Assembly (NCBI RefSeq): GCF_001484685.1 | Contig: NZ_CP012200.1 | Coordinates: 180,321-244,320, forward strand | From: Thermococcus sp. 2319x1 | Lineage (GTDB): Archaea; Methanobacteriota_B; Thermococci; Thermococcales; Thermococcaceae | DNA: 64,000 bases | Direction of reading: 5' to 3' | Shown here: piece after piece, positions 1 to 64,000 of the stretch | Layout of the letters: the number at the start of each line of letters is the position of its first letter | Numbering within the stretch: the first letter of the stretch is position 1 | The notes under the pieces: generated by a model | What the model saw: only the letters and a program-made list of their open reading frames with translations | The model's database searches: none | What the model was told of the DNA's origin: nothing | Made by a program: the position numbers and the translations under genes

Positions 1-2324
1 TTGGAACCCCCTTGGGAGACCATGACCTGATTGAGGGTGAAGACGTTCAAATACTGGACTACGTTTTGATAAAGTTCGTTCTTGAAGAGGAGGGTGAAGT
101 TTACTACCTACCAGCGGCGACCCTAAGGCCCGAAACCGTTTATGGAGTAACCAACATGTGGTTAAATCCAGAGGCAACTTATGTGAAGGCTAAAGTAAAA
201 AGCGGTGAAAAAGAGGAGAAGTGGATAATTAGCAAGGAAGCCGCTTACAAATTGAGCTTCCAAGATAAAGAGATTGAAGTTCTGGAAGAGTTTAAAGGAG
301 AGAAACTAATTGGAAAGTGGGTCAGGAATCCAGTGACTGGAGATGAGATAATTATTCTGCCCGCTGACTTCGTTGATCCGGATAACGCTACCGGAGTAGT
401 CATGAGCGTTCCGGCACATGCACCCTTTGACCATGCCGCCTTGGAAGATATAAAGAAGAATACCGAGATTCTGCTTAAGTATGATATCGACCCGAGGATT
501 GTTGAGGGAATAAGCTATATCTCTCTGATTGAGCTCGAAGGTTACGGTGAGTTCCCAGCCGTCGAAGAAAGTAAAAAATTGGGTGTAAAGGACCAAAAAG
601 ATGTGGAGAAGCTTGAACAGGCCACGAAAAACATCTACAAGGCTGAATACCACAAGGGCATTTTCAAAATTGAGCCCTATAAAGGAAAACCCGTTAGTGA
701 GGTAAAGGAACTGGTAGCTAGGGAGATGTTCGAGAAAGGAATAGCCGATAGGATGTATGAATTCTCGGACAAGAACGTCATCTCGAGGTTTGGAAACAGG
801 GCGGTTATAAAAATTATCCACGATCAGTGGTTTATCGACTATGGAAACCCAGAATGGAAGGCAAAAGCAAGAGAGGCTTTGGCACAAATGAAAATCCTAC
901 CGGAATCAAGGAGGGCGCAGTTTGAGGCCATAATAGAGTGGTTGGATAAGAAGGCATGTGCAAGGAAGGTTGGCTTTGGAACTCCTTTGCCATGGGATCC
1001 GGAGTGGGTGATCGAGAGCCTGAGCGACTCAACAATCTACATGGCCTACTACACCATAAGCAGGGCCATAAATAAGTATGGCATTAAAGGCGAGCAATTG
1101 ATCCCGGAGGTTTTCGACTACGTATTCCTTGAGAACTTCAGCGAGGAGAAAGAAAAGCAGCTAAGCGAAAAAACGGGCATTCCAAAGGAAGTTATAAGGG
1201 AAATGAAGGAGGAATTTGAGTACTGGTATCCGCTCGACTGGCGCTGTTCAGCCAAAGACCTCATCCCGAACCACCTGACGTTCTTTATCTTCAACCACGT
1301 TGCCATATTCAGAAAAGAGCACTGGCCGAAAGGAATAGCGGTCAACGGCTTTGGAACTCTCGAAGGACAGAAAATGAGCAAGAGCAAGGGGAACGTGCTC
1401 AACTTCATCGATGCCATTGAAGAGAACGGTGCAGATGTGGTTAGACTTTACATAATGAGCTTAGCGGAGCACGACAGCGACTTTGACTGGAGAAGAGCGG
1501 AAGTTGGAAAGCTAAGAAAGCAGGTGGAGAGATTCTATGAGCTTATAACTGAATTTGCAACTTATGAGGACAAAGACGTTGAGCTAATGGGCATTGATAA
1601 GTGGCTCCTTCACCGCTTAAACAAAGCCATAAAAGGTGCCACTGAGGCTTTGGAGGAATTCAGAACAAGAACCGCTGTCCAGTGGGCGTTTTACAGCATA
1701 CTGAACGACCTAAGGTGGTACATGAGGAGAACCGAGGGAAGGGATGACGAGGCAAAGAGGGCAACCTTAAGGAGACTTGCGGATGTATGGGTTAGGCTAA
1801 TGGCTCCGTTTACCCCCCATATAGCGGAAGAACTCTGGAAAAAGCTCGGCGGAGAGGGCTTTGTAAGCCTTGCCAAGTGGCCAGAGCCGGTTGAAGAATG
1901 GTGGAACGAAACAATAGAACTTGAAGAAGAGTACATCAAAGGACTAATCGATGATATAAAGGAAATTATCACCGTTGCAAAGCTTGAGGATGCAAAGAGA
2001 GCCTATATCTACACGGCTGAAGAGTGGAAATGGAAAGTGGCAGAAGTAGTTGCGGAGGAGAGGGATTTCAAGGCGGCGATGAGTGAAGTAATGAAAGACC
2101 CGGAGATGAGAAAGCGTGGCAAGGAAGTTTCGAAGCTTATTCAGAAGCTTGTCAGTGAGAGGGCTTTTGAACTCAAGCGCATCGATGAGGAGAAGGCTTT
2201 AAGGCAGGCGAAGGACTTCATAGAACGAGAAACGGGGCTGGAAATTATCATAAACCCAGCGGAAGACAAGGGCGGAAAGAAGAAGCAGGCAATGCCGATG
2301 AAGCCTGCAATATTTGTGGAGTGA
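1..2324 (+). CDS. leuS: Leucyl-tRNA synthetase, C-terminal part (5' end outside window)
   Basis: Class I aminoacyl-tRNA synthetase that charges tRNA-Leu in the cytoplasm. The open frame runs in from the left edge (frame starting at base 3), so about 773 codons are present; archaeal LeuRS is usually about 950-970 residues, so roughly the first 190, with the HIGH signature, are missing. The start of the window reads GTPLGDHD, which belongs to the catalytic or editing-insert region. The KMSKS loop is intact at 1371-1385 (GQKMSKSKGN). An anticodon-binding helical domain and a charged C-terminal extension follow. The downstream gene is convergent. Assignment is by recognition of the archaeal LeuRS sequence; no frameshift is seen. 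Confidence 0.95.
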   Translation, partial: GTPLGDHDLIEGEDVQILDYVLIKFVLEEEGEVYYLPAATLRPETVYGVTNMWLNPEATYVKAKVKSGEKEEKWIISKEAAYKLSFQDKEIEVLEEFKGEKLIGKWVRNPVTGDEIIILPADFVDPDNATGVVMSVPAHAPFDHAALEDIKKNTEILLKYDIDPRIVEGISYISLIELEGYGEFPAVEESKKLGVKDQKDVEKLEQATKNIYKAEYHKGIFKIEPYKGKPVSEVKELVAREMFEKGIADRMYEFSDKNVISRFGNRAVIKIIHDQWFIDYGNPEWKAKAREALAQMKILPESRRAQFEAIIEWLDKKACARKVGFGTPLPWDPEWVIESLSDSTIYMAYYTISRAINKYGIKGEQLIPEVFDYVFLENFSEEKEKQLSEKTGIPKEVIREMKEEFEYWYPLDWRCSAKDLIPNHLTFFIFNHVAIFRKEHWPKGIAVNGFGTLEGQKMSKSKGNVLNFIDAIEENGADVVRLYIMSLAEHDSDFDWRRAEVGKLRKQVERFYELITEFATYEDKDVELMGIDKWLLHRLNKAIKGATEALEEFRTRTAVQWAFYSILNDLRWYMRRTEGRDDEAKRATLRRLADVWVRLMAPFTPHIAEELWKKLGGEGFVSLAKWPEPVEEWWNETIELEEEYIKGLIDDIKEIITVAKLEDAKRAYIYTAEEWKWKVAEVVAEERDFKAAMSEVMKDPEMRKRGKEVSKLIQKLVSERAFELKRIDEEKALRQAKDFIERETGLEIIINPAEDKGGKKKQAMPMKPAIFVE

Positions 2325-2395
2325 GTTCTAGCTTTTTCTACCTCTTCTTCTCTTAGAATATCTTAAAAAGGAGAAAGGCACCTTAAAGACCGGGC

Positions 2396-2956
2396 TCAAA
2401 ATTCGAAATCGGTTGCTTGGAGCCTTTTTATTGTATCTATGTAAAACGGAGCTGTTGCAAATACCGAGACGAGCTCTGGGATTGCTACCCCCTCTGGAAT
2501 ATTGTACGCAAAATGAATGAGCCACGCTAGTATCGTAACTGTTAGAGCTGGAATAGGCAAATAACTTCTAAAGTAGACCCCATAGGCAACAAGGAATACT
2601 GCAAGGGAGAGAAAGAACGCCACCGAGACTTTGAAGTGCAGCCCTCTGTAGATTTCATCAAAAACGGCCACCAGAATTAGGGTAAACCCTACTAGGAACC
2701 CTACAGCAGAGAAAGCTTTGCTGGTTTTGTATATGCACAGTGCTGAAACGTATATGATAAGAGCCCCTCCGAGACTCAAGCCAAAGTTAAATATCGGCGC
2801 AACTGAACTTCTCGTGGCATGTCCAAGATCGCTTAGGGCGTTGTTTGTGATGCTGAACCAATCCGAGAGAAGTATTGCTATTGCAATTGATATTAAGGGT
2901 ATTGCTGTTGAGAGATACGCCAGATATAGGCAGGTAGCTTTGTTTATTGCTTTCAT
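2396..2956 (-). CDS. DUF998 family integral membrane protein
   Basis: A protein of 186 residues with about six hydrophobic membrane-spanning segments. The sequence ALSDLGH near residues 40-46 matches the typical N-x-LSDLG signature of DUF998 proteins, which have no established biochemical role. The gene converges on leuS and is divergent from nothing close; it ends only 62 bases before the CoA-disulfide reductase stop on the same strand. I see no attached functional domain and cannot say what it transports or senses. Confidence 0.7.
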   Translation of the reverse strand: MKAINKATCLYLAYLSTAIPLISIAIAILLSDWFSITNNALSDLGHATRSSVAPIFNFGLSLGGALIIYVSALCIYKTSKAFSAVGFLVGFTLILVAVFDEIYRGLHFKVSVAFFLSLAVFLVAYGVYFRSYLPIPALTVTILAWLIHFAYNIPEGVAIPELVSVFATAPFYIDTIKRLQATDFEF

Positions 2957-3018
2957 GGTTTTGAATATGCAATTACCCTAAAAAAGTTTTTTGGAGGAAC
3001 TTAAAATTAAAGAGGGGA

Positions 3019-4353
3019 TCAGAACTTCAAGACCCTTGCTAAAACAATCAGTGGATCCCAAACCGGGGCAAATGGCGGAGCGTAGGCTAAATCGGCAAAG
3101 AAGAGGTCTTTTGTTGTAAATCCTGCTTGTAAAGCTACTGCAAAAGCATCCACTCTTGGAAGTATCTCTGCTCCAACTGCCTGTAAGCCTAAGAGCCTTC
3201 CGTTCTCTTTGTCTGCTACAGCCTTGAGCCATATTTTCTTTCCGCCCGGATAATAGTGGGGTTTTGTTCCTGCCTCTATGAATGCCGTCTTAACATCATA
3301 TCCTTCTTTTAGGGCTTCTGCTTCTGTTAACCCGGTTTTTCCGATTTCCAAATCCATGAATTTGGTTATGGCCGTTCCAAGAACTCCTAGAAAGGTTACG
3401 TCAACACCCGCTATGTTGCTTCCCGCTACGTAGCCCATTTTATTTCCCGGTGGAGCCAATGGCACCCATACTCTTCTGCCAGTGATCAAATGCTTTGTCT
3501 CGGCGACGTCTCCAGCAGCATAGACGTTTTCAATGCTCGTTTGCATTCTCTCGTTTGTCCATATGGCTCCAGTTTCTCCGATTCTAACCCCCAATTGGCG
3601 TGCAAGCTCTGTGTTTGGCTTGATTCCGGTGGCTATGATGACCAGATCGGCTTTGTATTCTCCTGCATCGGTGACTACCTTCTCTACCCTCTCATCCCCT
3701 TCAATCCTAAGGGTTACTTCCTCCAGACGGAGGTTTAGGTGTTCCCTGAGTTTTGCCTCTACTATGTCGGTGATCTCCTTGTCAAAGGTTTTTCTTAAGA
3801 CCCTCTCACTTCTGCCGATTAGTGTTACATTCTTCCCCTGAACCACAAACGCTTCGGCCATCTCAAGTGCTATATAGCCGGTTCCAATCACCACAACGTT
3901 CCTTACATCGTTCTTTTCCATGTATTCTTTTATTGCAACCGCATCTGGAGGCAAATCTGCTGTAAAAACTCCCTTCAAATCTACGCCCTCTATTGGCGGT
4001 ACTTGGGGGGAAGCGCCGTTTGCAAAAACCAGGTAATCCCACTCGTAGGCCCTCTCTCCATCTTCCTCCCTCACCCTAACTCTACCCTGCTCGACCTCTA
4101 TTACCTCTGCATTCAAGTGCAGGTCTATGCCCCTCTTTTTGATGAAAAACTCGGGTGGATAGTGCATGAGCTTCTCCTTGGGTGAAATCCCTTCAACAAC
4201 ATAAGGCACTCCACAGGGAGCGTGGCTGACCCATTCAGTCGCTTCAAACACCTTGACGTCCCATTCGGGCTTCAGCTTCTTAACGCGTGAAGCGGTGCTC
4301 ATTCCAGCGGCGCCACCACCTATGATAACGACCGTTTTTCTCTCCACAACCAT
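3019..4353 (-). CDS. CoA-disulfide reductase / NAD(P)H oxidase-like flavoprotein
   Basis: FAD-dependent pyridine-nucleotide disulfide oxidoreductase, about 444 residues. The FAD-binding Rossmann motif GGGAAGMS lies at residues 12-19, a single redox cysteine (Cys47) sits in the CoADR-type motif PCGVPY, a second dinucleotide fold ([13 protein letters not shown]) lies mid-protein, and the FAD motif [10 protein letters not shown] follows. In Thermococcales such proteins reduce CoA disulfide and often also sulfur or oxygen with NAD(P)H; which activity dominates cannot be read from sequence. The start chosen is the ATG at 4353, preceded by GGTGATG; a longer frame to 4440 exists but adds a low-complexity serine/leucine-rich head with no ribosome site and overlaps the neighbouring gene. 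Confidence 0.85.
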
Positions 4354-4412
4354 CACCAAAAGTAGTTCAAAACCTTTGGTTAAAAATGTTGAGGATGAGG
4401 AAAGGGGAAGCC

Positions 4413-5480
4413 TCAGAGGGCCAGGGGAAGTTTCACCCACTCAAGAACGCTTCCGTAACTCTTCCTTATCTCAACGTGCTCAACAAGCTCTTTGAATTCT
4501 CCCCCAGCAAGTCCATCGCCGATTATTGCGCTTCCCTGAGCTGCTTCCTTGGCTTTTCCTTCCAGCCCTCTCTGCTTGACCACCGGAAGGTCAAAGCGCT
4601 CCTCAAAGAGGTCTTTAACGTCCTTTCTAAGCTCGTCTATGCGCATCAGCCTGCCGGAAAGGATTATCTCCTCAGCATCTCCTACAACTGCCAACTCGCT
4701 TGCAATCGCTTTTACAAAGCCGTCCTTCATGGCCTCCCAGGCCTTCTTGAAGGGCTCCTCGTCGAGCCTTCTGGCAAACTCCTCGGGCGGTAGTATTTTC
4801 TCGGCCGCTATTATGCTTGCTCCTCCCCAGAAGAGGTGCCACTTCTTGACCTCTTTCATAAGATAAGCAACCTCGCCGTCGAGGGCGCCGCTGTTCACAT
4901 AAGCCGGCCCCGGGAAGATGGTCCCCCCAATTCCGTCCACTATTTTTCCGCCCTTCACGGCTCCGGCGTAGTTGTAGCCGAAGCCTACCTCAAGGAGAAC
5001 GAATGAAACGTCAGAGTAATCAATGCCGAGCCTCTTTGCCTGATCGTAGATGCCGAGAACCGTTATAGCCATCTTATCCGCGGTTCCCATGTCGATCTTG
5101 TTGTACTTCCTCCACTCTGGAACCGTCGGGAGGTGTATAACGCCGGGAATGAACCAGACGTTCATGTTCTTTTCTGCCATCTCGCTTACCATCTTTTGCA
5201 ATCCAATGAGAACCGGTATTTCCCTCATCTCCTCCTCTCTAACGAGCGTCATCTCGAAGCGATCTTTTTCAGTTAATTCGCTTATGTGCTTGAGCGGAAC
5301 CCCGTAGCCGCTCGGTCCTATGATTATGTCCGCGTTGAACTCTTCTATCGCTTTGACGATTTTGCTTGGCTCTTCCGCAACTACTTCACTTGGAAAGCTG
5401 AGATCAAGTTTTATTTTTCCGTCTTCAAGGCCAATAATATCAAAACTCTTCGTGCCTGGATCGACACCTACAACCCTCAT
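4413..5480 (-). CDS. DUF1464 family protein (actin/hexokinase-like fold kinase homologue)
   Basis: A 355-residue soluble protein of the archaeal DUF1464 family, related to the acetate/sugar kinase and Hsp70 ATPase superfamily. The N-terminus [10 protein letters not shown] (residues 5-14) is the phosphate-1 loop expected of that fold, and [21 protein letters not shown] near residue 165 resembles the second phosphate loop. Some members are listed as predicted butyrate kinases, but I see no direct evidence for a substrate. The start is an ATG preceded by GGTGAT. It lies 59 bases upstream of the CoA-disulfide reductase start on the same strand, so the two could be cotranscribed. Confidence 0.8.
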
Positions 5481-5546
5481 TTTATCACCGGAACAGAGAA
5501 AGGGGAATGAATTAAAAAATTATTCTTGCTAAGTGGGTTCAGGAGA

Positions 5547-5570
5547 TGACACCAAAGTTGTCCTAACAGT
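5547..5570 (+). repeat. 24-bp repeat, copy 1
   Basis: This 24-base stretch matches the one at 7592-7615 in 21 positions and in the same orientation (common core AGTTxTCCTAACAGT). It overlaps the last bases of nmd3 and supplies that gene's stop codon. The pair brackets about 2 kb that contains nmd3, the DUF424 gene and a pseudogene. It could be a relic of a mobile-element end; that is inference. Confidence 0.6.
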
Positions 5571-6729
5571 GCGGCTTTTTCCCTTCAATGTAATATTTTC
5601 CTTTAACCCTAATAAGCCTGTAAATTTCCCCTTCCTTTACTTCAAATTCTGGTTTTTCGAGCTCAAAGGTCTCATAGCTGTTCATATCCATAAACTGGAC
5701 TTCTCTTGGGGTTAAGCTAGTAGCCATTGCCTCTACTCTCTCGTGCTCTACCGTGTCTATTTCATCTCGCTTTACACTTTTCCAGTCTTTGTGTTCATTT
5801 TTGTGAGTGGAGAGGTTCCTTAAGAGCAGCCCTTTTCCATTCACATCCTCAACCCTGTATATGTTGCCTTTTTTGTCTTTAACTATGTCTCCTTTTCTAA
5901 ACTTCGGGATTCTAACGCTAACACTCGTCCTGTAAACTTCCTTGCTCGTCATTCTGTCCTGCCCAATCAGCTGATAAGCCTCACTTATACTCCCTCCATA
6001 TTTATCCCTTATCGCTTGGGCAAGCTTTCTTGCGGCACTTGTTGATCCCATGTAAAAGTCTATTCCTTCTTCTTTTTCTACGGTATCTTGGATGAAGCCC
6101 ATTCTGTCGCGCTTCATTATTTCGTCAACTTTTTCCTCAACTAGTTTCGAGATTTCATCTTTCTCTTCTTTTGTTAAGACTCTATCTTCGGCTCTAACCT
6201 GCAAAATTGCCTCGAAATAACCTCCTAGGAATTTTTGACACCTTGGACACACTGTTTGCCTTACATAAACTGTTACCTCCTTCTTCTCATGGTGAGGCTC
6301 CCTTTGCATTTTGTGAACTCTCGCTTTAACTTCCACTTCATAGTTGATTATTGCCGGAAAGTACTCCGTGTGCCACTTAACTGGCTCAAAGCTCACATAT
6401 GCAGTTCCCACGGGCACTTCTTCAATTTCCTCCAACTCCTCCTTTGGAATGATTTTTACCTCTTTAACTCTCTCATCAAGGATGAGGTTTTCAATGAGAG
6501 CATTATCGGCAACTTCAAAGATAAGCCCTTCAAGGTTGTAAGTTTTTGGATCAACCCATGTCCCTTTAACCTTATAGCTCCCACAGTTCTGGCAGAGTTC
6601 GGTATTTATTTCATCTTCTATGAGGAGCACGGGGTTTTCCTTTCTAAAGCATACCTGACAGAGGCCTCCTATTAGTGGTCCCCCTTCGTTCTCGCTAATC
6701 CCACACCTGTAGCAAAATCTCTCGCTCAT
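5563..6729 (-). CDS. nmd3: NMD3-family 60S/50S ribosomal subunit biogenesis protein
   Basis: Archaeal homologue of eukaryotic NMD3, the adaptor of late large-subunit maturation; the archaeal protein lacks the export-signal tail. Length is 388 residues. Four zinc-ligand pairs are visible: CYRC and CQVC near residues 6-27, CQNC near 46, and CPRC near 163, followed by OB/eIF5A-like beta domains. The start ATG is preceded by GGTGAGAAA. The C-terminus ends in KPHC, and these last codons and the stop lie in the 24-bp repeat at 5547-5570, which suggests the tail was reset by an insertion. Confidence 0.9.
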   Translation of the reverse strand: MSERFCYRCGISENEGGPLIGGLCQVCFRKENPVLLIEDEINTELCQNCGSYKVKGTWVDPKTYNLEGLIFEVADNALIENLILDERVKEVKIIPKEELEEIEEVPVGTAYVSFEPVKWHTEYFPAIINYEVEVKARVHKMQREPHHEKKEVTVYVRQTVCPRCQKFLGGYFEAILQVRAEDRVLTKEEKDEISKLVEEKVDEIMKRDRMGFIQDTVEKEEGIDFYMGSTSAARKLAQAIRDKYGGSISEAYQLIGQDRMTSKEVYRTSVSVRIPKFRKGDIVKDKKGNIYRVEDVNGKGLLLRNLSTHKNEHKDWKSVKRDEIDTVEHERVEAMATSLTPREVQFMDMNSYETFELEKPEFEVKEGEIYRLIRVKGKYYIEGKKPHC

Positions 6730-6847
6730 TTTCTCACCACTACAAGCTGAGGTTTCATGATTAAAAACTTAACTTCCATTAGGAATTAAGCGGGAGAGGG
6801 AAGGCACTCTCAAGGCCAGCAGATTTCTTCTTGGGAGAAGAACGAAA

Positions 6848-7147
6848 TTATAACAGCTTTGCCATCTGCGCATGAGGGACTCCTTGGATGTAAAGCACTC
6901 TCTTTTCATCTACATAGCCAAGCTCAATAGCCTTTTTTACACACCTCTCTCCGGTGAGGTTTGCTATTGTGGCCTCTTCCAGCAGGGACTCAAGCTCTTC
7001 AACCTCTCTGAGTTCACCTTTGTAGAATCTCTCTTTTACCTCTAATTTGAGCTCACCTTCCCTGAACGTTTTACCTAAAAGCTCCTCATCACATGCGGCA
7101 ACAAGAACTTCCCCTTGAACACGATAGACCTTAACGTAGACTTTCAT
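6848..7147 (-). CDS. DUF424 family protein
   Basis: A 99-residue soluble protein of the archaeal DUF424 (COG2412) family, whose function is not known. It begins MKVYVKVYRVQGEVLVAACD, followed by the family's GKTFREGELKLEV stretch and a helical C-terminal half. The start ATG has GTGATAAC in front. It is transcribed in the same direction as nmd3, 118 bases upstream of it, and the two may form a unit. No catalytic motif is apparent. Confidence 0.8.
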   Translation of the reverse strand: MKVYVKVYRVQGEVLVAACDEELLGKTFREGELKLEVKERFYKGELREVEELESLLEEATIANLTGERCVKKAIELGYVDEKRVLYIQGVPHAQMAKLL

Positions 7148-7224
7148 GTTATCACAAGATAGAGAGAGAAGAGAGAGTTTAAAAAGTTAATTCAAAAAGT
7201 ATCAAACCACGAAAATTGAAAATC

Positions 7225-7545
7225 TCAGGAAGATTCAAGTTCTGCAATAGTTTTTTCTGGAAGTTCTAATGCTTCCATGAGGTACGAATAAGCCCGTCTC
7301 ATATGAACGAAAGTCTGTATGTGTTCCTTTAATGGGTATCCAAGCTAGTTTAGGTGTTTTCCTTACTTACCCCAAGCTCTATGCTTTTGTTGTAGAGTTC
7401 ACTAAATTTCTCCATTCCTTCATTGTATCTTAGGTAGTATGAAGTACTGGAGGGACCCTATGGATTTTTCCTCATTGGTTGAGGTCAATGGAACTGCCAT
7501 AGAGACCAAAAATATAACCATGACTACTGCAACGTGCTTCCTCAT
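7225..7545 (-). pseudogene. Decayed secreted paralogue of the pyrolysin C-terminal tail
   Basis: Reading the minus strand from an ATG at 7545 gives a signal peptide (MRKHVAVVMVIFLVSMAVP) that soon runs into a stop. Shifting frame continues YLRYNEGMEKFSELYNKSIE and LGVSKEN, then after another stop and a gap of about 40 residues comes RRAYSYLMEALELPEKTIAE and LESS-stop. These pieces align with the end of the adjacent pyrolysin (YYLKELANFEKLYSKALELG, RKAYLTLRDAVLLLQEAINK, LESS-stop). A ribosome site (AAGGGGTAAGAG) still precedes the ATG. It is therefore a frameshifted and internally deleted relative of that C-terminal helical domain, once a small exported protein of its own. Confidence 0.75.
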
Positions 7546-7704
7546 TCTCTTACCCCTTAAGCTTTCTATTTGGTACTCCGGATGTTGGAAGTGACGCCAC
7601 AGTTATCCTAACAGTATCTGTAGTGATGTCGTAAAATAGCTCATATTTAATCCATTATCTACCAAATACATTAGAAAAATTAAAAATGGCAAAAAAGAAG
7701 AATT
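7546..7704. other. Non-coding gap downstream of the pyrolysin gene
   Basis: This stretch contains the second copy of the 24-bp repeat and AT-rich sequence just beyond the pyrolysin stop. No open frame, hairpin or tRNA is recognised. Together with the pseudogene it accounts for the 557 bases between the DUF424 gene and pyrolysin. Confidence 0.5.
7592..7615 (+). repeat. 24-bp repeat, copy 2
   Basis: Matches 5547-5570 in 21 of 24 bases, same orientation. It lies between the decayed pyrolysin-tail paralogue and the pyrolysin gene. Confidence 0.6.
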
Positions 7705-10700
7705 CTAAGAGGATTCTAGTTTATTGATGGCCTCTTGTAGCAGTAATACTGCATCTCTTAGAGTAAGATATGCCTTTCTTAGAGGTGTTAGAAGTCTTGG
7801 GTCTCCAGTGTGTATTCCCGAGAGTATGTTTCCTCCAACTACTTCTTGAGCCTTTTTATAGTACTCCCCGGCAGTCTGGTTAAGGATAAGAGCCATTTGG
7901 AGACTCTTATTGTCAACTCCCAGCTCTAAGGCTTTGCTGTAGAGTTTTTCAAAGTTGGCCAACTCTTTTAGATAGTATCTGTAATACAAGTAATTCAGCA
8001 TGGCTATTGACGCTCCAGTCTTACTCGTTATAGTGTAGGTAATGGACACATCTACTGGGGATGCAAATTTAACTGTTACAAACACGTATTTTGCCTTTTC
8101 TCCTTCTTCTACATAATATGACACTACATGGTCTCCGGTGACCACTACGTTTTCAGCCTCTTTTGGAATGACTACCATTACCATCGCGGTCTCATTTGTA
8201 GTACCATTTACCGTAATCGTTATTGTAGTCGTTGTGGTCTTTTGAGCCCCACTTGTGCTCGTACTTGTTGAAACCTTTCTTGAGACTAGGGTGGCATTTG
8301 CTTCTGGAGAGGATGCTACAATAGTTGCTTTGTGTTCTTTAATAAGCTCTTCAACTTTTGGAGGCTCTGAGACTGTTATTTGGAATGTTTTCGTCAGGGT
8401 GTTAAAGTTTTCTTTTATGATCATGATTGAGATTTCATCGACATTTAGTTTAGTTGGTTTAAATAAGAATGTTACAGTACCATTTTTGTCTGTTTTGTAA
8501 CTTATATTTTCCATAAGTTCTATAATTACTGTAGCATTAGTTATTGGTTCTAAAGTTAGGGCGTGCTTCACTATGACTGTGTAGTTTTGGGCTTCTCCAA
8601 GCACGCCTGTTGTTGGGGTAAATCCAACTACCATCTCGGCCTTGTCAACTATGAGCGTTATTGGAACAACTGCCACAGGCACACCAGTGTTCTCGTAAAC
8701 TTCGTTGTCCCTTATCTCTATTAAACCGGAGTATATACCCGCCGGGAGGTCGCTGTTGATTGATATATTAGCAGTTATGAGGGCGCTCTCGTTGCTTCCG
8801 AGGACAACAGCGTCCCTGTCGAGCTTTATGTTACCGTTGTCCACAACTATCTCAACCGATAGGTCAAAGGTTGTGGTTGTTGGATTTCCGTTTTCATCTT
8901 TAACATCATAGCCGTAAACGACTATTGAATAAGTTCCAGCTTCCGGATAGTTCACGACAATCTCTTCATACGCTGTGGGGCCCATATAGAGACCCGGATC
9001 AACGACCAAACTGCCGGTGCTGTCGTACAGGTATAGGTCAAGGTCGGCATCTGAAACACTCGGATTTCCAATCCTGATTTTTAACTGCCTGACTCCCTCT
9101 GGAACCTCAAGGGCCTTTATGAAGTACTCACCATCGGCAACGTTCTCAATGCTTGTACTGTAGGTTCCAAACCCAAAGGGCACGAGAGTGGCGTTGATTG
9201 GGGCGTAGATGTTGGTTATGTTAAAACTGACCGTGAAGTGGGTGTTGTTATCCAGGTAAGTCCTGTTTACATACCAGGTCGCTGGTGAAATATCAACACC
9301 ATAGATCTTGGCAGTGTAGCTTGACTCGTACAGCGGTGCAAAGTTCCACCCGTTCCAAACGAGCTCCCAATTTCCGGGCATCGGATTGGCCACTGCCGCA
9401 GGGGAATCTGAGACTTGGAACACGTACATTCCATCTGGCCTATAGAGGCCGTAGTCCCATCTACTCGTTGTAGTGTAGAGAACATCGACGTTCTCGGGTA
9501 TTATGAAGAAGTGGTGCCTTATCATTTTCGGACCGTTATAGTCTTCCCACCTAAGAGTATAGTTGTTTTCCAAAGCAAATTTTTCAGGGATAATAACAGT
9601 GTTCAAGATCTCATCGTCAATCACCGGCGTTGTAGGATCGTCGATGATTATCCTCCCAACGTGAAGGCCTGGCTCGAGACTATCGGTGTGGTATCCAACC
9701 TTAAGGACAAACTCAGTGTTGTTCTCAAGTGTTATGCTACCCTCCACGAAGGGCTTTATCCATTGATCCGTGGCGTAGATTTCAAACGTCCTATACTTGG
9801 TGTCTCCAACGTACTTGATATGCCACTCAACGGTCTCGGGTACTGAATTCCTCGCATAGAGACCCCTTATAACGTCGACACTGAGGTACTCAGCAAAGTC
9901 ACTGTAAGACTTCTCAGCCCAGTGATCAACAATTGGGAGGGAAGTGCCGTTCATCTCCTTGAGAAGTTTCCAGGATTTGGTGACGTTAACGAGACCGTGT
10001 CCCTGATCAAGCTCCGTGTACTCCTGACCGGTGTAGGGATCACCCTCAAGCCAGGTGGCACCGCTTTCCAATGCCTTCTTTATTTTGTCAAAGTTGTAGT
10101 CAATGCCCTCCTTTTTTGCACCGCTGATGAGAAGTGCAACGACACCGCTAACATGGGGAGTTGCCATTGAAGTTCCCGACATGAAGTCCGCGGCCCCTGC
10201 CCACATTGGGATTGAGGAATATATTCCGTATCCCGGAGCCACTACGTTGGGCTTCATTTCTCCGTCAACCCTTGGTCCCCTGCTTGAGAAATATGCCATC
10301 CTTACGTTGGTGTACGCTGGGAAGTAATAATATCCATTACTCAAAATACTGAGTATTTGCGATACAAAAACTCCGACGTTGGTAGGTACTGCAGCAGCAC
10401 CGACCGTTATTGCCTTGGTCGCAACTCCAGGGCTACCTATGATGTTAATACCTGGCCCCTCGTTTCCGGCGGCGATGACGAATATTACGCCATATTTCTC
10501 GGTGAGTTCATTAACGGCCACGCTCTCAGGATCTGAGCCGTCCAAGAAAGGATAGTTTCCACCGAGGCTCATACTAATAACATCCGCACCGTGGGTAGCG
10601 GCGTAGGTCATGCCGTTTATGATGTCCCACATCGAGCCACTACCAACACTTTTTAGAACTCTAACTGCCATTATCTGTGCACCGGGAGCCACGCCCTGGA

Positions 10701-11964
10701 CAGTATCAGTTGTCAAGTTCCTACGATCCCAACCATACAGCCGCGAAAAGATATTCCATTCACCAGCATACATGCTGAGCCAGTCCCAAGCATCGTTATT
10801 GCTGTCATAGCCAGCAATCGTCCCAGCAACGTGAGTTCCGTGGCCGTGACCATCCCAGCCGAACGATGCGTATGTTCCATTGGGATCGATCTCAGCCAGC
10901 ACGTAGTTGAGTGGACCATGGGCAGAATAACTGAAAACTGCGACATCGTAGGTCATGTTGTACTGCCTAAGTGGAACCTCATCTGTAAAGTCGTGGTCAA
11001 GATCAGTGTCGACGTAAGCTACATCGTAACCGTTTCCGCTGGAGTTTACCAGTAGAACGAGATAGAAGTCCTCCTGATCACCGTCAAAGTTGAGGTCAAA
11101 GTACCTCTCAGGAAGAAGACCAAAGTGGTAGATGCCGTTGGCAGACGTTATGTTTCCGATGGTGACGTTGTTAATGTAAATGGTTTCGGTAACGTATTCC
11201 ATGAGCCCCGTTGACTCGTTGAGTTTAAGGCCCGAATAAATGGTGAACGTCTGGTTTATAATCAGAACATCACTTACCACGTTGCTAAACTGGTAGGAGG
11301 TATCCACGAACCCCTCGTCTGTAAAATCCTTCCACTCTATAATTTTCCTCTTTCCATCCGGGGTTATGTTCAAGAACGGGTGGTTGGGATCGACTCCAGT
11401 ATCGAGAACAGCTACCAAAGTACCGTTTCCATCATACCCAATGTCCTGGATAAACTGAATTGCATTAATGACCCAAGTACTGTTATACATTTTGGGTTCA
11501 TCCAAGACTCCTGGCGAAGAAGCAAGATCCTTCTCTATCACTGGAGGAAGGAGTTTCACCTCCTTGTTGAGCCAAGCTCTCTCAAGTGATGAGATGTGGT
11601 TGAGTTCCGTGACTTTTTCTGGCTTTATTCTGACAAGGAGCATGTTCAAAACCTTGTTCTCATCAAGAATCTTCGCCCCAAGCTTTTCAAGCTCTGCTTT
11701 TGCCTCTTCGAGTTTGCCATCTTCAACCTTGATTATGAGAACTATGGTGGGTTGTCCTTTCATAATGGCATTCAATGCAGCTTGTGAGACTTCTTTTGTG
11801 ATTACTGCTTTAACTACCATGTTTCTTGTTTCAGTAGTATTCTTTGTTGCATTCTCTGAACTATACAACTTGGTATCTTCCGCTTCAGCTGATACAGACG
11901 CCGCTGGAACCACTGCAAGTAGCATCAAGAGTGTTACAAAAACACTCAGCGCCTTTTTATTCAT
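7705..11964 (-). CDS. pls: Pyrolysin-type subtilisin-like serine protease
   Basis: Cell-envelope-associated S8-family endopeptidase of 1,419 residues, close in length and sequence to Pyrococcus pyrolysin. A signal peptide covers about residues 1-27 and a propeptide follows. The catalytic triad reads Asp188 (AVLDTGVDP), His378 (HGHGTHVAGT) and Ser599 (SGTSMATPHVSG); the oxyanion Asn lies in AAGNEGPG. The 190-residue insert between Asp and His is typical of pyrolysins. Beta-sandwich domains, a threonine-rich linker (about residue 1240) and a C-terminal helical tail follow, with many N-x-S/T sites. The ATG at 11964 is chosen because GGAGGTG sits at a good distance; a GTG three codons upstream overlaps that site. 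It likely degrades extracellular protein for peptide fermentation. Confidence 0.95.
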   Translation of the reverse strand: MNKKALSVFVTLLMLLAVVPAASVSAEAEDTKLYSSENATKNTTETRNMVVKAVITKEVSQAALNAIMKGQPTIVLIIKVEDGKLEEAKAELEKLGAKILDENKVLNMLLVRIKPEKVTELNHISSLERAWLNKEVKLLPPVIEKDLASSPGVLDEPKMYNSTWVINAIQFIQDIGYDGNGTLVAVLDTGVDPNHPFLNITPDGKRKIIEWKDFTDEGFVDTSYQFSNVVSDVLIINQTFTIYSGLKLNESTGLMEYVTETIYINNVTIGNITSANGIYHFGLLPERYFDLNFDGDQEDFYLVLLVNSSGNGYDVAYVDTDLDHDFTDEVPLRQYNMTYDVAVFSYSAHGPLNYVLAEIDPNGTYASFGWDGHGHGTHVAGTIAGYDSNNDAWDWLSMYAGEWNIFSRLYGWDRRNLTTDTVQGVAPGAQIMAVRVLKSVGSGSMWDIINGMTYAATHGADVISMSLGGNYPFLDGSDPESVAVNELTEKYGVIFVIAAGNEGPGINIIGSPGVATKAITVGAAAVPTNVGVFVSQILSILSNGYYYFPAYTNVRMAYFSSRGPRVDGEMKPNVVAPGYGIYSSIPMWAGAADFMSGTSMATPHVSGVVALLISGAKKEGIDYNFDKIKKALESGATWLEGDPYTGQEYTELDQGHGLVNVTKSWKLLKEMNGTSLPIVDHWAEKSYSDFAEYLSVDVIRGLYARNSVPETVEWHIKYVGDTKYRTFEIYATDQWIKPFVEGSITLENNTEFVLKVGYHTDSLEPGLHVGRIIIDDPTTPVIDDEILNTVIIPEKFALENNYTLRWEDYNGPKMIRHHFFIIPENVDVLYTTTSRWDYGLYRPDGMYVFQVSDSPAAVANPMPGNWELVWNGWNFAPLYESSYTAKIYGVDISPATWYVNRTYLDNNTHFTVSFNITNIYAPINATLVPFGFGTYSTSIENVADGEYFIKALEVPEGVRQLKIRIGNPSVSDADLDLYLYDSTGSLVVDPGLYMGPTAYEEIVVNYPEAGTYSIVVYGYDVKDENGNPTTTTFDLSVEIVVDNGNIKLDRDAVVLGSNESALITANISINSDLPAGIYSGLIEIRDNEVYENTGVPVAVVPITLIVDKAEMVVGFTPTTGVLGEAQNYTVIVKHALTLEPITNATVIIELMENISYKTDKNGTVTFLFKPTKLNVDEISIMIIKENFNTLTKTFQITVSEPPKVEELIKEHKATIVASSPEANATLVSRKVSTSTSTSGAQKTTTTTITITVNGTTNETAMVMVVIPKEAENVVVTGDHVVSYYVEEGEKAKYVFVTVKFASPVDVSITYTITSKTGASIAMLNYLYYRYYLKELANFEKLYSKALELGVDNKSLQMALILNQTAGEYYKKAQEVVGGNILSGIHTGDPRLLTPLRKAYLTLRDAVLLLQEAINKLESS

Positions 11965-12012
11965 TGTATACACCTCCGTACTAGGTTGGTCATCTAACTA
12001 CTACTTTCTTCG

Positions 12013-12022
12013 TGAATATAAG
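12013..12022 (-). promoter_or_regulatory. TATA box of the pyrolysin gene
   Basis: On the minus strand CTTATATT is preceded by the purine-rich GCGAAACG, a plausible BRE. It lies about 50 bases upstream of the ATG, leaving a short leader with GGAGGTG. Confidence 0.55.
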
Positions 12023-12196
12023 CGTTTCGCTGGTAATGTTAAGGAAACAGCACAGGAGTAGCTCGCCGCACATACAACGGTGTTGTTAAGCCCTTAGCTA
12101 GTAACCAACAGGACTCACAAATTATGGCTTATCCACCAATAAAGTCCCAAAACGCTCCAAAAGAGTAACGAAAAATTCGGAAGAATCGTGAAAAAA

Positions 12197-13348
12197 TCAT
12201 GTTGACCTCAAAAACTCCCTAGCCAGGGCCACTTCGAGAGCCGTTCCGAGATAAAGCACTTCCTCGTCCACGTCAAACTTTGGGTGGTGGTGTGGATAAA
12301 TTATTCCCTTTTCCTCGTTTCTTGTACCCAGGGCTATAAATACTCCCGGTACCTTTTGGAGGTAGAATGCAAAGTCTTCAGCTCCCATGGTCTTTGGAAC
12401 TTCTTCTACTTTCAGCCCGAGATTTTGAGCAACCTTTCTGGCAAGAGATGCCATCTTTGGATCATTTATTGTTGGGGGGCCTACTTCTTCTATCTTGAGC
12501 TTATACGAGGCATTGTTAGCTAATGTTATGCCCTTTAAAATCTCTTCAATTCTTTTTTCAATAAGGCTTTTTGTTTCTGGCGTGAAGAATCTGTAAGTAC
12601 CGCTCATGTACACCCTTTCGGGAATCACGTTAAATGCTTCTCCGGCTTTTATTGAACCAACGGTAACAACTCCGCTTTCCAGAGGATTGAGATTTCTGCT
12701 TATGATTGTCTGAAATGCCAAGATGGCTTGAGCCGCTATTGGAATTGGGTCGATGGTTTCGTGTGGCGAAGCCCCGTGGCCTCCTTTTCCCAATATTTCA
12801 ACATCAAACCTCCCAACTCCTGCCATGAAGGGGCCTTCTCTTATACCAACAACACCGCTCGGCAGTTCCATCCATACGTGGAGGCCGAAAATAGCATCTA
12901 CGCCCTCTAAGGCTCCACCTTCTATCATCTTCAATGCTCCGTTTCCTCCCTCCTCCGCTGGCTGGAAGAGTAGTCTTACCTTGTTGGGGAGCTCGTTTTC
13001 ATGCTCTGCTATTATCTTCGCCGCCCCGAGGAGCATTGCAGTGTGAGCGTCATGGCCACAGGCATGCATTTTTCCCGGGATTCTGGACTTATAGGGGACA
13101 TCGTTCTCTTCCTGAACCGGCAAAGCATCCATATCAGCCCTCAGGGCGATAGTTTTCTCTCCTTTACCAATATCAGCTATTATTCCCGTTCCAACGCGCT
13201 TAATCCTATACCCCCACTCTCTCAAGCGATTCTCAACAATTTTTGAGGTTCTTTCTTCCTCGTAGCCAAGTTCAGGATGCATGTGAAAATCCCTGCGCCA
13301 GGCAATTATCTGGTCTTTAATTTTGATGGCTTCTTCGAGAGGATTCAT
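12197..13348 (-). CDS. M20D-family amidohydrolase (aminoacylase/carboxypeptidase type)
   Basis: Zinc-dependent cytoplasmic amidohydrolase, 383 residues, the length of the characterised Pyrococcus and Thermococcus aminoacylases. Motifs in order are RRDFHMHPELGYEE (residues 18-31), LRADMDALP, the metal-binding MHACGHDAHTAM with the HxCGHD signature, QPAEEGGNGA with the catalytic Glu pair, a dimerisation lid domain, and MGAEDFAFY near the C-terminus. It should remove N-acyl groups from amino acids or cleave small peptides. Whether aminoacylase or carboxypeptidase activity dominates cannot be settled by sequence. Peptide use fits the pyrolysin gene next door, though the two have separate promoters. 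Confidence 0.88.
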   Translation of the reverse strand: MNPLEEAIKIKDQIIAWRRDFHMHPELGYEEERTSKIVENRLREWGYRIKRVGTGIIADIGKGEKTIALRADMDALPVQEENDVPYKSRIPGKMHACGHDAHTAMLLGAAKIIAEHENELPNKVRLLFQPAEEGGNGALKMIEGGALEGVDAIFGLHVWMELPSGVVGIREGPFMAGVGRFDVEILGKGGHGASPHETIDPIPIAAQAILAFQTIISRNLNPLESGVVTVGSIKAGEAFNVIPERVYMSGTYRFFTPETKSLIEKRIEEILKGITLANNASYKLKIEEVGPPTINDPKMASLARKVAQNLGLKVEEVPKTMGAEDFAFYLQKVPGVFIALGTRNEEKGIIYPHHHPKFDVDEEVLYLGTALEVALAREFLRST

Positions 13349-13384
13349 TGGAGTTCACCGATTTGAGTAGTTCAAATTCATATT

Positions 13385-14419
13385 TTAGCCTTTCGATGCA
13401 TACTTTGAATAGACTCCACCAAAAATCAACAACACGGAAAGAATAAAGGCATCCACCCCGCTCTCAAGGGCATAAATTAGCGTCGCCAAAACAATACTTG
13501 CGGTTTTTTTGTTTTTTTCTGATAATCTAAGCAAACTTCCAAATAGATACGCCTCAACTACCCCAAGGATTCCAAAATCCGCTATTGGCTGGCCGAAGAG
13601 GAAGTAAGTGTACCTACCATTAAGGGTAAACATAAATGCTATCCTCCACCTGGGGTCACTGTGGAGTAACAATTTGCCATGGAAAAAGCCAAATGGAAGG
13701 GAGACTGAAACTATGTTATGGAAAATCAAAAATGTAAATCCTATTCTGACCAAAAGGGCTTCAAGATTCCCACTTAAGAAGACAACAAATAAGAAAACTG
13801 GTAGTCCGATTAAGGCTTGTCTGAAAGTCAATTTGTTTTTGTGATAATATGGAAGCGAGTAAAACAGAAATATCAAAAGCATCAGAGATCTAAAAGTGCC
13901 TAAAAAGAAAAGAACCTCCAATGCTAAGAAAAGGGCAGTTTTGATTTTCCAGTTTAGTTCGCAATACGTAAGAGAGATTCCAGACAAAAACGCAAAAAAC
14001 ACTAAGGGTTTAACAAGCCTAAACCTGAGCTCCCACTGGAAAAGGGGGACACCTTCAAATAGATAGAGAGCAAGTATGGAAAAGATAGAGCCCGCAAGGA
14101 CAAATTTTGCGTATCTTTCAAAAACATTGTACTCTCGTGAGAGGAGGAACAGAACTAAAACAGCCAACTGGCCATAAATTGGGAGTGCAAAGGAGAGAAT
14201 GAATACGATAAACCAGTAAACCCATTCCGGGAATCTTATCGGCTTTAAATAGCCGAGAACCAAACCCCCCCAAAATAGCATGGCAATAGCGAGAGCAATT
14301 GTGATTCTACCGGAGGGAAGAACCGTAGCATACAGTTTATCCCTGAGAAAGATATTTGCACAAACCATTAAAAATAGGTATGTAAAAAATGCAAGGGTGA
14401 AGAGCTTTAGGCCTTTCAT
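13385..14419 (-). CDS. Polytopic membrane protein of unknown function
   Basis: A 344-residue protein made almost entirely of hydrophobic segments, around ten or more membrane helices, with short charged loops. I do not recognise a family signature. The arrangement, and divergence by 57 bases from an oligosaccharyltransferase-like gene, are reminiscent of polymerase or ligase proteins of surface glycan pathways, but this is only context. A TATA-like TTTATTAAAG lies in the divergent gap at about 14432-14442. Confidence 0.7.
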   Translation of the reverse strand: MKGLKLFTLAFFTYLFLMVCANIFLRDKLYATVLPSGRITIALAIAMLFWGGLVLGYLKPIRFPEWVYWFIVFILSFALPIYGQLAVLVLFLLSREYNVFERYAKFVLAGSIFSILALYLFEGVPLFQWELRFRLVKPLVFFAFLSGISLTYCELNWKIKTALFLALEVLFFLGTFRSLMLLIFLFYSLPYYHKNKLTFRQALIGLPVFLFVVFLSGNLEALLVRIGFTFLIFHNIVSVSLPFGFFHGKLLLHSDPRWRIAFMFTLNGRYTYFLFGQPIADFGILGVVEAYLFGSLLRLSEKNKKTASIVLATLIYALESGVDAFILSVLLIFGGVYSKYASKG

Positions 14420-14476
14420 TGAACCACCAACTTTAATAAAGTCAAAAGAATATTAAAAGGCTTAGGGGTGTAAAAG

Positions 14477-16912
14477 ATGAAGAGAACTAAGTTTGCACTG
14501 TTTATTGTTGTCTCATTCCTTGTAAGGCTAATACCTCACAGAACTCTGCTGCTTGCGGTCTATGACGAATATCTCCATAGGGATTTGACGTTGAGAATCG
14601 CTAACAGTGGGATAGGAGTTCTTTCTAGAGATTTAGGGTCGTTATTGGGTCTTAAAGCCTACAGCTATCCTCCTCTCTTTCATGTAATAGGGGCCCTCTT
14701 TTATGGGATTTTCAAGAGTGATTTTGTGTTCTTTGTACTGCCAGCCGTTTATGGCGTGCTCTCCCTGATAGCCTTCTACTATCTCTCAAAGGAAATTCTA
14801 GGAGAGGAAAATAAAGCATTCTTGGCAACCCTTTTGGTGGGCTTTGCTCCGAATTTTCTTTATAGAACTAGCCTTTACATCCCCGAAAATCTCGGCGTTT
14901 TTCTGTTTATTTCTGGGCTATGGTTAATAGTGAGATTCCTCAAAACTGGAAAAACGAAGTATTTAATTTACTCGATGGTCTTGCTCCCAGTTTATATGGT
15001 CACACACAGAGGATGGGTGTTTTTTGTTGGAGTTGGACTATTAATGTTCTTTGTGCATTTCATTCCATGGGTGAAGAGGCATCTCCACTATCTGGCAGTT
15101 TTAGCCCTTGCAGCTCTTGCCCTTTACTATGCCCCCGTAACCGGGGAGTTCATAAGGGGCCTCATATCCAGAATGCCAAGGGAAGAGGTTACAGCTTTGG
15201 GATATTTGAAGTGGATTGGAGTTGTTCAACTGATTTTTGGAGTTTTGGCGACTAAGAAGTATTTAGAAGGAGACCCAGTTAGGCAGGGTTTGGCCTTGTG
15301 GGCTTGGGCGTTCATGATCTTAGGCAGCATAGCGTTTAGGTTTAGGGATCCTTATGCATCCCTACCCCTTTCAATAATGGCGGCAGAGTACTTGGTGGAT
15401 GAGGTATTTCCAAAGCTTCGCCTAATTCTTGAAAAAATCACTGCAGATATGAGTGGAATAGGTGCGAACGTATTTAGGAAGGCTTTGCTGAATAAAAAAG
15501 CCGTTTCCATTTTGATAGCATTGTTTATTGTTACTCCCATTGTGCAGGGGGCTTACTCTTCGTATGCCTACATAACTCCCCCGACGGTAAAGGACAAAGA
15601 GGCGTTTGAATGGATAAAAGAGAACACTCCAGAAGATGCCGTATTTTTGGTGTGGTGGGATTTGGGATATCTGTTAATAGGCAACACCCATAGAAAAGAC
15701 GTCGTGATGTGGAAGAAAGTCTACCAAGGATTTTTTGAGGAGGCTCCTGATTCTCAGGAGGCGATTAAGGCGTATTCAGATCACGTGGTCATGTTCAGTT
15801 CAACCCAAAAGGAGAGGGTTTATCATTTGATGGAGCTCTACAATGTCAGCTACATCTATGTAGATAATTACCGCAGGGCCTATGGTCTCATAAAGTACGG
15901 CCTTATGGAGTATGCCCCTTATGATACTCATTTCAAAACGCTCTTCGTAAATGGAAACTCTGAGCTCTATCAATTCATACCAAACCCCTCCCTCCTTCCA
16001 CCGGATCGGGATAGGATAGAGTATTCCGGAAGCTATGAAGTGTTGGTGAACTTTTTGGAAAACTTCTGGACTGGCTACAACTATGCGGACTTTGATGACG
16101 GATATAAGGGGGATTACTTTTTGAATTCCAGGATTGCGGAAATATACTCTTACCTCTATCAAAAGACAGGGAACGAAAAATTCAAAGAGCGCTATGAATG
16201 GTTATTAAGGTGGCTTGCATATAAACAACTCGATAATGGGGGCTTTCCGGAAGGAATTCCTCCGAATGACTTTACTCTGTATACCGCCTTTACATTGGAG
16301 CCCCTAATGAAAATGCCTTTTGAGGGAAGTGCTAAGGGGAGGAAGTACCTCCAAGAGAGGATCAAAGAAAATTACATTATGACAACTCCAAAAGACAAAA
16401 AGGGAGACCTCTTTGCTGAGGCCCAAATGCTCCCAATACTCTATGAATACAGCCTGCTTAATGGGACGGTGCTAAATAATTTAATAACCAAAATCCTTGA
16501 GGAACAGAGGAAGGATGGGAGCTGGAGGGAGAGCTTAGGAGGAACCATTGTTACGGCCTTTGGTCTGGCCAGATACTACCAGATAAGTGGGGATGAAAGG
16601 GTCTTACCTGCAATCAAAAAGGCAGCAGAATGGATCAAGGAGCAGCAAGAAGAAAACGGACATTTCAAAGGGGAAAAGGGGTACGGTTATTCCAGGGCAA
16701 CCTATGCCAATGTTTTGTTCGTGTACCATATTGTCGGAATGACGAAAGAGGAGGAACAGATGCTGAACATTATAAAGAACACCTATGACCTCAACAAGGA
16801 ACCACGGCCTCTTCAAGCTACATTGGATATCTTCAGGGCTTTGAAGTATGCTTATGGTATGGAAAATGCCATAGAAATTCTCAGTGAAATTCTGGCGTTG
16901 CAAAACTTTTAA
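14477..16912 (+). CDS. Oligosaccharyltransferase (STT3/AglB)-like membrane protein with a cyclase-like C-terminal domain
   Basis: An 811-residue protein. Residues 1-370 carry about ten membrane helices, with an acidic loop YDEY (Asp30) where GT-C transferases hold a metal-binding acidic motif. At residues 393-398 comes WWDLGY, close to the WWDYG signature of STT3/AglB. From about 530 the chain is soluble and contains repeats QLDNGGFPEG (about 583), QRKDGSW (about 677) and QEENGHFKG (about 724), like the QW repeats of alpha-alpha barrel terpene cyclases and prenyltransferases. A role in transferring a lipid-linked glycan or processing its isoprenoid carrier is inference; it is too divergent to be called the main AglB. 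The start is an ATG behind GGGGTG. Confidence 0.7.
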   Translation: MKRTKFALFIVVSFLVRLIPHRTLLLAVYDEYLHRDLTLRIANSGIGVLSRDLGSLLGLKAYSYPPLFHVIGALFYGIFKSDFVFFVLPAVYGVLSLIAFYYLSKEILGEENKAFLATLLVGFAPNFLYRTSLYIPENLGVFLFISGLWLIVRFLKTGKTKYLIYSMVLLPVYMVTHRGWVFFVGVGLLMFFVHFIPWVKRHLHYLAVLALAALALYYAPVTGEFIRGLISRMPREEVTALGYLKWIGVVQLIFGVLATKKYLEGDPVRQGLALWAWAFMILGSIAFRFRDPYASLPLSIMAAEYLVDEVFPKLRLILEKITADMSGIGANVFRKALLNKKAVSILIALFIVTPIVQGAYSSYAYITPPTVKDKEAFEWIKENTPEDAVFLVWWDLGYLLIGNTHRKDVVMWKKVYQGFFEEAPDSQEAIKAYSDHVVMFSSTQKERVYHLMELYNVSYIYVDNYRRAYGLIKYGLMEYAPYDTHFKTLFVNGNSELYQFIPNPSLLPPDRDRIEYSGSYEVLVNFLENFWTGYNYADFDDGYKGDYFLNSRIAEIYSYLYQKTGNEKFKERYEWLLRWLAYKQLDNGGFPEGIPPNDFTLYTAFTLEPLMKMPFEGSAKGRKYLQERIKENYIMTTPKDKKGDLFAEAQMLPILYEYSLLNGTVLNNLITKILEEQRKDGSWRESLGGTIVTAFGLARYYQISGDERVLPAIKKAAEWIKEQQEENGHFKGEKGYGYSRATYANVLFVYHIVGMTKEEEQMLNIIKNTYDLNKEPRPLQATLDIFRALKYAYGMENAIEILSEILALQNF

Positions 16913-16981
16913 TTTTTAATCCTATTGTGGATGTGGGCGAGATTATTTTACAGGCTCAAAAGCCACTTTTGAACAGTTAAT

Positions 16982-16990
16982 TTTAAATAG
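16982..16990 (+). promoter_or_regulatory. TATA box of ppsA
   Basis: TTTAAATAG lies about 50 bases before the ppsA start, placing transcription start near 17008-17015, within or next to the TGM-like element. Confidence 0.55.
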
Positions 16991-17000
16991 GCTCTCTCTA

Positions 17001-17017
17001 TATCACCCACGGTTATT
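17001..17017 (+). promoter_or_regulatory. TGM-like operator in the ppsA promoter
   Basis: TATCAC, five bases, then GTTATT. The Thermococcales glycolytic motif bound by the sugar regulator Tgr/TrmBL1 is TATCAC-N5-GTGATA; the left half is perfect and the right half matches four of six. It lies just downstream of the TATA box, the position associated with repression in the absence of sugar. Confidence 0.5.
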
Positions 17018-17036
17018 CTAAAAAGGAGGGGTCGAG

Positions 17037-19412
17037 ATGGCGTACAGATTCATAAGATGGTTTGAGGAATTGAGAAAAGAAGACGTCCCCCTTGTGGGTG
17101 GAAAGGGTGCAAACCTTGGAGAAATGACAAACGCCGGGATTCCAGTTCCACCGGGGTTCTGTGTTACAGCTGAAGCGTACAAATACTTTGTTGAAAACGT
17201 TAGGGTTGAAGACGGAAGAACTCTCCAAGAGTGGATTATGGACATTATAAGCAGAACCAATGTTGATGACAGCAAGCAGCTCCAGGAGAACACCGCCAAG
17301 ATTAGGGAAAAGATAATCTCACTTGAAATGCCTGAAGAGATTGCCAAGGAGATTGAGCAGGCTTATAAGGAGCTCAGCCAGAGATTTGGCAAAGATGAGG
17401 TTTATGTTGCCGTTAGGAGCTCTGCTACAGCAGAAGATCTCCCGGAGGCCTCATTCGCCGGGCAGCAGGAGACTTTCTTGGATGTTCTTGGTGCGGATGA
17501 CGTTAAGGATAAGGTAAAGAGATGCTGGGCTTCACTTTGGACCGCAAGAGCTACATTCTACAGGGCAAAGCAAGGATTTGATCACTCAAAGGTTTACCTG
17601 AGTGCCGTTGTTCAAAAGATGGTTAACAGCAAGACAAGCGGTGTTATGTTTACCGCAAATCCCGTCACAAACGATAGAAATGAGATAATGATCAACGCAA
17701 GCTGGGGACTTGGTGAGGCTGTTGTCAGCGGTACCGTAACTCCAGATGAGTACATCGTTGAGAAAGGCACATGGAAGATTAAGGAGAAGTTCATTGCCAA
17801 GAAAGAGGTAATGATTGTTAGAAACCCTGAGACAGGTAAGGGAACCGTTAAGGTTCCAGTTGCCGAGTATCTCGGCCCAGAATACGTTGAAAAGCAGGTT
17901 CTCACAGATGAGCAGATAATTGAAGTTGCAAAGATGGGTGCCAAGATTGAGGAGCACTACGGATGGCCACAAGACATTGAGTGGGCTTACGATAAGGACG
18001 ACGGCAAGCTCTACATCGTCCAGAGCAGGCCTATTACCACACTCAAAGAGGCCGAGAGTGCCGTTACCGAAGCCGCTGAGAGTGAGGAAGCTGAGATTGT
18101 TCTCAAGGGTCTTGGTGCTTCACCGGGTATCGGTGCCGGTAGAGTGGTTGTTATCTTTGATGCTAGCGAGATCGACAAGGTTAAGGAAGGAGACGTCCTT
18201 GTAACAACAATGACAAACCCAGATATGGTTCCTGCAATGAAGAGAGCTTCCGCTATTGTTACCGACGAAGGTGGAAGAACCAGCCACGCTGCTATCGTTT
18301 CAAGAGAACTTGGTATCCCGGCTGTTGTTGGTACCAAAGAGGCCACCAAGAAGCTTAAGACCGGCGACTACGTCACGGTTGATGGTACTAGAGGTGTCGT
18401 CTACAAGGGAATCGTAAAGAGTCTCGTCGAGAAGAAGGAGGAAGCAGCTGCAGCAGCCGGTGGTCAAGTAGTAGTTGCAGGCGCTCCACTTATCACCGCA
18501 ACCAAGGTCAAGGTCAACGTTTCAATGCCAGAGGTAGCCGAGAGAGCCGCAGCGACTGGAGCTGATGGTGTTGGTTTGCTTAGAGCGGAGCACATGATCC
18601 TTAGCATTGGACAGCACCCAGTTAAGTTCATCAAAGAAGGAAAGGAAGAAGAACTCGTTGAAAAGCTTGCCGAAGGTATTAGAACTGTCGCAGCTGCCTT
18701 CTATCCAAGGCCAGTGTGGTACAGAACACTTGACGCTCCAACCAACGAGTTCAGGGAGATGCCAGGTGGAGAAGACGAGCCAGAGGAGAGAAACCCAATG
18801 CTTGGATGGAGAGGAATTAGGAGAAGCCTTGACCAGCCAGAACTGCTCAAGGCCGAGTTCAAGGCTATCAAGAAGGTCGTCGAGGAAGGTTACAACAACA
18901 TCGGCGTAATGCTCCCACTTGTGGGCCACCCGGAGCAGATCAGGAAGGCTAAGGAAATTGCCCTTGAGGTTGGTCTCGTTCCACACAAGGACGTCGAATG
19001 GGGTGTTATGATAGAGGTTCCAGCAGCGGCTCTCATCATAGAAGATCTCATTAAGGAGGGCATCGACTTCATAAGCTTCGGTACAAACGACCTTACCCAG
19101 TACACCCTTGCCATCGATAGGGACAACGACAGAATAGCTTACCTCTACGATGAGACCCACCCGGCGGTGCTCAAACTCATCGAGCATGTCATTAAGGTCT
19201 GTAAGAAGCACGGAGTTGAGACCAGCATCTGTGGACAGGCCGGAAGCGATCCAAAGATGGCTAAGATACTCGTAAGGCTTGGCATCGACAGCATATCAGC
19301 CAACCCAGATGCAGTAGAGCTCATCAGAAAGGTCGTTGCTCAAGAAGAGCAGAAGATTATCTTCGAGGCAGCCAGAAAAAAGCTCTTTGAAGAGGACGAG
19401 CTCGAGTTCTGA
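17037..19412 (+). CDS. ppsA: Phosphoenolpyruvate synthase
   Basis: Interconverts pyruvate, ATP and water with PEP, AMP and phosphate; in Thermococcales it is abundant and works at the pyruvate-PEP step of central sugar metabolism. The length of 791 residues is normal for the archaeal enzyme. An N-terminal ATP-grasp domain starts VGGKGANLGEM. The swivelling domain carries the phosphohistidine motif DEGGRTSHAAIVSRELGIPA near residue 415. The C-terminal TIM barrel has GLLRAEHM, the metal and substrate site SFGTNDLTQYTLAIDRD and the cysteine motif SICGQAGS. GGAGGGG precedes the ATG. A T-rich stretch after the stop (19413-19455) looks like an archaeal terminator. Confidence 0.96.
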   Translation: MAYRFIRWFEELRKEDVPLVGGKGANLGEMTNAGIPVPPGFCVTAEAYKYFVENVRVEDGRTLQEWIMDIISRTNVDDSKQLQENTAKIREKIISLEMPEEIAKEIEQAYKELSQRFGKDEVYVAVRSSATAEDLPEASFAGQQETFLDVLGADDVKDKVKRCWASLWTARATFYRAKQGFDHSKVYLSAVVQKMVNSKTSGVMFTANPVTNDRNEIMINASWGLGEAVVSGTVTPDEYIVEKGTWKIKEKFIAKKEVMIVRNPETGKGTVKVPVAEYLGPEYVEKQVLTDEQIIEVAKMGAKIEEHYGWPQDIEWAYDKDDGKLYIVQSRPITTLKEAESAVTEAAESEEAEIVLKGLGASPGIGAGRVVVIFDASEIDKVKEGDVLVTTMTNPDMVPAMKRASAIVTDEGGRTSHAAIVSRELGIPAVVGTKEATKKLKTGDYVTVDGTRGVVYKGIVKSLVEKKEEAAAAAGGQVVVAGAPLITATKVKVNVSMPEVAERAAATGADGVGLLRAEHMILSIGQHPVKFIKEGKEEELVEKLAEGIRTVAAAFYPRPVWYRTLDAPTNEFREMPGGEDEPEERNPMLGWRGIRRSLDQPELLKAEFKAIKKVVEEGYNNIGVMLPLVGHPEQIRKAKEIALEVGLVPHKDVEWGVMIEVPAAALIIEDLIKEGIDFISFGTNDLTQYTLAIDRDNDRIAYLYDETHPAVLKLIEHVIKVCKKHGVETSICGQAGSDPKMAKILVRLGIDSISANPDAVELIRKVVAQEEQKIIFEAARKKLFEEDELEF

Positions 19413-19589
19413 GCTCTTTAACTTCTTTTCTTTTGTTAGGTTTTTGTTTCTAAGTTTTTGCATAGGGATAATTTATCCATAATAAGCTTTTTATAATAAC
19501 GTTTCGATTTCCATTTGACCATAAAGCGATCGCCTTTGAGCAGAATTAAGATATGCGATGATCAGTGATATCTCACTAAGGTGGCCTGT

Positions 19590-20963
19590 ATGGACGGAGA
19601 GAAGATTCAGGCGATGAGGCAGGAGATAGTAGAGGGCAACATAGAGAAAACAATGCTGAAGCTGGCCTATCCTTTAATAATCAACAACATGGTTCAAGTT
19701 CTTTATAACCTCACAGATACTTTCTGGCTTGGAAGATTGGGTACGGAAGAGCTCTCCGCCCCAGGGACGGCTTGGCCTCTCGTATGGTTTTTTATGAGCA
19801 TTGGAATGGGCTTTGCGACTGCGGGCTTTGCCTTTGTGAGCCAGTATATTGGGGCTAAGGATTATGAGAAGGCTGGTAGAGCCGCTGGAGCGCTGTATTC
19901 CTTGATGATGTTCTTTGCCATATTTGTAGCCATTTTTGGACTTCTAATAGCACCTTTAGCCCTTAAGTTCATGAAGGTCACGCCTGAGGTTTATCCTTTT
20001 GCTTTAAGTTATATTAGGATAATTTTCATAGGCATACCCTTCTCCTTCACTTTGTTTGCATTTAACTTCCTCCTCAGGGCAGTTGGGGATACAAAAACTC
20101 CTGTGAAAATCAACATGTTCACTGTTTTCCTTAACGTTATTTTAGACCCCCTCTTGATTTTTGGCTGGTTGGGGTTTCCGAGGCTTGGAGTTATAGGGGC
20201 TGCAGTGGCAACAATGTTTTCGAACAGTGTTGGTTCTTTGATTGGAGGGTATCTGCTGTTCAAAGGTAGGGTAGGAATTCATCTTACCTTGGAGAACCTC
20301 AAGCCAGAGTGGGATTTCTATGCCAGGATTTTCAGAGTGGGACTGCCCTCGAGTGTGGGCTTTTCTACGGATGCCTTTGGCTTTGTTGTGCTTACGAGAA
20401 TAATCTACATCTATGGAACCGTCGCCTTCGCTACCTATACCATAGGAAACCGTCTTACAAATTTTATGTTCGCTATAGCTGACGGAATAAGCCAAGCAAT
20501 GGGGACCATGGTGGGCCAGAACGTTGGTGCCGAGAAATACGAGAGGGCAAAGAAAATAGCGGAGAGGGCCATGCTGACCAATTTAATTGTGCTAACTGTT
20601 GGAACTGCTATAGTGGTAGCTTTCAGAGCCCAGATATTCGGATTTTTCGTGAAGGATGAAAGGGTTTTAGCGGAAAGTGCTAAGTTCGTTAGGTATTTTG
20701 CCTTTTCCTTGCCGTTTTTTGGCATTTTTTCCGCTGTAAGCAACGTATTTCAGAGCTCTGGACATACCAAAAAGAGCATGATACTTGGGATGGTAAGGTT
20801 GTGGGTGCTTAGAATCCCCCTTGCATACAGCCTTGGAAAGTTTATGGCAGATACAACTGGAGTATGGCTTGGAATGGGTTTAAGTAACTTTCTGGCGGCA
20901 TTAATTGGCTTTGCTTGGTTCCTTAAAGGTAGCTGGATGAAAAGGATTATAGATGAGGGTTGA
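19590..20963 (+). CDS. MATE-family multidrug/cation exporter
   Basis: Polytopic inner-membrane transporter of about 457 residues with twelve predicted helices in two homologous halves, the MATE layout. It begins with a short polar stretch and then LKLAYPLIINNMVQVLYNLT, and contains DTFWLGRLGTEELSAPG, typical of the DinF/NorM group. It probably exchanges protons or sodium for an organic cation or lipid-linked substrate; the substrate is not readable. The ATG at 19590 is preferred because AAGGTGG lies six bases before it; a GTG three codons upstream overlaps that site. Confidence 0.88.
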   Translation: MDGEKIQAMRQEIVEGNIEKTMLKLAYPLIINNMVQVLYNLTDTFWLGRLGTEELSAPGTAWPLVWFFMSIGMGFATAGFAFVSQYIGAKDYEKAGRAAGALYSLMMFFAIFVAIFGLLIAPLALKFMKVTPEVYPFALSYIRIIFIGIPFSFTLFAFNFLLRAVGDTKTPVKINMFTVFLNVILDPLLIFGWLGFPRLGVIGAAVATMFSNSVGSLIGGYLLFKGRVGIHLTLENLKPEWDFYARIFRVGLPSSVGFSTDAFGFVVLTRIIYIYGTVAFATYTIGNRLTNFMFAIADGISQAMGTMVGQNVGAEKYERAKKIAERAMLTNLIVLTVGTAIVVAFRAQIFGFFVKDERVLAESAKFVRYFAFSLPFFGIFSAVSNVFQSSGHTKKSMILGMVRLWVLRIPLAYSLGKFMADTTGVWLGMGLSNFLAALIGFAWFLKGSWMKRIIDEG

Positions 20964-20973
20964 GGCGCCAAAA

Positions 20974-20982
20974 TATTTATAT
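20974..20982 (+). promoter_or_regulatory. TATA box of the AbrB/PhoU gene
   Basis: TATTTATAT after GCCAAAA, about 40 bases before the start codon; a short leader is expected. Confidence 0.55.
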
Positions 20983-21014
20983 GGTGAGAATTCTATATAG
21001 ATTGGGTGTTTGGT

Positions 21015-21929
21015 ATGGAGTTCAGGAAGATACAGTTTACTGGGAGGAGCTCATACATAATTTCACTTCCAAAAAAGTGGGTTAAGGAAAATAACCTGAG
21101 GCAGGGAGACGTCGTCCCGATAGTTGTCAATCCCGATGGATCCTTGCTGATACTTCCTAAAGAACCCAAAGAAGTTAGTGAGAGTAAAGAACTCATAATC
21201 TCTAAAGATATTTCGCCGGATATGGCGGTTAGACTGCTGATTTCTGCCTACATACAGGGGTATGACGTTATTGATGTAAAATTCACAGAGGACATGCCAC
21301 TCTACAAGGTAAAAATACGGAACACAATTCAAAATCTCCCTGGGTTGGAGATAATTTTGGAGGAACCCCTTAGGATTATGAGCAAAAGCCTATTGGCTGA
21401 TGAGGATGTAAACCTGAGGGAAATAATAGAAAGGCTGACTTCTATCTTACTTTCGATGATAGAGGATTTAATGCTTATAAGCGAATTTGAAAAGAAAGAA
21501 GTTCTCAGAGATATCAACGGACTGGAAAAAGAACTGGATCGCTTTTATTTCCTAACGCTAAGAGCGGTAAACAAAATACTCTCTGGAGGTAACATAATAA
21601 AGGATGGAGGCCTAATCAAGAGGAATTTTGATCTTTTGGGGGTCCTCTTCATAGTACGCAATATTGAGAGAATAGGCGATCACGTGGTTAGAATAGCTGA
21701 AAACTTCGATCCGAATTTGAATATTGCATACTTAAAGGAGACACTCCAAAAAATCATGGCCCAGATAGTCCAAAAAGATCTAAAAAAGATCGATGAGATA
21801 ATGATTGAGCTAAAGGCCCATATAAAGTCAATAGACTACAGAAAGTCTGTTGCTATGGACAGCTACCGTAGAATACTGGAATACCTTGAGAACATAGGGG
21901 AGACCATAATAAACATGAGCCTGAGTTAA
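21015..21929 (+). CDS. AbrB-domain and PhoU-domain regulatory protein
   Basis: A 304-residue protein with an N-terminal AbrB/MazE-type DNA-binding swapped-hairpin (IQFTGRSSYIISLPKKWVKE, then GDVVPIVVNPDGSLLI) followed by a mostly helical PhoU-like region containing the repeat signature RNIERIGDHVVRIAEN near residue 220. Such fusions are annotated as phosphate uptake regulators, and PhoU helices bind metal clusters. No phosphate transporter gene is adjacent here, so the regulon is unknown. The ATG at 21015 is chosen over a GTG at 21006 that overlaps the ribosome site GGGTG. Confidence 0.85.
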   Translation: MEFRKIQFTGRSSYIISLPKKWVKENNLRQGDVVPIVVNPDGSLLILPKEPKEVSESKELIISKDISPDMAVRLLISAYIQGYDVIDVKFTEDMPLYKVKIRNTIQNLPGLEIILEEPLRIMSKSLLADEDVNLREIIERLTSILLSMIEDLMLISEFEKKEVLRDINGLEKELDRFYFLTLRAVNKILSGGNIIKDGGLIKRNFDLLGVLFIVRNIERIGDHVVRIAENFDPNLNIAYLKETLQKIMAQIVQKDLKKIDEIMIELKAHIKSIDYRKSVAMDSYRRILEYLENIGETIINMSLS

Positions 21930-21959
21930 TGAAACTTCTCTCTTTTCGTTTCCATAATG

Positions 21960-21968
21960 CTTTTAACC
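21960..21968 (+). promoter_or_regulatory. TATA box of the asparaginase gene
   Basis: CTTTTAACC, about 35 bases before the chosen start, fits a short leader holding GGTGATT. Confidence 0.45.
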
Positions 21969-21998
21969 TTTCGAAGACATTGTGTAATGGTGATTCTG

Positions 21999-22916
21999 AT
22001 GGTTGCGATTATTGTTCATGGTGGTGCCGGCACAATAAGTAACGAGGACAGGATTCCCAAAGTCCTTGAAGGGGTTAGGGAGGCTGTTTTAGCAGGTTGG
22101 AAAGAATTAAAACGAGGTTCTGCTCTGGATGCCGTTGAAGAAGCTATTAAGGTATTAGAGGACAACCCAGTATTCAACGCTGGGACGGGGAGTGTTTTAA
22201 CCTTAGATGGGAAAGTGGAGATGGATGCCGCTATTATGCGTTCCAATCTTGAAGCTGGTGCAGTTGCGGGCATATGGGGAGTTAAAAACCCCATAAGCGT
22301 GGCAAGAAAGGTTATGGAAAAGACTGATCACGTTCTCCTTGCTGGAGAAGGGGCGGTTAAGTTTGCCCGTTTGATGGGATTTGAGGAGTATAACCCCATA
22401 ACCGAGGAGAGAATTGAACAGTGGAAGAAGCTTAGACAAAAGCTCCTGGAAGAGGGGAACATCCCACACTGGAGAAAGATCAGCGAACTGATACGGGAAT
22501 ATCCCGAAGTTTTAAGGAGTACTGTTGGAGCGGTTGCCTTTGATGGGCAAGAGATAGTGGCCGGCACCTCTACAGGGGGAGTTTTCTTGAAAATGTTTGG
22601 AAGGGTCGGGGACACTCCAATAATAGGAGCCGGAACCTATGCTAATGAATTTGCCGGAGCTTCATGCACTGGGCTTGGGGAAGTAGCAATAAAGCTTTCT
22701 CTCGCAAAAACCGCTACAGACTTTGTTAGGTTTGGTTTAAATGCTCAAAAAGCCAGTGAAGCTGCAATAGAACTTGCAACGAAGTATTTTGGGAAGGACA
22801 ACATGGGAATAATCATGGTTGATAGATGGGGGAACATAGGCTTTGCTAAGAATACCAAGCACATGAGTGTTGCATATGTGAAAGAGGGCATGGAAAGTCC
22901 AAGAGTGGAGATTTAG
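21999..22916 (+). CDS. Plant-type L-asparaginase / isoaspartyl peptidase (Ntn hydrolase)
   Basis: Hydrolyses asparagine to aspartate and ammonia, and possibly isoaspartyl dipeptides. It is made as a precursor that cleaves itself before a threonine, which then acts as nucleophile. The 305-residue frame starts MVAIIVHGGAGTI, the family N-terminus. The cleavage site is in LRSTVGAVAFDG (about residue 171-182), and the substrate loop AGTSTGG follows. The length matches characterised Thermococcus and Pyrococcus enzymes. The ATG at 21999 has GGTGATT before it; the 14 upstream codons open in the same frame overlap the promoter. The MFS gene begins 11 bases after the stop. Confidence 0.92.
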   Translation: MVAIIVHGGAGTISNEDRIPKVLEGVREAVLAGWKELKRGSALDAVEEAIKVLEDNPVFNAGTGSVLTLDGKVEMDAAIMRSNLEAGAVAGIWGVKNPISVARKVMEKTDHVLLAGEGAVKFARLMGFEEYNPITEERIEQWKKLRQKLLEEGNIPHWRKISELIREYPEVLRSTVGAVAFDGQEIVAGTSTGGVFLKMFGRVGDTPIIGAGTYANEFAGASCTGLGEVAIKLSLAKTATDFVRFGLNAQKASEAAIELATKYFGKDNMGIIMVDRWGNIGFAKNTKHMSVAYVKEGMESPRVEI

Positions 22917-22927
22917 AGGGGTAAAGA

Positions 22928-24097
22928 ATGAAAAGAAAAGACTTATGGCTTCTTCATTTTTCTACACTTTTCTTCTTCTTAGGCTATATCCTTGTAGCAC
23001 CCCTAATTTCCCCTCTTGCTATAACATTTGACGCCAGCCCATTCTTGGTTGGCTTCGTAGCTTCAGTGTCTTCAATATTCGCCTTTGTACTGAAGCCCGT
23101 GGGGGGTATCCTGGGGGACAAGGGGAAAAGTTTCGAGGTAATGATGATAGGGACGGTTCTTGGTGCTGTTGCAGGAGGATTCTACCTCCTCTCATTCTTC
23201 ATGCGAAGTTTGACCATCTTTGCCATAGGGAGGGCGGTTCATGGTGCTGCATCGGCGTTTTTCTTTCCATCCTCTCTCTCAACCGCCATAAACCTGGCCC
23301 CTAAAGGAAGAGTCGGAGAGACTTTGGGGTGGAGAGGCACCATGTTTTCTCTAAGCCAGCTCATTGGTCCGGCTGTAGGAGGGCTAGTGGCAGATTACTT
23401 CGGATTTCATTCCGCCTTTATTCTTGCAATTTTGTTTTCTCTGGTGGGCTTTCTATTTGTTTTAAATGCATATAGGGAAGTTAAGGCCAAGATACAGATT
23501 AAAGAAAGCGAAGAAAGGAAGGGTTCTTACAAGGGTCTGATCAATCTATCTTTTGTTGGTGCCTCTATTTCGTTGTTCTTTATGGTCTTCGCCTATAGTG
23601 GCATGTACACATTTCTTCCAGCATACTATAAGATCCTTGGATTGGGCACTGGTATCTTTGGAATATACGCGAGTATCATGGGTGGGTTTAGCCTTCTCAC
23701 GAGGGTTTTTGGTGGGAGGGAAGCGGATAAACGGGGACCGATTCCAGTGGCTTCCTCTGGATTGCTTCTAATAACATCCGCTTATGTTATCTTGTTCTTC
23801 CACCTCTTGCCTCCCGAAGCGTATCTAAGCGCTGTTATTCTGGGAATGGGATTCGGGTTGACTGTTCCCTCTCTTCAAATGCTGGCTTTGGCTAATCTTC
23901 CAAAGAATATAAGGGGGATGGGTTCGAGTGTCTATACAATGTTTTTTGATTTGGGATACCTTTCTGGACCGTTGGCCCTCGGCTATCTGGCGGAAATTGA
24001 GGGCTATGGGAGGGTATTCCTTTTCCTTCCCGTGCTAACATTTTTATCTCTACTTAACCTCATATTGATTAGAGCGTTTGGGAGGAAAAGACCATGA
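22928..24097 (+). CDS. Major facilitator superfamily transporter
   Basis: A 389-residue carrier with twelve predicted membrane helices and a central cytoplasmic loop of charged residues (about 185-200). The loop between helices 2 and 3, GGILGDKGKSFEV, is the MFS motif A in a variant form. It starts 11 bases after the asparaginase gene and overlaps the radical SAM gene by four bases (ATGA), so the three are probably one transcript. The substrate is unknown; the coupling to a lipoyl-synthase-like gene makes a fatty acid, lipoate or related acid conceivable, but that is a guess. Confidence 0.85.
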   Translation: MKRKDLWLLHFSTLFFFLGYILVAPLISPLAITFDASPFLVGFVASVSSIFAFVLKPVGGILGDKGKSFEVMMIGTVLGAVAGGFYLLSFFMRSLTIFAIGRAVHGAASAFFFPSSLSTAINLAPKGRVGETLGWRGTMFSLSQLIGPAVGGLVADYFGFHSAFILAILFSLVGFLFVLNAYREVKAKIQIKESEERKGSYKGLINLSFVGASISLFFMVFAYSGMYTFLPAYYKILGLGTGIFGIYASIMGGFSLLTRVFGGREADKRGPIPVASSGLLLITSAYVILFFHLLPPEAYLSAVILGMGFGLTVPSLQMLALANLPKNIRGMGSSVYTMFFDLGYLSGPLALGYLAEIEGYGRVFLFLPVLTFLSLLNLILIRAFGRKRP

Positions 24098-25044
24098 AAA
24101 TAAGGGTTTCATACGGAACTGCAGTTGTCTTGGGACTTAAGAAGGGAAAAATGTTTGCAAAGCCCACGACGGCGTATTTTATGACCTATTACGAGGGGAG
24201 ATGCCTGAACAGTTGTGCCTTTTGTGTTCAGGCTAGAGGGAGCAGGGCAGATGTAGAAAAGCTTTCGAGAATAACTTGGCCTGCATTTGAGTTGGATGAA
24301 GTTGTGGAAAAATTAAAAAGTTCAAAATTTGCGAGAATATGTCTGCAGACTATAGATTATCCGAATTTAAGGGAAGACGTCTTGAAGATTCTAAAAGCTT
24401 TTTACCCATTGGGTCTTCCAGTTTCTCTCTCGATAACTCCCGTAAATGAAGAATTTCTCAGAGAATTTCAAAGGTTAGGGGTGGACTACGTTGGTGTTGG
24501 AATCGATGCAGCAAGCGAAAGGGTGTATAACCAAGTAAAGGATTCTGTGTATTCTTGGGAGGAAATGTGGAGGTTTGTTGATGCAGTTATTGATGTTTTT
24601 GGGGAAGGAAGAGCATTTGTCCACCTAATCTTTGGATTGGGCGAGAGCGAAGAGGAGTTTTTACGAGCAGTTCAAAGGGCATATGACTCAAAAGCTAAGG
24701 TTTCAATTTTTGCATTTACTCCAGTTAAAGGGACTATATTAGAAAACAAGACCCCTCCAGACCCAAATAGGTACAGATTGATGCAGATTGGGGTTTATTT
24801 AATTGAAAACAACATCGCAAGGGTTGAACAGTTTAGGTTTGAGAGCGGAAGACTTGTGGATTTCGGTCTTTCCAAAGAGGAGATTTTGAAGGTTCTTGAC
24901 GAGAGCGCATTCATGACTCATGGCTGTCCCGGATGTAATAGGCCCTATTACAACGAGAAGCCCAGCAAAGAGCCCTATAACTTTCCGGTAAGGCCTGAAA
25001 AGAACCAGTTTGAAAGATTGTTGAATAGGTTATTCCATGAGTGA
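24094..25044 (+). CDS. Radical SAM protein, biotin-synthase-related, probable archaeal lipoyl synthase component
   Basis: A 316-residue radical SAM enzyme. The cluster cysteines are Cys37, Cys41 and Cys44 (CLNSCAFC), and a second cysteine pair sits near the C-terminus (THGCPGCNRPYYNEKP), as in enzymes with an auxiliary cluster that donates sulfur. Two biotin-synthase-like proteins of Thermococcus kodakarensis were shown to form a two-part lipoyl synthase; one of those genes lies near asparaginase, as here. I therefore read this as one half of that system, inserting sulfur into octanoyl-protein. The partner is not in this window. Its last 15 bases overlap the opposing gene. Confidence 0.7.
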   Translation: MKIRVSYGTAVVLGLKKGKMFAKPTTAYFMTYYEGRCLNSCAFCVQARGSRADVEKLSRITWPAFELDEVVEKLKSSKFARICLQTIDYPNLREDVLKILKAFYPLGLPVSLSITPVNEEFLREFQRLGVDYVGVGIDAASERVYNQVKDSVYSWEEMWRFVDAVIDVFGEGRAFVHLIFGLGESEEEFLRAVQRAYDSKAKVSIFAFTPVKGTILENKTPPDPNRYRLMQIGVYLIENNIARVEQFRFESGRLVDFGLSKEEILKVLDESAFMTHGCPGCNRPYYNEKPSKEPYNFPVRPEKNQFERLLNRLFHE

Positions 25045-25518
25045 TTCTACAATCTTCTTGAGTCTTTCTGAGCCTATATCGTTGGCCAAAAGCAGTGCTT
25101 CTTTGATATTTCCCTTAGTGAGGGCGTCTAATGCCAGTACAAAGGTGTGGAGGTCTCTGTTAGTGGATGTTTGAGGGAGTAAAACATCCAGTCTACCCTT
25201 GAGTAGATCGAATTTGTTATTCCTCTTTATTATTGCAAGGACGTTTTTTAGTCTCTCAACTCCAAGTGAAAGCATCTCTTCATCCGAAGCATTCAGAAGT
25301 GCTCTAATTGAGCATTTTACAGCACCGCTGTAGTTGCCCTCTTCAATAAAAGCCTCGACCAATCCAAAACAGGCTTCAAAATAAGTCCATGGATAAGAGC
25401 CCTTTGAGAGGTGCATGACCTCGTCGAATTTCCTTTTTGCAGTGTCAATTTTTCGTTCGTTTAATGCTCTTTGAGCTTCCCTCAGGATGGATACAATGAC
25501 TTCTTCTTTCTTTTTCAT
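25030..25518 (-). CDS. Small helical-repeat protein, function unknown
   Basis: A 162-residue soluble protein that looks entirely alpha-helical, with tetratricopeptide-like spacing (ALNERKIDTAKRKFDEVMHL, then a helix pair with EEGNYSGAVKCSIRALLNAS). It starts at an ATG preceded by GGCGTGA, three bases after the rio2 stop, so it is probably translated with rio2. TPR-like proteins are usually scaffolds. No family is recognised; a link with ribosome maturation is suggested only by the neighbour. Confidence 0.7.
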   Translation of the reverse strand: MKKKEEVIVSILREAQRALNERKIDTAKRKFDEVMHLSKGSYPWTYFEACFGLVEAFIEEGNYSGAVKCSIRALLNASDEEMLSLGVERLKNVLAIIKRNNKFDLLKGRLDVLLPQTSTNRDLHTFVLALDALTKGNIKEALLLANDIGSERLKKIVESLME

Positions 25519-25521
25519 TGT

Positions 25522-26445
25522 TCACGCCTCTTTCAAGCTCTTTTTAAAGGCATCCTCAAATTCCTTCCAGACTTCATTCCAGTCTTTTTCTACCCCCCAC
25601 TTTCGTTTAAAGGAGTTTAGGAGTACCCTCAAATCCCTTTCCAGATAATACTTGGCATCCGGGAAAGCCGTTGTCAAGTATTGGGGCCAGTCTATTATCA
25701 ATATATCCCCATCCTTTTTAAGAACTATGTTGTAAAGACTCATGTCGGAGTGGATTATTCCAAACTCGACTATCTTTTTGTACTCTTCCAGAACTTTGTC
25801 TAATATTTCTAATGCCTCATCTTTTGTCAAATCAGTATCTGTGAGCTCTATCAGCTCAACCCCCTCTATAAACTCCATGACAACCGCGTGCCTGTTCCAT
25901 GCAAGGGGTTTTGGAACTTTGGCTATTGGGCTCAAAAGTTGAAGAGCCTCATACTCTCTTTGGGCAACGAGCCTTGAAACATAGAGCCAAGATATATGTC
26001 TTTTTTCGACAAAATCAGGCCTGTAGAGCTTTATTCTGGTGAAGCTTGTTCTTCCTATCCGATTAAATTTAACGGCCACTTTCTCTTCATTTGGAGTTAT
26101 CCCTACATAAACATCTGCCTCTTTCCCTACCCCAATTTGTGTTTGGCTAATTGCCTTGATTATCCCCTTTTGAGCAAATGCCCTTATTGCCAGGGTATCG
26201 TATCCATGTATTGTGAGCTGGTAACCTATGTAGCCCATATCACTTCTCCTCCTCACGAGTCCCCAATTGTCGAGTTTCCCTAGGCGATAGGAGGCAGTTT
26301 CAATGTCTACTCGGGAAAATTTGGCTATTACCTCGAGGGGCACCCACTCATAATGACGCATATTGAGCTCTACACCCCTGAGTACCCTAAAATCGAGATC
26401 CTTAAGATTTGGATATGCTTCGAGTGCAAGAAGTTTACTTACCAT
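25522..26445 (-). CDS. rio2: RIO2 serine/threonine protein kinase (small-subunit biogenesis)
   Basis: Atypical kinase/ATPase needed for late maturation of the small ribosomal subunit. The 307-residue protein has the RIO2-specific winged-helix domain first (about residues 1-85), then the kinase fold: a flexible ATP loop QIGVGKEADVYV, the lysine in VAVKFNR, hinge MEFIEGVEL, catalytic loop HSDMSLYNI and the metal-binding IIDWPQ, the RIO form of DFG. The ATG at 26445 is preferred over a GTG at 26454 that lies within the G-rich ribosome site. It is divergent from the downstream MFS gene. Confidence 0.93.
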   Translation of the reverse strand: MVSKLLALEAYPNLKDLDFRVLRGVELNMRHYEWVPLEVIAKFSRVDIETASYRLGKLDNWGLVRRRSDMGYIGYQLTIHGYDTLAIRAFAQKGIIKAISQTQIGVGKEADVYVGITPNEEKVAVKFNRIGRTSFTRIKLYRPDFVEKRHISWLYVSRLVAQREYEALQLLSPIAKVPKPLAWNRHAVVMEFIEGVELIELTDTDLTKDEALEILDKVLEEYKKIVEFGIIHSDMSLYNIVLKKDGDILIIDWPQYLTTAFPDAKYYLERDLRVLLNSFKRKWGVEKDWNEVWKEFEDAFKKSLKEA

Positions 26446-26529
26446 GGCCCCCACTCAGCCCTACACCATCCCCTTTTTATATTTAACTCTTCGATAATTT
26501 TTTAAACGTTCAGTTTCTCACCTCAAAAT

Positions 26530-27636
26530 ATGCGAAAAAAACTTCTCCTGCTGCTCTCCCTTGGGTGGATATTAAACTATGCCCATAGAATGGCTATTCC
26601 TCCCCTTATCCCACTGATCAAAGAAGAGTTAGCCATAACAAACGCCCAAGCTGGGCTTTTAATGACATCCCTTCTCTTTCCCTATGCCTTGATTCAAGTT
26701 CCAGCTGGTTATTTCGGGGACAAACTCGGAAGAAGAAAGCTTGTAGTTATCAGCATTGTTGGTTATTCATTAACGAGCTCCTTGATTATTTTTGCCCGGC
26801 AATACTGGCATCTTATTGCCATTAGGGCTCTCTATGGGATTTTTGCTGGTCTCTACTACGCTCCGGCAACTGCCCTTATAAGTGAGATTTACAGGGAGAA
26901 AAAAGGTTCAGCATTGGGTGTTTTTATGGTTGGGCCTCCGATAGGAAGTGCCATTGCTCCAGCAATTGTTATTCCAGTAGCCTTGGCCTTAGAGTGGAGG
27001 TATTCGTTTTTAGTTCTCTCGCTTATGAGCTTGATAGTTGGACTGGCGCTTATGCTAATAATCAAGGGGGAAGTAAAGCAAGTTGAACGGCCAAAGTTCA
27101 CGGTGCCGAGGGAGGTGTTCAGCTTAAGTTTTATGAACTTCATGGTAATGGCGGCCTTCTTTGGAATGCTAACCTTCCTTCCAGATTTCTTTGTAAGCAA
27201 AGGCAGGAGTGTAGAGGAAGCTTCCCTCTACTTCTCCCTCCTCTCGATAGTGGGGGTCTTTGGCTCTGTTGCTGGGGGAGGCGTGTATGATAGGATTAGA
27301 GAAATTAGTCTCCTCTCTGTTCTCGCTCTAAATGCTTTTCTGTCTTTTCTGTTGGTAAAAACGGCGTATCTCCTGCTGGTTTTGTTGTTGGGATTGTTTT
27401 TCTACTCCGTTGGTCCGATAGTAACTGCTTATACAAGTGAACATGCAAGTGGGGAAAACCTTGGCACAGTGATGGGTTTTGTGAACATGATGGGGTTTTT
27501 TGGAGCAACCGTTGGCCCGTATTTTATAGGCCTTTTGATCGATACTGCAGGTTATGAAACAGCGTTTTATTCAATTTCGGGGATGTACTTGCTGAGTTTC
27601 CTAATTTTGATGCTTTCAAGGAGAGATATTCGTTAG
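26530..27636 (+). CDS. Major facilitator superfamily transporter
   Basis: A 368-residue carrier with about eleven or twelve membrane helices. Motif A is classical (GYFGDKLGRRKLV, residues 59-71). It has no nearby partner on its own strand, so the substrate cannot be inferred. The TATA-like TTTTTTAAAC at about 26495-26504 is some 26-30 bases from the ATG, so the transcript would have almost no leader; no ribosome site is visible, in line with leaderless translation. Confidence 0.85.
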   Translation: MRKKLLLLLSLGWILNYAHRMAIPPLIPLIKEELAITNAQAGLLMTSLLFPYALIQVPAGYFGDKLGRRKLVVISIVGYSLTSSLIIFARQYWHLIAIRALYGIFAGLYYAPATALISEIYREKKGSALGVFMVGPPIGSAIAPAIVIPVALALEWRYSFLVLSLMSLIVGLALMLIIKGEVKQVERPKFTVPREVFSLSFMNFMVMAAFFGMLTFLPDFFVSKGRSVEEASLYFSLLSIVGVFGSVAGGGVYDRIREISLLSVLALNAFLSFLLVKTAYLLLVLLLGLFFYSVGPIVTAYTSEHASGENLGTVMGFVNMMGFFGATVGPYFIGLLIDTAGYETAFYSISGMYLLSFLILMLSRRDIR

Positions 27637-27821
27637 TACCTGTGACTTGTTTCTTTTGGTTACACTTTTCTGTACATCTAAGCTTAAAACCAGTCGCTAA
27701 TGCGACTTATCTGAACCGTGATGTTGGTTTCCGTTGTTTAAAGAATAAATGAACGAAGTATTTTTGAGCAAATTTACTGTGTTAAACCTTTGGTTAAAAA
27801 TCTAAGGGTTTAGAAAGGCTT

Positions 27822-27830
27822 TTTTATACA
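27822..27830 (+). promoter_or_regulatory. TATA box of the sulfhydrogenase operon
   Basis: TTTTTATAC after AGAAAGGC, about 75 bases upstream of hydB. The 200 bases before it are AT-rich with several GTTAAA-type half-sites, but I found no exact GTTnnnAAC site for the sulfur regulator SurR. Confidence 0.5.
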
Positions 27831-27904
27831 CAAAACAAGTCTTCAATGAGGATGAATAAAAATGTTCACCGGGACTATTTGTGTACATCAGTGGGGTGGT
27901 GGAG

Positions 27905-29008
27905 ATGAGGTATGTTAAGCTGCCGAAGGAGAATACTTACGAATTCCTAGAGCGATTAAAAGATTGGGGAACACTTTATGCTCCAGTAAAAATCTCGGAA
28001 AAGTTCTACGACTTCAGAGAAGTTGAAGACGTAAGGCAAATAGAATTCAAATATAACAGGACAATAATGCCTCCAAAGAAGTTCTTCTTCCTTCCGAGGG
28101 AAAAAATGTTCGAATTCAGCATTTCGAAGGCGGAATATGAGGAGGTTATTGAAAACGTTGAACCCTTTGTAGTTTTCGGGGTTCACGCGTGTGACATATT
28201 TGGCCTTAAGATAATGGACACAATCTACTTGGATGAGCTCCCCGATAAATACTACAAAGTCAGAAGGGAAAAGGGCATAATAATAGGAATTAGCTGTGTC
28301 CCAGATGAGTACTGTTTCTGTAATTTGAGGGAGACAGATTTTGCAGACGATGGTTTCGACTTATTCCTCCATGAGCTTCCCGACGGATGGCTCGTAAGGG
28401 TTGGCACTCCAACCGGACACAGGATAGTGGATAAAAACATAAAGCTCTTTGAAGAGGTAACGAGCCAGGATGTATGCAACTTCAGAGAGTTTGAAAACAA
28501 AAAGCACCAGATGTTCAAATACCATGAGGATTGGGGAAACCTCAGATATTTGCTTGAGATGGAAACGGAGCATCCAATGTGGGATGAGCAAAGTGATCTC
28601 TGTTTAGCATGTGGGAACTGTAACCTAACGTGTCCAACGTGTAGATGTTATGAAGTCCAAGATATACCGAACCTTGATGGAGATACGGGGGTTAGGATTA
28701 GAAGATGGGATTCGTGCCAGCTGAGGAGTCATGGCCTTGTGGCCGGAAACCACAACTTTAGACCAACCAAGAAAAGCCGTTTCATGAACCGCTATCTCTG
28801 CAAGAACGCCTATAACGAGAAGCTTGGCATAAGCTACTGTGTTGGATGTGGAAGGTGTACCTACTTCTGTCCAGCAGAAATAAGCTTCGTGAGGAATTTG
28901 AGAACTATTATGGGGCTTGAGGATAAGTCATGTCCTCCTGAAGTTGCTGAGGAGATTCCAAAGAGAGGATTTGCCTATGCTTCAACCATTAGGGGTGATG
29001 GGCTATGA
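27905..29008 (+). CDS. hydB: Cytoplasmic sulfhydrogenase I, beta subunit (iron-sulfur electron transfer)
   Basis: Subunit of the soluble heterotetrameric NiFe hydrogenase/sulfur reductase that links NADPH to hydrogen. The 367-residue protein carries two ferredoxin-type [4Fe-4S] motifs near the C-terminus, [14 protein letters not shown] and [12 protein letters not shown], plus conserved cysteines in the N-terminal half ([10 protein letters not shown]). Its sequence is very close to Pyrococcus HydB. The ATG at 27905 has GGTGGTGGAG before it and aligns with the known start; the frame opens eight codons earlier. It overlaps hydG by four bases. Confidence 0.95.
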
Positions 29009-29895
29009 GCGCTCCCGAGACTGTGCCCAAGGGTATTATGATGCCAGATGGGAACCCATACGCCCTCCATAAAGCAAAGGTACTCAAAGTTTACAAGCTT
29101 ACGGACACAGAAAAGCTCTTCCTATTCCGTTTTGAAGATCCGGAGTTAGCTGAAAAGTGGACCTTCAAGCCGGGACAGTTTGTCCAGCTTACTATCCCCG
29201 GTGTCGGTGAGGTACCAATAAGCATATGTTCCTCCGCTATGAGAAGGGGTTTCTTCGAGCTTTGTATAAGAAAAGCTGGTAGAGTAACAACTGTAGTTCA
29301 CAAGCTTAAGCCGGGAGACACGGTTTTAGTCAGGGGCCCCTATGGAAACGGCTTCCCTGTCGATGAATGGGAGGGGATGGATTTACTCCTTATAGCAGCA
29401 GGTCTTGGAACTGCCCCCCTTAGGAGCGTCTTCCTTTATGCAATGGACAACAGGTGGAAGTATGGAAGCATCACGTTCATAAACACAGCCAAATACGGAA
29501 GGGACTTACTCTTTTACAAAGAACTTGAGGCAATGAAAGACCTGGCAGAGGCTGAAAACGTCAAGATAATCCAAAGCGTTACAAGAGATCCTGATTGGCC
29601 CGGATTGAAAGGCAGACCTCAGCAATTCATAGTTGAGGCGAACACAAATCCTAAGAATACAGCGGTTGCGGTTTGTGGTCCTCCAAGGATGTATAGGGCT
29701 GTCTTTGAGTCTCTCCTAAACTATGGATACAGGCCGGAGAACATCTACGTAACGCTTGAAAGAAAAATGAAGTGCGGAATTGGAAAATGTGGCCACTGCA
29801 ACGTGGGAACAAGCACCTCATGGAAGTACATATGTAAAGACGGACCTGTGTTTGGCTACTTTGACATAATATCAACCCCCGGACTGCTGGACTGA
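29005..29895 (+). CDS. hydG: Cytoplasmic sulfhydrogenase I, gamma subunit (FAD and NAD(P)-binding)
   Basis: The nucleotide-binding subunit of the hydrogenase, 296 residues, of the ferredoxin-NADP reductase type. Residues 60-110 hold the FAD site ([18 protein letters not shown]), [14 protein letters not shown] (about 130) is the NAD(P)-binding glycine loop, and VCGPPRMY follows. Near the C-terminus CGIGKCGHC is a [2Fe-2S] site. It passes electrons between NADPH and the iron-sulfur chain of HydB and HydD. Its ATG overlaps the hydB stop, showing translational coupling. Confidence 0.95.
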
Positions 29896-29905
29896 GGTGG
29901 GAGAA

Positions 29906-30694
29906 ATGAGCGAGAAGGTTAGAATTGGATTTTACGCATTAACCTCATGCTATGGCTGTCAGCTTCAAATGGCCATGATGGACGAGATACTCCATCTCTT
30001 AGACAAAGCGGAGATAGAATGCTGGTTCATGGTTGAGAGGGACAGCGATGAGGACAGGGAAGTCGATATAGCCTTCATAGAGGGAAGTGTCTCTACTCAG
30101 GAGGAGGTAGAGCTCGTAAAGAAGATTAGGGAAAAGGCTAGGATAGTCGTTGCAGTTGGAGCTTGTGCAACACAAGGCGGGGTGCAGAGCTGGGGGAAGG
30201 ATAAAGAACTTAGTGAACTCTGGAAGATCGTTTACGGAGATGCCCATGTTAAATTTGAGCCCAAGATGGCAGAACCTGTTGAAAAATACATCAAGGTTGA
30301 CTACAAGCTTTACGGTTGCCCGCCAGAGAAGAAGGACTTTCTCTATGCACTGGGTACATTCTTAGTGGGCTCATGGCCTGAGGACATAGACTACCCGGTA
30401 TGTGTTGAGTGCAGGCTTAGAGGAAACCCCTGTATTCTTATAGAAAAGGGAGAGCCGTGCTTAGGGCCGGTGACGGTTGCCGGGTGTGATGCAAGGTGCC
30501 CCGGCTTTAACGTTGCCTGCATTGGGTGCAGAGGAGCTGTAGGCTATGACGTTGCGTGGTTTGACTCTCTAGCCTTAGAGTTCAAGAAGAAAGGCTTTAC
30601 AAAAGAGGAGATCCTTGAGAGAATGAAGATATTCAACGCCCACAATCCGAAGCTTGAGGAAATGGTTAACAAGATATTTGAGGAGGGAGAATGA
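29906..30694 (+). CDS. hydD: Cytoplasmic sulfhydrogenase I, delta subunit (NiFe small subunit)
   Basis: The iron-sulfur small subunit that wires the NiFe site to the rest of the complex, 262 residues, without a signal peptide, as expected for a soluble enzyme. The proximal cluster motif SCYGCQLQ lies at about residues 14-21, further cluster cysteines are in VGACATQGG, and the medial and distal ligands are in [12 protein letters not shown] and [14 protein letters not shown]. The ATG at 29906 is preferred because GAGGTGG precedes it; a GTG at 29897 overlaps that site. The gene ends overlapping hydA. Confidence 0.94.
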
Positions 30695-31974
30695 TGTATA
30701 TCCCGATTACGGTTGATCATATAGCCCGTGTTGAGGGTAAGGGAGGAATAGAGATAGTTACAAGTGATGAGGGTGTTAAAGAAGTTAAGCTTAACATAAT
30801 AGAGGGGCCGAGGTTCTTTGAGGCCATTACAATTGGCAAGAAGCTTGAAGAGGCATTAGCGATCTATCCGAGGGTTTGTTCTTTCTGTGCAGCATCTCAT
30901 AAGCTCACGGCTTTAGAGGCTGCAGAAAAGGCCATAGGTTTTACCCCAAGACCTGAGATTCAAGACTTGAGAGAACTGCTCTACATGGGAGATACCATAG
31001 AAAGCCATGCTCTACACCTCTACCTACTAGTTCTCCCAGATTATCTCGGCTATTCCAGTCCGCTGGCAATGGTGGATAAATATAAGAAGGAAATCGAATA
31101 TGCAATGGCACTAAAAAACATTGGCTCAAAGATAATGGACTATCTCGGCTCGAGGGCAATTCATCAAGAAAATGCTGTGCTTGGGGGTTTTGGGAAGCTT
31201 CCAACAAAGGCCCAGTTTGAAGAGCTCAAGAGAGAACTGAAGGAAGCATTGCCTTTGGCCGAGTATACAGTGGAGCTCTTCTCAAAGCTTGAGCAGTACG
31301 AAGAGGTAACCGATGATGAGATGGTTCACATGGCAGTGAAGCCGAGAAACGACGTCTATGGTATCTACGGAGACTACATTAAAGTCAGCGACGGTTTTGA
31401 GTTCCCTGTTGAGGATTACAAAAAACACATAGTTGAAAAGGTAGTTGAGCACAGCTTTGCAAAGCACAGCTTTTACAGGGGGAAGCCCTTTATGGTAGGT
31501 GCAATCTCGAGAATAGTTAACAACGCCGACCTTCTATACGGTAAGGCAAAGGAGCTCTACACCCAATACAAAGACCTTCTTAGATACAACAACTGTTTTG
31601 CAAACAATTTCGCCCAGGCGATTGAGGTGGTATACTTTATAGAGAGGGCAATAGACATAATTGATGATACCCTTGCAAAGTGGCCGGTAAAAGAGAGGGA
31701 CGAGGTAGAGATAAAAGACGGCTTTGGAGTGAGCATAACCGAGGCTCCAAGAGGTTTACTCGTCTATGCTCTTGAAGTCAGAGGTGGAAGAGTTAACTAT
31801 GCGGATATCATAACACCAACCGCAATGAACCTTGCAATTATGGAACGCCATGTTAGAATGATGGCTGAGAATCACTGGCAAGATGACCCAGAGAGGCTCA
31901 AGCTTCTTGCAGAGATGACAGTTAGGGCATATGATCCATGTATCTCGTGTTCTGTTCACGTGGTTAGGCTTTAG
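30691..31974 (+). CDS. hydA: Cytoplasmic sulfhydrogenase I, alpha subunit (NiFe large subunit)
   Basis: The catalytic subunit of the hydrogenase, about 427 residues. The four NiFe cysteines are in [11 protein letters not shown] (about residues 61-71) and [13 protein letters not shown] at the C-terminus. The C-terminus is still the unprocessed precursor form; maturation proteases of this class cleave after the final His or Arg region once nickel is inserted. Two consecutive ATG codons (30691, 30694) are both possible starts, the first overlapping the hydD stop. A protease gene that could perform the cleavage follows 38 bases later. Confidence 0.95.
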
Positions 31975-32012
31975 TTTTTAACTTCCTTTTCTTAATTCCC
32001 GTTGGTGAGAGC

Positions 32013-32459
32013 ATGAGCACTTTGATTCTGGCCCTTGGTAATGAATTGATGAGAGATGACGGGGTGGGGCTTAAAATTGGCAGAATACTGGCGAAGAAAG
32101 GTTATAACGTGCTTGAAATTGGTACGGATATATTCAAGCTTCACCGCTATTACAATGGCGAGAACAGGATAATAATAATCGATGCAATATTGACGGATAA
32201 GTACAAACCTGGGGAGATGATCCATCTAAAGGGGGAAGAGATTTTTGAAAAGCTTAAGGCCGAAATAAGGAGTGCCCACTTTATGGGAGCTATTGATGGG
32301 CTCAAGCTTTTAATGGCTCTTGATGAACGGCTAGCTAAAGCAGAGATTCATTTTGTTGGGGTTGTGGCTAAAGAGATTGATCTCGGAACTGAGCTCAGTG
32401 AAGAGGTTAAAAATAATATTCATAACATTGTAGATGCTGTAGAGAAGATTGTGAAATAA
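32013..32459 (+). CDS. NiFe-hydrogenase maturation endopeptidase (HycI/HyaD family)
   Basis: A 148-residue protease that would remove the C-terminal tail of the HydA precursor after nickel insertion. The family N-terminus ILALGNELMRDDGVG is clear at residues 4-18, with the Asp/Glu that senses nickel at DDGVG, and IIIIDAI (about residue 53-59) contains the second conserved aspartate. GGTGAGAGC precedes the ATG. It follows the hydBGDA genes with a 38-base gap that contains a T-rich run, so it may be transcribed with them by readthrough. Confidence 0.88.
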   Translation: MSTLILALGNELMRDDGVGLKIGRILAKKGYNVLEIGTDIFKLHRYYNGENRIIIIDAILTDKYKPGEMIHLKGEEIFEKLKAEIRSAHFMGAIDGLKLLMALDERLAKAEIHFVGVVAKEIDLGTELSEEVKNNIHNIVDAVEKIVK

Positions 32460-32518
32460 TCTTTGCAAAAATTTTTTACACTTTTGAAGGCTCAGAAGGG
32501 TGGAATGGTTCGAAAGCC

Positions 32519-32527
32519 TTTTAAATA
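32519..32527 (+). promoter_or_regulatory. TATA box of the ribosomal superoperon
   Basis: TTTTAAATA after the BRE-like CGAAAGCC, about 60 bases before the SPOUT methyltransferase gene. It is the only strong promoter before L3, so it probably drives the entire run of genes. Confidence 0.6.
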
Positions 32528-32582
32528 CTTTCTTTTTACCCCACTACAGCTTTAGGGTATAGAAATGTAAAGGCTGACTGAA

Positions 32583-33359
32583 ATGGCATGGCATATCTTC
32601 ATTCCAGATTCACTCCTCGAAGAGACTTCCGACCCAAAGATAAGGACTTATAAAGTTGGACAGATCGGCAGGGCGGCAGCGATCTTTGGCGTTGAGCACA
32701 TATGGATTTACAAAGCAGGGGGAAAAGACGGGAAATTCATTAAGCTAATCCTCGAATACATGGAAACACCGCAGTATCTGCGAAAGAGCCTAATACCACT
32801 TACAAAGGAGCTCAAATATGTTGGGGTTTTGCCACCTCTGAGAACCCCCCACCACAAGCTCAAAGGGAAGCCTAAACTCGGCGAAATCAGGGAGGGCATT
32901 GTAATCAGAAAGGGCAAGAGGCTTTACGCGGATATCGGTCTTGACGAGCTTGCCCTCGTTGAGGGAAGTGGAGAAGGAAGAATGACGTTCAAAATCGTGT
33001 CTCTGAAGCCGCTCAAGGTGGTGCCATCAACACCCGAGGAGTACTGGGGATATCGAGTGCATCTCACCAGAAAGTCTTTGGCAAAAACACTTAAAAAGGC
33101 AAAACTCAACCTTGCAATCGCGACCTCACGAAAGGGTGAGGATGTGAGAAAAGTGAACCTTCCCCCGCTGGAAGGGGAAGTGGGATTCGTGTTTGGATCT
33201 CCCCGGAAGGGGATAATGGAAATCCTGAGAGACTTCAATGAGGATTATCCCTTTGATCTAATCCTCAATACGATTCCAAATCAAAAGACAAAAACCGTTA
33301 GAACGGAGGAAGCCGTGTTGGCGACGTTGGCGATATTTAATTTCATAAGGAGGGATTGA
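32583..33359 (+). CDS. SPOUT-class RNA methyltransferase (COG2106 / DUF171)
   Basis: A 258-residue protein of the archaeal/eukaryotic COG2106 family, which has the knotted SPOUT SAM-binding fold with an inserted OB-like domain (about residues 75-150). SPOUT features are the C-terminal [12 protein letters not shown] and [17 protein letters not shown], the knot segment. It likely methylates ribosomal RNA, but the target base is not known to me. It is the first gene of the ribosomal superoperon and its stop precedes the L3 ATG by one base, a linkage that supports an rRNA role. Confidence 0.85.
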
Positions 33360-33360
33360 A

Positions 33361-34446
33361 ATGGGAAAAATTAGCAGACCAAGAAGAGGTTCATTGGCAT
33401 ACTCCCCAAGAAAAAGAGCCAAGAGCATAGTCCCGAGAATTAGGAAGTGGCCGCAAGAGCAGGAGGTTAGAATGCTCGGGTTTGCAGGATACAAAGCTGG
33501 AATGACCCATGTGCTTATGATAGACGATGCTCCAGGGCTTACGAAGGGTAAGGAGATTTTCGTGCCAGTAACAATAGTTGAGGCTCCGCCCTTAATAGTC
33601 TATGGAGTTAGAGCTTACAAGCAGGGTTACCTTGGACTTGAAACTGCAACTGAGGTCATAGTGCCCGATTTCAAGCTCGAGAATTACCCATCAAAGAAAG
33701 CAAAGAACGTAACATTCTACAAGCTTCTTGAGAGAAGGATTAAGACTCTTCCAAAGAACTACAACGAAGAGACCTTCCAGCAAAAACTTGGAGAGCTTGA
33801 GGATCTCGTTAACTCCGGAGAAATAGTTGAAGTTAGGGCTCTTGTGGCAACTCAGCCATGGCTTGCAAGAATAAAGAAAAAGCCCGAAGTTATGGAGTAC
33901 GCTGTTGGTGGAACAAGCGTTGAAGAGAAGTTCGCCTACATCAAAGAGAAGCTTGGAAAAGAAATCAGGGCAAGTGAAGTTCTCAAAGAGGGAGAGCTTC
34001 TTGACATAATAGCCATCACAAAGGGCAAAGGCACCCAAGGACCGGTTAAGAGATGGGGCATTAAGATACAGTTCCACAAGGCTCAAAGAGCCGGAAAGGG
34101 GAGACACGTTGGTAACCTCGGTCCATGGCACCCAGCGAGGGTTATGTGGACGGTTCCACAGGCCGGACAGGTGGGCTTCCACCACAGAACTGAGTTCAAC
34201 AAGAGGCTCTTGAGAATAGGGGAAAACGGAAAGCTCAAGCTCAATGGAGAGGAAATCGAGATCACTCCAAAGGGAGGATTCCCCCACTATGGAATAGTGA
34301 GAAACGACTTCCTTATGATAGCTGGAACCATACCTGGGGCAATTAAAAGAATAATCAGAGTAAGACCGGCAATAAGGCCTCCAGAAAAGAAGCCACCAGT
34401 TGAGGCTCCACAGATAACATACGTTAGTAGGGAATCAAAGCAATGA
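33361..34446 (+). CDS. rpl3: Ribosomal protein L3 (uL3)
   Basis: Large-subunit protein near the peptidyl-transferase centre and one of the first assembled. The 361-residue length is that of archaeal L3, longer than the bacterial form. The beta-barrel lies first; the extended finger carries [29 protein letters not shown] and the [18 protein letters not shown] loop that reaches the catalytic centre. It follows the methyltransferase by one base, with AAGGAGGGATTG as ribosome site. Confidence 0.96.
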
Positions 34447-34457
34447 GGTGAGGGTTT

Positions 34458-35225
34458 ATGAAAGTTAAGGTATTTTCACTCGATGGCGAGCCAATTGAAG
34501 AGATTGAACTTCCAAAAGTATTCCAAACACCTTTCAGACCGGATCTCATTAGGAGAGCTGTCATCGCTTCATGGACCCACCGCATACAACCACAAGGGAG
34601 AGACCCCCTTGCGGGTAAGAGGAGGGTTACCGAGAACATCGGAAAAGGTCACGGTATGGCAAGGGTTGAGAGGATAAAGACCCCCCCAAGGTTTGCGGCT
34701 TTTGTTCCATTTGCCAGAGGTGGTAGAAGAACTCACCCACCAAAGGTGGAGAAGATAATATGGGAAGGCATCAACAAGAAGGAAAGAAGACTCGCCTTGA
34801 TGAGTGCCATAGCTGCCACCGCAAACTACGATTTAGTTAAAGCGAGAGGCCATATAATTGATAATCTGCCTCAAATTCCCCTTGTGGTGGAAGATGAGCT
34901 CGAAAAGGTCTACAAAACAGCAAAAACTAGGGAGATCTTCAAGAAGCTCGGTGTCTGGGATGATATTGAGAGGGCAAAGAAAAACACCAAAGTGAGGGCT
35001 GGAAAGGGTAAGATGAGGGGCAGAAGATACAAGAAGGCAAAAGGTCCACTCATTGTGGTTGCCAAAAACGAGGGAATAATACAGGGAGCAAGAAACCACC
35101 CAGGTGTTGATGTAGTTTTAGTGGACAATCTGGGTGTGGAGTTGTTGGCCCCAGGTGCACATCCCGGAAGGCTCACAATATGGACGAAGGGAGCAATAGA
35201 GAGGTTGAGGGAAATTTACGGGTGA
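34458..35225 (+). CDS. rpl4: Ribosomal protein L4 (uL4)
   Basis: Large-subunit protein lining the nascent-peptide exit tunnel; 255 residues, archaeal type. The tunnel loop is the basic stretch [20 protein letters not shown] (around residues 73-92). The globular domain with [20 protein letters not shown] follows. GAGGTGAGGG lies before the ATG, and L23 follows after six bases. Some ribosomal L4 proteins regulate their own operon, but no such element is visible here. Confidence 0.95.
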
Positions 35226-35231
35226 TGAGTG

Positions 35232-35492
35232 ATGGATCCATATAAGGTTATTATAAGACCCGTGGTTACAGAAAAGGCAATCTCCATGGTTGAGAGGGAA
35301 AACAAGCTCACCTTTATAGTCGATAGAAGGGCTACAAAGGAAGATGTAAAGAGGGCTGTTGAGGAGATATACAACGTCAAAGTTGAGAAGGTCAACACAC
35401 TCATAACAATGAAAGGTGAAAAGAAGGCTTACGTGAAATTGAAGCCTGAATATAGAGCAAGTGAGGTTGCTGCTAGAATAGGATTGTTCTGA
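35232..35492 (+). CDS. rpl23: Ribosomal protein L23 (uL23)
   Basis: Exit-tunnel-rim protein and docking site for signal recognition particle; 86 residues, matching Pyrococcus L23. It reads [20 protein letters not shown] at the start and ends in [18 protein letters not shown]. The ATG at 35232 is chosen; a GTG one codon upstream extends the frame and lies in the GGGTGATGAGTG region that holds the ribosome site. Confidence 0.95.
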
Positions 35493-35503
35493 GGTGAGTG
35501 AGA

Positions 35504-36223
35504 ATGGGTAAGAGTTTGATTCAACAGAGGAGAGGAAAAGGATCAACAACCTTTAGAGCACCGTCTCACAGATATAGGGGTGCTGTTAAGTACATCCCCC
35601 TGAATTTCACCCAAGAAAAGACCCTCGCTGGTAGGGTAGTTGAGATACTCCACGACCCCGGAAGAACCGCACCGGTTGCCAAGGTTAAGTTTGAGAACGG
35701 TCTTGAGAAGCTCATCCTTGCCCCAGAGGGACTTTTGGTGGATCAAGAGGTTTACATAGGACCTGAAGCTCCGATAGCAATTGGGAACACACTCCCACTT
35801 GCAAATATTCCAGAGGGTACATACGTTTACAACATTGAAGGTTCCCCGGGCGATGGTGGGAAGTACGTGAGAGCCGGGGGAAGTTATGCTCTAGTTGTTT
35901 CAAAAGAGAGGAACAGAGTAATTGTCCAGTTGCCAAGCGGTGAGCTTAAGGCATTCAATCCAATGTGCAGGGCCACAATTGGCGTAGTTGCCGGTGGGGG
36001 TAGACTTGAAAAGCCAATAGTCAAGGCAGGTAAGGCATACTACATAATGAAGGCAAGAAACAGGTTCTGGCCCAAGCCGAGAGGTGTAAAGATGAACGCA
36101 GTCAATCACCCGCACGGTGGTAAAGAGCACCACATCGGTAAGCCGAGTACAGTCTCAAGGAGAGCTCCACCCGGAAGAAAAGTTGGTCACATAGCTGCGA
36201 GAAGAACCGGAAGGAGAAAGTGA
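35504..36223 (+). CDS. rpl2: Ribosomal protein L2 (uL2)
   Basis: Core large-subunit protein required for subunit association and peptidyl transfer; 239 residues. The conserved C-terminal loop [10 protein letters not shown] (about residue 200), whose histidine is the universally conserved one, is present, with a highly basic tail GRRK. The start is the ATG at 35504 behind GAGGTGAGTGAG; a GTG two codons upstream belongs to the ribosome site. Confidence 0.96.
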
Positions 36224-36233
36224 GGTGGTATAA

Positions 36234-36632
36234 ATGACAAGGAAAGAATTTAGGTATCGCGGTTATACTCTTGAAGAACTAATGAACATGTCTCTTGAAG
36301 ATTTGGCTAGACTTTTCCCCTCAAGACAGAGGAGAAGCCTTAAGAGAGGATTAACACCTGAACAGAAGAAGGTTCTCAGAAAGATCAGGTTGGCAAAGAA
36401 GGGCAAATACAAGAAGCCAATAAGAACCCACAGCAGGGACATGGTTATCCTTCCAGAGATGGTAGGAATCACAATTTACGTCCACAACGGTAAGGAGTTT
36501 GTCCCAGTAGAGATTAAGGAAGAGATGATTGGACATTACCTTGGAGAATTTGCCCTAACAAGAAAGAGGGTCCAACACGGTTCACCTGGTGTTGGTGCCA
36601 CAAGATCATCAATGTTCGTTGCAATCAAGTGA
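36234..36632 (+). CDS. rps19: Ribosomal protein S19 (uS19)
   Basis: Small-subunit head protein that contacts S13 and the A-site finger; 132 residues with the N-terminal extension typical of archaea and eukaryotes ([20 protein letters not shown]). The core motif is [20 protein letters not shown] followed by [19 protein letters not shown] lies before the ATG. Confidence 0.95.
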
Positions 36633-36643
36633 GGTGATTAATG

Positions 36644-37108
36644 ATGGCAAAGTTTTCCTACTCTTTCCAAAATTTTGACCCAGAGAGAATGGCAAGGGCA
36701 AGCGGGAGAGATTTGAGAATATCGCCGAAACTCTCAATAGAAGTCTGCAGAGAAATCAAAGGAATGATGCTCAACGACGCCATAAAGCTCCTTGATGATG
36801 TGATAGCCAAGAGAAGACCAATCCCTCTCAGAAGGTTCAACGACTCCCAGGGTCACAAGAAAGGGAAGGGATTTGGCCCCGGAAGATATCCGGTGAAAGT
36901 TGCTAAAGAAATCAAGAAGATCCTCCTGAATGTTAGAAACAACGCAGAGCAGAGGGGTCTTGATCCAGACAGGCTAAAAATCATCCACGCTGCAGCTCAC
37001 AGAGGACCAGTGCTTAGGGGATACATACCAAGGGCTTTTGGAAGAGCCACACCATTCAACGAGCAGACGACGCACATTGAGATAGTTGTTGAGGAAATTA
37101 GGGGGTGA
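36644..37108 (+). CDS. rpl22: Ribosomal protein L22 (uL22)
   Basis: Large-subunit protein whose beta-hairpin lines the exit tunnel; about 154 residues. It contains [20 protein letters not shown] and the tunnel hairpin region [20 protein letters not shown]. Two ATG codons stand in a row at 36641 and 36644; the second has the more usual distance from GAGGTGATT, but the first is possible. Confidence 0.94.
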
Positions 37109-37112
37109 GCTC

Positions 37113-37736
37113 ATGGCAATCGAGAGATATTTCATAAAGGAAAGCGTTAAAGAAATGCTCATCGATGAATATCTTGAGAAGGAGCTTAGAAGAGCTGGTT
37201 ATGGAGGACTTGACATCAAAAAGACTCCCCTCGGAACAAAGGTTGTTATATTTGCCGAGAGACCGGGTTTCGTTATAGGAAGGGGCGGAAGAAAAATAAG
37301 GGATCTTACAAGGGTACTGGAGAGACAGTTTGGTTTGGAAAACCCCCAGATAGAGGTTGAGGAAATCAAGAACCCCTACTTTAACGCTAAGGTTCAAGCA
37401 ATAAGGCTTGCCCAGGCATTGGAAAGGGGAGTCCACTTTAGAAGAGCTGCATACGCTGCAATAAGGGCAATTATGAGCAACGGTGCAAGAGGTGTGGAGA
37501 TCAGAATAAGCGGCAAGCTTACAGGAGAAAGAGCTAAAAGTGTGAGATTCTATCAGGGATATATTGCAAAAGTTGGAAATCCCGCTGAAACTTTGGTTTC
37601 AAGGGGCTATGCACAGGCATTGCTGAAGCTTGGCGTCCTTGGAGTGAAAGTTTCAATTATGCCACCAGATGCAAGACTTCCGGATGAAATCGAGATCATA
37701 GAAAAACCAATTGAAGAAGAGGTGAGCGAACAATGA
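37113..37736 (+). CDS. rps3: Ribosomal protein S3 (uS3)
   Basis: Small-subunit protein at the mRNA entry channel; 207 residues. The type II KH domain has the loop [18 protein letters not shown] (about residues 48-65), and the C-terminal domain includes [20 protein letters not shown]. The ATG at 37113 follows GGGGGTGAGC; the frame is open for nine more codons upstream, into L22, without a ribosome site. Its stop overlaps the L29 start. Confidence 0.95.
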
Positions 37737-37933
37737 AGCCAAGTGAGATTAGGGAGATGAGCGTGGAAGAAATAGAGGCCAAGATTAAAGAGCTAAGACT
37801 TGAGCTTGCAAAGGAAAGGGGAATGCTTACAATGGGAACATCCCTGGAAAACCCGATGGTTATTAGGAACCTTAGAAGGGATATTGCTCGCCTTTTAACG
37901 ATAAAGAAGGAAAAGTTAAGGAGCAAAGGGTGA
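37733..37933 (+). CDS. rpl29: Ribosomal protein L29 (uL29)
   Basis: Small helical-hairpin protein beside the exit tunnel; 66 residues. It reads [20 protein letters not shown], then the conserved [11 protein letters not shown], and ends in [14 protein letters not shown]. The ATG overlaps the S3 stop by four bases, indicating translational coupling. Confidence 0.94.
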
Positions 37934-37939
37934 TGGTTA

Positions 37940-38236
37940 GTGCCTAGGATTGTGAACCCCCTGGATGAGATGTTATTTAAAGAAGTTTTAAAGGAACAGC
38001 AGAGGATTAGGGTTTACGTTGAGAAAGCCCGGTATGGAAAGCTCAAGACCATAATAGAGGGAATTGATGAGAAGGAGTTTAACCTTGAAGAGATTGCAAA
38101 AAAGCTTAAGGCGAAGCTGGCATGCGGAGGAACAGCCAAAAACGGGAGAATAGAGCTTCAAGGAGACCACAGAGAAAAGGCGAAACAATTATTGGCAGAA
38201 CTTGGATTTTCAGAGGAATTGATAGAGGTCGAGTGA
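37940..38236 (+). CDS. Translation initiation factor aIF1 (SUI1 family)
   Basis: Archaeal homologue of eIF1/SUI1, which monitors start-codon selection on the small subunit. The 98-residue protein begins with a GTG behind GGGTGATGG and has the SUI1 core: [20 protein letters not shown], the basic loop, [16 protein letters not shown] and the terminal [14 protein letters not shown]. The last 115 bases are shared, in another frame, with the RNase P subunit gene rnp1. Location within the ribosomal superoperon is usual for Thermococcales. Confidence 0.93.
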
Positions 38237-38490
38237 CCAGAAAGACAATAACAATGCACGAGCTCATAGGTCTGAAGGTCAAAGTCATTAAAAGCTCTCA
38301 TCCGGGGTTAATAGGTATTGAGGGATACGTGATTGACGAGACGAGAAACACCCTCACAATCCTTGGAGAAAAGGTGTGGATAGTTCCCAAAAATGTTGCC
38401 GAATTTGAGTTTGAAATTGATGATAAAAAAATACGAATAAAGGGAGAAGAACTGATTGGAAGACCTGAGATGAGATTGAAAAAGAGGTGA
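38122..38490 (+). CDS. rnp1: RNase P protein component 1 (Rpp29/Pop4)
   Basis: Protein subunit of archaeal RNase P, which removes tRNA leaders; it pairs with Rpp21. The 122-residue frame starts at an ATG (38122) inside the aIF1 gene, in another frame. The segment [20 protein letters not shown] resembles the N-terminus of Pyrococcus Rpp29, so the long start is preferred over an internal ATG at 38254. The Sm-like core has [19 protein letters not shown] and the end is [10 protein letters not shown]. The ribosome site would be within aIF1 coding sequence. Confidence 0.88.
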
Positions 38491-38495
38491 AAAAG

Positions 38496-38831
38496 ATGAG
38501 AGACATCGGATTGAAGATACAACCCCCCGCAGAGAAGTGTGATGACCCAAAGTGCCCGTGGCACGGACACATTAAGGTACATGGTAGGGTGTTTGAGGGA
38601 GTTGTCATTAGTGACAAGCCAAGGCACACAGTTACCGTTGAAAGACAGCACTATCACTACTTGAAGAAATACGAACGTTACGAGCTTAGAAGAAGCAAAA
38701 TACACGCCCACAACCCACCATGCATCAACGCAAAGCTGGGGGACAAAGTTATCATAGCCGAAACCAGACCCCTCAGCAAGACAAAGAGCTTTGTAGTGAT
38801 TGCGGTTACTCAAAAAGCTGAGGAGAGGTGA
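38496..38831 (+). CDS. rps17: Ribosomal protein S17 (uS17)
   Basis: Small-subunit OB-fold protein bound to 16S helix 11; 111 residues. Archaeal-specific head [16 protein letters not shown] is followed by [20 protein letters not shown] and the core [20 protein letters not shown] and [12 protein letters not shown]. The ATG at 38496 lies behind GAGGTGAAAAAG; a GTG three codons upstream is part of the ribosome site. Confidence 0.95.
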
Positions 38832-38836
38832 AGGGA

Positions 38837-39262
38837 ATGGCGAAGAAAGGTGCTGGTGCTACGAGAGGTATTTCCCCAGTTAGACCTACAAGGGCGTTGC
38901 CAATTGGTGCCTACCTTAATGTGGCAGACAACTCAGGTGCAAAAGTAATCCAGATAATCGGAGTAGTGGGCTACAAAGGTGTTAGAAGAAGGCTTGCTTC
39001 GGCAGGCGTTGGCGACATGGTAGTTGCAACGGTAAAGAAGGGAAAGCCTGATATGAGGCACCAAGTTGTTAGGGCAGTTATCATAAGGCAGAAAAAAGAG
39101 TACAAGAGGCTTGATGGGATGAGGGTAAAATTTGAAGACAATGCAGCCGTTATTACAACACCCGAAGGTGTTCCAAGAGGAACTGAGGTTAGAGGGCCTG
39201 TTGCGAGAGAAGCCGCTGAGAAGTGGGTTAGAGTAGGAGGTATTGCGAGTATAGTATTGTGA
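38837..39262 (+). CDS. rpl14: Ribosomal protein L14 (uL14)
   Basis: Large-subunit protein at the intersubunit face, contacting 16S RNA; 141 residues with the archaeal basic head [20 protein letters not shown]. The family motif [20 protein letters not shown] is at residues 28-47, and [19 protein letters not shown] follows. The ATG at 38837 follows GAGGTGAAGGG. Its stop overlaps the GAGGTGA ribosome site of L24, as elsewhere in the operon. Confidence 0.95.
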
Positions 39263-39273
39263 GGTGAGAGATA

Positions 39274-39636
39274 ATGAGATTAAAGAGCAAACAACCGAGA
39301 AAGCAAAGGAAGTTTTTGTACAATGCTCCCCTTCATCTCAGACACAAGATAGTCAGTGCCACCCTTTCAAAAGAGCTTAGACAGAAGTACGGCGTTAGAG
39401 CCCTTCCAATTAGGACTGGAGACAAAGTAAAAATAATGAGAGGGGACTTTAAAGGGCACGAAGGAAAAGTTGTGGAAGTTGATCTTAAGAGGTACAGAAT
39501 TCATGTGGAGGGAGCAACCCTTAAGAAGGTTAACGGTACCGAGGTGTTCTATCCTATACACCCATCAAATGTTATGATTGTTGAACTGAACCTTGAAGAT
39601 GAGAGAAGAAAGAAGATAATTGAGAGGAGGGCTTGA
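39274..39636 (+). CDS. rpl24: Ribosomal protein L24 (uL24)
   Basis: Assembly-initiating large-subunit protein near the exit tunnel; 120 residues. The KOW motif [20 protein letters not shown] (residues 50-69) is present, and the tail [15 protein letters not shown] is the archaeal extension. GAGGTGAGAG lies before the ATG. The S4e gene begins three bases after the stop. Confidence 0.95.
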
Positions 39637-39638
39637 AA

Positions 39639-40385
39639 ATGGCGAGGAAAGGTGCTAAGAGACACTTAAAGAGGCTTGCTGCTCCAACCCAGTGGTACAT
39701 TGAGAGAAAGGCATACACGTGGGCTGTAAGACCTTCCCCCGGTCCGCACAACATGAAAACATCAATTCCCCTCATTTACATAATCAGAGACTACCTTGGA
39801 TACGCAAAGACCGGCAGGGAAGCAAGAAAAATCCTCAACGAAGGGAAAGTGCTTGTGGATGGGAAGGTTAGGAAGGACTACAAATTCCCAGTTGGTATCA
39901 TGGACGTTGTCTCAATACCGGAAACCGGGGAACACTACAGAGTTTTTCCAAACAGGATTGGAAAGCTTATCCTCCATCCAATAAGCGAAGAAGAGGCAAA
40001 GATAAAACCACTTAGGATAAGCAACAAGAGAATGGTAAAGGGAGGAAACCTGCAACTCAACTTCCACGATGGAACAAACCATCTAATTAAGTTAAGCTCA
40101 CTCACAGATGAAACCAAGGATCAGTTCAAGACCTCGGACACCGTCTTAATGAAAATCCCGGAGAGGGAAATAATCAAAGTGCTCCCATTTGAGATCGGTG
40201 CTTATGTGTTCGTTGTTCAAGGTAAGAACGTTGCAAGGGTAGGAAAAATCGTTGAGGTCAGGCACTTCCCAGGCGGATGGCCAGACGTGGTTACAATTGA
40301 AGACAAGGAAGGAGAGCTCTTTGATACCTTAAAGGATTACGCATTTGTTGTGGGTAAAGAGGAACCAAAGATCTCATTACCGTGA
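39639..40385 (+). CDS. rps4e: Ribosomal protein S4e (eS4)
   Basis: Archaeal and eukaryotic small-subunit protein; 248 residues. An N-terminal basic part starts [15 protein letters not shown]. An S4-type RNA-binding domain ([20 protein letters not shown]) covers about residues 48-110, followed by the central S4e domain and a C-terminal KOW segment ([20 protein letters not shown]). The ATG at 39639 has GGAGGGC before it, overlapping the L24 end. Confidence 0.95.
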
Positions 40386-40396
40386 GGTGAAAAGGA

Positions 40397-40948
40397 ATGA
40401 TAGCTAACAGAGAGGCAATCTTAGCTGATTGGGAAGCTCACCCTATGAGAAGGCCTAGGATAGCTAAGGTCACTATAAACATCGGCGTTGGTGAAAGCGG
40501 TGAGAGACTTACAAAGGCTGAGACAATGTTGGAATCGCTTGTTGGTCAAAAGCCAATAAGGAGGAAGGCAAAGAAAACAAACAGGGACTTTGGAATTAGA
40601 AGAGGCGAGCCGATAGCAGTTAAGGTGACCTTAAGGGGGCAAAAGGCCTACGACATGCTCAAAAGGCTATTGGCCGCCGTTGACAACAGACTTAAAGAGT
40701 CCAGCTTTGATGAGCACGGAAACGTTTGCTTTGGTATTGATGAGCACATCAACATTCCGGGAGTGGAATACGACCCAGAAATCGGTATATTCGGTATGGA
40801 CGTCTGTGTAACTCTTGAAAGACCCGGATACAGAATTGCAAGAAGAAAGAGGAGAAGGCACCACATCCCCACAAGACACAAGCTTACAAAGGAAGAGGGT
40901 ATGGTTTTCATGCAGGAAGAGTTTGGAGTCCAGATTGTGGAGGGATGA
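40397..40948 (+). CDS. rpl5: Ribosomal protein L5 (uL5)
   Basis: 5S rRNA-binding protein of the central protuberance; 183 residues. The RNA-binding motif [20 protein letters not shown] starts at about residue 23, [20 protein letters not shown] follows, and [20 protein letters not shown] is the archaeal-type C-terminal part. GAGGTGAAAAGG precedes the ATG; the S14 gene begins two bases after the stop. Confidence 0.95.
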
Positions 40949-40950
40949 GT

Positions 40951-41121
40951 ATGGCGAAGGCTGATTATAACAAGAGAAAGCCGAGGAAGTTTGGTAAGGG
41001 CGCGAGAAGATGCATTCGCTGTGGACAATTTGGACCGATAGTTAGAATACACGGACTAATGCTCTGCAGGCACTGCTTTAGAGAGGTAGCTCCAAAATTA
41101 GGATTTAAGAAATACGACTGA
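40951..41121 (+). CDS. rps14: Ribosomal protein S14 (uS14), zinc-binding type
   Basis: Small-subunit head protein of 56 residues. Four cysteines in two CxxC pairs (CIRC near residue 21 and CRHC near residue 39) form a zinc site, as in archaeal and eukaryotic S14/S29. The ATG at 40951 is in AGGGATGAGTATGG, only two bases behind the L5 stop, so translation is coupled. The C-terminus reads [14 protein letters not shown], the family end. Confidence 0.95.
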
Positions 41122-41132
41122 GGTGAGATGAG

Positions 41133-41525
41133 ATGACTCTGTTGGATCCTTTGGCAAATGCTTTATCTCATATTACAAACAGCGAGAGAGTTGGAAAGAG
41201 GGAGGTCTACATAAAGCCAGCCTCGAAGCTTATTGGAGAGGTACTTAGGGTTATGCAAGAGAACGGATACGTAGGCGAGTTTGAATTTATCGATGATGGA
41301 AGGGCAGGCATATACAGAGTCCAGCTCCTAGGAAAGATAAACAAGGCCGGAGCAATAAAGCCAAGGTTCTCAGTGAAAGCTAAAGAGTACGAAAAGTGGG
41401 AAAAGAGATTCCTTCCAGCGTTTGAGTTTGGTATCCTAATAGTTTCCACATCCCAAGGTGTTATGACACACAAGGAAGCCCTTGAAAAGGGCATTGGTGG
41501 AAGGTTAATAGCCTACGTCTACTGA
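41133..41525 (+). CDS. rps8: Ribosomal protein S8 (uS8)
   Basis: Small-subunit platform protein, 130 residues. It starts [20 protein letters not shown] and ends with the conserved motif [20 protein letters not shown] and RLIAYVY, which binds 16S helix 21. GAGGTGAGATGAG lies before the ATG. The following L6 gene uses the same GAGGTGAGAG overlap with the stop codon. Confidence 0.95.
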
Positions 41526-41535
41526 GGTGAGAGAA

Positions 41536-42090
41536 ATGCCAATCGATGCGTGGGTGAGGGAGGAAGTTAAGATTCCAGAGGGAGTCACCGTCGAGATAAA
41601 CGGTAACCTTGTCAAGGTTAGGGGACCTAAAGGAGAAGTTGAAAGAGAACTCAGCTACCCGGGGGTCAAGATATTCACTGAAGATGGCAAAGTTGTTGTT
41701 TACAAGGACTTTCCAAGGAGGAAGGACATAGCCATTACAAGAACCTTTGCGGCCCATATAACAAACATGATCAAGGGCGTCACGGAAGGGTTCACCTACA
41801 AGCTCAAGGTTGTTTACAGCCACTTCCCAATAACAGTCAAAGTGAAAGGCGACAAAGTTTACATAGAGAACTTCCTTGGTGAGAAGGCACCAAGAGTTGC
41901 CGAAATACTCCCTGGAGTTACAGTAAAGGTCATGGGTGGTGAAATAATAGTGGAGGGAATCGACAAAGAGAAAGTCGGACAAACTGCGGCAAACATCGAG
42001 CAGGCGACAAGGATTACCGGTAGGGATAGGAGGATCTTCCAAGATGGTATCTACATCGTTGAAAAGGCTGGTAAACCTATAAAGTTCTGA
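41536..42090 (+). CDS. rpl6: Ribosomal protein L6 (uL6)
   Basis: Large-subunit protein at the factor-binding site next to the sarcin-ricin loop; 184 residues in two similar halves. The first half has [20 protein letters not shown], the second ends in [20 protein letters not shown], the site of the archaeal L6 signature. The ATG at 41536 follows GAGGTGAGAGAA; a GTG three codons upstream is within that site. Confidence 0.95.
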
Positions 42091-42100
42091 GGTGAGACTG

Positions 42101-42481
42101 ATGGAAAAAGCGAGACTCTTAAGGATAAGGGCCAAACTCAAAAGGAAGAAGCCCAGGTTTCTTAGGCAAGAATGGTGGAGGTTCCCCAAGTTTAAGAATG
42201 ATCCCAAGTGGAGGAGACCTAAAGGAATAGACAGCAAGATGAGGCTGAAGCTTAAAGGAAAGGCAAGATCACCCAGCATTGGATGGAGCTCACCGAAGGC
42301 AGTTAGGGGACTTCACCCAAGCGGTTACGAGGAAGTACTGGTACACAATGTTAAGGAACTTGAGACGATAGACCCAACCAGACAGGCGGCCAGAATAGCC
42401 AGAACAGTCGGAAAGAAGAAGAGACTCATGATAATTGAGAGAGCCAAGGAATTGGGTATTAAGGTGCTCAACGCGAGGTGA
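42101..42481 (+). CDS. rpl32e: Ribosomal protein L32e (eL32)
   Basis: Archaeal/eukaryotic large-subunit protein, 126 residues, very basic. It has [20 protein letters not shown] near residue 15 and [20 protein letters not shown] in the middle, the eL32 signature. The ATG at 42101 follows GAGGTGAGACTG; the frame opens three codons earlier at a GTG within the ribosome site. Confidence 0.94.
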
Positions 42482-42486
42482 AGGTT

Positions 42487-42933
42487 ATGCTCAAGATGCA
42501 GAGAAGAATTGCCGCTGAGCTTTTGAAGTGTGGCGAGAATAGGGTTTGGATAGACCCCGAAAGGATTGATGATGTTAAATCTGCCATTACAAGGGAGGAT
42601 ATCAAAAGATTAATCAATGAAGGCGTCATAAAGAAGAAGCCAATTAAGGGACAGAGCAGGTACAGGGCAAAGCTTAGGCAAGAAGCGAAAAAGAAGGGAA
42701 GACACAGGGGACACGGAAGCAGAAAAGGCAAAAAGACGGCAAGGATGGGCAAGAAAGAGAGATGGATAATGACAATCAGAGCCCTTAGAAAGGAACTTAG
42801 AAAGCTCAAGGCAGAGAAAAAGATTGATGAACACACCTACCGCAACCTTTACATAAAGGCCAAGGGTGGACAGTTCAAGAGCAAACACCAGCTTTACCTG
42901 TTCCTGGAAGAGAAGGAGATATTGAAGAGGTGA
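42487..42933 (+). CDS. rpl19e: Ribosomal protein L19e (eL19)
   Basis: Archaeal/eukaryotic large-subunit protein that forms intersubunit bridges; 148 residues. It reads [20 protein letters not shown] at the start, has the highly basic [20 protein letters not shown] centre and the long C-terminal helix ending EEKEILKR. The ATG at 42487 follows GAGGTGAAGG; it directly abuts the L32e gene. Confidence 0.94.
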
Positions 42934-42938
42934 TATAG

Positions 42939-43544
42939 ATGGCACACGGACCGAGATATAGGGTTCCATTCAGAAGGAGAAGGGAAGGTAAGACTAACTA
43001 TCACAAGAGGCTTGCACTCCTTAAATCAGGCAAGCCAAGGTTGGTTGTGAGAAAAACTCTCAACCACCACATAGCTCAGATAGTACTATATGATCCAAAG
43101 GGCGACAAAACAGTTGTTTCAGCTCACACAAGAGAGCTCATGAGGGACTTTGGATGGAAGGGACACGGCGGAAACACTCCAAGTGCTTATCTCCTCGGGT
43201 TGCTCATAGGTTACAAGGCACTTGAGAAGGGCATAAATGAGGCTATCCTCGATATTGGTCTACACCCACCTACAAGGGGATCAAGCATCTTTGCGGTCCT
43301 CAAGGGAGCAGTTGATGCGGGTTTGGACGTTCCACACAGTGAGGAAATCTATCCTGGAGAAGACAGAATTAAAGGGGAGCACATTGCGGAATATGCGAAG
43401 ATGCTTAAGGAAGAGGACGAAGAGAAATACAGAAAACAGTTCGGAGGATATCTCGTTAAGGGACTTGAACCTGAAAGGCTTCCCGAGCACTTTGAAGAGG
43501 TTAAGGCGAGAATCATTGAGAAATTTGAGAAGGTGAGAGCATGA
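42939..43544 (+). CDS. rpl18: Ribosomal protein L18 (uL18)
   Basis: 5S rRNA-binding central-protuberance protein; 201 residues, the long archaeal/eukaryotic form. It begins [20 protein letters not shown] and has [20 protein letters not shown], then [32 protein letters not shown] precedes the ATG. The stop codon overlaps the S5 start by four bases. Confidence 0.95.
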
Positions 43545-44248
43545 GCCACGAGTGGAAAGAATACGCTCAAAGGGTTTTAGAAGAGTGGCAACCCAAGACA
43601 AAGCTTGGTATGCTCGTTAAAGAAGGTCAGATCACTGACATTCATGAGATCTTTAGAAAGGGTTACCAGATAAAAGAGCCCGAGATAGTTGATGTACTCC
43701 TCCCTGAGGTTAACGCCAGAGAAAATCAAGAGGTTCTTGACATAGCTCTAACGGTAAGAATGACTGACAGCGGTAGGAGAGTTAGGTTTAGGGTACTGGC
43801 GGCTGTAGGAAACAGAGACGGTTATGTGGGACTTGGAATCGGCCATGGGAAGGAAGTTGGGATAGCCATAAGGAAAGCACTAAACTACGCTAAGATGAAC
43901 ATAATTGAAGTCAAAAGGGGCTGCGGTTCATGGGAGTGCAGGTGTAGGAGACCACACTCAATACCGTTTGCAGTTGAGGGCAAGAGCGGTAGTGTAAAGG
44001 TCAAGCTCATGCCAGGACCAAGGGGACTTGGTCTCGTTATTGGTGACGTCGGTAAGAAGGTACTAAGCCTAGCTGGGGTTAGGGACGTGTGGTCACAAAC
44101 CTTGGGTGAGACGAGAACCACAGTTAACTTCGCAAAGGCAGTGTTTGAAGCACTATACAACACCAACAGTGTTGCTGTGAAGCCTGAGATGATCGAGCGC
44201 TATGGTATAGTGGTTGGTAGAGAAATGCCGCAGAACTTTGAGCTGTGA
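43541..44248 (+). CDS. rps5: Ribosomal protein S5 (uS5)
   Basis: Small-subunit decoding-accuracy protein; 235 residues with archaeal N-terminal extension. The double-stranded-RNA-binding-like domain carries [20 protein letters not shown] and [20 protein letters not shown] (about residues 85-125); the C-terminal domain has [20 protein letters not shown] and [16 protein letters not shown]. Its ATG overlaps the L18 stop, with GAAGGTGAGAG as ribosome site. Confidence 0.95.
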
Positions 44249-44259
44249 GGTGAGCGAGA

Positions 44260-44724
44260 ATGACAAAACTTGCTTTGATCAGGATAAGGGGCAGGGTGAA
44301 TGTTAAGAGACCCGTAAAGGACACCCTCGCAATGCTGAGACTCCACAAGGTAAATCACCTTGTGATCGTTGACGACACCCCAACTTACAAGGGAATGATA
44401 CAAAAGGTAAAAGATTACATCACTTGGGGAGAAATAAACGCCGAAACCTTGGCAAAGCTCATAGAAAAGAGAGGGAGATTGCCCGGAAACAAGAAGGTTA
44501 CGGAGGAGTACGTCCAAGAAAAGCTCGGGATGAGCATCAAAGAATTTGCTGAAAAAGTGATCAATGGGGAAATGAAGCTCAGCGATCTACCGGGACTAAA
44601 GCCGGTATTTAGACTCCATCCAGCAAGAGGGGGCATTAGGAGCAAGAAGAGAACCTTCAAAGAGGGTGGAGCTTTAGGCTATAGGGGAGAGGCTATTAAC
44701 GAGCTTATAGAGAGAATGCTGTGA
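44260..44724 (+). CDS. rpl30: Ribosomal protein L30 (uL30)
   Basis: Large-subunit protein, 154 residues, the long archaeal L30/L7 form. It has [20 protein letters not shown], then [20 protein letters not shown] and [20 protein letters not shown] at the C-terminal part. GAGGTGAGCGAG precedes the ATG and overlaps the S5 stop. Confidence 0.95.
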
Positions 44725-44734
44725 GGTGCGCGAG

Positions 44735-45178
44735 ATGATTAGGAAAAAGAAAAAAGTGAGAAAGCTTCGCGGTTCCCACACTCATGGATGGGGATGCAAA
44801 AAGAAGCACCGCGGTGGAGGCCACAAGGGCGGTAGAGGTATGGCTGGAACAGGAAAGAGGAAGAAGACAAAATGGACATGGGTCATCAAATATGCCCCTG
44901 ACCATTTGGGCAAAAGAGGCTTCAAGAGGCCTGCGGAAGTTCAAAGAGAGATAACTGCAGTGAACCTCAAATTCATTGACGAGCACCTTGACGAGCTCAT
45001 GCAGCTTGGCATTGCCTATGAAGAGGAAGGAAGAATCGTTGTCGATACCACCCAGTTTGCCGATAAGGTACTTGGAACCGGGAAACTCACAAAACCACTT
45101 GTAATTAGAGCCAGAGCATTCTCCCCCAAGGCTGAGGAGAAAATAATCCAAGCCGGGGGAGAAGCTCTGCTTGCTTGA
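44735..45178 (+). CDS. rpl15: Ribosomal protein L15 (uL15)
   Basis: Large-subunit protein, 147 residues. It has the glycine-rich basic head [40 protein letters not shown] and the C-terminal motif [20 protein letters not shown] shared with L18e. The ATG at 44735 follows GAGGTGCGCGAG. A T-rich run (TTTTTTCTTTTT, 45179-45190) right after the stop may partly terminate transcription before secY. Confidence 0.95.
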
Positions 45179-45214
45179 TTTTTTCTTTTTGAATAAACCT
45201 TTGAGGTGTAATCC

Positions 45215-46600
45215 ATGGGGGCAAGGGAGATAATCTACAAAATAGAGCATGCATTTCCAGAGATTGAGAGGCCAAAACGACATGTACCTTTAAAGGAAAA
45301 ATTCGCCTGGACAGGTGTCGCATTGCTATTGTATTTTATCATGGCACAGATACCTCTTTTTGGAATTCCCGGCCAGATACAGGATTATTTCCAAACTCTG
45401 AGGGTGGTTCTTGCCGGTAGAAACGGTAGTCTATTAACATTGGGAATAGGACCCATAGTTACCGCTGGAATTATAATGCAGCTTTTAGTTGGTTCAGAAA
45501 TAATAAAGTTGGACCTTTCGAACCCCGAAGACAGAAGATTCTATCAGGCTCTGCAGAAGGTATTTGCGGTGTTCATGTGCTTCTTTGAGGCAGCTGTTTA
45601 CGTATTTGCGGGAGCGTTTGGAAATCCCACGTTAACAATCAAGATACTCCTTACGCTCCAGCTTGCCTTTGGTGGAATAATGGTAATGATTATGGATGAG
45701 CTCGTGAGCAAATGGGGAATTGGCAGTGGTATAAGTCTCTTTATTGCTGCTGGAGTTTCACAGACAATTGTTACAAGAGCGCTTAACCCATTAACTACCA
45801 GTCAAGCCATAGACCCCCTAACAGGTGGCCCTGCTATAATAGGTGCTATTCCAGCGTTTATCCAGCATATAATGAAGGGCGATGTTACTGGGGCGCTATA
45901 CAGAAGGGGACTTCCAGACATGATAAGTGTTTTGGCAACAATAGTCATCTTTCTGATAGTTGTTTACTTGGAAAGCATGCGCGTGGAGATTCCCCTCAGC
46001 TATGGAAGGGTAACAGTTAGAGGAAGGTACCCAATAAGGTTTATGTATGTCAGCAACATTCCGATCATACTCACGTTTGCCCTTTATGCGAACATCCAGC
46101 TCTGGGCTAGGCTTTTACAAAGACTCGGCCATCCAATTCTTGGAACTTTTGACGAAACTGGAGCGGCAGTTTCTGGGTTTGTAAGGTACGTCCTACCACC
46201 CGCAGACATATTCAGCGTTACAGCCGATCCGTTAAGGGCTTTGGTTTATGCCATACTCACCATAATGTTCTCTCTACTCTTTGGATTCCTGTGGGTTGAG
46301 CTCACTGGACTTGATGCGAAGAGCATTGCAAGGCAGCTGCAGAGGGCTGGGTTGCAGATACCCGGATTTAGAAGGGACCCAAGGATTCTGGAAAGGGTCT
46401 TACAGAGGTACATTCCCTACGTTACATTCTGGGGAGCATTCACTTTGGCTGTTGTTGCGGTATTGGCAGACTTCCTTGGGGCACTGGGAACTGGAACCGG
46501 AATACTGCTTACAGTGGGTATACTCTACAGATTTTATGAAGAAATAGCAAGGGAGCAAGCCACCGAGATGTTCCCAGCACTGCGCAGGTTCTTCAGTTAG
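45215..46600 (+). CDS. secY: Preprotein translocase subunit SecY (Sec61 alpha)
   Basis: The channel-forming subunit of the protein-export translocon in the cytoplasmic membrane; 461 residues with ten membrane helices. The plug/first-helix region has [40 protein letters not shown] is helix 2, [20 protein letters not shown] is the signature of helix 4, and the cytoplasmic loops that bind SRP receptor and ribosome include [32 protein letters not shown] precedes the ATG. A T-rich stretch (46601-46625) follows the stop. Confidence 0.96.
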
Positions 46601-46630
46601 TTTCTTTTTTGTCATTCATTTTCTAAAAAA

Positions 46631-46640
46631 CCTTATAAAC
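46631..46640 (+). promoter_or_regulatory. TATA box of the adkA group
   Basis: CCTTATAAAC, about 55 bases before the adkA start and after a T-rich stretch that follows secY, so transcription is probably renewed here. Confidence 0.55.
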
Positions 46641-46691
46641 CAATTTTTCTTTGTAGTCTCTGGAGTGCGAGTTTTGATCAGGTGATAGAAT

Positions 46692-47282
46692 ATGTCATTT
46701 GTAGTGGTCATTACTGGAATTCCGGGAGTGGGGAAGAGCACAATCACGAAACTGGCATTGAAAAGAACTCGGGCAAAATTCAGGGTAGTTAACTTTGGTG
46801 ATATAATGTTTGAGGAAGCTCTCAAGGCCAAGCTGGTTACTCATAGAGACGAAATGAGAAAATTGAGTTTAAGGGTGCAGAGAGAGCTACAGCTCAAAGC
46901 TGCTCAACGGATTCTGGAGATATCCAGAGAAGAACCCGTACTACTCGATACCCATGCCACAATAAAAACACCCTTAGGGTACATGCTTGGCTTTCCCAAG
47001 GAGGTAATTGAGATCATAAACCCGAGATTTGTTGTTATAATCGAAGCAACTCCCAGCGAAATACTGGGAAGAAGGCTGAGGGATTTAAAGAGGGATAGAG
47101 ATGTTGAAACTGAGGAACAAATTCAGAGACATCAGGATTTAAATAGGGCTGCCGCAATAAGTTATGCAATGCATTCCAATGCACTTATAAAGATAATTGA
47201 AAATCATGAGGATAAAGGTCTGGAAGAGGCCGTTAATGAGTTGGTAAAAATACTTGATCTGGCGGTGGAGGAAGATGCTTGA
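46692..47282 (+). CDS. adkA: Archaeal-type adenylate kinase
   Basis: Cytoplasmic enzyme that interconverts ATP plus AMP and two ADP. The archaeal AdkA family differs from bacterial Adk and lacks the lid; this is 196 residues, its normal length. The P-loop GIPGVGKST is at residues 9-17, the AMP region is [14 protein letters not shown], and [17 protein letters not shown] follows. GGTGATAGAAT precedes the ATG. The gene is linked to secY as in other Thermococcales. Confidence 0.94.
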
Positions 47283-47802
47283 GGGAATATACCTTGCACT
47301 TGACAAGGTGTTTGGTCCTTTAGTTACCAATGCTCACCCAATGTGGGTAGTAACAATTTCGGGAATTATACTCGGCGCCTTCTTCACATTAGTTAATCAC
47401 ATGCTGATAGACCAAGAAAAAATGAAAAGACTGCAAAAAATGAGCAGGGAATTTCAGAAGGAGTGGAAAGAGGCTCAAAAAGCTAAGGACGAGAAAAAGT
47501 TAAGAAAGCTTCAACAAAAGCAGTTGGAACTTTTAAAGCTTCAAAATGAAGTTATAAAAGATTCAATGTTTAAACCAATGCTCCTCACAATGCCGATATT
47601 CTTCGTATTCTTCGGGTGGATGAGGAGGTGGTACGTTGAGACGGCAATTGTAAAGTCACCCTTCAACTTTTTCCTCTTTGACTGGTTCCATAGATTCTAT
47701 CACTCTTCCCTTCAAGCCAACGAATTGGGCTATATCGGATGGTACATCCTAACATCAATGATTGTCGGACAGGTTTTAAGAAAGCTCTTGGACTCATATT
47801 AG
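47275..47802 (+). CDS. DUF106 / EMC3-TMCO1-like membrane protein (Oxa1/YidC superfamily)
   Basis: A 175-residue membrane protein with a first helix ([20 protein letters not shown]), a cytosolic coiled-coil of charged residues (about 48-95), then two more helices. This layout is that of archaeal DUF106 proteins, which are relatives of YidC/Oxa1 and eukaryotic EMC3 and TMCO1 and insert membrane proteins. Its position after secY fits that role. The ATG at 47275 follows GGTGGAGG and overlaps the end of adkA by eight bases; the longer frame to 47254 is less likely. Confidence 0.88.
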
Positions 47803-47848
47803 TTAAATTTAAAAATGCTGCACAAAAAAGCTAAGCGGGGTGAGAAAT

Positions 47849-48115
47849 ATGAAACCAATGTACAGGTCAAGATCATGGAGAAGAAAGTACGTTAGAACTC
47901 CGGGTGGAAGGACTGTAATACACTTTGAGAAAAAGAAGCCAAAGATAGCACACTGTGCAATGTGCGGAAGGCCATTGAACGGAATTCCAAGGGGCAGGGC
48001 AAGTGAGTTAAGAAAGCTCCCCAAGACCAAGAAGAGACCTGAGAGACCTATGCCACACCTCTGCCCAAGCTGCATGCGCAGGGTTATGAAGACTCAGGTG
48101 AGGGCTGCTCTCTAA
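47849..48115 (+). CDS. rpl34e: Ribosomal protein L34e (eL34)
   Basis: Archaeal/eukaryotic large-subunit protein, 88 residues. It reads [20 protein letters not shown], with two CxxC zinc pairs ([10 protein letters not shown] and [10 protein letters not shown]). The ATG at 47849 follows GGGGTGAGAAAT; the frame opens three codons earlier at a GTG within that site. Confidence 0.94.
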
Positions 48116-48136
48116 GCTTGAACGAAAGGGATGCAC

Positions 48137-48694
48137 ATGCCCAAGGGATGTCTAGTGATTACAGTGGGCGGATTGGCAGGAAGTGGTACTACAACCCTTT
48201 GCAGAAATCTGGCAAAGCATTATGGATTTAAGCATGTCTACGCTGGCCTAATATTTCGGCAGATGGCAAAAGAGATGGGTATGTCCCTTCAGGAATTCCA
48301 GAAGTATGCTGAAATGCACCCAGAAATAGATAGAGAAGTTGACAGGAGACAAGTAGAGGCGGCAAAAGAATGCAACGTGGTTATTGAGGGTCGTTTGGCT
48401 GGATGGATGGTAAAAAATGCTGATTTAAAGATATGGCTTGATGCACCGATCCAAGTAAGGGCTCAGCGTGTGGCAAAGAGAGAGGGCATAAGTGTTGAGG
48501 AAGCCTTTATGCAGATTGCCGAGAGGGAAATGCAGAATAGGAAAAGATATTTAAACCTATACGGGATTGACATTAACGATCTCTCAGTTTATGATTTGGT
48601 TATTAACACTGCCAATTGGGGTCCCGATGGGGTCTTCGCCATTGTGAAGGCCGCCATCGACCACCTGTACCCCGATGGCGACACGGGGAAATAA
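48137..48694 (+). CDS. cmk: Cytidylate kinase
   Basis: Phosphorylates CMP (and dCMP) to the diphosphate; archaeal short form of 185 residues. The P-loop reads TVGGLAGSGTTTLCRNLAKH near residue 8, followed by the NMP-binding and lid regions (VVIEGRLAGWMVKNADLKIW, QRVAKREGISVEEA). It is one of the superoperon tail genes in many euryarchaea. The ATG at 48137 is preferred with AAAGGG six bases before it; an ATG at 48131 is adjacent to that site. Confidence 0.92.
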   Translation: MPKGCLVITVGGLAGSGTTTLCRNLAKHYGFKHVYAGLIFRQMAKEMGMSLQEFQKYAEMHPEIDREVDRRQVEAAKECNVVIEGRLAGWMVKNADLKIWLDAPIQVRAQRVAKREGISVEEAFMQIAEREMQNRKRYLNLYGIDINDLSVYDLVINTANWGPDGVFAIVKAAIDHLYPDGDTGK

Positions 48695-48714
48695 AAAAGA
48701 TGGAGGTGGGATGA

Positions 48715-48966
48715 ATGCCAGCAATCGATGTTGGAAGGTTGGCCGTAGTTATTGCCGGAAGAAGGGCTGGACAAAAGGTAGTTGTTGTTGACATAATCGA
48801 CAAGAACTTCGTCCTCGTTACCGGCGCTGGATTAAACAAGGTGAAGAGAAGAAGAATGAACATCAAGCACCTTGAGCCTCTCCCAGAGAAGGTTAACATT
48901 GAGAGAGGCGCCGACGACGAGGCTGTTAAGCAAGCTTTGGAAAAAGCGGGAATAAGTTTAGAGTGA
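48715..48966 (+). CDS. rpl14e: Ribosomal protein L14e (eL14)
   Basis: Archaeal/eukaryotic large-subunit protein, 83 residues, with the KOW-like start [20 protein letters not shown] and the basic [33 protein letters not shown] precedes the ATG. It is the last gene of the superoperon here. In other Thermococcales cbf5 follows closely, so the AT-rich island after this gene interrupts that order. Confidence 0.94.
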
Positions 48967-48995
48967 AATTTTTGTTTTTCTTTTTATTATATATT
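48967..48995 (+). terminator. T-rich terminator after L14e
   Basis: AATTTTTGTTTTTCTTTTTATTATATATT directly follows the stop codon. Runs of T without a hairpin are the usual archaeal termination signal. Confidence 0.6.
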
Positions 48996-49158
48996 GCTCT
49001 GAATATTTTTTTGTTTATGTGTTGAGTTCTTAGGAATTACTACTAACACTCTAAAAGTTTTCATACTTTCTTGATTTTGAAAAAAGAAGTCTTTAGAGAA
49101 TTACTTTATTTTGAGAGAAAAAAAACCATTAGATGTGAACTAAAAGTTTAAGAAAATT
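48996..49158. other. AT-rich gap before the RiPP-like island
   Basis: No frame of useful length, tRNA or hairpin is seen. Composition is much richer in A and T than the superoperon, and it marks the left edge of the island. Confidence 0.4.
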
Positions 49159-49168
49159 TTAAATATAA
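49159..49168 (+). promoter_or_regulatory. TATA box of the small-peptide gene
   Basis: TTAAATATAA preceded by AAGAAAATT, a BRE-like purine-rich stretch. It would start transcription near 49185-49190, leaving a short leader with GGAGGTGAT at 49198-49206. Confidence 0.6.
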
Positions 49169-49211
49169 AAACAACTTATTGAGTATGTAAAATTTTCGGA
49201 GGTGATAAGAG

Positions 49212-49319
49212 TTGGAAGAGTTTGATGTCAAATCTGCCATTACAGAAACTTTAAACGACGCCACATTATTGACGTGTTGTCTCCAAGTTTGGGCATTTAT
49301 AAGTACAGATTCTGACTGA
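49212..49319 (+). CDS. Small peptide, candidate RiPP precursor (35 residues)
   Basis: A TTG start lies five bases after a perfect GGAGGTGAT ribosome site (49198-49206) and a TATA box 40-50 bases upstream. The reading begins MEEFDVKSAITETLNDATLL, followed by two adjacent cysteines (Cys22, Cys23) and a short tail with tryptophan, phenylalanine and a serine/threonine/aspartate end. The N-terminal half is acidic and could be a helical leader; the cysteine-containing half would be the core. It is followed by TPR, two radical SAM and two ABC genes. I infer that it is the peptide substrate of those enzymes. No homologue is known to me, and the product and bond types are unknown. The alternative is that the ORF is fortuitous. 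Confidence 0.72.
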   Translation: MEEFDVKSAITETLNDATLLTCCLQVWAFISTDSD

Positions 49320-49341
49320 ATTTTATTATTTTATTTTTTAA
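49320..49341 (+). terminator. T-rich tract between the small peptide and the TPR gene
   Basis: ATTTTATTATTTTATTTTTTAA follows the peptide stop at once. It is likely a partial archaeal terminator that makes the peptide transcript more abundant than the enzyme transcript. Confidence 0.5.
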
Positions 49342-49363
49342 CTTCACTTGGAGGGGGCAAAAA

Positions 49364-50137
49364 GTGATTAAAGGGTACCTAGATAAGTTGGGAGATGATA
49401 TACCAAAAAAAGACGTTGATGGGGATATATATTGCAAAGGATATTTATTATTATGTCTGGGTGATGTAGAGAAAGGAGAAAGATACCTTAAAATGTTGTT
49501 TGAAAAAGATCCAAAAAATTTAAAAGTAATTAATAAATTACTTAATGTCTATATTCTACAAAAAGATTTTGAGAAATGTAATCTACTTCTAAACAGAGTT
49601 TTTAAGGAATATATAAAACATGATATTCCACCATTTCTCTTTGCTAAATATCTCAGAATCCTAATATTGCACAACAAAATAAGTGAAGCTATAGCTTTTA
49701 AGAAGCAACTCCAAGAAGTTTTTCAATCTTCTATGTATTTAGCTAAATATAAGGATAGTGTATGGAAACTTTATTTTGAACTAGGTAATTTAGAATCTTA
49801 CATAGGACAATATGAAAAGGCTATTGCGTCTTATCTCAAGGCTTTGTCCTCGTTACCTCCTACTTCAGATTTTATTCGGGCTAAATTATTATACTTAATT
49901 GCATTATCCTATTATTCCCTTGAGGACTACAATAGCGCTATAACATATTTGAAAAAGTCAATAGCTCTAAGTCCAAACTACTCAAAATCTTATGTTCTCT
50001 TAGGAATAATATACCTAAAGGATAATAAATTAGATACAGCTCACAAATACCTCCATTATGCTTTGAAACTCAATCCTGCTGATAAACAAGCTTTGAAATA
50101 TCTCAACTTTTTAAAGAATAATAAGCAGGAGGTTTAG
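49364..50137 (+). CDS. Tetratricopeptide-repeat protein of the island
   Basis: A 257-residue soluble helical protein starting at a GTG behind GGAGGGGGC. The C-terminal half holds clear TPR units (QYEKAIASYLKALSSLPP; YYSLEDYNSAITYLKKSIAL; KLDTAHKYLHYALKLNPADK), and the N-terminal part looks like weaker repeats. No catalytic motif is seen. As it is first after the small peptide and three bases from the B12 radical SAM gene, it may be a scaffold that presents the peptide to the enzymes, or a sensor. That is inference. The gene is very AT-rich. Confidence 0.75.
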   Translation: MIKGYLDKLGDDIPKKDVDGDIYCKGYLLLCLGDVEKGERYLKMLFEKDPKNLKVINKLLNVYILQKDFEKCNLLLNRVFKEYIKHDIPPFLFAKYLRILILHNKISEAIAFKKQLQEVFQSSMYLAKYKDSVWKLYFELGNLESYIGQYEKAIASYLKALSSLPPTSDFIRAKLLYLIALSYYSLEDYNSAITYLKKSIALSPNYSKSYVLLGIIYLKDNKLDTAHKYLHYALKLNPADKQALKYLNFLKNNKQEV

Positions 50138-50140
50138 CAA

Positions 50141-51484
50141 ATGCCCGATATTACTTTAATAAATGTAGTTTCATCATCGTCTAAACCTCAAACTCCGCTT
50201 GGAATTTTATATCTGGCTGGTACTCTTGAGAAATATAATTTTGATGTTGATGTTATTGATTACCAATATATTTTTTATAAACACAAATGGGGGTATAAAC
50301 ATCTTGGTGAGACTATAGCTAACATTGACTCGAAGATAGTTGGTATTGGATGTATGACGGACTCACTGCCATGGGTCATGCTAGCTACCAAATATGCAAA
50401 ATCTATTACTCCAGAAAAGATTATAATACTTGGGGGGCCTGGTCCATCAGAGGTGTGTTACAATCTGCTTAGCACATACGACAGTGTAGATATCGTCTGT
50501 ATTGGAGAAGGGGAATACACTCTACTTGAGTTAATGAGGACTATAGGAAATGGTATTTCATATACTCCTAGGGATTTGCTTAATATAAAAGGGATTGCAT
50601 TTAAGCATGGAGATAGGGTTATAGTAACCCCAAAAAGAGAAAGGATTCAGGACTTAGATGCTTTGCCATTTCCAGCTTATCATCTTATAAACCTTAAAAA
50701 ATATTATCAAGTCACTGTAGACACATCTCGTGGATGTCCATTTAGATGCACTTTTTGTGATGTGGCTCCCTTATGGGGTCGGAAAGTTATCTATAAAGGA
50801 GTTTCAAGGGTTATTGAGGAGTTAAAACTATTGAATGAAAATTATGGGGTAAAGAACATTCATTTTACGGATGATACATTTACATTGAATAAACAAAGAG
50901 TTCTTTCAATTACTGAGCAAATACAGAAATCAGACTTGGACATACAATATGCCTGCTTCGGTAGAGTAAACTTAGTAGATAATAATGTTCTTACTTCATT
51001 GATGGATTCTGGATGTAAGGGGATATTTTATGGTATTGAATCAGGGAGTAATAGGATATTACGTTTAATAAATAAAGGTTTTACAATAGGCAAAGCTATA
51101 GAGGTAGTAATAAACTCGTTAGATTATATTAAAAATGTTACTGCTTCATTCATTTGGGGATATCCATTTGAAGACTTCGAGGATTTCCTGAAAACTTTTT
51201 ATGCAATAACATATTTGGATTATTTTGGGGTACAAACTAGATTTTCACGATTAGCACCTTTACCAATGTCAGAACTGCGGAAAAAATATGAGAACGACAT
51301 AATAAAACCATTATACTTTAACATATATTCGCACACTATATTATCAACTCAAGACTTACCTCAAGAAATTGTTGAGGAAATTTTAAAACATCCTCCAATA
51401 TACGTCTCGTTTTATTGGTTCAATACTCCCAATTTGCAAGAAAAACTGAATTTCATAGATAACTATTACAAGCTTATGGGGTAA
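50141..51484 (+). CDS. B12-binding-domain radical SAM enzyme
   Basis: A 447-residue protein. Residues 1-130 form a Rossmann-like cobalamin-binding domain (TPLGILYLAGTLEKYNFDVD; VGIGCMTDS; IILGGPGPSE), without the DxHxxG ligand, as in class B radical SAM enzymes. The radical SAM cluster is Cys199, Cys203 and Cys206 (CPFRCTFC), followed by the strand FTDDTFTLNK and GIESGSNRILRLINKG. Such enzymes methylate or form bonds at unactivated carbons; the role here is presumably to modify the small peptide. AGGAGGT overlaps the preceding stop. Confidence 0.85.
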   Translation: MPDITLINVVSSSSKPQTPLGILYLAGTLEKYNFDVDVIDYQYIFYKHKWGYKHLGETIANIDSKIVGIGCMTDSLPWVMLATKYAKSITPEKIIILGGPGPSEVCYNLLSTYDSVDIVCIGEGEYTLLELMRTIGNGISYTPRDLLNIKGIAFKHGDRVIVTPKRERIQDLDALPFPAYHLINLKKYYQVTVDTSRGCPFRCTFCDVAPLWGRKVIYKGVSRVIEELKLLNENYGVKNIHFTDDTFTLNKQRVLSITEQIQKSDLDIQYACFGRVNLVDNNVLTSLMDSGCKGIFYGIESGSNRILRLINKGFTIGKAIEVVINSLDYIKNVTASFIWGYPFEDFEDFLKTFYAITYLDYFGVQTRFSRLAPLPMSELRKKYENDIIKPLYFNIYSHTILSTQDLPQEIVEEILKHPPIYVSFYWFNTPNLQEKLNFIDNYYKLMG

Positions 51485-52848
51485 TGGCTATGAAGACTAA
51501 TAAGTACTTGGTTCAGATTCCCGTAGAGGAAGGGAATTACATTATATTGGATACGTTACATGGCAAGATATACAAGCTAAAGAGAAATGAATACTATTAT
51601 CTACTCAATCCTGAAAACTCAAGTTGTAGTGATACTATACATGATTTGTTAAAAAATAAGTTGTTATACCGTTCGGAAGATGAGTTTAATAAAGACGTTG
51701 AGAGAGCATATTTAGATTTCATAAGAAAGGAGAAATCATTACCACTTCATTATATGGTAATCCCAACATATTATTGTAATTTAACGTGTACATATTGCTA
51801 TGAAAAGGGCATCAAAAAAGATCCTGAATTTATTTCTGAAAAAGCTTTATCGAAATTATTTCATGCAATAAACCTAATAGAAGCTGCAAAGAAATCAAAT
51901 GTAAAGTCTATATTAACAATATTCGGGGGTGAACCACTACTTCCAATTAAAAGAGAATTTGATATTATTGCTCAAATAGTAAAAGAAAGCAGAGAACAAA
52001 ATTTAGCTCTTAATGTTGTAAGTAATGGTGTTGGAATACCACATTATCTTTCATTACTTAAAGAATTTAATTCAATTCAGATTACATTTGATGGAGATAA
52101 GAGCACTCATGATAAATATAGAATATTCCCAAATGGAAAGGGGACTTTTGATATTATAATAAATAATCTATGCTCTCTACTTGATGAGATAAGCACTAAG
52201 ACACATATAGCGTTAAGAATTCATGTTCATCGAGGAAAAGAGAACTCAGTGTATAATTTATACTGTTATTTAAAAGAGATTGGTATTCTCAAGAGAAAAA
52301 ACGTTCACTTGTATGTTATGTCAGTGTATAACTACCTTGATCAATCTTTATTAACCGAAGGTATAAAAAATGAATTGGAATCTCTATTGTACCTTGTTAG
52401 GAACTTCCCCTCGATGATTAAAGAGGTAATAATTACTGGCCATTCATTTGCAATGTCATTAAATTACTTAATCAATAAAAATAACGTATACTTCCCCAAA
52501 TTTAGACATTGTGAAGCTAATATAAACCAATATGTTTTCGATCTATATGGCGATATATATCCTTGTGATGTGGTAGTAGGCATAAAGGAATTTTCTGTTG
52601 GGAAATTTATTCCAAATTTGCAATTTTATGATTCATTTAAAAAATGGAGAGAAACCTGTATATTAACTCTGCCTTGTAAAGAATGTTCATATGCACTACT
52701 TTGTGGAGGGGGGTGTACTGCATTGAGATTATTAAGAGATGAGAAATTGCGCAACAGAACGTGCTCTTATATTACTAAAGAAATTTTAGAATTATATAAA
52801 GATCTTACACTGGAATTTTTAAAGATCCGGATAGGTGATAATTTATGA
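51484..52848 (+). CDS. Radical SAM/SPASM peptide-maturase-like enzyme
   Basis: A 454-residue enzyme in three parts. Residues 1-85 look like the small beta-rich and helical head (YLVQIPVEEGNYIILDTLHG) that precedes many peptide maturases and may bind a leader peptide. The radical SAM core has Cys98, Cys102 and Cys105 (CNLTCTYC) and FGGEPLL. The C-terminal SPASM region has cysteines at FRHCEAN, IYPCDV, CKECSYALLCGGGC and RTCSYI, which would hold auxiliary clusters. Members form thioether or carbon-carbon bonds in peptides. The ATG at 51484 overlaps the stop of the previous gene; an ATG at 51490 is possible. Confidence 0.87.
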   Translation: MAMKTNKYLVQIPVEEGNYIILDTLHGKIYKLKRNEYYYLLNPENSSCSDTIHDLLKNKLLYRSEDEFNKDVERAYLDFIRKEKSLPLHYMVIPTYYCNLTCTYCYEKGIKKDPEFISEKALSKLFHAINLIEAAKKSNVKSILTIFGGEPLLPIKREFDIIAQIVKESREQNLALNVVSNGVGIPHYLSLLKEFNSIQITFDGDKSTHDKYRIFPNGKGTFDIIINNLCSLLDEISTKTHIALRIHVHRGKENSVYNLYCYLKEIGILKRKNVHLYVMSVYNYLDQSLLTEGIKNELESLLYLVRNFPSMIKEVIITGHSFAMSLNYLINKNNVYFPKFRHCEANINQYVFDLYGDIYPCDVVVGIKEFSVGKFIPNLQFYDSFKKWRETCILTLPCKECSYALLCGGGCTALRLLRDEKLRNRTCSYITKEILELYKDLTLEFLKIRIGDNL

Positions 52849-53771
52849 ACGCTGCTGTAGAAGTCTCTAATTTAGTAGTAGGGTACAAAAAGACAGAGAT
52901 TCTAAAGGGGATAAGTTTCAATATAGACGAGGGTACAATAGTTGGGTATTTGGGTCCCAATGGTGCAGGTAAAACTACAACAATATTGACATTATTAGGA
53001 ATTCTAAAACCCTGGAGCGGATACGTTAAAATATTTGGAATGAATGTATTGAAAAAGAGTACTGAAGCTAAGCAACTTATTGCTGTTGCTCATCAAGAAG
53101 CTACGGGAGATCCCTTTTTAACTGTTGAAGAAAATATTTATCTATACCAACGTCTTAGGGGGATACCTAAAAAAAGAGCAAAGATAAAAACTGAAGAATA
53201 TATTAAGTCATTCAATCTTGAGGAACATAGAAGAAAATTGTTCTTGGAGCTAAGCCCAGGTCTAGCAAAGAAAGTTCAAGTGGCAAGATGTCTTGCTAGT
53301 GTAACAGAAAGTACGAGGCTTATCATCTTAGACGAGCCTACTGCTGGAAGTGATCCAAGTTTTAAACTAAAACTTTGGAATATAATAAAGACGCTAAAAG
53401 AGGATGGGAAGACGATTATACTCACTACTCATAATATGGAAGATGTTGAAAATTTATGTGATAAAATAATTTTTATAAAAAATGGAAAAATTATTTTTGA
53501 TGGGGCGTTATCTGATCTAAAGAGTAACTTCAGAATAGATCGGCTGTATAGAATTAAGTGTGGTTTTCCTAAACAATTCCTTCAAAAGGTCAAAGTTCTT
53601 GGATTTAACGTGACAAGAGTGGAGAATAATGAAATTTATTTTGAGACGCCCACACAATATAAAATCTCTGAACTAGCATCTCTATTTGAAGAATGTATAG
53701 TAGAGGAAATAGGATATGCTGGAAAGGATTTGAATGAAATATTTGTAGAATTGGTGGAGGGAGAAAAGTGA
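52845..53771 (+). CDS. ABC transporter ATP-binding protein
   Basis: A 308-residue ATPase of the drug/bacteriocin export type. Walker A is GPNGAGKTTT (about residues 37-46), the Q-loop region is AVAHQEATGDPF, and Walker B with D-loop is LIILDEPTAGSDPS. The signature motif, usually LSGGQ, reads LSPGLAKK here, a clear deviation, although the second half of the helix is normal. The switch histidine is in TTHNMEDV. A C-terminal domain of about 90 residues follows. It starts within the end of the SPASM gene (ATGA). Confidence 0.88.
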   Translation: MNAAVEVSNLVVGYKKTEILKGISFNIDEGTIVGYLGPNGAGKTTTILTLLGILKPWSGYVKIFGMNVLKKSTEAKQLIAVAHQEATGDPFLTVEENIYLYQRLRGIPKKRAKIKTEEYIKSFNLEEHRRKLFLELSPGLAKKVQVARCLASVTESTRLIILDEPTAGSDPSFKLKLWNIIKTLKEDGKTIILTTHNMEDVENLCDKIIFIKNGKIIFDGALSDLKSNFRIDRLYRIKCGFPKQFLQKVKVLGFNVTRVENNEIYFETPTQYKISELASLFEECIVEEIGYAGKDLNEIFVELVEGEK

Positions 53772-54520
53772 TGTTGGGGCAAACATTAATATTAATTGAA
53801 AGAGAACTTCTAAGCTACAAAAGAAGTGTAGGTTTTATGATAGCGTCCTTTTTGTCCCCTCTTATGTACCTTTTTGTTTTTGGATATACTCTGAATAAGG
53901 GCATGCCATCCATAAATGGGGTATCTTATTTAAATTATATATTGCCCGGAATAATAATGTTAGTTGTAATATACTCATCACTGAACTCTGCTACTAGAGT
54001 ATTTATAGAACGAAAATCTCACGCTTTACTTGACCTTCTTTCACTTCCTATGAATAAATCGCTTGTACCTTTTGTAAAAATACTGATTCATTCATTACTT
54101 TCAGCTTTTAACGCATTAATGTTCCTATTACTTGCAAAATTAACAATATGTTCTGAGTTATATCTATCAATTGATAATATTCCAGTTTTATTTTTAGCAA
54201 TTTTTTCTAGCAGTTTTGCGGTAGGAATATTTATGATGGGGATTGCAGCAAGTTTGAGGGAAGAACAAAGCTTTAACTCATTAACTTCATTATTCCTTTT
54301 GCCGATGATATTTATAAGTACCGCATATTATCCGGTAAGCTTAATGCCAGCTGTTCTCAAAACATTAGCAAGAATTAATCCAATTTCATTTGGTGCGGAT
54401 TTAATTAGGAATATATTATTTGGGATAGAAATTCCTATTTCTGAAATGATATCTTTTGTTGTGTTTTCGATAGTAGGGATTAGCCTATTACACCGTAGTT
54501 TTGGCAAATATTTCAAATAA
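53771..54520 (+). CDS. ABC-2 type transporter permease
   Basis: A 249-residue membrane protein with six predicted helices, an N-terminal amphipathic stretch and the ABC-2 family end ARINPISFGADLIRNILFG. It is the partner of the preceding ATPase, together forming a half-transporter dimer that would export or give immunity to the island's product. The ATG overlaps the ATPase stop (TGATG) behind GGAGGGAG; a GTG one codon upstream is also possible. No peptidase domain is fused, so leader removal would need another protease. Confidence 0.86.
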   Translation: MLGQTLILIERELLSYKRSVGFMIASFLSPLMYLFVFGYTLNKGMPSINGVSYLNYILPGIIMLVVIYSSLNSATRVFIERKSHALLDLLSLPMNKSLVPFVKILIHSLLSAFNALMFLLLAKLTICSELYLSIDNIPVLFLAIFSSSFAVGIFMMGIAASLREEQSFNSLTSLFLLPMIFISTAYYPVSLMPAVLKTLARINPISFGADLIRNILFGIEIPISEMISFVVFSIVGISLLHRSFGKYFK

Positions 54521-54524
54521 GCAA

Positions 54525-54562
54525 TTTTCACTTATTTATTTTCTCACTTATTTATGTGAAAA
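54525..54562. repeat. Direct and inverted repeat after the permease
   Basis: CACTTATTTAT occurs twice (54529-54539 and 54545-54555), 16 bases apart, framed by the inverted pair TTTTCAC and GTGAAAA (54525-54531, 54556-54562). It may mark a terminator or the island end. Confidence 0.45.
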
Positions 54563-54732
54563 CCGTCAGGGGTTTTAGTGTTGTCTTTTGGAACTATTCG
54601 GTTGAATTGCCGAGTCGAGTATTAAAGTAAAGATAGGTGAGCAAAATAAATCTTACTCCCGAAATCAGAGACTTTTTGAGTTATCATGTTGTTGAGGTTT
54701 TTCAAGTATAACTTTACTGCTCCGCCTAAGCC
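54563..54732. other. Gap between the island and cbf5
   Basis: No gene is recognised. The base composition returns towards that of the surroundings, so this is the probable right junction of the island. Confidence 0.4.
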
Positions 54733-54740
54733 TTTATAAA
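54733..54740 (+). promoter_or_regulatory. TATA box of cbf5
   Basis: TTTATAAA about 50 bases before the ATG; the promoter indicates independent transcription of cbf5 in this genome. Confidence 0.6.
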
Positions 54741-54785
54741 GGGAAGAGGGGTATTAACTTCGATAACGCTCATTGGGTGATACCG

Positions 54786-55799
54786 ATGGCGAAAGAAAAG
54801 AGAAGAGAGAGAAAGCTAATGCTCCCGGCTGATATTAAGAGAGAGGTTGTTGTTAGGGACGAAAACGCCGAGACCAATTCAAAATGGGGCCTTCCTCCAG
54901 AAAAAAGACCGATTGAGATGCACATGCAATTCGGGGTCATAAACCTTGACAAACCTCCCGGACCTACAAGCCATGAAGTGGTTGCATGGATTAAAAAACT
55001 TCTGAACCTTAAAAAAGCTGGTCACGGTGGAACTCTTGATCCAAAAGTTACTGGAGTTTTGCCCGTAGCTCTGGAAAGGGCCACAAGAGTTGTTCAGGCA
55101 CTTTTACCGGCAGGTAAAGAGTATGTTGCTCTTATGCATCTCCACGGGGAGGTTCCAGAGGAGAAAATAAGGGCGGTTATGAAGGAGTTTGAAGGTGAGA
55201 TAATTCAAAGGCCTCCTCTAAGGAGTGCCGTTAAGAGAAGACTCAGGACAAGAAAAGTTTACTACATTGAGATAATTGAAATAGATGGCAAAGATATTCT
55301 GTTTAGAGTCGGCGTTGAGGCTGGCACTTACATAAGGTCTCTCATTCATCACATTGGTCTGGCCTTGGGAGTTGGTGCTCACATGGCTGAGCTCAGAAGA
55401 ACAAGAAGCGGACCGTTCAAGGAAGATGAAACCCTTGTTACCCTGCATGACCTCATAGATGCTTATTACTTCTGGAAAGAGGACGGTATTGAAGAGTACT
55501 TCAGAAAGGCAATTCAGCCGATGGAGAAAGCAGTTGAACATTTACCCAAAGTGTGGATTAGGGACTCTGCAGTTGCAGCTGTAACCCATGGAGCAGACCT
55601 TGCCGTTCCCGGAATTGTTAAGCTTCACAAGGGCATAAAGCATGGGGATCTCGTTGCGATAATGACCCTCAAGGACGAGCTTGTTGCCCTTGGAAAGGCC
55701 ATGATGACAAGCGGTGAGATGCTCCAGAAGAGTAAGGGAATAGCGGTCGATGTCGACAAGGTCTTCATGCCGAGGGACTGGTACCCGAAGATGTGGTAG
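54786..55799 (+). CDS. cbf5: tRNA/rRNA pseudouridine synthase Cbf5 (H/ACA RNP catalytic subunit)
   Basis: Pseudouridine synthase of the TruB family; in archaea it works with guide RNAs, Nop10, Gar1 and L7Ae to modify rRNA, and can act on tRNA. The length is 337 residues. The catalytic aspartate lies in GGTLDPKVTGVLP (about residue 80), and the C-terminal PUA domain includes VTHGADLAVPGIVKLHKGIK. The ATG at 54786 follows GGGTGAT with a four-base space; a GTG at 54777 overlaps that site. The sequence closely resembles Pyrococcus Cbf5. Confidence 0.95.
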   Translation: MAKEKRRERKLMLPADIKREVVVRDENAETNSKWGLPPEKRPIEMHMQFGVINLDKPPGPTSHEVVAWIKKLLNLKKAGHGGTLDPKVTGVLPVALERATRVVQALLPAGKEYVALMHLHGEVPEEKIRAVMKEFEGEIIQRPPLRSAVKRRLRTRKVYYIEIIEIDGKDILFRVGVEAGTYIRSLIHHIGLALGVGAHMAELRRTRSGPFKEDETLVTLHDLIDAYYFWKEDGIEEYFRKAIQPMEKAVEHLPKVWIRDSAVAAVTHGADLAVPGIVKLHKGIKHGDLVAIMTLKDELVALGKAMMTSGEMLQKSKGIAVDVDKVFMPRDWYPKMW

Positions 55800-56047
55800 A
55801 ACCTTTGCTAAGCAAAGTTTCATCAAAGTTGGCACGTGTTCTTTCTCTTGGCGATTATTTTGTTGCTTTCCCTTAAAATTCCCTTCCTCACAAGGGGGTT
55901 TCTTTATAAGCACCCGAAGGGCGCAGGAGATAGTAAACCCATTAAAAAGGAAAGCCCTAAAAACTTGCCCCGTAAACAGCACGTACAAACTCTCTTCAGC
56001 CCTTCTTAACAGTAATTGTTTGGTCAAGCTTTGCGTAAGCAAAGGTT
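55800..56047. mobile_element. Non-coding 248-bp segment with inverted-repeat ends, MITE-like
   Basis: The left end (55800-55828) reads AACCTTTGCTAAGCAAAG and continues TTTCATCAAA; the reverse complement of the right end (56019-56047) reads AACCTTTGCTTACGCAAAG then CTTGACCAAA. They agree at nearly all positions over 29 bases with one-base length difference. Each end is itself palindromic. The interior has no gene, but a TATA-like TTTATAAGC at about 55901-55909. It begins directly at the cbf5 stop. A decayed or non-autonomous insertion element is the likeliest reading. Confidence 0.5.
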
Positions 56048-56223
56048 GCTAGGAGGGCTTCACCCCTTACGCTTCGACTTTGGATCCCATAAAATGATTG
56101 TTTGTGCTCTTTTGTTCACTCTTTTACTCTGGCTTCTTTCGTTTGAATCAGCTCGGATTTTAATGGTTGTAAGTTGAAAACCTTACGAAAAAAACTTTAG
56201 TTAATTCAACTAATAAAAGAAAA
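56048..56223. other. Gap with AT-rich promoter region
   Basis: No frame or RNA is recognised. A palindromic TTAGTTAATTCAACTAA lies near 56198-56214. With the MITE-like segment this accounts for the non-coding 477 bases after cbf5. Confidence 0.4.
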
Positions 56224-56232
56224 GCTTTTAAG
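56224..56232 (+). promoter_or_regulatory. TATA-like box of the small secreted protein gene
   Basis: CTTTTAAGG, about 50 bases before the start codon, after an A-rich stretch. Confidence 0.4.
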
Positions 56233-56276
56233 GATTTTAACGTTACATGTAGTAATAATCTCCAAAGGTGTCCTCT

Positions 56277-56720
56277 GTGGAGGATTGGGCCAAAAAGGTT
56301 TGCGGGGTAGTGTTGCTAGCTATACCCCTAAGCCCGGGCTTCAACGTTGCCTACGGGGCAAGAAATACGACTGAATTGAAGCCCGAAGAGGCATACTGGG
56401 CTCTAGAACTCCAGAAAGACCTCCCTCCGATAGAGCTTAATGAAACCACAATGGCAATGATTGAAGGTTACTCGAGCGAGATAGTTGAGGAGTTCAACAG
56501 TGAACTTTGTACCATGAGTGACGAAGAAATGCTCCGTGAGGGCCTCACAAAGGAAGATATCAAAAAAGCCAGGGCGTTCTGCAGACTGCCTGATGAGGCA
56601 AAGTTGAAAATCATCAGAAATAGACTCCTGCTCAGCGTGTACCTAACTAACGCTCGTTGCTCGGCCCTTAAACAAACAGAAATAACGCCAATAATAACTT
56701 GTGGAGCGCTGGCACGATAA
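56277..56720 (+). CDS. Small exported cysteine-containing protein, unknown
   Basis: About 147 residues. The head EDWAKKVCGVVLLAIPLSPG resembles a signal peptide, with possible cleavage after VAYGA. The remainder is charged and mostly helical, with four more cysteines (ELCTMSD, AFCRLPD, ARCSALK, ITCGALA) that could form two disulfides outside the cell. I recognise no family. The GTG at 56277 lies seven bases after AAAGGTG; a GTG at 56268 overlaps that site. The next gene begins 18 bases after the stop and may be cotranscribed. Confidence 0.55.
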   Translation: MEDWAKKVCGVVLLAIPLSPGFNVAYGARNTTELKPEEAYWALELQKDLPPIELNETTMAMIEGYSSEIVEEFNSELCTMSDEEMLREGLTKEDIKKARAFCRLPDEAKLKIIRNRLLLSVYLTNARCSALKQTEITPIITCGALAR

Positions 56721-56737
56721 ATGCTGAGGTGATCCGC

Positions 56738-57406
56738 GTGAAGCGTTCTAAGACTCTGTACTTCGCCCTTCTTATCTGTTTTCTGTTGATAGCTGGTGGG
56801 ACGTATTACCTCCACGGCCGGAGTTCTGGCAATATGGTGGAACCCGAGATAAAGTTCAACGCCACTAACCTTAAGCCTCTCAATTCAAACCTGACACTTG
56901 TGTACAGGTCGCGCGAATATTCCAATGGGGAATTGGTTCAAAACTCGACGAGAATCTTTACGATATCCAGGAAGGGAAACGATATTATCATGGTTGAGAG
57001 GTTCAGGACGGAGTGGTGGCAACCGAGCTACTCACTTTATGAAGGAACTACTCATGCTGAAATAGCTAATTCAACTCCAATAATATATCAGCCGGACGGT
57101 TCCATCTTTGTTAAGGGAAAGCGGGCCGAGGTTGACCTTTTCAGGATTGGGTATCCCTATTCTCCCGTATTCGAGCAGCTGAAGGCTGAAAAGGGCTATA
57201 CACTCAGGTTATGCTGCGCCAATCTCACTGTGGAGAATGTGAGGACTATAAATGGGAGGGAGTGTATTATAGTGAAAGCAGAAACTGAAGATGTCACCCT
57301 CAAACTTGTCATCGACGCCAAGACGCGCCTGCTCCTATGGAGATGTGGGTTGTCAGGAGACCAAAGGAGTTGCCAGTGGGAAGAGTGGCTAATCTCTTCC
57401 AAATAA
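56738..57406 (+). CDS. Membrane-anchored extracellular protein, unknown
   Basis: A 222-residue protein with one N-terminal membrane helix (SKTLYFALLICFLLIAGGTY) and an extracellular domain of predicted beta structure with five cysteines (CCAN, ECIIV, WRCGL, RSCQW) and several N-x-S/T sites. The start GTG is two bases after a perfect GAGGTGATCC, which decides it over the open frame upstream. The fold resembles periplasmic beta-rich lipoprotein-like domains, but no family is recognised. Confidence 0.65.
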   Translation: MKRSKTLYFALLICFLLIAGGTYYLHGRSSGNMVEPEIKFNATNLKPLNSNLTLVYRSREYSNGELVQNSTRIFTISRKGNDIIMVERFRTEWWQPSYSLYEGTTHAEIANSTPIIYQPDGSIFVKGKRAEVDLFRIGYPYSPVFEQLKAEKGYTLRLCCANLTVENVRTINGRECIIVKAETEDVTLKLVIDAKTRLLLWRCGLSGDQRSCQWEEWLISSK

Positions 57407-57594
57407 ATCCCTTCACCCTAGTTCCCACCACCTGTGAAGTTGTACAGTTCATCAAGATTAACTGCCAGAATTGCTCCTAAAATCCTGACAGTCAAACCCC
57501 TCAAACTAACACTCGTTCGCTGATTATTGGGTAAATCTCGGATTTTATAAGCAAGATTTCCTCCTGAAAATTCACAACAACCACCAATCACTCA

Positions 57595-57605
57595 AAAAAT
57601 TTAAG
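57595..57605 (+). promoter_or_regulatory. TATA-like box of the 324-residue membrane protein gene
   Basis: AAAATTTAAGT, about 50 bases before the start codon, in an otherwise gene-free gap of 244 bases. Confidence 0.4.
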
Positions 57606-57650
57606 TACCTAACGACCCGATGGGAACTAGGGTTGTGAGGTGGTATGTGG

Positions 57651-58625
57651 ATGAGAGGGAAGAAACATTTTCTCCTTCTAAACTTTTTTATTGGGGCAGT
57701 TTTTCTGGCAATCCTGTTCCACTACGCCCTTTCGCTTTCATTGGGGGAAAGCTTCTTATTTGCAGTCATCTTGTCACTTCTCTACACCTCTGCGCATATT
57801 TTCTGGAAAAGATCAGATAAACAGCAGAGAGAGTCTCAATTTTTAAAATCTCCAAGTATCGGGTTTATACTCTTTGTTCTGATTTCGTTTGGGTTCGGAG
57901 TGCTTTTATTTGAGCTTATCCACGCGGCGTTTGCAAAACCGGGCACCTCTTTCATCCCTCTCGCCAAAGTGCTCGGCGTTTTGTTCATAATCGGCGCGTC
58001 TGTGCTGTTCCTCGTGGCAATGCTACATGAGAGGGGTAAGAAAACACCCGAAAAAGTCGTCTATTCCTGGCGAAACTTCCTCAAGGAACTTTCAACGTCC
58101 CTCCTTCTCTTTACAGTTGCATACTCCTCCGAGGTGAGTTTGGAAAAGAGCGTCTCGATGGCGCTTTACGTTTTTGTTTTGGCCAGCTGGTACTATTCCA
58201 TGATGGCTCACAAGTATGTGATATCCGGGCGGATACTTAAAATCAGGGCCGTTGTAATTTTTGTGGCGGTCACTTCCGGGCTGTACCTGTTCGTAATTGA
58301 CAACATAGTGCTAAGTGGGCTGATTGGAGCACTTTTCGCGGTTGTGTCTGAAAAAGACTACAAGATAACCAGGAAACTTGTGGCAGAGGGGTTGCTGGAG
58401 AAGAAATACGCCGAAAGCGGAGCCTGGCGCCTGTTTTACGCTATCTTTTATGGATTTGGGGCGATGGTAGCTTTGATGATAATCACTGGGGATTACAGTG
58501 CCTCGTTTATCAGGGAATCTTTGTTAACGGTGTTCAGGCTCCTGTACATATTTACGACGATTTTCCTCCCCTTCGGGACGCTTGGCGGGTGGTTAAGGTT
58601 GAAGATTCATGGTGGAAAAACTTAA
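57651..58625 (+). CDS. Polytopic membrane protein, unknown
   Basis: A 324-residue protein with about nine to ten hydrophobic segments and a charged central loop (HERGKKTPEKVVYSWRNFLK). No known signature is seen. The ATG at 57651 lies seven bases after GAGGTGG; an ATG at 57645 lies directly against that site. The gene is followed by a decayed gene and two small membrane proteins, a group that looks like accessory DNA of unknown purpose. Confidence 0.65.
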   Translation: MRGKKHFLLLNFFIGAVFLAILFHYALSLSLGESFLFAVILSLLYTSAHIFWKRSDKQQRESQFLKSPSIGFILFVLISFGFGVLLFELIHAAFAKPGTSFIPLAKVLGVLFIIGASVLFLVAMLHERGKKTPEKVVYSWRNFLKELSTSLLLFTVAYSSEVSLEKSVSMALYVFVLASWYYSMMAHKYVISGRILKIRAVVIFVAVTSGLYLFVIDNIVLSGLIGALFAVVSEKDYKITRKLVAEGLLEKKYAESGAWRLFYAIFYGFGAMVALMIITGDYSASFIRESLLTVFRLLYIFTTIFLPFGTLGGWLRLKIHGGKT

Positions 58626-58810
58626 TGAACCAATAAAGTTGGGAAAAACTCTCTATTTGTCGCGTTCACTTGTCCACTAGGTTACTTTGATTTTGGCTTG
58701 TTCTCGTCGTTTTGATTTGTTTGGAATTGATAAATACTACAAAAAGCGTTGCCAAATACGACTCGTAAAAGAAAAATCTTAATTTTTATTAGCCAAGGTG
58801 AGGTAATCCC

Positions 58811-59172
58811 GTGAGTGTTTGGGGGTTAATTGTTTTGGTGGCATTTGATAATCATGGCAGTCGAGGTCATCCTTGGGGTATCAGGAAAAGTTGCAATAGA
58901 ACGGCACAAACATGTTATTCGGCCGGTTATCTGAGTTTGATGGCCTACTATAGAGGGGTATCTCTTGGGAGCGATGCTCGGGGTTTCCCTCCGGTTGCTT
59001 TCCGTGGTTGGGATCATAATCGTTATGTCGGCGTTGCTCCTAATAGGGTGAAAAGACCTGGGGGTGGTTACATAGACAAAATACTCGAGGAGGAGCTTTT
59101 GAGGACGTTCCTAATATTCGTCTACCACCAAGGCTGTGGATTGGGAGGAAACTTGGGGATGAGCTTTCATGA
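58811..59172 (+). pseudogene. Decayed membrane-protein gene
   Basis: No single frame reads like a protein, but pieces do. GTG at 58811 behind AAGGTGAGG starts MSVWGLIVLVAF in one frame. A second frame from 58854 gives MAVEVILGVSGKVAIERHKH, then, across two nearby TGA codons, EGYLLGAMLGVSL and a hydrophobic helix ending at TGA 59049. A third frame from 59053 gives RLPPRLWIGRKLGDELS and stops at 59172, overlapping the next start as ATGA. These indicate several frameshifts or stops in a former gene coupled to the next one. Confidence 0.5.
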
Positions 59173-59471
59173 AAGCGGTGTGGATGGTTCCCGTACCCTT
59201 CATGGTTGTTGTAGTGGTCTATGGTCTGTATGGGGGCAAAGCATTGCCGCTGGTCATTGGATTAGTGTCATTATTTCTCTACGTGCTCAGCCTTAGGGGA
59301 GAAGGGGAATCAATAAAGCTGACGGGCCTCGTTGCGATGTTCTCATCGATATTCGCACTGTGGGGGAACGTGCTTAAGTATCTGGCAATAATCGGCGTTG
59401 CCCTGCTGATTCTCCTTGAACTCTTTGTAGAGATGAGGAAAAAAGAAAACAGAGCTCGTTTGAGAAGGTGA
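59169..59471 (+). CDS. Small membrane protein, unknown
   Basis: A 100-residue protein with three or four hydrophobic helices and a basic C-terminal tail (EMRKKENRARLRR). The start ATG overlaps the stop of the decayed gene upstream (ATGA), and GGGGATGAGC lies before it. No family is recognised. It has probably lost its translational partner. Confidence 0.55.
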   Translation: MKAVWMVPVPFMVVVVVYGLYGGKALPLVIGLVSLFLYVLSLRGEGESIKLTGLVAMFSSIFALWGNVLKYLAIIGVALLILLELFVEMRKKENRARLRR

Positions 59472-59568
59472 TCTTGTGCTATGGATACTGTCCATCAATG
59501 CAAGTATGTGTTTATGCACTTGGGTTTATTAAGGTTAAATGTGGAACATTGTGGTAGGGTGGTAAAGC

Positions 59569-59847
59569 ATGTCTTGGATGGAGTATGGTGCATACGCGGT
59601 GATAATTGGTGGGCTTATCTACCTCTTTCTACTTTTTGCCTTCAGGGATTCTTTCGCAGGCCGTAGCAGGATCTCGTGGGCAATTCAACTGGAGATGGCG
59701 GTTTTCATGGTGCTTACGGGCTTCATAGTCTGGGGAATCTGCAGTGGGAACATTCCGTTTTACGTGATGGGTGCGGTCGGATGGATATGGCTTGCGGTGG
59801 TTATAGTGACGGTTTTGCTGTGGTTGGGGAGCGGTTCAAAGGTATAA
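59569..59847 (+). CDS. Small membrane protein, unknown
   Basis: A 92-residue protein with three predicted membrane helices and a short charged loop (RDSFAGRSR). The ATG follows GTAGGGTGGTAAAGC. No family is recognised. It ends 30 bases before the TATA box of the methyltransferase gene. Confidence 0.55.
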   Translation: MSWMEYGAYAVIIGGLIYLFLLFAFRDSFAGRSRISWAIQLEMAVFMVLTGFIVWGICSGNIPFYVMGAVGWIWLAVVIVTVLLWLGSGSKV

Positions 59848-59877
59848 CTGGCTGAAACCTCTTGGACATGACTTACC

Positions 59878-59885
59878 TTTATAAA
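59878..59885 (+). promoter_or_regulatory. TATA box of the methyltransferase gene
   Basis: TTTATAAA lies 22-29 bases before the ATG at 59907, so transcription should begin at or next to the start codon, giving a leaderless mRNA. Confidence 0.6.
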
Positions 59886-59906
59886 CCCCTTCCCCTATTT
59901 TCAACC

Positions 59907-60494
59907 ATGAGCCACTACTACTCCGAAGAGCCCAACGTCCCGCTGAAGACGAAGACCATTGAGGTAGTGCTTAGGGGAGAGCGCTTTAAATTTATCACAG
60001 CGAGCGGGGTTTTCTCCTTTGGAAAGCTCGATTTAGGAACTAAGCTCTTAATTGAGAGTGCCATATTAGACAAGGATTGGGAAGTTTTGGATTTGGGATG
60101 TGGCTATGGGGTGATTGGAATAGTTGCCTCACGCTTCGTTAAGCGCGTTGTTATGGTAGACATCAATAAGAGAGCCGTGAGCATAGCAAAGAAAAACTTA
60201 AAAATCAACAACGTTAAGAATGCCGAGGTAAGATGGGGCCATCTTTATGAGCCTGTAAAGGGAGAAAGGTTCCACAGCATAATAACGAATCCTCCGGTGC
60301 ATGCTGGGAAGGATGTGCTGAGGGAAATAGTTATAAATGCACCCCATCATCTCTACGATGGAGGATTGCTTCAAATTGTCATTCGCACTAATCAAGGCGC
60401 AAAGTATATTAAGGGACTCATGGAGGAGAACTTCAAGGAAGTAAAAGAAATTGCGAAGGGATCGGGCTTTAGGGTGTATGCCGGGATCGCCTAG
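59907..60494 (+). CDS. Class I SAM-dependent methyltransferase (RsmC/RlmG-like)
   Basis: A 195-residue methyltransferase. Motif I is [15 protein letters not shown] (about residue 54-68), an acidic residue closing strand 2 is in VDINKRAV, and the catalytic NPP motif is ITNPPVHAG, typical of enzymes that methylate exocyclic amines of guanine in ribosomal RNA. The target is not known. The ATG at 59907 is chosen since the TATA box implies a leaderless start; an upstream frame to 59862 overlaps the promoter. Its last four codons and stop lie inside the tRNA-Ser gene. Confidence 0.85.
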
Positions 60495-60566
60495 CCTGGG
60501 ATGGCGCGGGCCTTGAGAGCCCGTGGGCGTTTGCCCGCCGGGGTTCAAATCCCCGTCCCGGCGCCA
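60480..60566 (+). tRNA. tRNA-Ser (anticodon UGA)
   Basis: Type II tRNA. The acceptor stem pairs GCCGGGA (60480-60486) with TCCCGGC (60556-60562), followed by G and an encoded CCA. The anticodon stem CGGGC/GCCCG encloses the loop CTTGAGA with anticodon TGA. The long variable arm is TGGGCGTTTGCCCG, and the T-arm contains GGTTCAAATCC. The first 15 bases overlap the methyltransferase gene. Confidence 0.93.
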
Positions 60567-60607
60567 AAATCCTCGTTGAAGGATTAACTCGTGGAGGTGT
60601 GCTTATA

Positions 60608-61054
60608 ATGGCTGACTTTAGACATATCGTGCGTGTGGCGAATGTTGATATAGACGGGCACAAACAGCTTAGATGGGCCCTCACCGGAATTAAGGGTATA
60701 GGAATAAACTTTGCAACAATGGTATGCAGAGTTGCAGGGTTGGACCCAAAAATGAAGGCAGGTTACCTTACCGATGAGCAGGTAAAGACCATTGAGGCCG
60801 TACTTGAAAATCCAGTAAAACACGGCATCCCCGCATGGGCAGTAAACAGACCAAAGGACTACGAGACTGGAAAAGATTTACACCTTACTGGAGCAAAGCT
60901 CGTCATGGCATGGCGTGAGGACGTTAACAGGCTCAGGAGAATCAGGGCTTATAGGGGTATTAGGCATGAACTTGGTCTTCCAGTGAGAGGACAGAGGACT
61001 AGATCAAACTTCAGAAGAGGAGCTACAGTTGGTGTTAGCAGAAAGAAGAAGTGA
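60608..61054 (+). CDS. rps13: Ribosomal protein S13 (uS13)
   Basis: Small-subunit head protein contacting S19 and the large subunit; 148 residues. It starts [20 protein letters not shown], with [20 protein letters not shown] (helix-hairpin-helix) and a C-terminal tail [20 protein letters not shown] that enters the decoding site. The ATG at 60608 follows GGAGGTG; a GTG three codons upstream is within that site. No clear TATA box precedes it, so it may be transcribed through tRNA-Ser. Confidence 0.95.
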
Positions 61055-61064
61055 GGTGGTGTAG

Positions 61065-61607
61065 ATGGGAGATCCAAAAAGGCAAAGGAAGAGATACGAA
61101 ACTCCCTCTCATCCTTGGATTAAGGAGAGACTCGACAGAGAGAGAGTTTTAATGCAGAAGTATGCCCTCAAGAACAAGAAGGAGCTTTGGAAGCATGAAA
61201 CTCAACTTAAGAACTTTAGAAGAAGGGCAAGAAGATTACTGGCTGCTAGAGGTAAGCAGGCAGAAATTGAAAGAGCTCAGCTCCTCCAGAGATTGGCCAG
61301 ACTTGGTTTGCTCCAGGAGGGAGCTCACCTTGATGATGTTCTCTCCCTTACAATAGAGGACATTCTTGAGAGAAGACTACAAACGATGGTATTTAAGAAG
61401 GGATTGGCGAGAACAATAAAACAGGCCAGACAGCTAATCGTTCACGGACACATCGAAGTAAATGGGCAGATAATAAGGTCTCCGAGCTATCTCGTGCTCA
61501 AGGAAGAGGAAGATGGCATAACCTATGCAAAGACTTCACCTTTTGCAAACTCCCAGCACCCCGAGAGAATGGTTATTGAGGAGGCCCAAAAGGGTGAGGC
61601 ACAATGA
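61065..61607 (+). CDS. rps4: Ribosomal protein S4 (uS4)
   Basis: Small-subunit assembly initiator; 180 residues, archaeal type. It begins [20 protein letters not shown] and contains the S4 RNA-binding domain [20 protein letters not shown] (about residues 105-170). GAGGTGGTGTAG precedes the ATG. Its stop overlaps the S11 start by four bases. Confidence 0.95.
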
Positions 61608-62014
61608 GTGAGGAAGTTAACATCAAAAAGAAGGAAAAATGGGGAGTTGCCCACATATATGCATCTTACAACAACACAATCATTCACATAACCGACTTAA
61701 CCGGAGCTGAGACAATATCAAGATGGAGCGGTGGAATGGTTGTTAAGGCAGATAGAGACGAGTCATCCCCATATGCTGCAATGATTGCCGCTAAAAGGGC
61801 AGCTGAGGAAGCCCTCGAAAAGGGCATTGTTGGCGTTCACATAAAAGTTAGAGCACCAGGTGGAAGCAAAAGCAAGAATCCTGGACCGGGAGCACAGGCA
61901 GCTATTAGGGCTCTTGCAAGAGCAGGGCTCAAAATAGGCAGAGTTGAAGATGTTACACCAATACCGCACGATGGTACAAGACCAAAGGGCGGCAGAAGGG
62001 GAAGGAGAGTTTGA
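61604..62014 (+). CDS. rps11: Ribosomal protein S11 (uS11)
   Basis: Small-subunit platform protein; 136 residues. It reads [20 protein letters not shown] and ends with the motif [20 protein letters not shown]. The ATG overlaps the S4 stop. The gene order S13, S4, S11, rpoD is conserved in archaea. Confidence 0.95.
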
Positions 62015-62018
62015 CTTC

Positions 62019-62026
62019 CCTTTATA
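62019..62026 (+). promoter_or_regulatory. TATA-like box before rpoD
   Basis: CTTTATAA lies 22-29 bases before the rpoD ATG, so an internal promoter could give an almost leaderless rpoD transcript besides readthrough from S11. Confidence 0.45.
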
Positions 62027-62047
62027 ACCTCTTTTTTGGTGAGAAAA

Positions 62048-62824
62048 ATGCAAATAAAAATTCTTGAAAAAAGGGACAATGCAATACGGTTCATTTTAGA
62101 GGGCGTTGATGTTGCATTTGCAAACGCGCTTAGAAGAACAATAATCGGGGAAGTCCCAACTTTTGCCGTTGATGAGGTGGAATTCTACGAGAACGATTCT
62201 GCCCTTTTTGATGAGATAATTGCTCACAGGTTGGCGCTAATTCCCTTGACAACTCCTTCAGATAGATTTGAGCTTGATGCCTTGGAGTTAGATGACTATA
62301 CCGTTACATTAAGTCTGGAAGCGGAAGGTCCTGCAATAATTTACTCCGGGGATTTAAAGAGTGACGATCCGGATGTAAAACCCGTGACTCCAGATATCCC
62401 AATAGTCAAACTAGCTGAAGGCCAGAGACTTGTTTTTAACGCATACGCAAAGCTTGGCAGGGGAAAAGACCATGCGAAATGGCAGCCCGGCTTTGCATAC
62501 TACAAGTATCTCACAAAGGTGCACGTAAGCAAGGGGATTCCTAACTGGGAAAAAATCAAAGAGCTGGCAACTAAAAAGAAGTTTCCCATCGAAGAAAACG
62601 AGAGCGAGCTTATCATATCTACTCTAACAAGCCTTTATCTGCCAAGGGAATTTGATCAGTATTTGGGAGATAAAATTAAAGAAGAAGTAGTGCCAAATAC
62701 ATTCGTCTTTACGGTAGAAAGCAATGGAGAACTCCCCGTTGAGGAAATGGTAGCTTTAGCGCTCAAAATTTTAATGAGAAAGAGCGATAAATTTATAAAC
62801 GAGCTTCATAAATTAGCCGAATAG
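62048..62824 (+). CDS. rpoD: DNA-directed RNA polymerase subunit D (Rpo3)
   Basis: Homologue of bacterial alpha and eukaryotic RPB3, forming the assembly platform with subunit L. The length is 258 residues. The dimerisation domain has [20 protein letters not shown] (about residues 22-41), and the inserted domain (about 165-210) contains no cysteines, so unlike some archaeal D subunits it cannot bind the 4Fe-4S cluster. The ATG at 62048 follows GGTGAGAAAA; an upstream TTG and GTG extend the frame but sit in that site. The stop lies one base from the tRNA-Leu gene. Confidence 0.94.
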
Positions 62825-62825
62825 C

Positions 62826-62913
62826 GCGGGGGTTGCCGAGCCTGGCCAAAGGCGCGGGATTTAGGGTCCCGTCCCGCAGGGGTTCCGGGGTTCAAATCCC
62901 CGCCCCCGCACCA
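62826..62913 (+). tRNA. tRNA-Leu (anticodon UAG)
   Basis: Type II tRNA. The acceptor stem pairs GCGGGGG (62826-62832) with CCCCCGC (62903-62909), followed by A and an encoded CCA. The anticodon loop TTTAGGG gives anticodon TAG. The variable arm is GTCCCGCAGGGGTTC and the T-arm contains GGTTCAAATCC. It begins one base after the rpoD stop, so the two are very likely cotranscribed. Confidence 0.93.
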
Positions 62914-62961
62914 TAATGATCACCCCGTCCCTCGGTGCGAGAAATAAAAGGAGGAATGCTT

Positions 62962-63324
62962 ATGAAGAGGACTGGTCCAACTGATATTAACTTGAGAAGG
63001 CTCATTCGCTATCTGAGAAAGAAGTCCAACGAGGAGAATGTTAAGATATGGAAGGACATAGCTTGGCGCTTGGAAAGGCCGAGAAGGCAGAGGGCTGAGG
63101 TAAATATTAGCAAGATAAACAGATATACCAAAGAAGGAGACATGGTTGTGGTTCCAGGGAGCGTTCTTGGAGCTGGAAACTTGGATCATAAGGTCATAGT
63201 TGCGGCATGGAAGTTCAGTGAAAAGGCAAAAGAAAAGATCATTCAAGCGGGTGGGGAGGCAATAACAATCGAAGAGCTTGTAGAGAGAAATCCAAAGGGT
63301 AGTGGAGTAATCATAATGGAGTGA
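62962..63324 (+). CDS. rpl18e: Ribosomal protein L18e (eL18)
   Basis: Archaeal/eukaryotic large-subunit protein related to L15; 120 residues. It starts [20 protein letters not shown] and has [20 protein letters not shown] and [20 protein letters not shown]. The ATG at 62962 has AAAGGAGG at a proper distance; an ATG two codons earlier touches that site. Confidence 0.95.
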
Positions 63325-63330
63325 TGGGCC

Positions 63331-63759
63331 ATGAGGATTATTAATGCTGATGGTTTAATACTCGGAAGGCTTGCTTCAAAAGTTGCCAAGATGCTCCTTG
63401 AGGGAGAAGAAGTGGTTATCGTTAACGCTGAAAAGGCAATCATCACCGGAAACAGGGAGTTCATCTTTGAGAAGTACAAGCAGAGAACGGAACTAAGAAC
63501 AAGAACAAACCCAAGAAGGGGACCATTTTATCCGAAAAGAAGCGACGAAATAGTTAGAAGGACCATTAGGGGCATGCTTCCATGGAAGACTGACAGAGGA
63601 AGGAAAGCCTTTAAGAGACTAAAGGTCTACGCTGGAATCCCAAAAGAGTTTGAAGATAAAGAGCTGGAGACAATTGCTGAAGCTCATATGTCAAGACTTA
63701 AAACCCCCAAATATGTAACTGTTGGAGAGGTTGCCAAATTCCTTGGTGGAAAGTTCTGA
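63331..63759 (+). CDS. rpl13: Ribosomal protein L13 (uL13)
   Basis: Large-subunit protein, 142 residues, the archaeal form. It reads [20 protein letters not shown], then [20 protein letters not shown], and has [32 protein letters not shown] precedes the ATG. S9 follows after ten bases. Confidence 0.95.
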
Positions 63760-63769
63760 GGTGATGATA

Positions 63770-64000
63770 ATGAGGATAATTCAAACTGCAGGAAAGAGAA
63801 AAACTGCCATTGCGAGAGCTACCATAAAGGAAGGTAAAGGGAGAGTTAGGATAAACAACAAGCCCGTTGAGATTATTGAGCCAGAAATAGCCCGTTTCAC
63901 AATAATGGAGCCACTTGTTTTGGCTGGAGAGGAGATAGTTAGTAAAGTAGACATTGACGTCAAAGTCGAAGGCGGAGGTTTCATGGGGCAGGCCGAGGCT
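63770..64000 (+). CDS. rps9: Ribosomal protein S9 (uS9), 5' part cut by window end
   Basis: Small-subunit protein at the P site. The first 77 codons are present, starting [20 protein letters not shown] with the conserved core [18 protein letters not shown]; the C-terminal tail that touches tRNA is outside the window. GAGGTGATGATA precedes the ATG. It is next to L13, the usual archaeal order. Confidence 0.94.

Follow-up and report, generated by a model that had tools for sequence, protein, structure and literature searches.

We describe here a gene of Thermococcaceae whose product appears to unite an STT3-like membrane transferase with an alpha/alpha toroid, and which is paired with a divergent gene for a putative polymerase of the PF01901 family. 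This pair, i.e., the STT3-toroid gene and its close PF01901 partner (cassette I), is one of two mutually exclusive cassettes found at the same chromosomal slot, the other being an alternative PF01901 operon marked by the protein OpA (cassette II). The gene lies in the stretch of 64,000 nucleotides analysed in this work (the window), which belongs to a Thermococcaceae genome of 1.96 Mb in a single contig. Homology, the domain structure, the pairing of the genes, the mutual exclusion of the cassettes and the replacement of one by the other are shown here by computation. We give about an even chance to the proposal that the STT3-derived transferase attaches or extends a surface glycan made by the PF01901 partner, with the toroid handling the glycan. 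The locus comprises the following features:

14477..16912, plus strand: STT3-toroid gene, 811 aa (open reading frame with an ATG start and no internal stop)
13385..14419, minus strand: partner gene encoding a putative Wzy-like O-antigen polymerase of PF01901, 344 aa (Pfam 1.3e-18, adjacency)
14420..14476, no strand assigned: shared divergent promoter region of 57 bp, with sites resembling ribosome-binding sites at both ends (aggggtg on the plus strand, ggtggt on the minus strand)

Distribution of the STT3-toroid gene

The genome set searched covered the whole class Thermococci (115 genomes, including 94 of Thermococcaceae). The STT3-toroid protein was found in 40 of the 115, and every carrier belongs to Thermococcaceae (40/94), the carriers spanning five genera (g1, g3, g4, g5 and g6). 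In complete copies, both domains always reside in one protein, with 51-93% identity extending over the whole length; the fusion is therefore old and maintained. Since full-length co-linear homologs exist in five genera, the two halves constitute one conserved protein, not an annotation artefact. In one genome (G028), the gene is broken in two by a frameshift. When a stand-alone toroid was sought in the 115 genomes, the matches fell only within the STT3-toroid family, apart from fragments and relics. The viral contigs scanned contained no relative of the protein, and the search for a second fusion in plasmids by tblastn gave only N-terminal GT-C similarity to haloarchaeal proteins of 545-548 aa, whose genes adjoin sulfotransferase and glmM/glmS genes. 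The open-access literature yielded no account of an STT3 protein that carries an alpha/alpha toroid, a novelty that we regard as provisional.

The N-terminal half and its relation to STT3 and AglB

Residue conservation in the family was judged on 27 homologs, and the following elements of the N-terminal half were delineated, all on the plus strand:

14486..15550, plus strand: GT-C membrane region, residues 4-358, with about 11 predicted transmembrane helices, N-in/C-out (hydropathy, loop charge, PMT_2, hhalign)
14561..14578, plus strand: first acidic motif YDEYLH (29-34), which aligns to YDPYYH in an AglB-like protein of archaea (invariant in the 27 homologs; hhalign, joint alignment)
14882..14890, plus strand: PEN (136-138) in place of the second DXD motif, E137 being invariant (alignments, hhalign)
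15185..15187, plus strand: E237, an invariant Glu in the shortened external loop where TIXE would fall, of uncertain equivalence (alignments, hydropathy)
15338..15346, plus strand: RFR (288-290), invariant, with R290 aligned with a conserved Arg of AglB-like proteins (alignments, hhalign)
15653..15670, plus strand: WWDLGY (393-398), invariant save for X = L/M/V (alignment, profile vs. PDB)
15590..16006, plus strand: soluble region resembling the STT3 central core, residues 372-510 (hhalign to residue 467; DUF6798 at 3.3e-8 over 374-417)

When compared by hhalign with four AglB-like proteins of the class, the family was co-linear with them over residues 6-467 (probability 99.1, E 7.5e-19), and the family profile run against PDB sequences retrieved STT3 proteins only (human and fungal), matched in the transmembrane and WWD parts at up to 7.6e-12. 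As judged from these profiles, residues 1-470 are homologs of archaeal AglB/STT3. An earlier note, made from the sequence of this DNA, had already delimited the open reading frame at 14477-16912, called its N-terminal half STT3-like and placed WWDLGY at 393-398; the conserved homologs and both profile comparisons bear this out, and the position of the motif is exact. Two other STT3 relatives are encoded in the same genome, AglB-L (952 aa; G000 C1:313010-315865) and a further AglB-like protein (G000:C1:1855689-1857464), which brings the total to three.

The likeness to AglB/STT3 (GT66) thus comprises the co-linear profile homology, an acidic motif in EL1, an outward Arg and WWDxGY; D30, E137, R290 and WWDxGY are invariant across the 27 homologs. 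In the profile alignment, SYPPLFH (63-69) stands for SHPPLFH of AglB-like proteins, and D463 is invariant at the aligned place of the DK/MI motif, the residue at +3 being variable. Several traits set the family apart. Family-averaged hydropathy predicts 11 transmembrane helices instead of the 13 of STT3/AglB (a prediction only), the Tyr of WWDYG is replaced by L/M/V in all 27 homologs, and an alpha/alpha toroid stands where AglB has beta-rich C-terminal units. The position of the second DXD (EL2) reads PEN, with E137 as the sole acidic residue there. Neither a TIXE/SVSE motif nor the DGGK motif of euryarchaeal AglB was recognisable in the alignments, and the external loop before TM8 has about 18 residues, as opposed to 44 in its counterpart in AfAglB, where TIXE reads the sequon backbone and its Glu forms the metal site together with D47 and D161/H163 (PMC8342417). 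The invariant E237 is the only candidate for the TIXE Glu and might substitute for it. The predicted N-in/C-out topology would place both the WWD region and the toroid outside the membrane. In the full-length AF2 model built from three sequences, residues 1-510 had pLDDT in the 30s, and only the model of the C-terminal part was used.

Two other activities of this half have to be weighed. According to the first, the GT-C region adds single sugars from dolichol-phosphate to the PF01901 repeat unit or polymer in the manner of ArnT/PMT, with no en bloc transfer. The Pfam model PMT_2 indeed matches the protein at 1e-9 and is found in 27/27 homologs, while the STT3 model is found in only 2; moreover, a separate PMT_2 GT-C of 470-490 aa is present in cassette II and beside the STT3-toroid gene in several cassette I loci. 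Against this stand the invariance of WWDxGY and of the STT3 central core, and the profile, whose co-linearity with AglB-like proteins extends through the WWD domain; PMT-type enzymes are not known to have either WWDxGY or the STT3 central core. We hold this mode of action to be a possible one, though on the unlikely side.

According to the second, the protein is an ordinary third oligosaccharyltransferase, an AglB paralog acting on N-x-S/T sequons, in which the toroid only replaces the beta-rich C-terminal units. This would agree with the STT3 homology and WWDxGY, and paralogy is usual here, since the genome has AglB-L and a further AglB-like protein. It is, however, poorly compatible with the failure to recognise TIXE and DGGK, the shortened sequon-reading loop, the 11 predicted helices and the change of the Tyr in WWDYG in all homologs; in addition, the companion of the gene is a polysaccharide polymerase gene rather than genes for N-glycans. 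We therefore consider it improbable that the protein works as a standard oligosaccharyltransferase.

The C-terminal half is predicted to be an alpha/alpha toroid

16025..16909, plus strand: alpha/alpha toroid, residues 517-811, six helical hairpins (AF2, Foldseek vs. PDB, conserved face)

The AF2 model of the C-terminal part alone, built from three sequences (pLDDT 80.8, pTM 0.85), consists of twelve helices in six hairpins. Foldseek against the PDB retrieved alpha/alpha toroids only, of mixed function: the squalene-hopene cyclases 8pak/8paj were among the best (E 4e-4, TMq 0.50-0.52), UGL/GH88 reached TMq 0.58-0.59, and further matches were to GH76, cellobiose 2-epimerase and complement TED domains. 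The earlier note had made its reading of this half depend on an alpha-alpha barrel with a pocket; a toroid is predicted, and it has one conserved face, so that this part of the reading stands. Invariant residues make up 56/173 positions of the inner helices and the loops of one face vs. 14/110 of the outer helices and the other face (P 2e-4), and the invariant acidic and aromatic residues gather on one face. In the model, this pattern is as expected for a ligand pocket, though structural constraint on the inner helices contributes to it.

The domain resembles squalene-hopene and other class II terpene cyclases in its fold and in QW-like repeats. The latter had been pointed out before, and three Q-x3-G-x-[FWY] repeats are indeed present (at residues 584, 677 and 724), well above the average of 0.13 in shuffled C-terminal halves (P 5e-5); only 1-3 are kept per homolog, however. 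Other traits separate the protein from terpene cyclases: it has one toroid only, fused to a GT-C region, and the DXDD of class II cyclases is not conserved, YADFD being followed by D/E/N/T/S among the homologs, with DXDD in only some of them. All cyclase family models remained under their cut-offs, with 23 bits vs. 26.1 for SQHop_cyclase_C (Pfam) and 19-21 bits vs. 323-431 for the NCBIfam models. The (alpha/alpha)6 carbohydrate-active enzymes (GH76, GH88/GH105, PL10, GH127, cellobiose 2-epimerase, C5-epimerase) are of the same fold class. The pectate lyase, GH127 and C5-epimerase models exceed their cut-offs in some homologs and score as high as the cyclase models or higher, but these matches span no more than one or two hairpins. 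For none of the (alpha/alpha)6 carbohydrate-active families could catalytic residues be assigned in the toroid.

Neither structure nor sequence decides between a terpene cyclase and a carbohydrate-active toroid. We nevertheless find it more likely that the toroid handles a glycan than a terpene or polyprenol, because the face is conserved and DXDD is not, and because the carbohydrate-active models score as high or higher. The idea of the earlier note that a terpene-cyclase-like domain acts on the polyprenol carrier or on some surface lipid, for which the 8pak/8paj matches and the three repeats speak, appears very improbable in view of the variable DXDD, the sub-threshold cyclase models, the equal or better sequence and TM-score matches to carbohydrate-active toroids, the isoprenoid genes, which do not travel with the STT3-toroid gene, and a context that points to surface polysaccharide polymerisation, not lipid metabolism.

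The divergent PF01901 partner

The partner gene had been noted as encoding a polytopic protein of unknown role. It does lie 57 bp away in the divergent orientation, but its type is not wholly obscure: residues 47-317 of 344 match PF01901 with 67.8 bits (Pfam cut-off 24.2). A close PF01901 partner, defined by E <= 1e-90, is present in 37 genomes and adjoins the STT3-toroid gene in 37/37; the 3 remaining carriers are fragmentary MAGs in which the gene lies at contig ends. The close partner is absent from every genome that has no STT3-toroid gene. At homologous loci, the intergenic gap does not exceed 58 bp, or the starts overlap. Within 14420-14476 of the window lies the near-palindromic ACTTTAATAAAGT, which could serve as a TATA element both ways. 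The cassette I of genus g5 contains two PF01901 genes in tandem next to the STT3-toroid gene (L036 11238-13367, L037, L038, L181).

One slot, two alternative cassettes

In most sampled loci, the cassette I pair has pps on one side and a pyrolysin-like or M20 gene on the other. Among the 94 Thermococcaceae, the slot contains cassette I in 40 genomes, cassette II in 39 and neither in 15, and no genome has both, so that the two cassettes are mutually exclusive (Fisher P 2e-14). Cassette II adjoins pps in 19/20 sampled loci and comprises the two PF01901 proteins OpA and OpB and a 225-aa protein with weak similarity to the TrmB domain, usually accompanied by a PMT_2 GT-C about 490 aa long. Of the two PF01901 proteins, OpB corresponds to the cassette I partner (hhalign E 2e-43), and OpA is distantly related to that partner (hhalign E 1.7e-12). 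The empty state was examined in 8 of the 15 genomes (L169-L176), and in 8/8 pps lies directly beside the pyrolysin-like gene.

The direct evidence of cassette replacement comes from genome G099 (L053, G099:C1:593001-613000; 10437-14649), where cassette II is inserted between the remains of the two cassette I genes, namely their 3′ ends. These relics comprise residues 771-811 of the STT3-toroid protein, stop included, and the 148 C-terminal residues of the PF01901 partner, and the flanks are 93-98% identical to the window. The same relics are found in G102. Genera g1, g3 and g4 each contain both cassettes, and OpA of g1 shares 81% identity with that of g2 vs. 44-58% with its g3 and g4 counterparts, an indication of lateral transfer. 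The pps tree requires about 18 changes of cassette state, a count that is only indicative, since pps is next to the slot and apparently recombines together with it. In G100, a gene for a TnpB-like protein with zinc-finger CxxC motifs, a possible agent of local rearrangement, lies immediately downstream of pps (L034 14302-15258).

Mixed cassettes also occur: a PMT_2 GT-C of the cassette II type is found between pps and the STT3-toroid gene in five cassette I loci:

L043 6852-8273: cassette II-type GT-C
L045 11819-13213: cassette II-type GT-C
L046 7261-8655: cassette II-type GT-C
L178 9076-10497: cassette II-type GT-C
L179 8804-10225: cassette II-type GT-C

An operon that consists of two PF01901 paralogs, a secreted TrmB-like protein and a PMT-family GT (arCOG03206/arCOG03414) has been assigned to a glycosylation or lipopolysaccharide-like pathway (Makarova et al. 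2015, PMC5898192). Cassette II fits the published description (PMC5898192). Cassette I shares with this operon the PF01901 polymerase of the OpB type, but has neither the 225-aa TrmB-like protein nor OpA, and carries the divergent STT3-toroid gene instead. In the swap, the STT3-toroid protein occupies the place of OpA and the TrmB-like protein. This is suggestive but does not prove that their roles are equal, given that either cassette can be accompanied by a third GT-C; the mutual exclusion, moreover, may be a matter of position (one slot, two alleles) and not of equivalent function. The hypervariable module of Thermococcales described in PMC8416519 is a different one, and the slot does not appear there; as far as the open-access literature goes, a slot with two cassettes is undescribed, its novelty being provisional.

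Within the window, no genes for lipid-linked glycans flank the STT3-toroid locus, which counts against the glycan-transfer proposal. Elsewhere in the window, positions 19581-21006 encode one MATE transporter, two in tandem being present in most relatives, and the segment 50000-54000 has a GC content of 32% vs. about 45% elsewhere and is possibly acquired.

Discussion

Which donor and acceptor are used, which way the transfer runs and what the toroid does are inferred here from homology, architecture, gene pairing and cassette replacement, read together with existing knowledge of STT3, Wzy and alpha/alpha toroids. The STT3-derived GT-C transferase would sit in the cell membrane of Thermococcales with its core facing outward. 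The PF01901 partner, acting as a Wzy-like polymerase or ligase, would build or lengthen the donor chain, and a dolichol-linked sugar chain would serve as the donor for the STT3 core; a dolichol-phosphate monosaccharide, as used by other PMT_2 proteins, is an equally possible donor. The enzyme would then pass the chain to a surface acceptor, either protein or lipid, which is probably recognised by something other than an ordinary N-x-S/T sequon. The toroid, outside the membrane, most likely serves to bind, measure or trim either the glycan or the acceptor. As the slot takes either of two interchangeable cassettes, of which this pair is one, cassette I likely sets a strain-specific surface glycan, and the findings suggest that the slot is an exchangeable system for building surface sugar chains.

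A more specific and distinctly more tentative version of this proposal, which we would rather doubt than accept, is that STT3 has been re-used in Thermococcales as a Wzy-type polysaccharide ligase whose core, its sequon-reading loop being lost, transfers from dolichol to a non-sequon acceptor, with the toroid gripping or finishing the polymer, and that it replaces the sugar-binding pair of OpA and the TrmB-like protein. If true, this would make the slot an archaeal serotype-like locus.

Little is known about the surface polysaccharides of archaea or about the enzymes that attach them. The slot, which in close species carries one of the two non-orthologous PF01901 cassettes or none, offers natural pairs for testing PF01901 proteins and STT3-derived enzymes. 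An STT3 relative with a toroid and with no recognisable sequon-reading loop would show how far this scaffold can change its acceptor.

Follow-up and report, generated by a model that had tools for sequence, protein, structure and literature searches.

The DNA directly behind the pseudouridine synthase gene cbf5 of Thermococcus sp. 2319x1 raises the question of what kind of element begins where a protein gene ends, and by which route it came to lie there. In an earlier note, based on the letters of the window only (here, the whole analysed stretch of 64,000 nucleotides), the segment was described as MITE-like, i.e. as gene-free DNA between imperfect inverted ends that are themselves palindromic, starting at the cbf5 stop codon. 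The finding is real and larger than first seen: the copy belongs to a family that is unusually precise at gene 3' ends.

Anatomy of the unit behind cbf5

The stop codon TAG of cbf5 occupies positions 55797-55799, and its start codon is either the GTG at 54777 or the ATG at 54786. The gene and the parts of the segment behind it are the following.

54786..55799, plus strand: cbf5, TruB/DKC-type pseudouridine synthase (Pfam TruB_N, TruB_C_2, PUA and DKCLD; from sequence and open reading frame)
55799..56048, no strand: complete repeat unit of 250 nt (hairpin, body, hairpin), both borders placed by script
55799..55821, no strand: left border hairpin GAACCTTTGC-TAA-GCAAAGTTTC with a single C.T mismatch (from sequence; the fold pairs its CTTTGC/GCAAAG core)
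55822..55838, plus strand: left box ATCAAAGTTGGCACGTG, conserved beside the border in alignments
55896..55940, no strand: central stem-loop GCACCC-GAA-GGGCGC with a single A.C mismatch, flanked by GGGTTT and AAACCC (from sequence and fold)
55980..55986, plus strand: right box CACGTAC, complementary to the left GCACGTG save for one mismatch in 7 positions (from sequence)
56025..56048, no strand: right border hairpin CAAGCTTTGC-GTAA-GCAAAGGTTG with a single G.G mismatch (from sequence, fold and border script)

The first base of the unit coincides with the last base of the stop codon. Directly after the TAG the sequence reads AACCTTTGCTAAGCAAAGTTTCATCAAAGTTGG; the reverse complement of the right end is GCAACCTTTGCTTACGCAAAGCTTGACCAAA. 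Common to both are AACCTTTGCT, a spacer and GCAAAG, with spacers of 2 and 3 bases at the two ends. Because of this difference an ungapped repeat finder misses the ends as an inverted pair, and scores the two palindromic ends as a direct repeat of 27 nt at 70%. The structural description in the earlier note is largely borne out: the segment does begin where cbf5 stops, both of its ends form hairpins with one mismatch apiece, and no plausible gene lies between them, the listed open reading frames (166 and 100 aa) entering cbf5 out of frame. As to the inverted ends, the opposite-orientation match with its further bases stands, with the qualification that the spacers are unequal. The arms of the unit are partly complementary, with a TTTGGTC that reaches the right hairpin. 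The fold of lowest energy for this copy contains the hairpins of the two borders as well as the central stem-loop, without the outer GGGTTT/AAACCC pairing, and together with its flanks the copy folds only moderately better than shuffled sequences (z -2.0).

A repeat family across Thermococcaceae, often placed at gene 3' ends

The end motif GCRAAGTTTSATCAARGTT (type Y, at most 1 mismatch) is found in 74 of 94 Thermococcaceae genomes, with 735 matches altogether and none for the reversed pattern in any of the 94. The largest number per genome, 26, is reached in G040, G048, G050 and G089, while 20 genomes, including all 9 of genus g2, have no match. A second type of unit, X, is recognized by the border motif AAGCGCYGGCGGAA, which is present in 71 of the 94 genomes (reversed hits, 6 altogether). 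A scan of named genomes gave 106 exact matches; among the 80 listed, 64 belong to Thermococci and 16 to scattered bacteria, the latter being taken as chance. Viral contigs contain no exact end motif and plasmids gave no match for the two units queried, so a virus or plasmid source was set aside. Rfam assigns no family to the unit in the window, where tRNA alone matched at the gathering score, nor to any unit in a scan of 8 loci, 7 of which hold units, where only tRNA and sR36 were called. The family is widespread and apparently undescribed so far, no description of such repeats having been found in the open-licence PMC literature with the terms used.

Thermococcus sp. 2319x1 itself is poor in copies. 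The pattern CTTTGC-N2-5-GCAAAG occurs at 6 places of its 1.96-Mb genome, 2 of which are the ends of the window unit (reversed control, 0); a 301-base query matches at one place only (E<=0.001), and the type Y motif, at up to 1 mismatch, has one match; no second intact unit of this type was found in the genome. The X border motif also has one match in this genome and is absent from the stretches of it that were searched for the motif. None of its 46 tRNA genes carries a border at the threshold used for G048, and degenerate border remnants are seen by eye behind tRNAs at 702450-, 1194052-, 451474- and 1248482+.

Within the genus, the unit as query recovers homologues behind cbf5 in G002, G004 and G005, a shortened one in G001, and further matches that are scattered left-end copies. 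A scattered unit of G004, used in the same way, recovers near-full-length copies at other loci (one in G002, two in G005) and partial copies in G002, G005 and further genomes; of 28 loci scanned, 18 contain a tRNA gene.

Aligned two-ended units share a common layout, which runs from border hairpin, box and GGGTTT through the central stem-loop to AAACCC, a complementary box and the second border hairpin. The boxes vary by subfamily and keep their complementarity (GTGATTC/GAATCAC, GTAGCTCC/GGAGCTAC, GTACGTG/CACGTAC); the last pair matches at 7 of 7 positions in G002, G004 and G005 and has one mismatch in the window copy. At the position of the central stem-loop other units have GCGCTCC/GGAGCGC or GACGCCC/GGGCGTC. 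The border stem pairs co-vary as CTTTGC/GCAAAG, CTTCGC/GCGAAG and CTTTTC/GAAAAG, the second form, a compensatory change, being that of the left border stem in G001, G016 and G051.

Folding was evaluated on 118 units from all fetched loci, distinct over their first 60 bases, with 15 shuffles each. Their length ranges from 240 to 339, mostly 260-310, with clusters at 260-275 and 295-305; the median fold z is -5.8 and 96% lie below -3, as against a median of -0.3 and 7% below -3 for 60 control stretches taken 350 nt beyond units. The unit behind cbf5 in G051, for example, folds as hairpin, long rod and hairpin, with z -6.9 under RNA and -4.8 under DNA parameters. Covariation is modest in an alignment of 12 G044 and G048 units of one subfamily, where 7 of 71 pairs have two-sided changes; the consensus structure of the cbf5-linked units, whose alignment mixes subfamilies, has just 19 pairs and is not informative. 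Many genomes thus carry dispersed members of the family, complementarity between the arms is retained, and units occur in arrays.

Concerning placement, a large share of the borders follows a tRNA gene or the end of another gene at a distance of 0-7 nt. The regions fetched for this count, 60 in number, cover all type Y motif places in G040, G043, G044 and G048 and 5 of the 6 in G014. They hold 113 end copies at up to 2 mismatches, including a few near-palindromic second hits, and 33 of these have a same-strand tRNA within 60 nt upstream as called by ARAGORN, which leaves some tRNA-like 3' ends uncalled. The distance from tRNA to hairpin is 1-7 nt in 32 of the 33, and 32 nt in the remaining one. 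In the named sample a same-strand tRNA 3' end lies within 400 nt of 33 of 117 exact motifs, and 31 of these ends are 15-23 nt before the motif, which corresponds to a hairpin directly behind the tRNA. In G048 a border follows 17 of 44 tRNA genes (8 of type Y, 9 of type X), and 27 have none at the threshold, one of which is X-like by eye. At 3 of 12 further sites (L308:1252, L278:2566 and L274:2005) an open frame closes with its stop codon 0-1 nt before the hairpin. In L277, L282, L316 and L307 it follows a stretch whose motifs, read by eye, we take to be C/D-box-like; Rfam did not call this stretch in L277, L282 or L316. Many other unit ends sit within arrays, beside other units. A stretch of ~80 bases (GCCCGACGAGT..GTTGCGATGACGTCGGGACCCCCAGGGGGGCGACAG..) that directly precedes a border hairpin is closely alike in three genomes (L271:2972, L312:2021, L308:2264) and is perhaps an unannotated small RNA gene.

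Movement between sites and probable exchange in the window

The cbf5 site is variable in relatives. Units of the same type as that of the window stand behind cbf5 in G064, G096, G002, G004 and G005. Among 18 Thermococcaceae loci the site holds a unit in 7, none in 10, and is unreadable in 1; among 28 parsed genomes of genus g3 (G014 being counted in both surveys) it holds a type Y end in 8, a type X unit in 5 and neither in 15. The X units of that genus lie directly behind the TAG, and one of the 8 type Y ends, in G069, lies ~35 nt past the cbf5 stop. The right border and its position with respect to the methyltransferase promoter are nearly the same in G014, G043 and G059, with bodies of types Y, Y and X, a pattern that suggests exchange of unit bodies. 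A GC-rich repeated module (CTGTACTCTCAAA..GTGGGGCTTCGCCCCAC.., with close variants) was also noticed behind cbf5 in G098, G074, G051 and G067 (L338, L350, L349 and L323), and the same module occurs at unit junctions elsewhere.

Near-identical copies are also present at different loci of one genome. Two loci of G044 are alike over 463 bp at 97.6%, in a tract that opens with the inner arm of a border hairpin and runs out within the next unit. In G048 the same X unit stands behind two different tRNA genes, both Leu by the anticodon read by eye, and the identity stops shortly past the unit end. Such copies, together with the different units found at the cbf5 site, show that sequence moves between sites. 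The G044 tract, running from a hairpin into a neighbouring unit, is more readily explained by gene conversion than by whole units transposing.

For the window, the way in which the unit arrived can be approached through two further features.

55580..55700, no strand: changeover from G004-like sequence (same genus) to sequence like G096 and G064 (other genus), from sliding identity and alignment
56049..59876, plus strand: additional 3.8 kb separating the unit from the methyltransferase, not in G004 or G005

In steps of 100 bases, 54600-55499 is 97-100% identical to G004; through 55500-55799 the identity to G004 drops from 94 to 78% and that to G096 climbs to 92%; and 55800-57299 is 94-100% identical to G096, the BLAST match to which extends to 57417. 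The interval 57418-59476 has no match in any of the four fetched stretches, and from 59877 onwards identity is 93% to G004 and only ~77% to G096. This switch of identity suggests that the end of cbf5, together with the unit and no less than 1.3 kb behind it, was most likely exchanged with a strain of another genus, which would also account for the arrival of the window unit. In G004 and G005 the methyltransferase stretch begins ~25 bases past the unit. The interval between the two is variable among species and has the look of a hot spot of exchange. The five open reading frames that it contains in the window, at 56268-59847, match no Pfam family above the cut-off.

Mode of spread and relation to known systems

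We consider, with slightly better than even confidence, that the unit belongs to a non-coding interspersed repeat family that spreads as non-autonomous DNA at gene 3' ends, and spread in the manner of a mobile repeat is the best reading of the data. Units would insert as DNA behind genes, and would also be passed on by recombination or gene conversion between units, for which the shared hairpins and tRNA ends may supply the homology. A precision of 0-7 nt behind unrelated genes would be unusual for transposition and purifying selection alone, and poses the question of which machinery recognises a gene end.

A doubtful alternative is that the unit is part of a structured RNA, transcribed behind tRNA, small-RNA and protein genes and acting in 3'-end formation, processing or stability; gene conversion would then disperse it and selection would keep its pairing. 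Placement behind tRNAs and stop codons, the strong folds, better than shuffles across the family and at only z -2.0 in the window copy itself, and the pairing retained with changed letters all agree with such a role. G.T and A.C mismatches were compared on the gene-sense strand after the arms had been aligned strand-symmetrically. A first set of 42 units gave a G.T:A.C ratio of 262:121. The larger, de-duplicated type Y set, i.e. the 60 of 91 units that passed the arm-score cut (31 were dropped for low scores), gave 396:221 where composition expects 1.22:1, with a binomial p of 4e-6 if sites are independent, the units sharing ancestry. Per unit, the excess is uneven, being of G.T in 36 and of A.C in 20 (sign test, p 0.04), and X units, 6 of 26 of which passed the cut, show no asymmetry (19:16). 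As the signal of the first set weakened in the larger one, the asymmetry is a hint of an RNA role rather than proof. Against such a role count also the 27 of 44 G048 tRNAs without a border at the threshold, the lack of an Rfam family in the window and the 8 loci, and the fold of the G051 unit, which is strong under DNA parameters as well; the portion consulted of the T. kodakarensis transcript map (PMC4247193) mentions no such repeat.

We hold it to be unlikely that the unit is a MITE in the strict sense, moved in trans by a transposase of the DDE or HUH kind. Its inverted, palindromic ends, its length and its dispersion are those of a MITE, and the near-identical copies in G044 and G048 agree with mobility. 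Terminal inverted repeats are present, and several loci per genome are occupied in relatives (26 end motifs in G048), though not in the own genome. No target-site duplication was found above control, be it as repeats of 1-12 nt in 120 pairs, with borders also shifted by up to 3, where there is no excess over shuffled pairings, or, in 118 pairs, as repeats of 6-30 nt when some mismatch and border shifts of up to 6 were allowed, where 2 were observed and ~11 in the control. Nor does any of the fetched loci, with a reach of ~1.5-15 kb, contain a longer, coding version with the same ends; four consecutive inward-facing border pairs 530-653 bp apart hold open frames of at most 119 aa. A Y1 transposase (PF01797, genome-wide search) is present in 25 of the 94 genomes, including G050 and G049, and absent from the copy-rich G040, G048 and G089; its presence is not linked to the copy number of the unit (medians 8 and 5, p 0.50), and it was rejected as the mover on this ground.

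Of the earlier MITE-like label, the dispersed family and the inverted palindromic ends hold, while the target duplications that it proposed to look for do not appear, the fetched loci contain no full-length element with a transposase, and there is no link to Y1. Because target duplication, a defining feature, was looked for and not found, membership among MITEs is withheld. The copies that the earlier note proposed to search for are many in related genomes, with a single intact one in the own genome. The contrary case that it had named, a sole copy that every relative has unchanged in this place, agrees with the latter and not with the many copies elsewhere or with the different units, or none, at the cbf5 site of other species.

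A further, highly improbable reading is that of an RNA-level parasite with the size (~250-300 nt) and rod shape of a viroid, attached to or copied onto transcript 3' ends and returning to the chromosome. The ends used would be those of tRNA, small-RNA and some mRNA transcripts, the joint copy going back at the same gene; this would account for the precise placement within 0-7 nt, for a spacer that is short and variable, and for the missing target duplication. A simple terminator, or a palindrome that arose by chance at cbf5 only, to which the position after a stop codon and the hairpins might point, is ruled out by the family counts (735 motif matches over 94 genomes, control zero) and by the two-ended units with their narrow length range, and is given next to no weight.

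Taken as a mobile repeat, the unit resembles several known systems in part. By description it is like the enterobacterial ERIC and similar repeats, which are also intergenic, dispersed, non-coding imperfect palindromes of one to a few hundred bases with a likewise unclear mode of spread; it differs from them in being archaeal, in its separate border hairpins at both ends and in its precise start at tRNA 3' ends. With MITEs it shares shortness, lack of coding capacity, inverted ends and many copies, and it departs from them in that neither target duplication nor partner element was found and that complementarity runs through much of the unit. REP/BIME sequences with their RAYT (TnpA-REP) are likewise intergenic hairpins in inverted pairs, but the Thermococcaceae unit is longer and, as for IS200/IS605-type elements, carriers would be expected to hold a Y1 transposase, which is present in 25 of the 94 present-day genomes and has no link to copy number. 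Casposons and tRNA-targeting integrative elements also lie at tRNA 3' ends; unlike them, the unit has no genes, occurs behind protein genes too, and in 118 single units shows no copy of the tRNA 3' end at the far border, i.e. no repeat of 12-30 nt within 6 nt.

Thermococcus genomes are described as rearranging fast although insertion sequences or repeats make up a low fraction of them (PMC2718504), and tRNA genes lie at recombination endpoints according to PMC5495485. A repeat with as many as 26 end motifs in one genome, often in arrays directly behind tRNA genes, is an obvious recombination substrate, for which T. kodakarensis offers a tractable host to test its role. As a separate observation, G004 carries five copies of a Y1 transposase whose match scores are identical, which suggests that an IS200-like element has recently been active in that genome.
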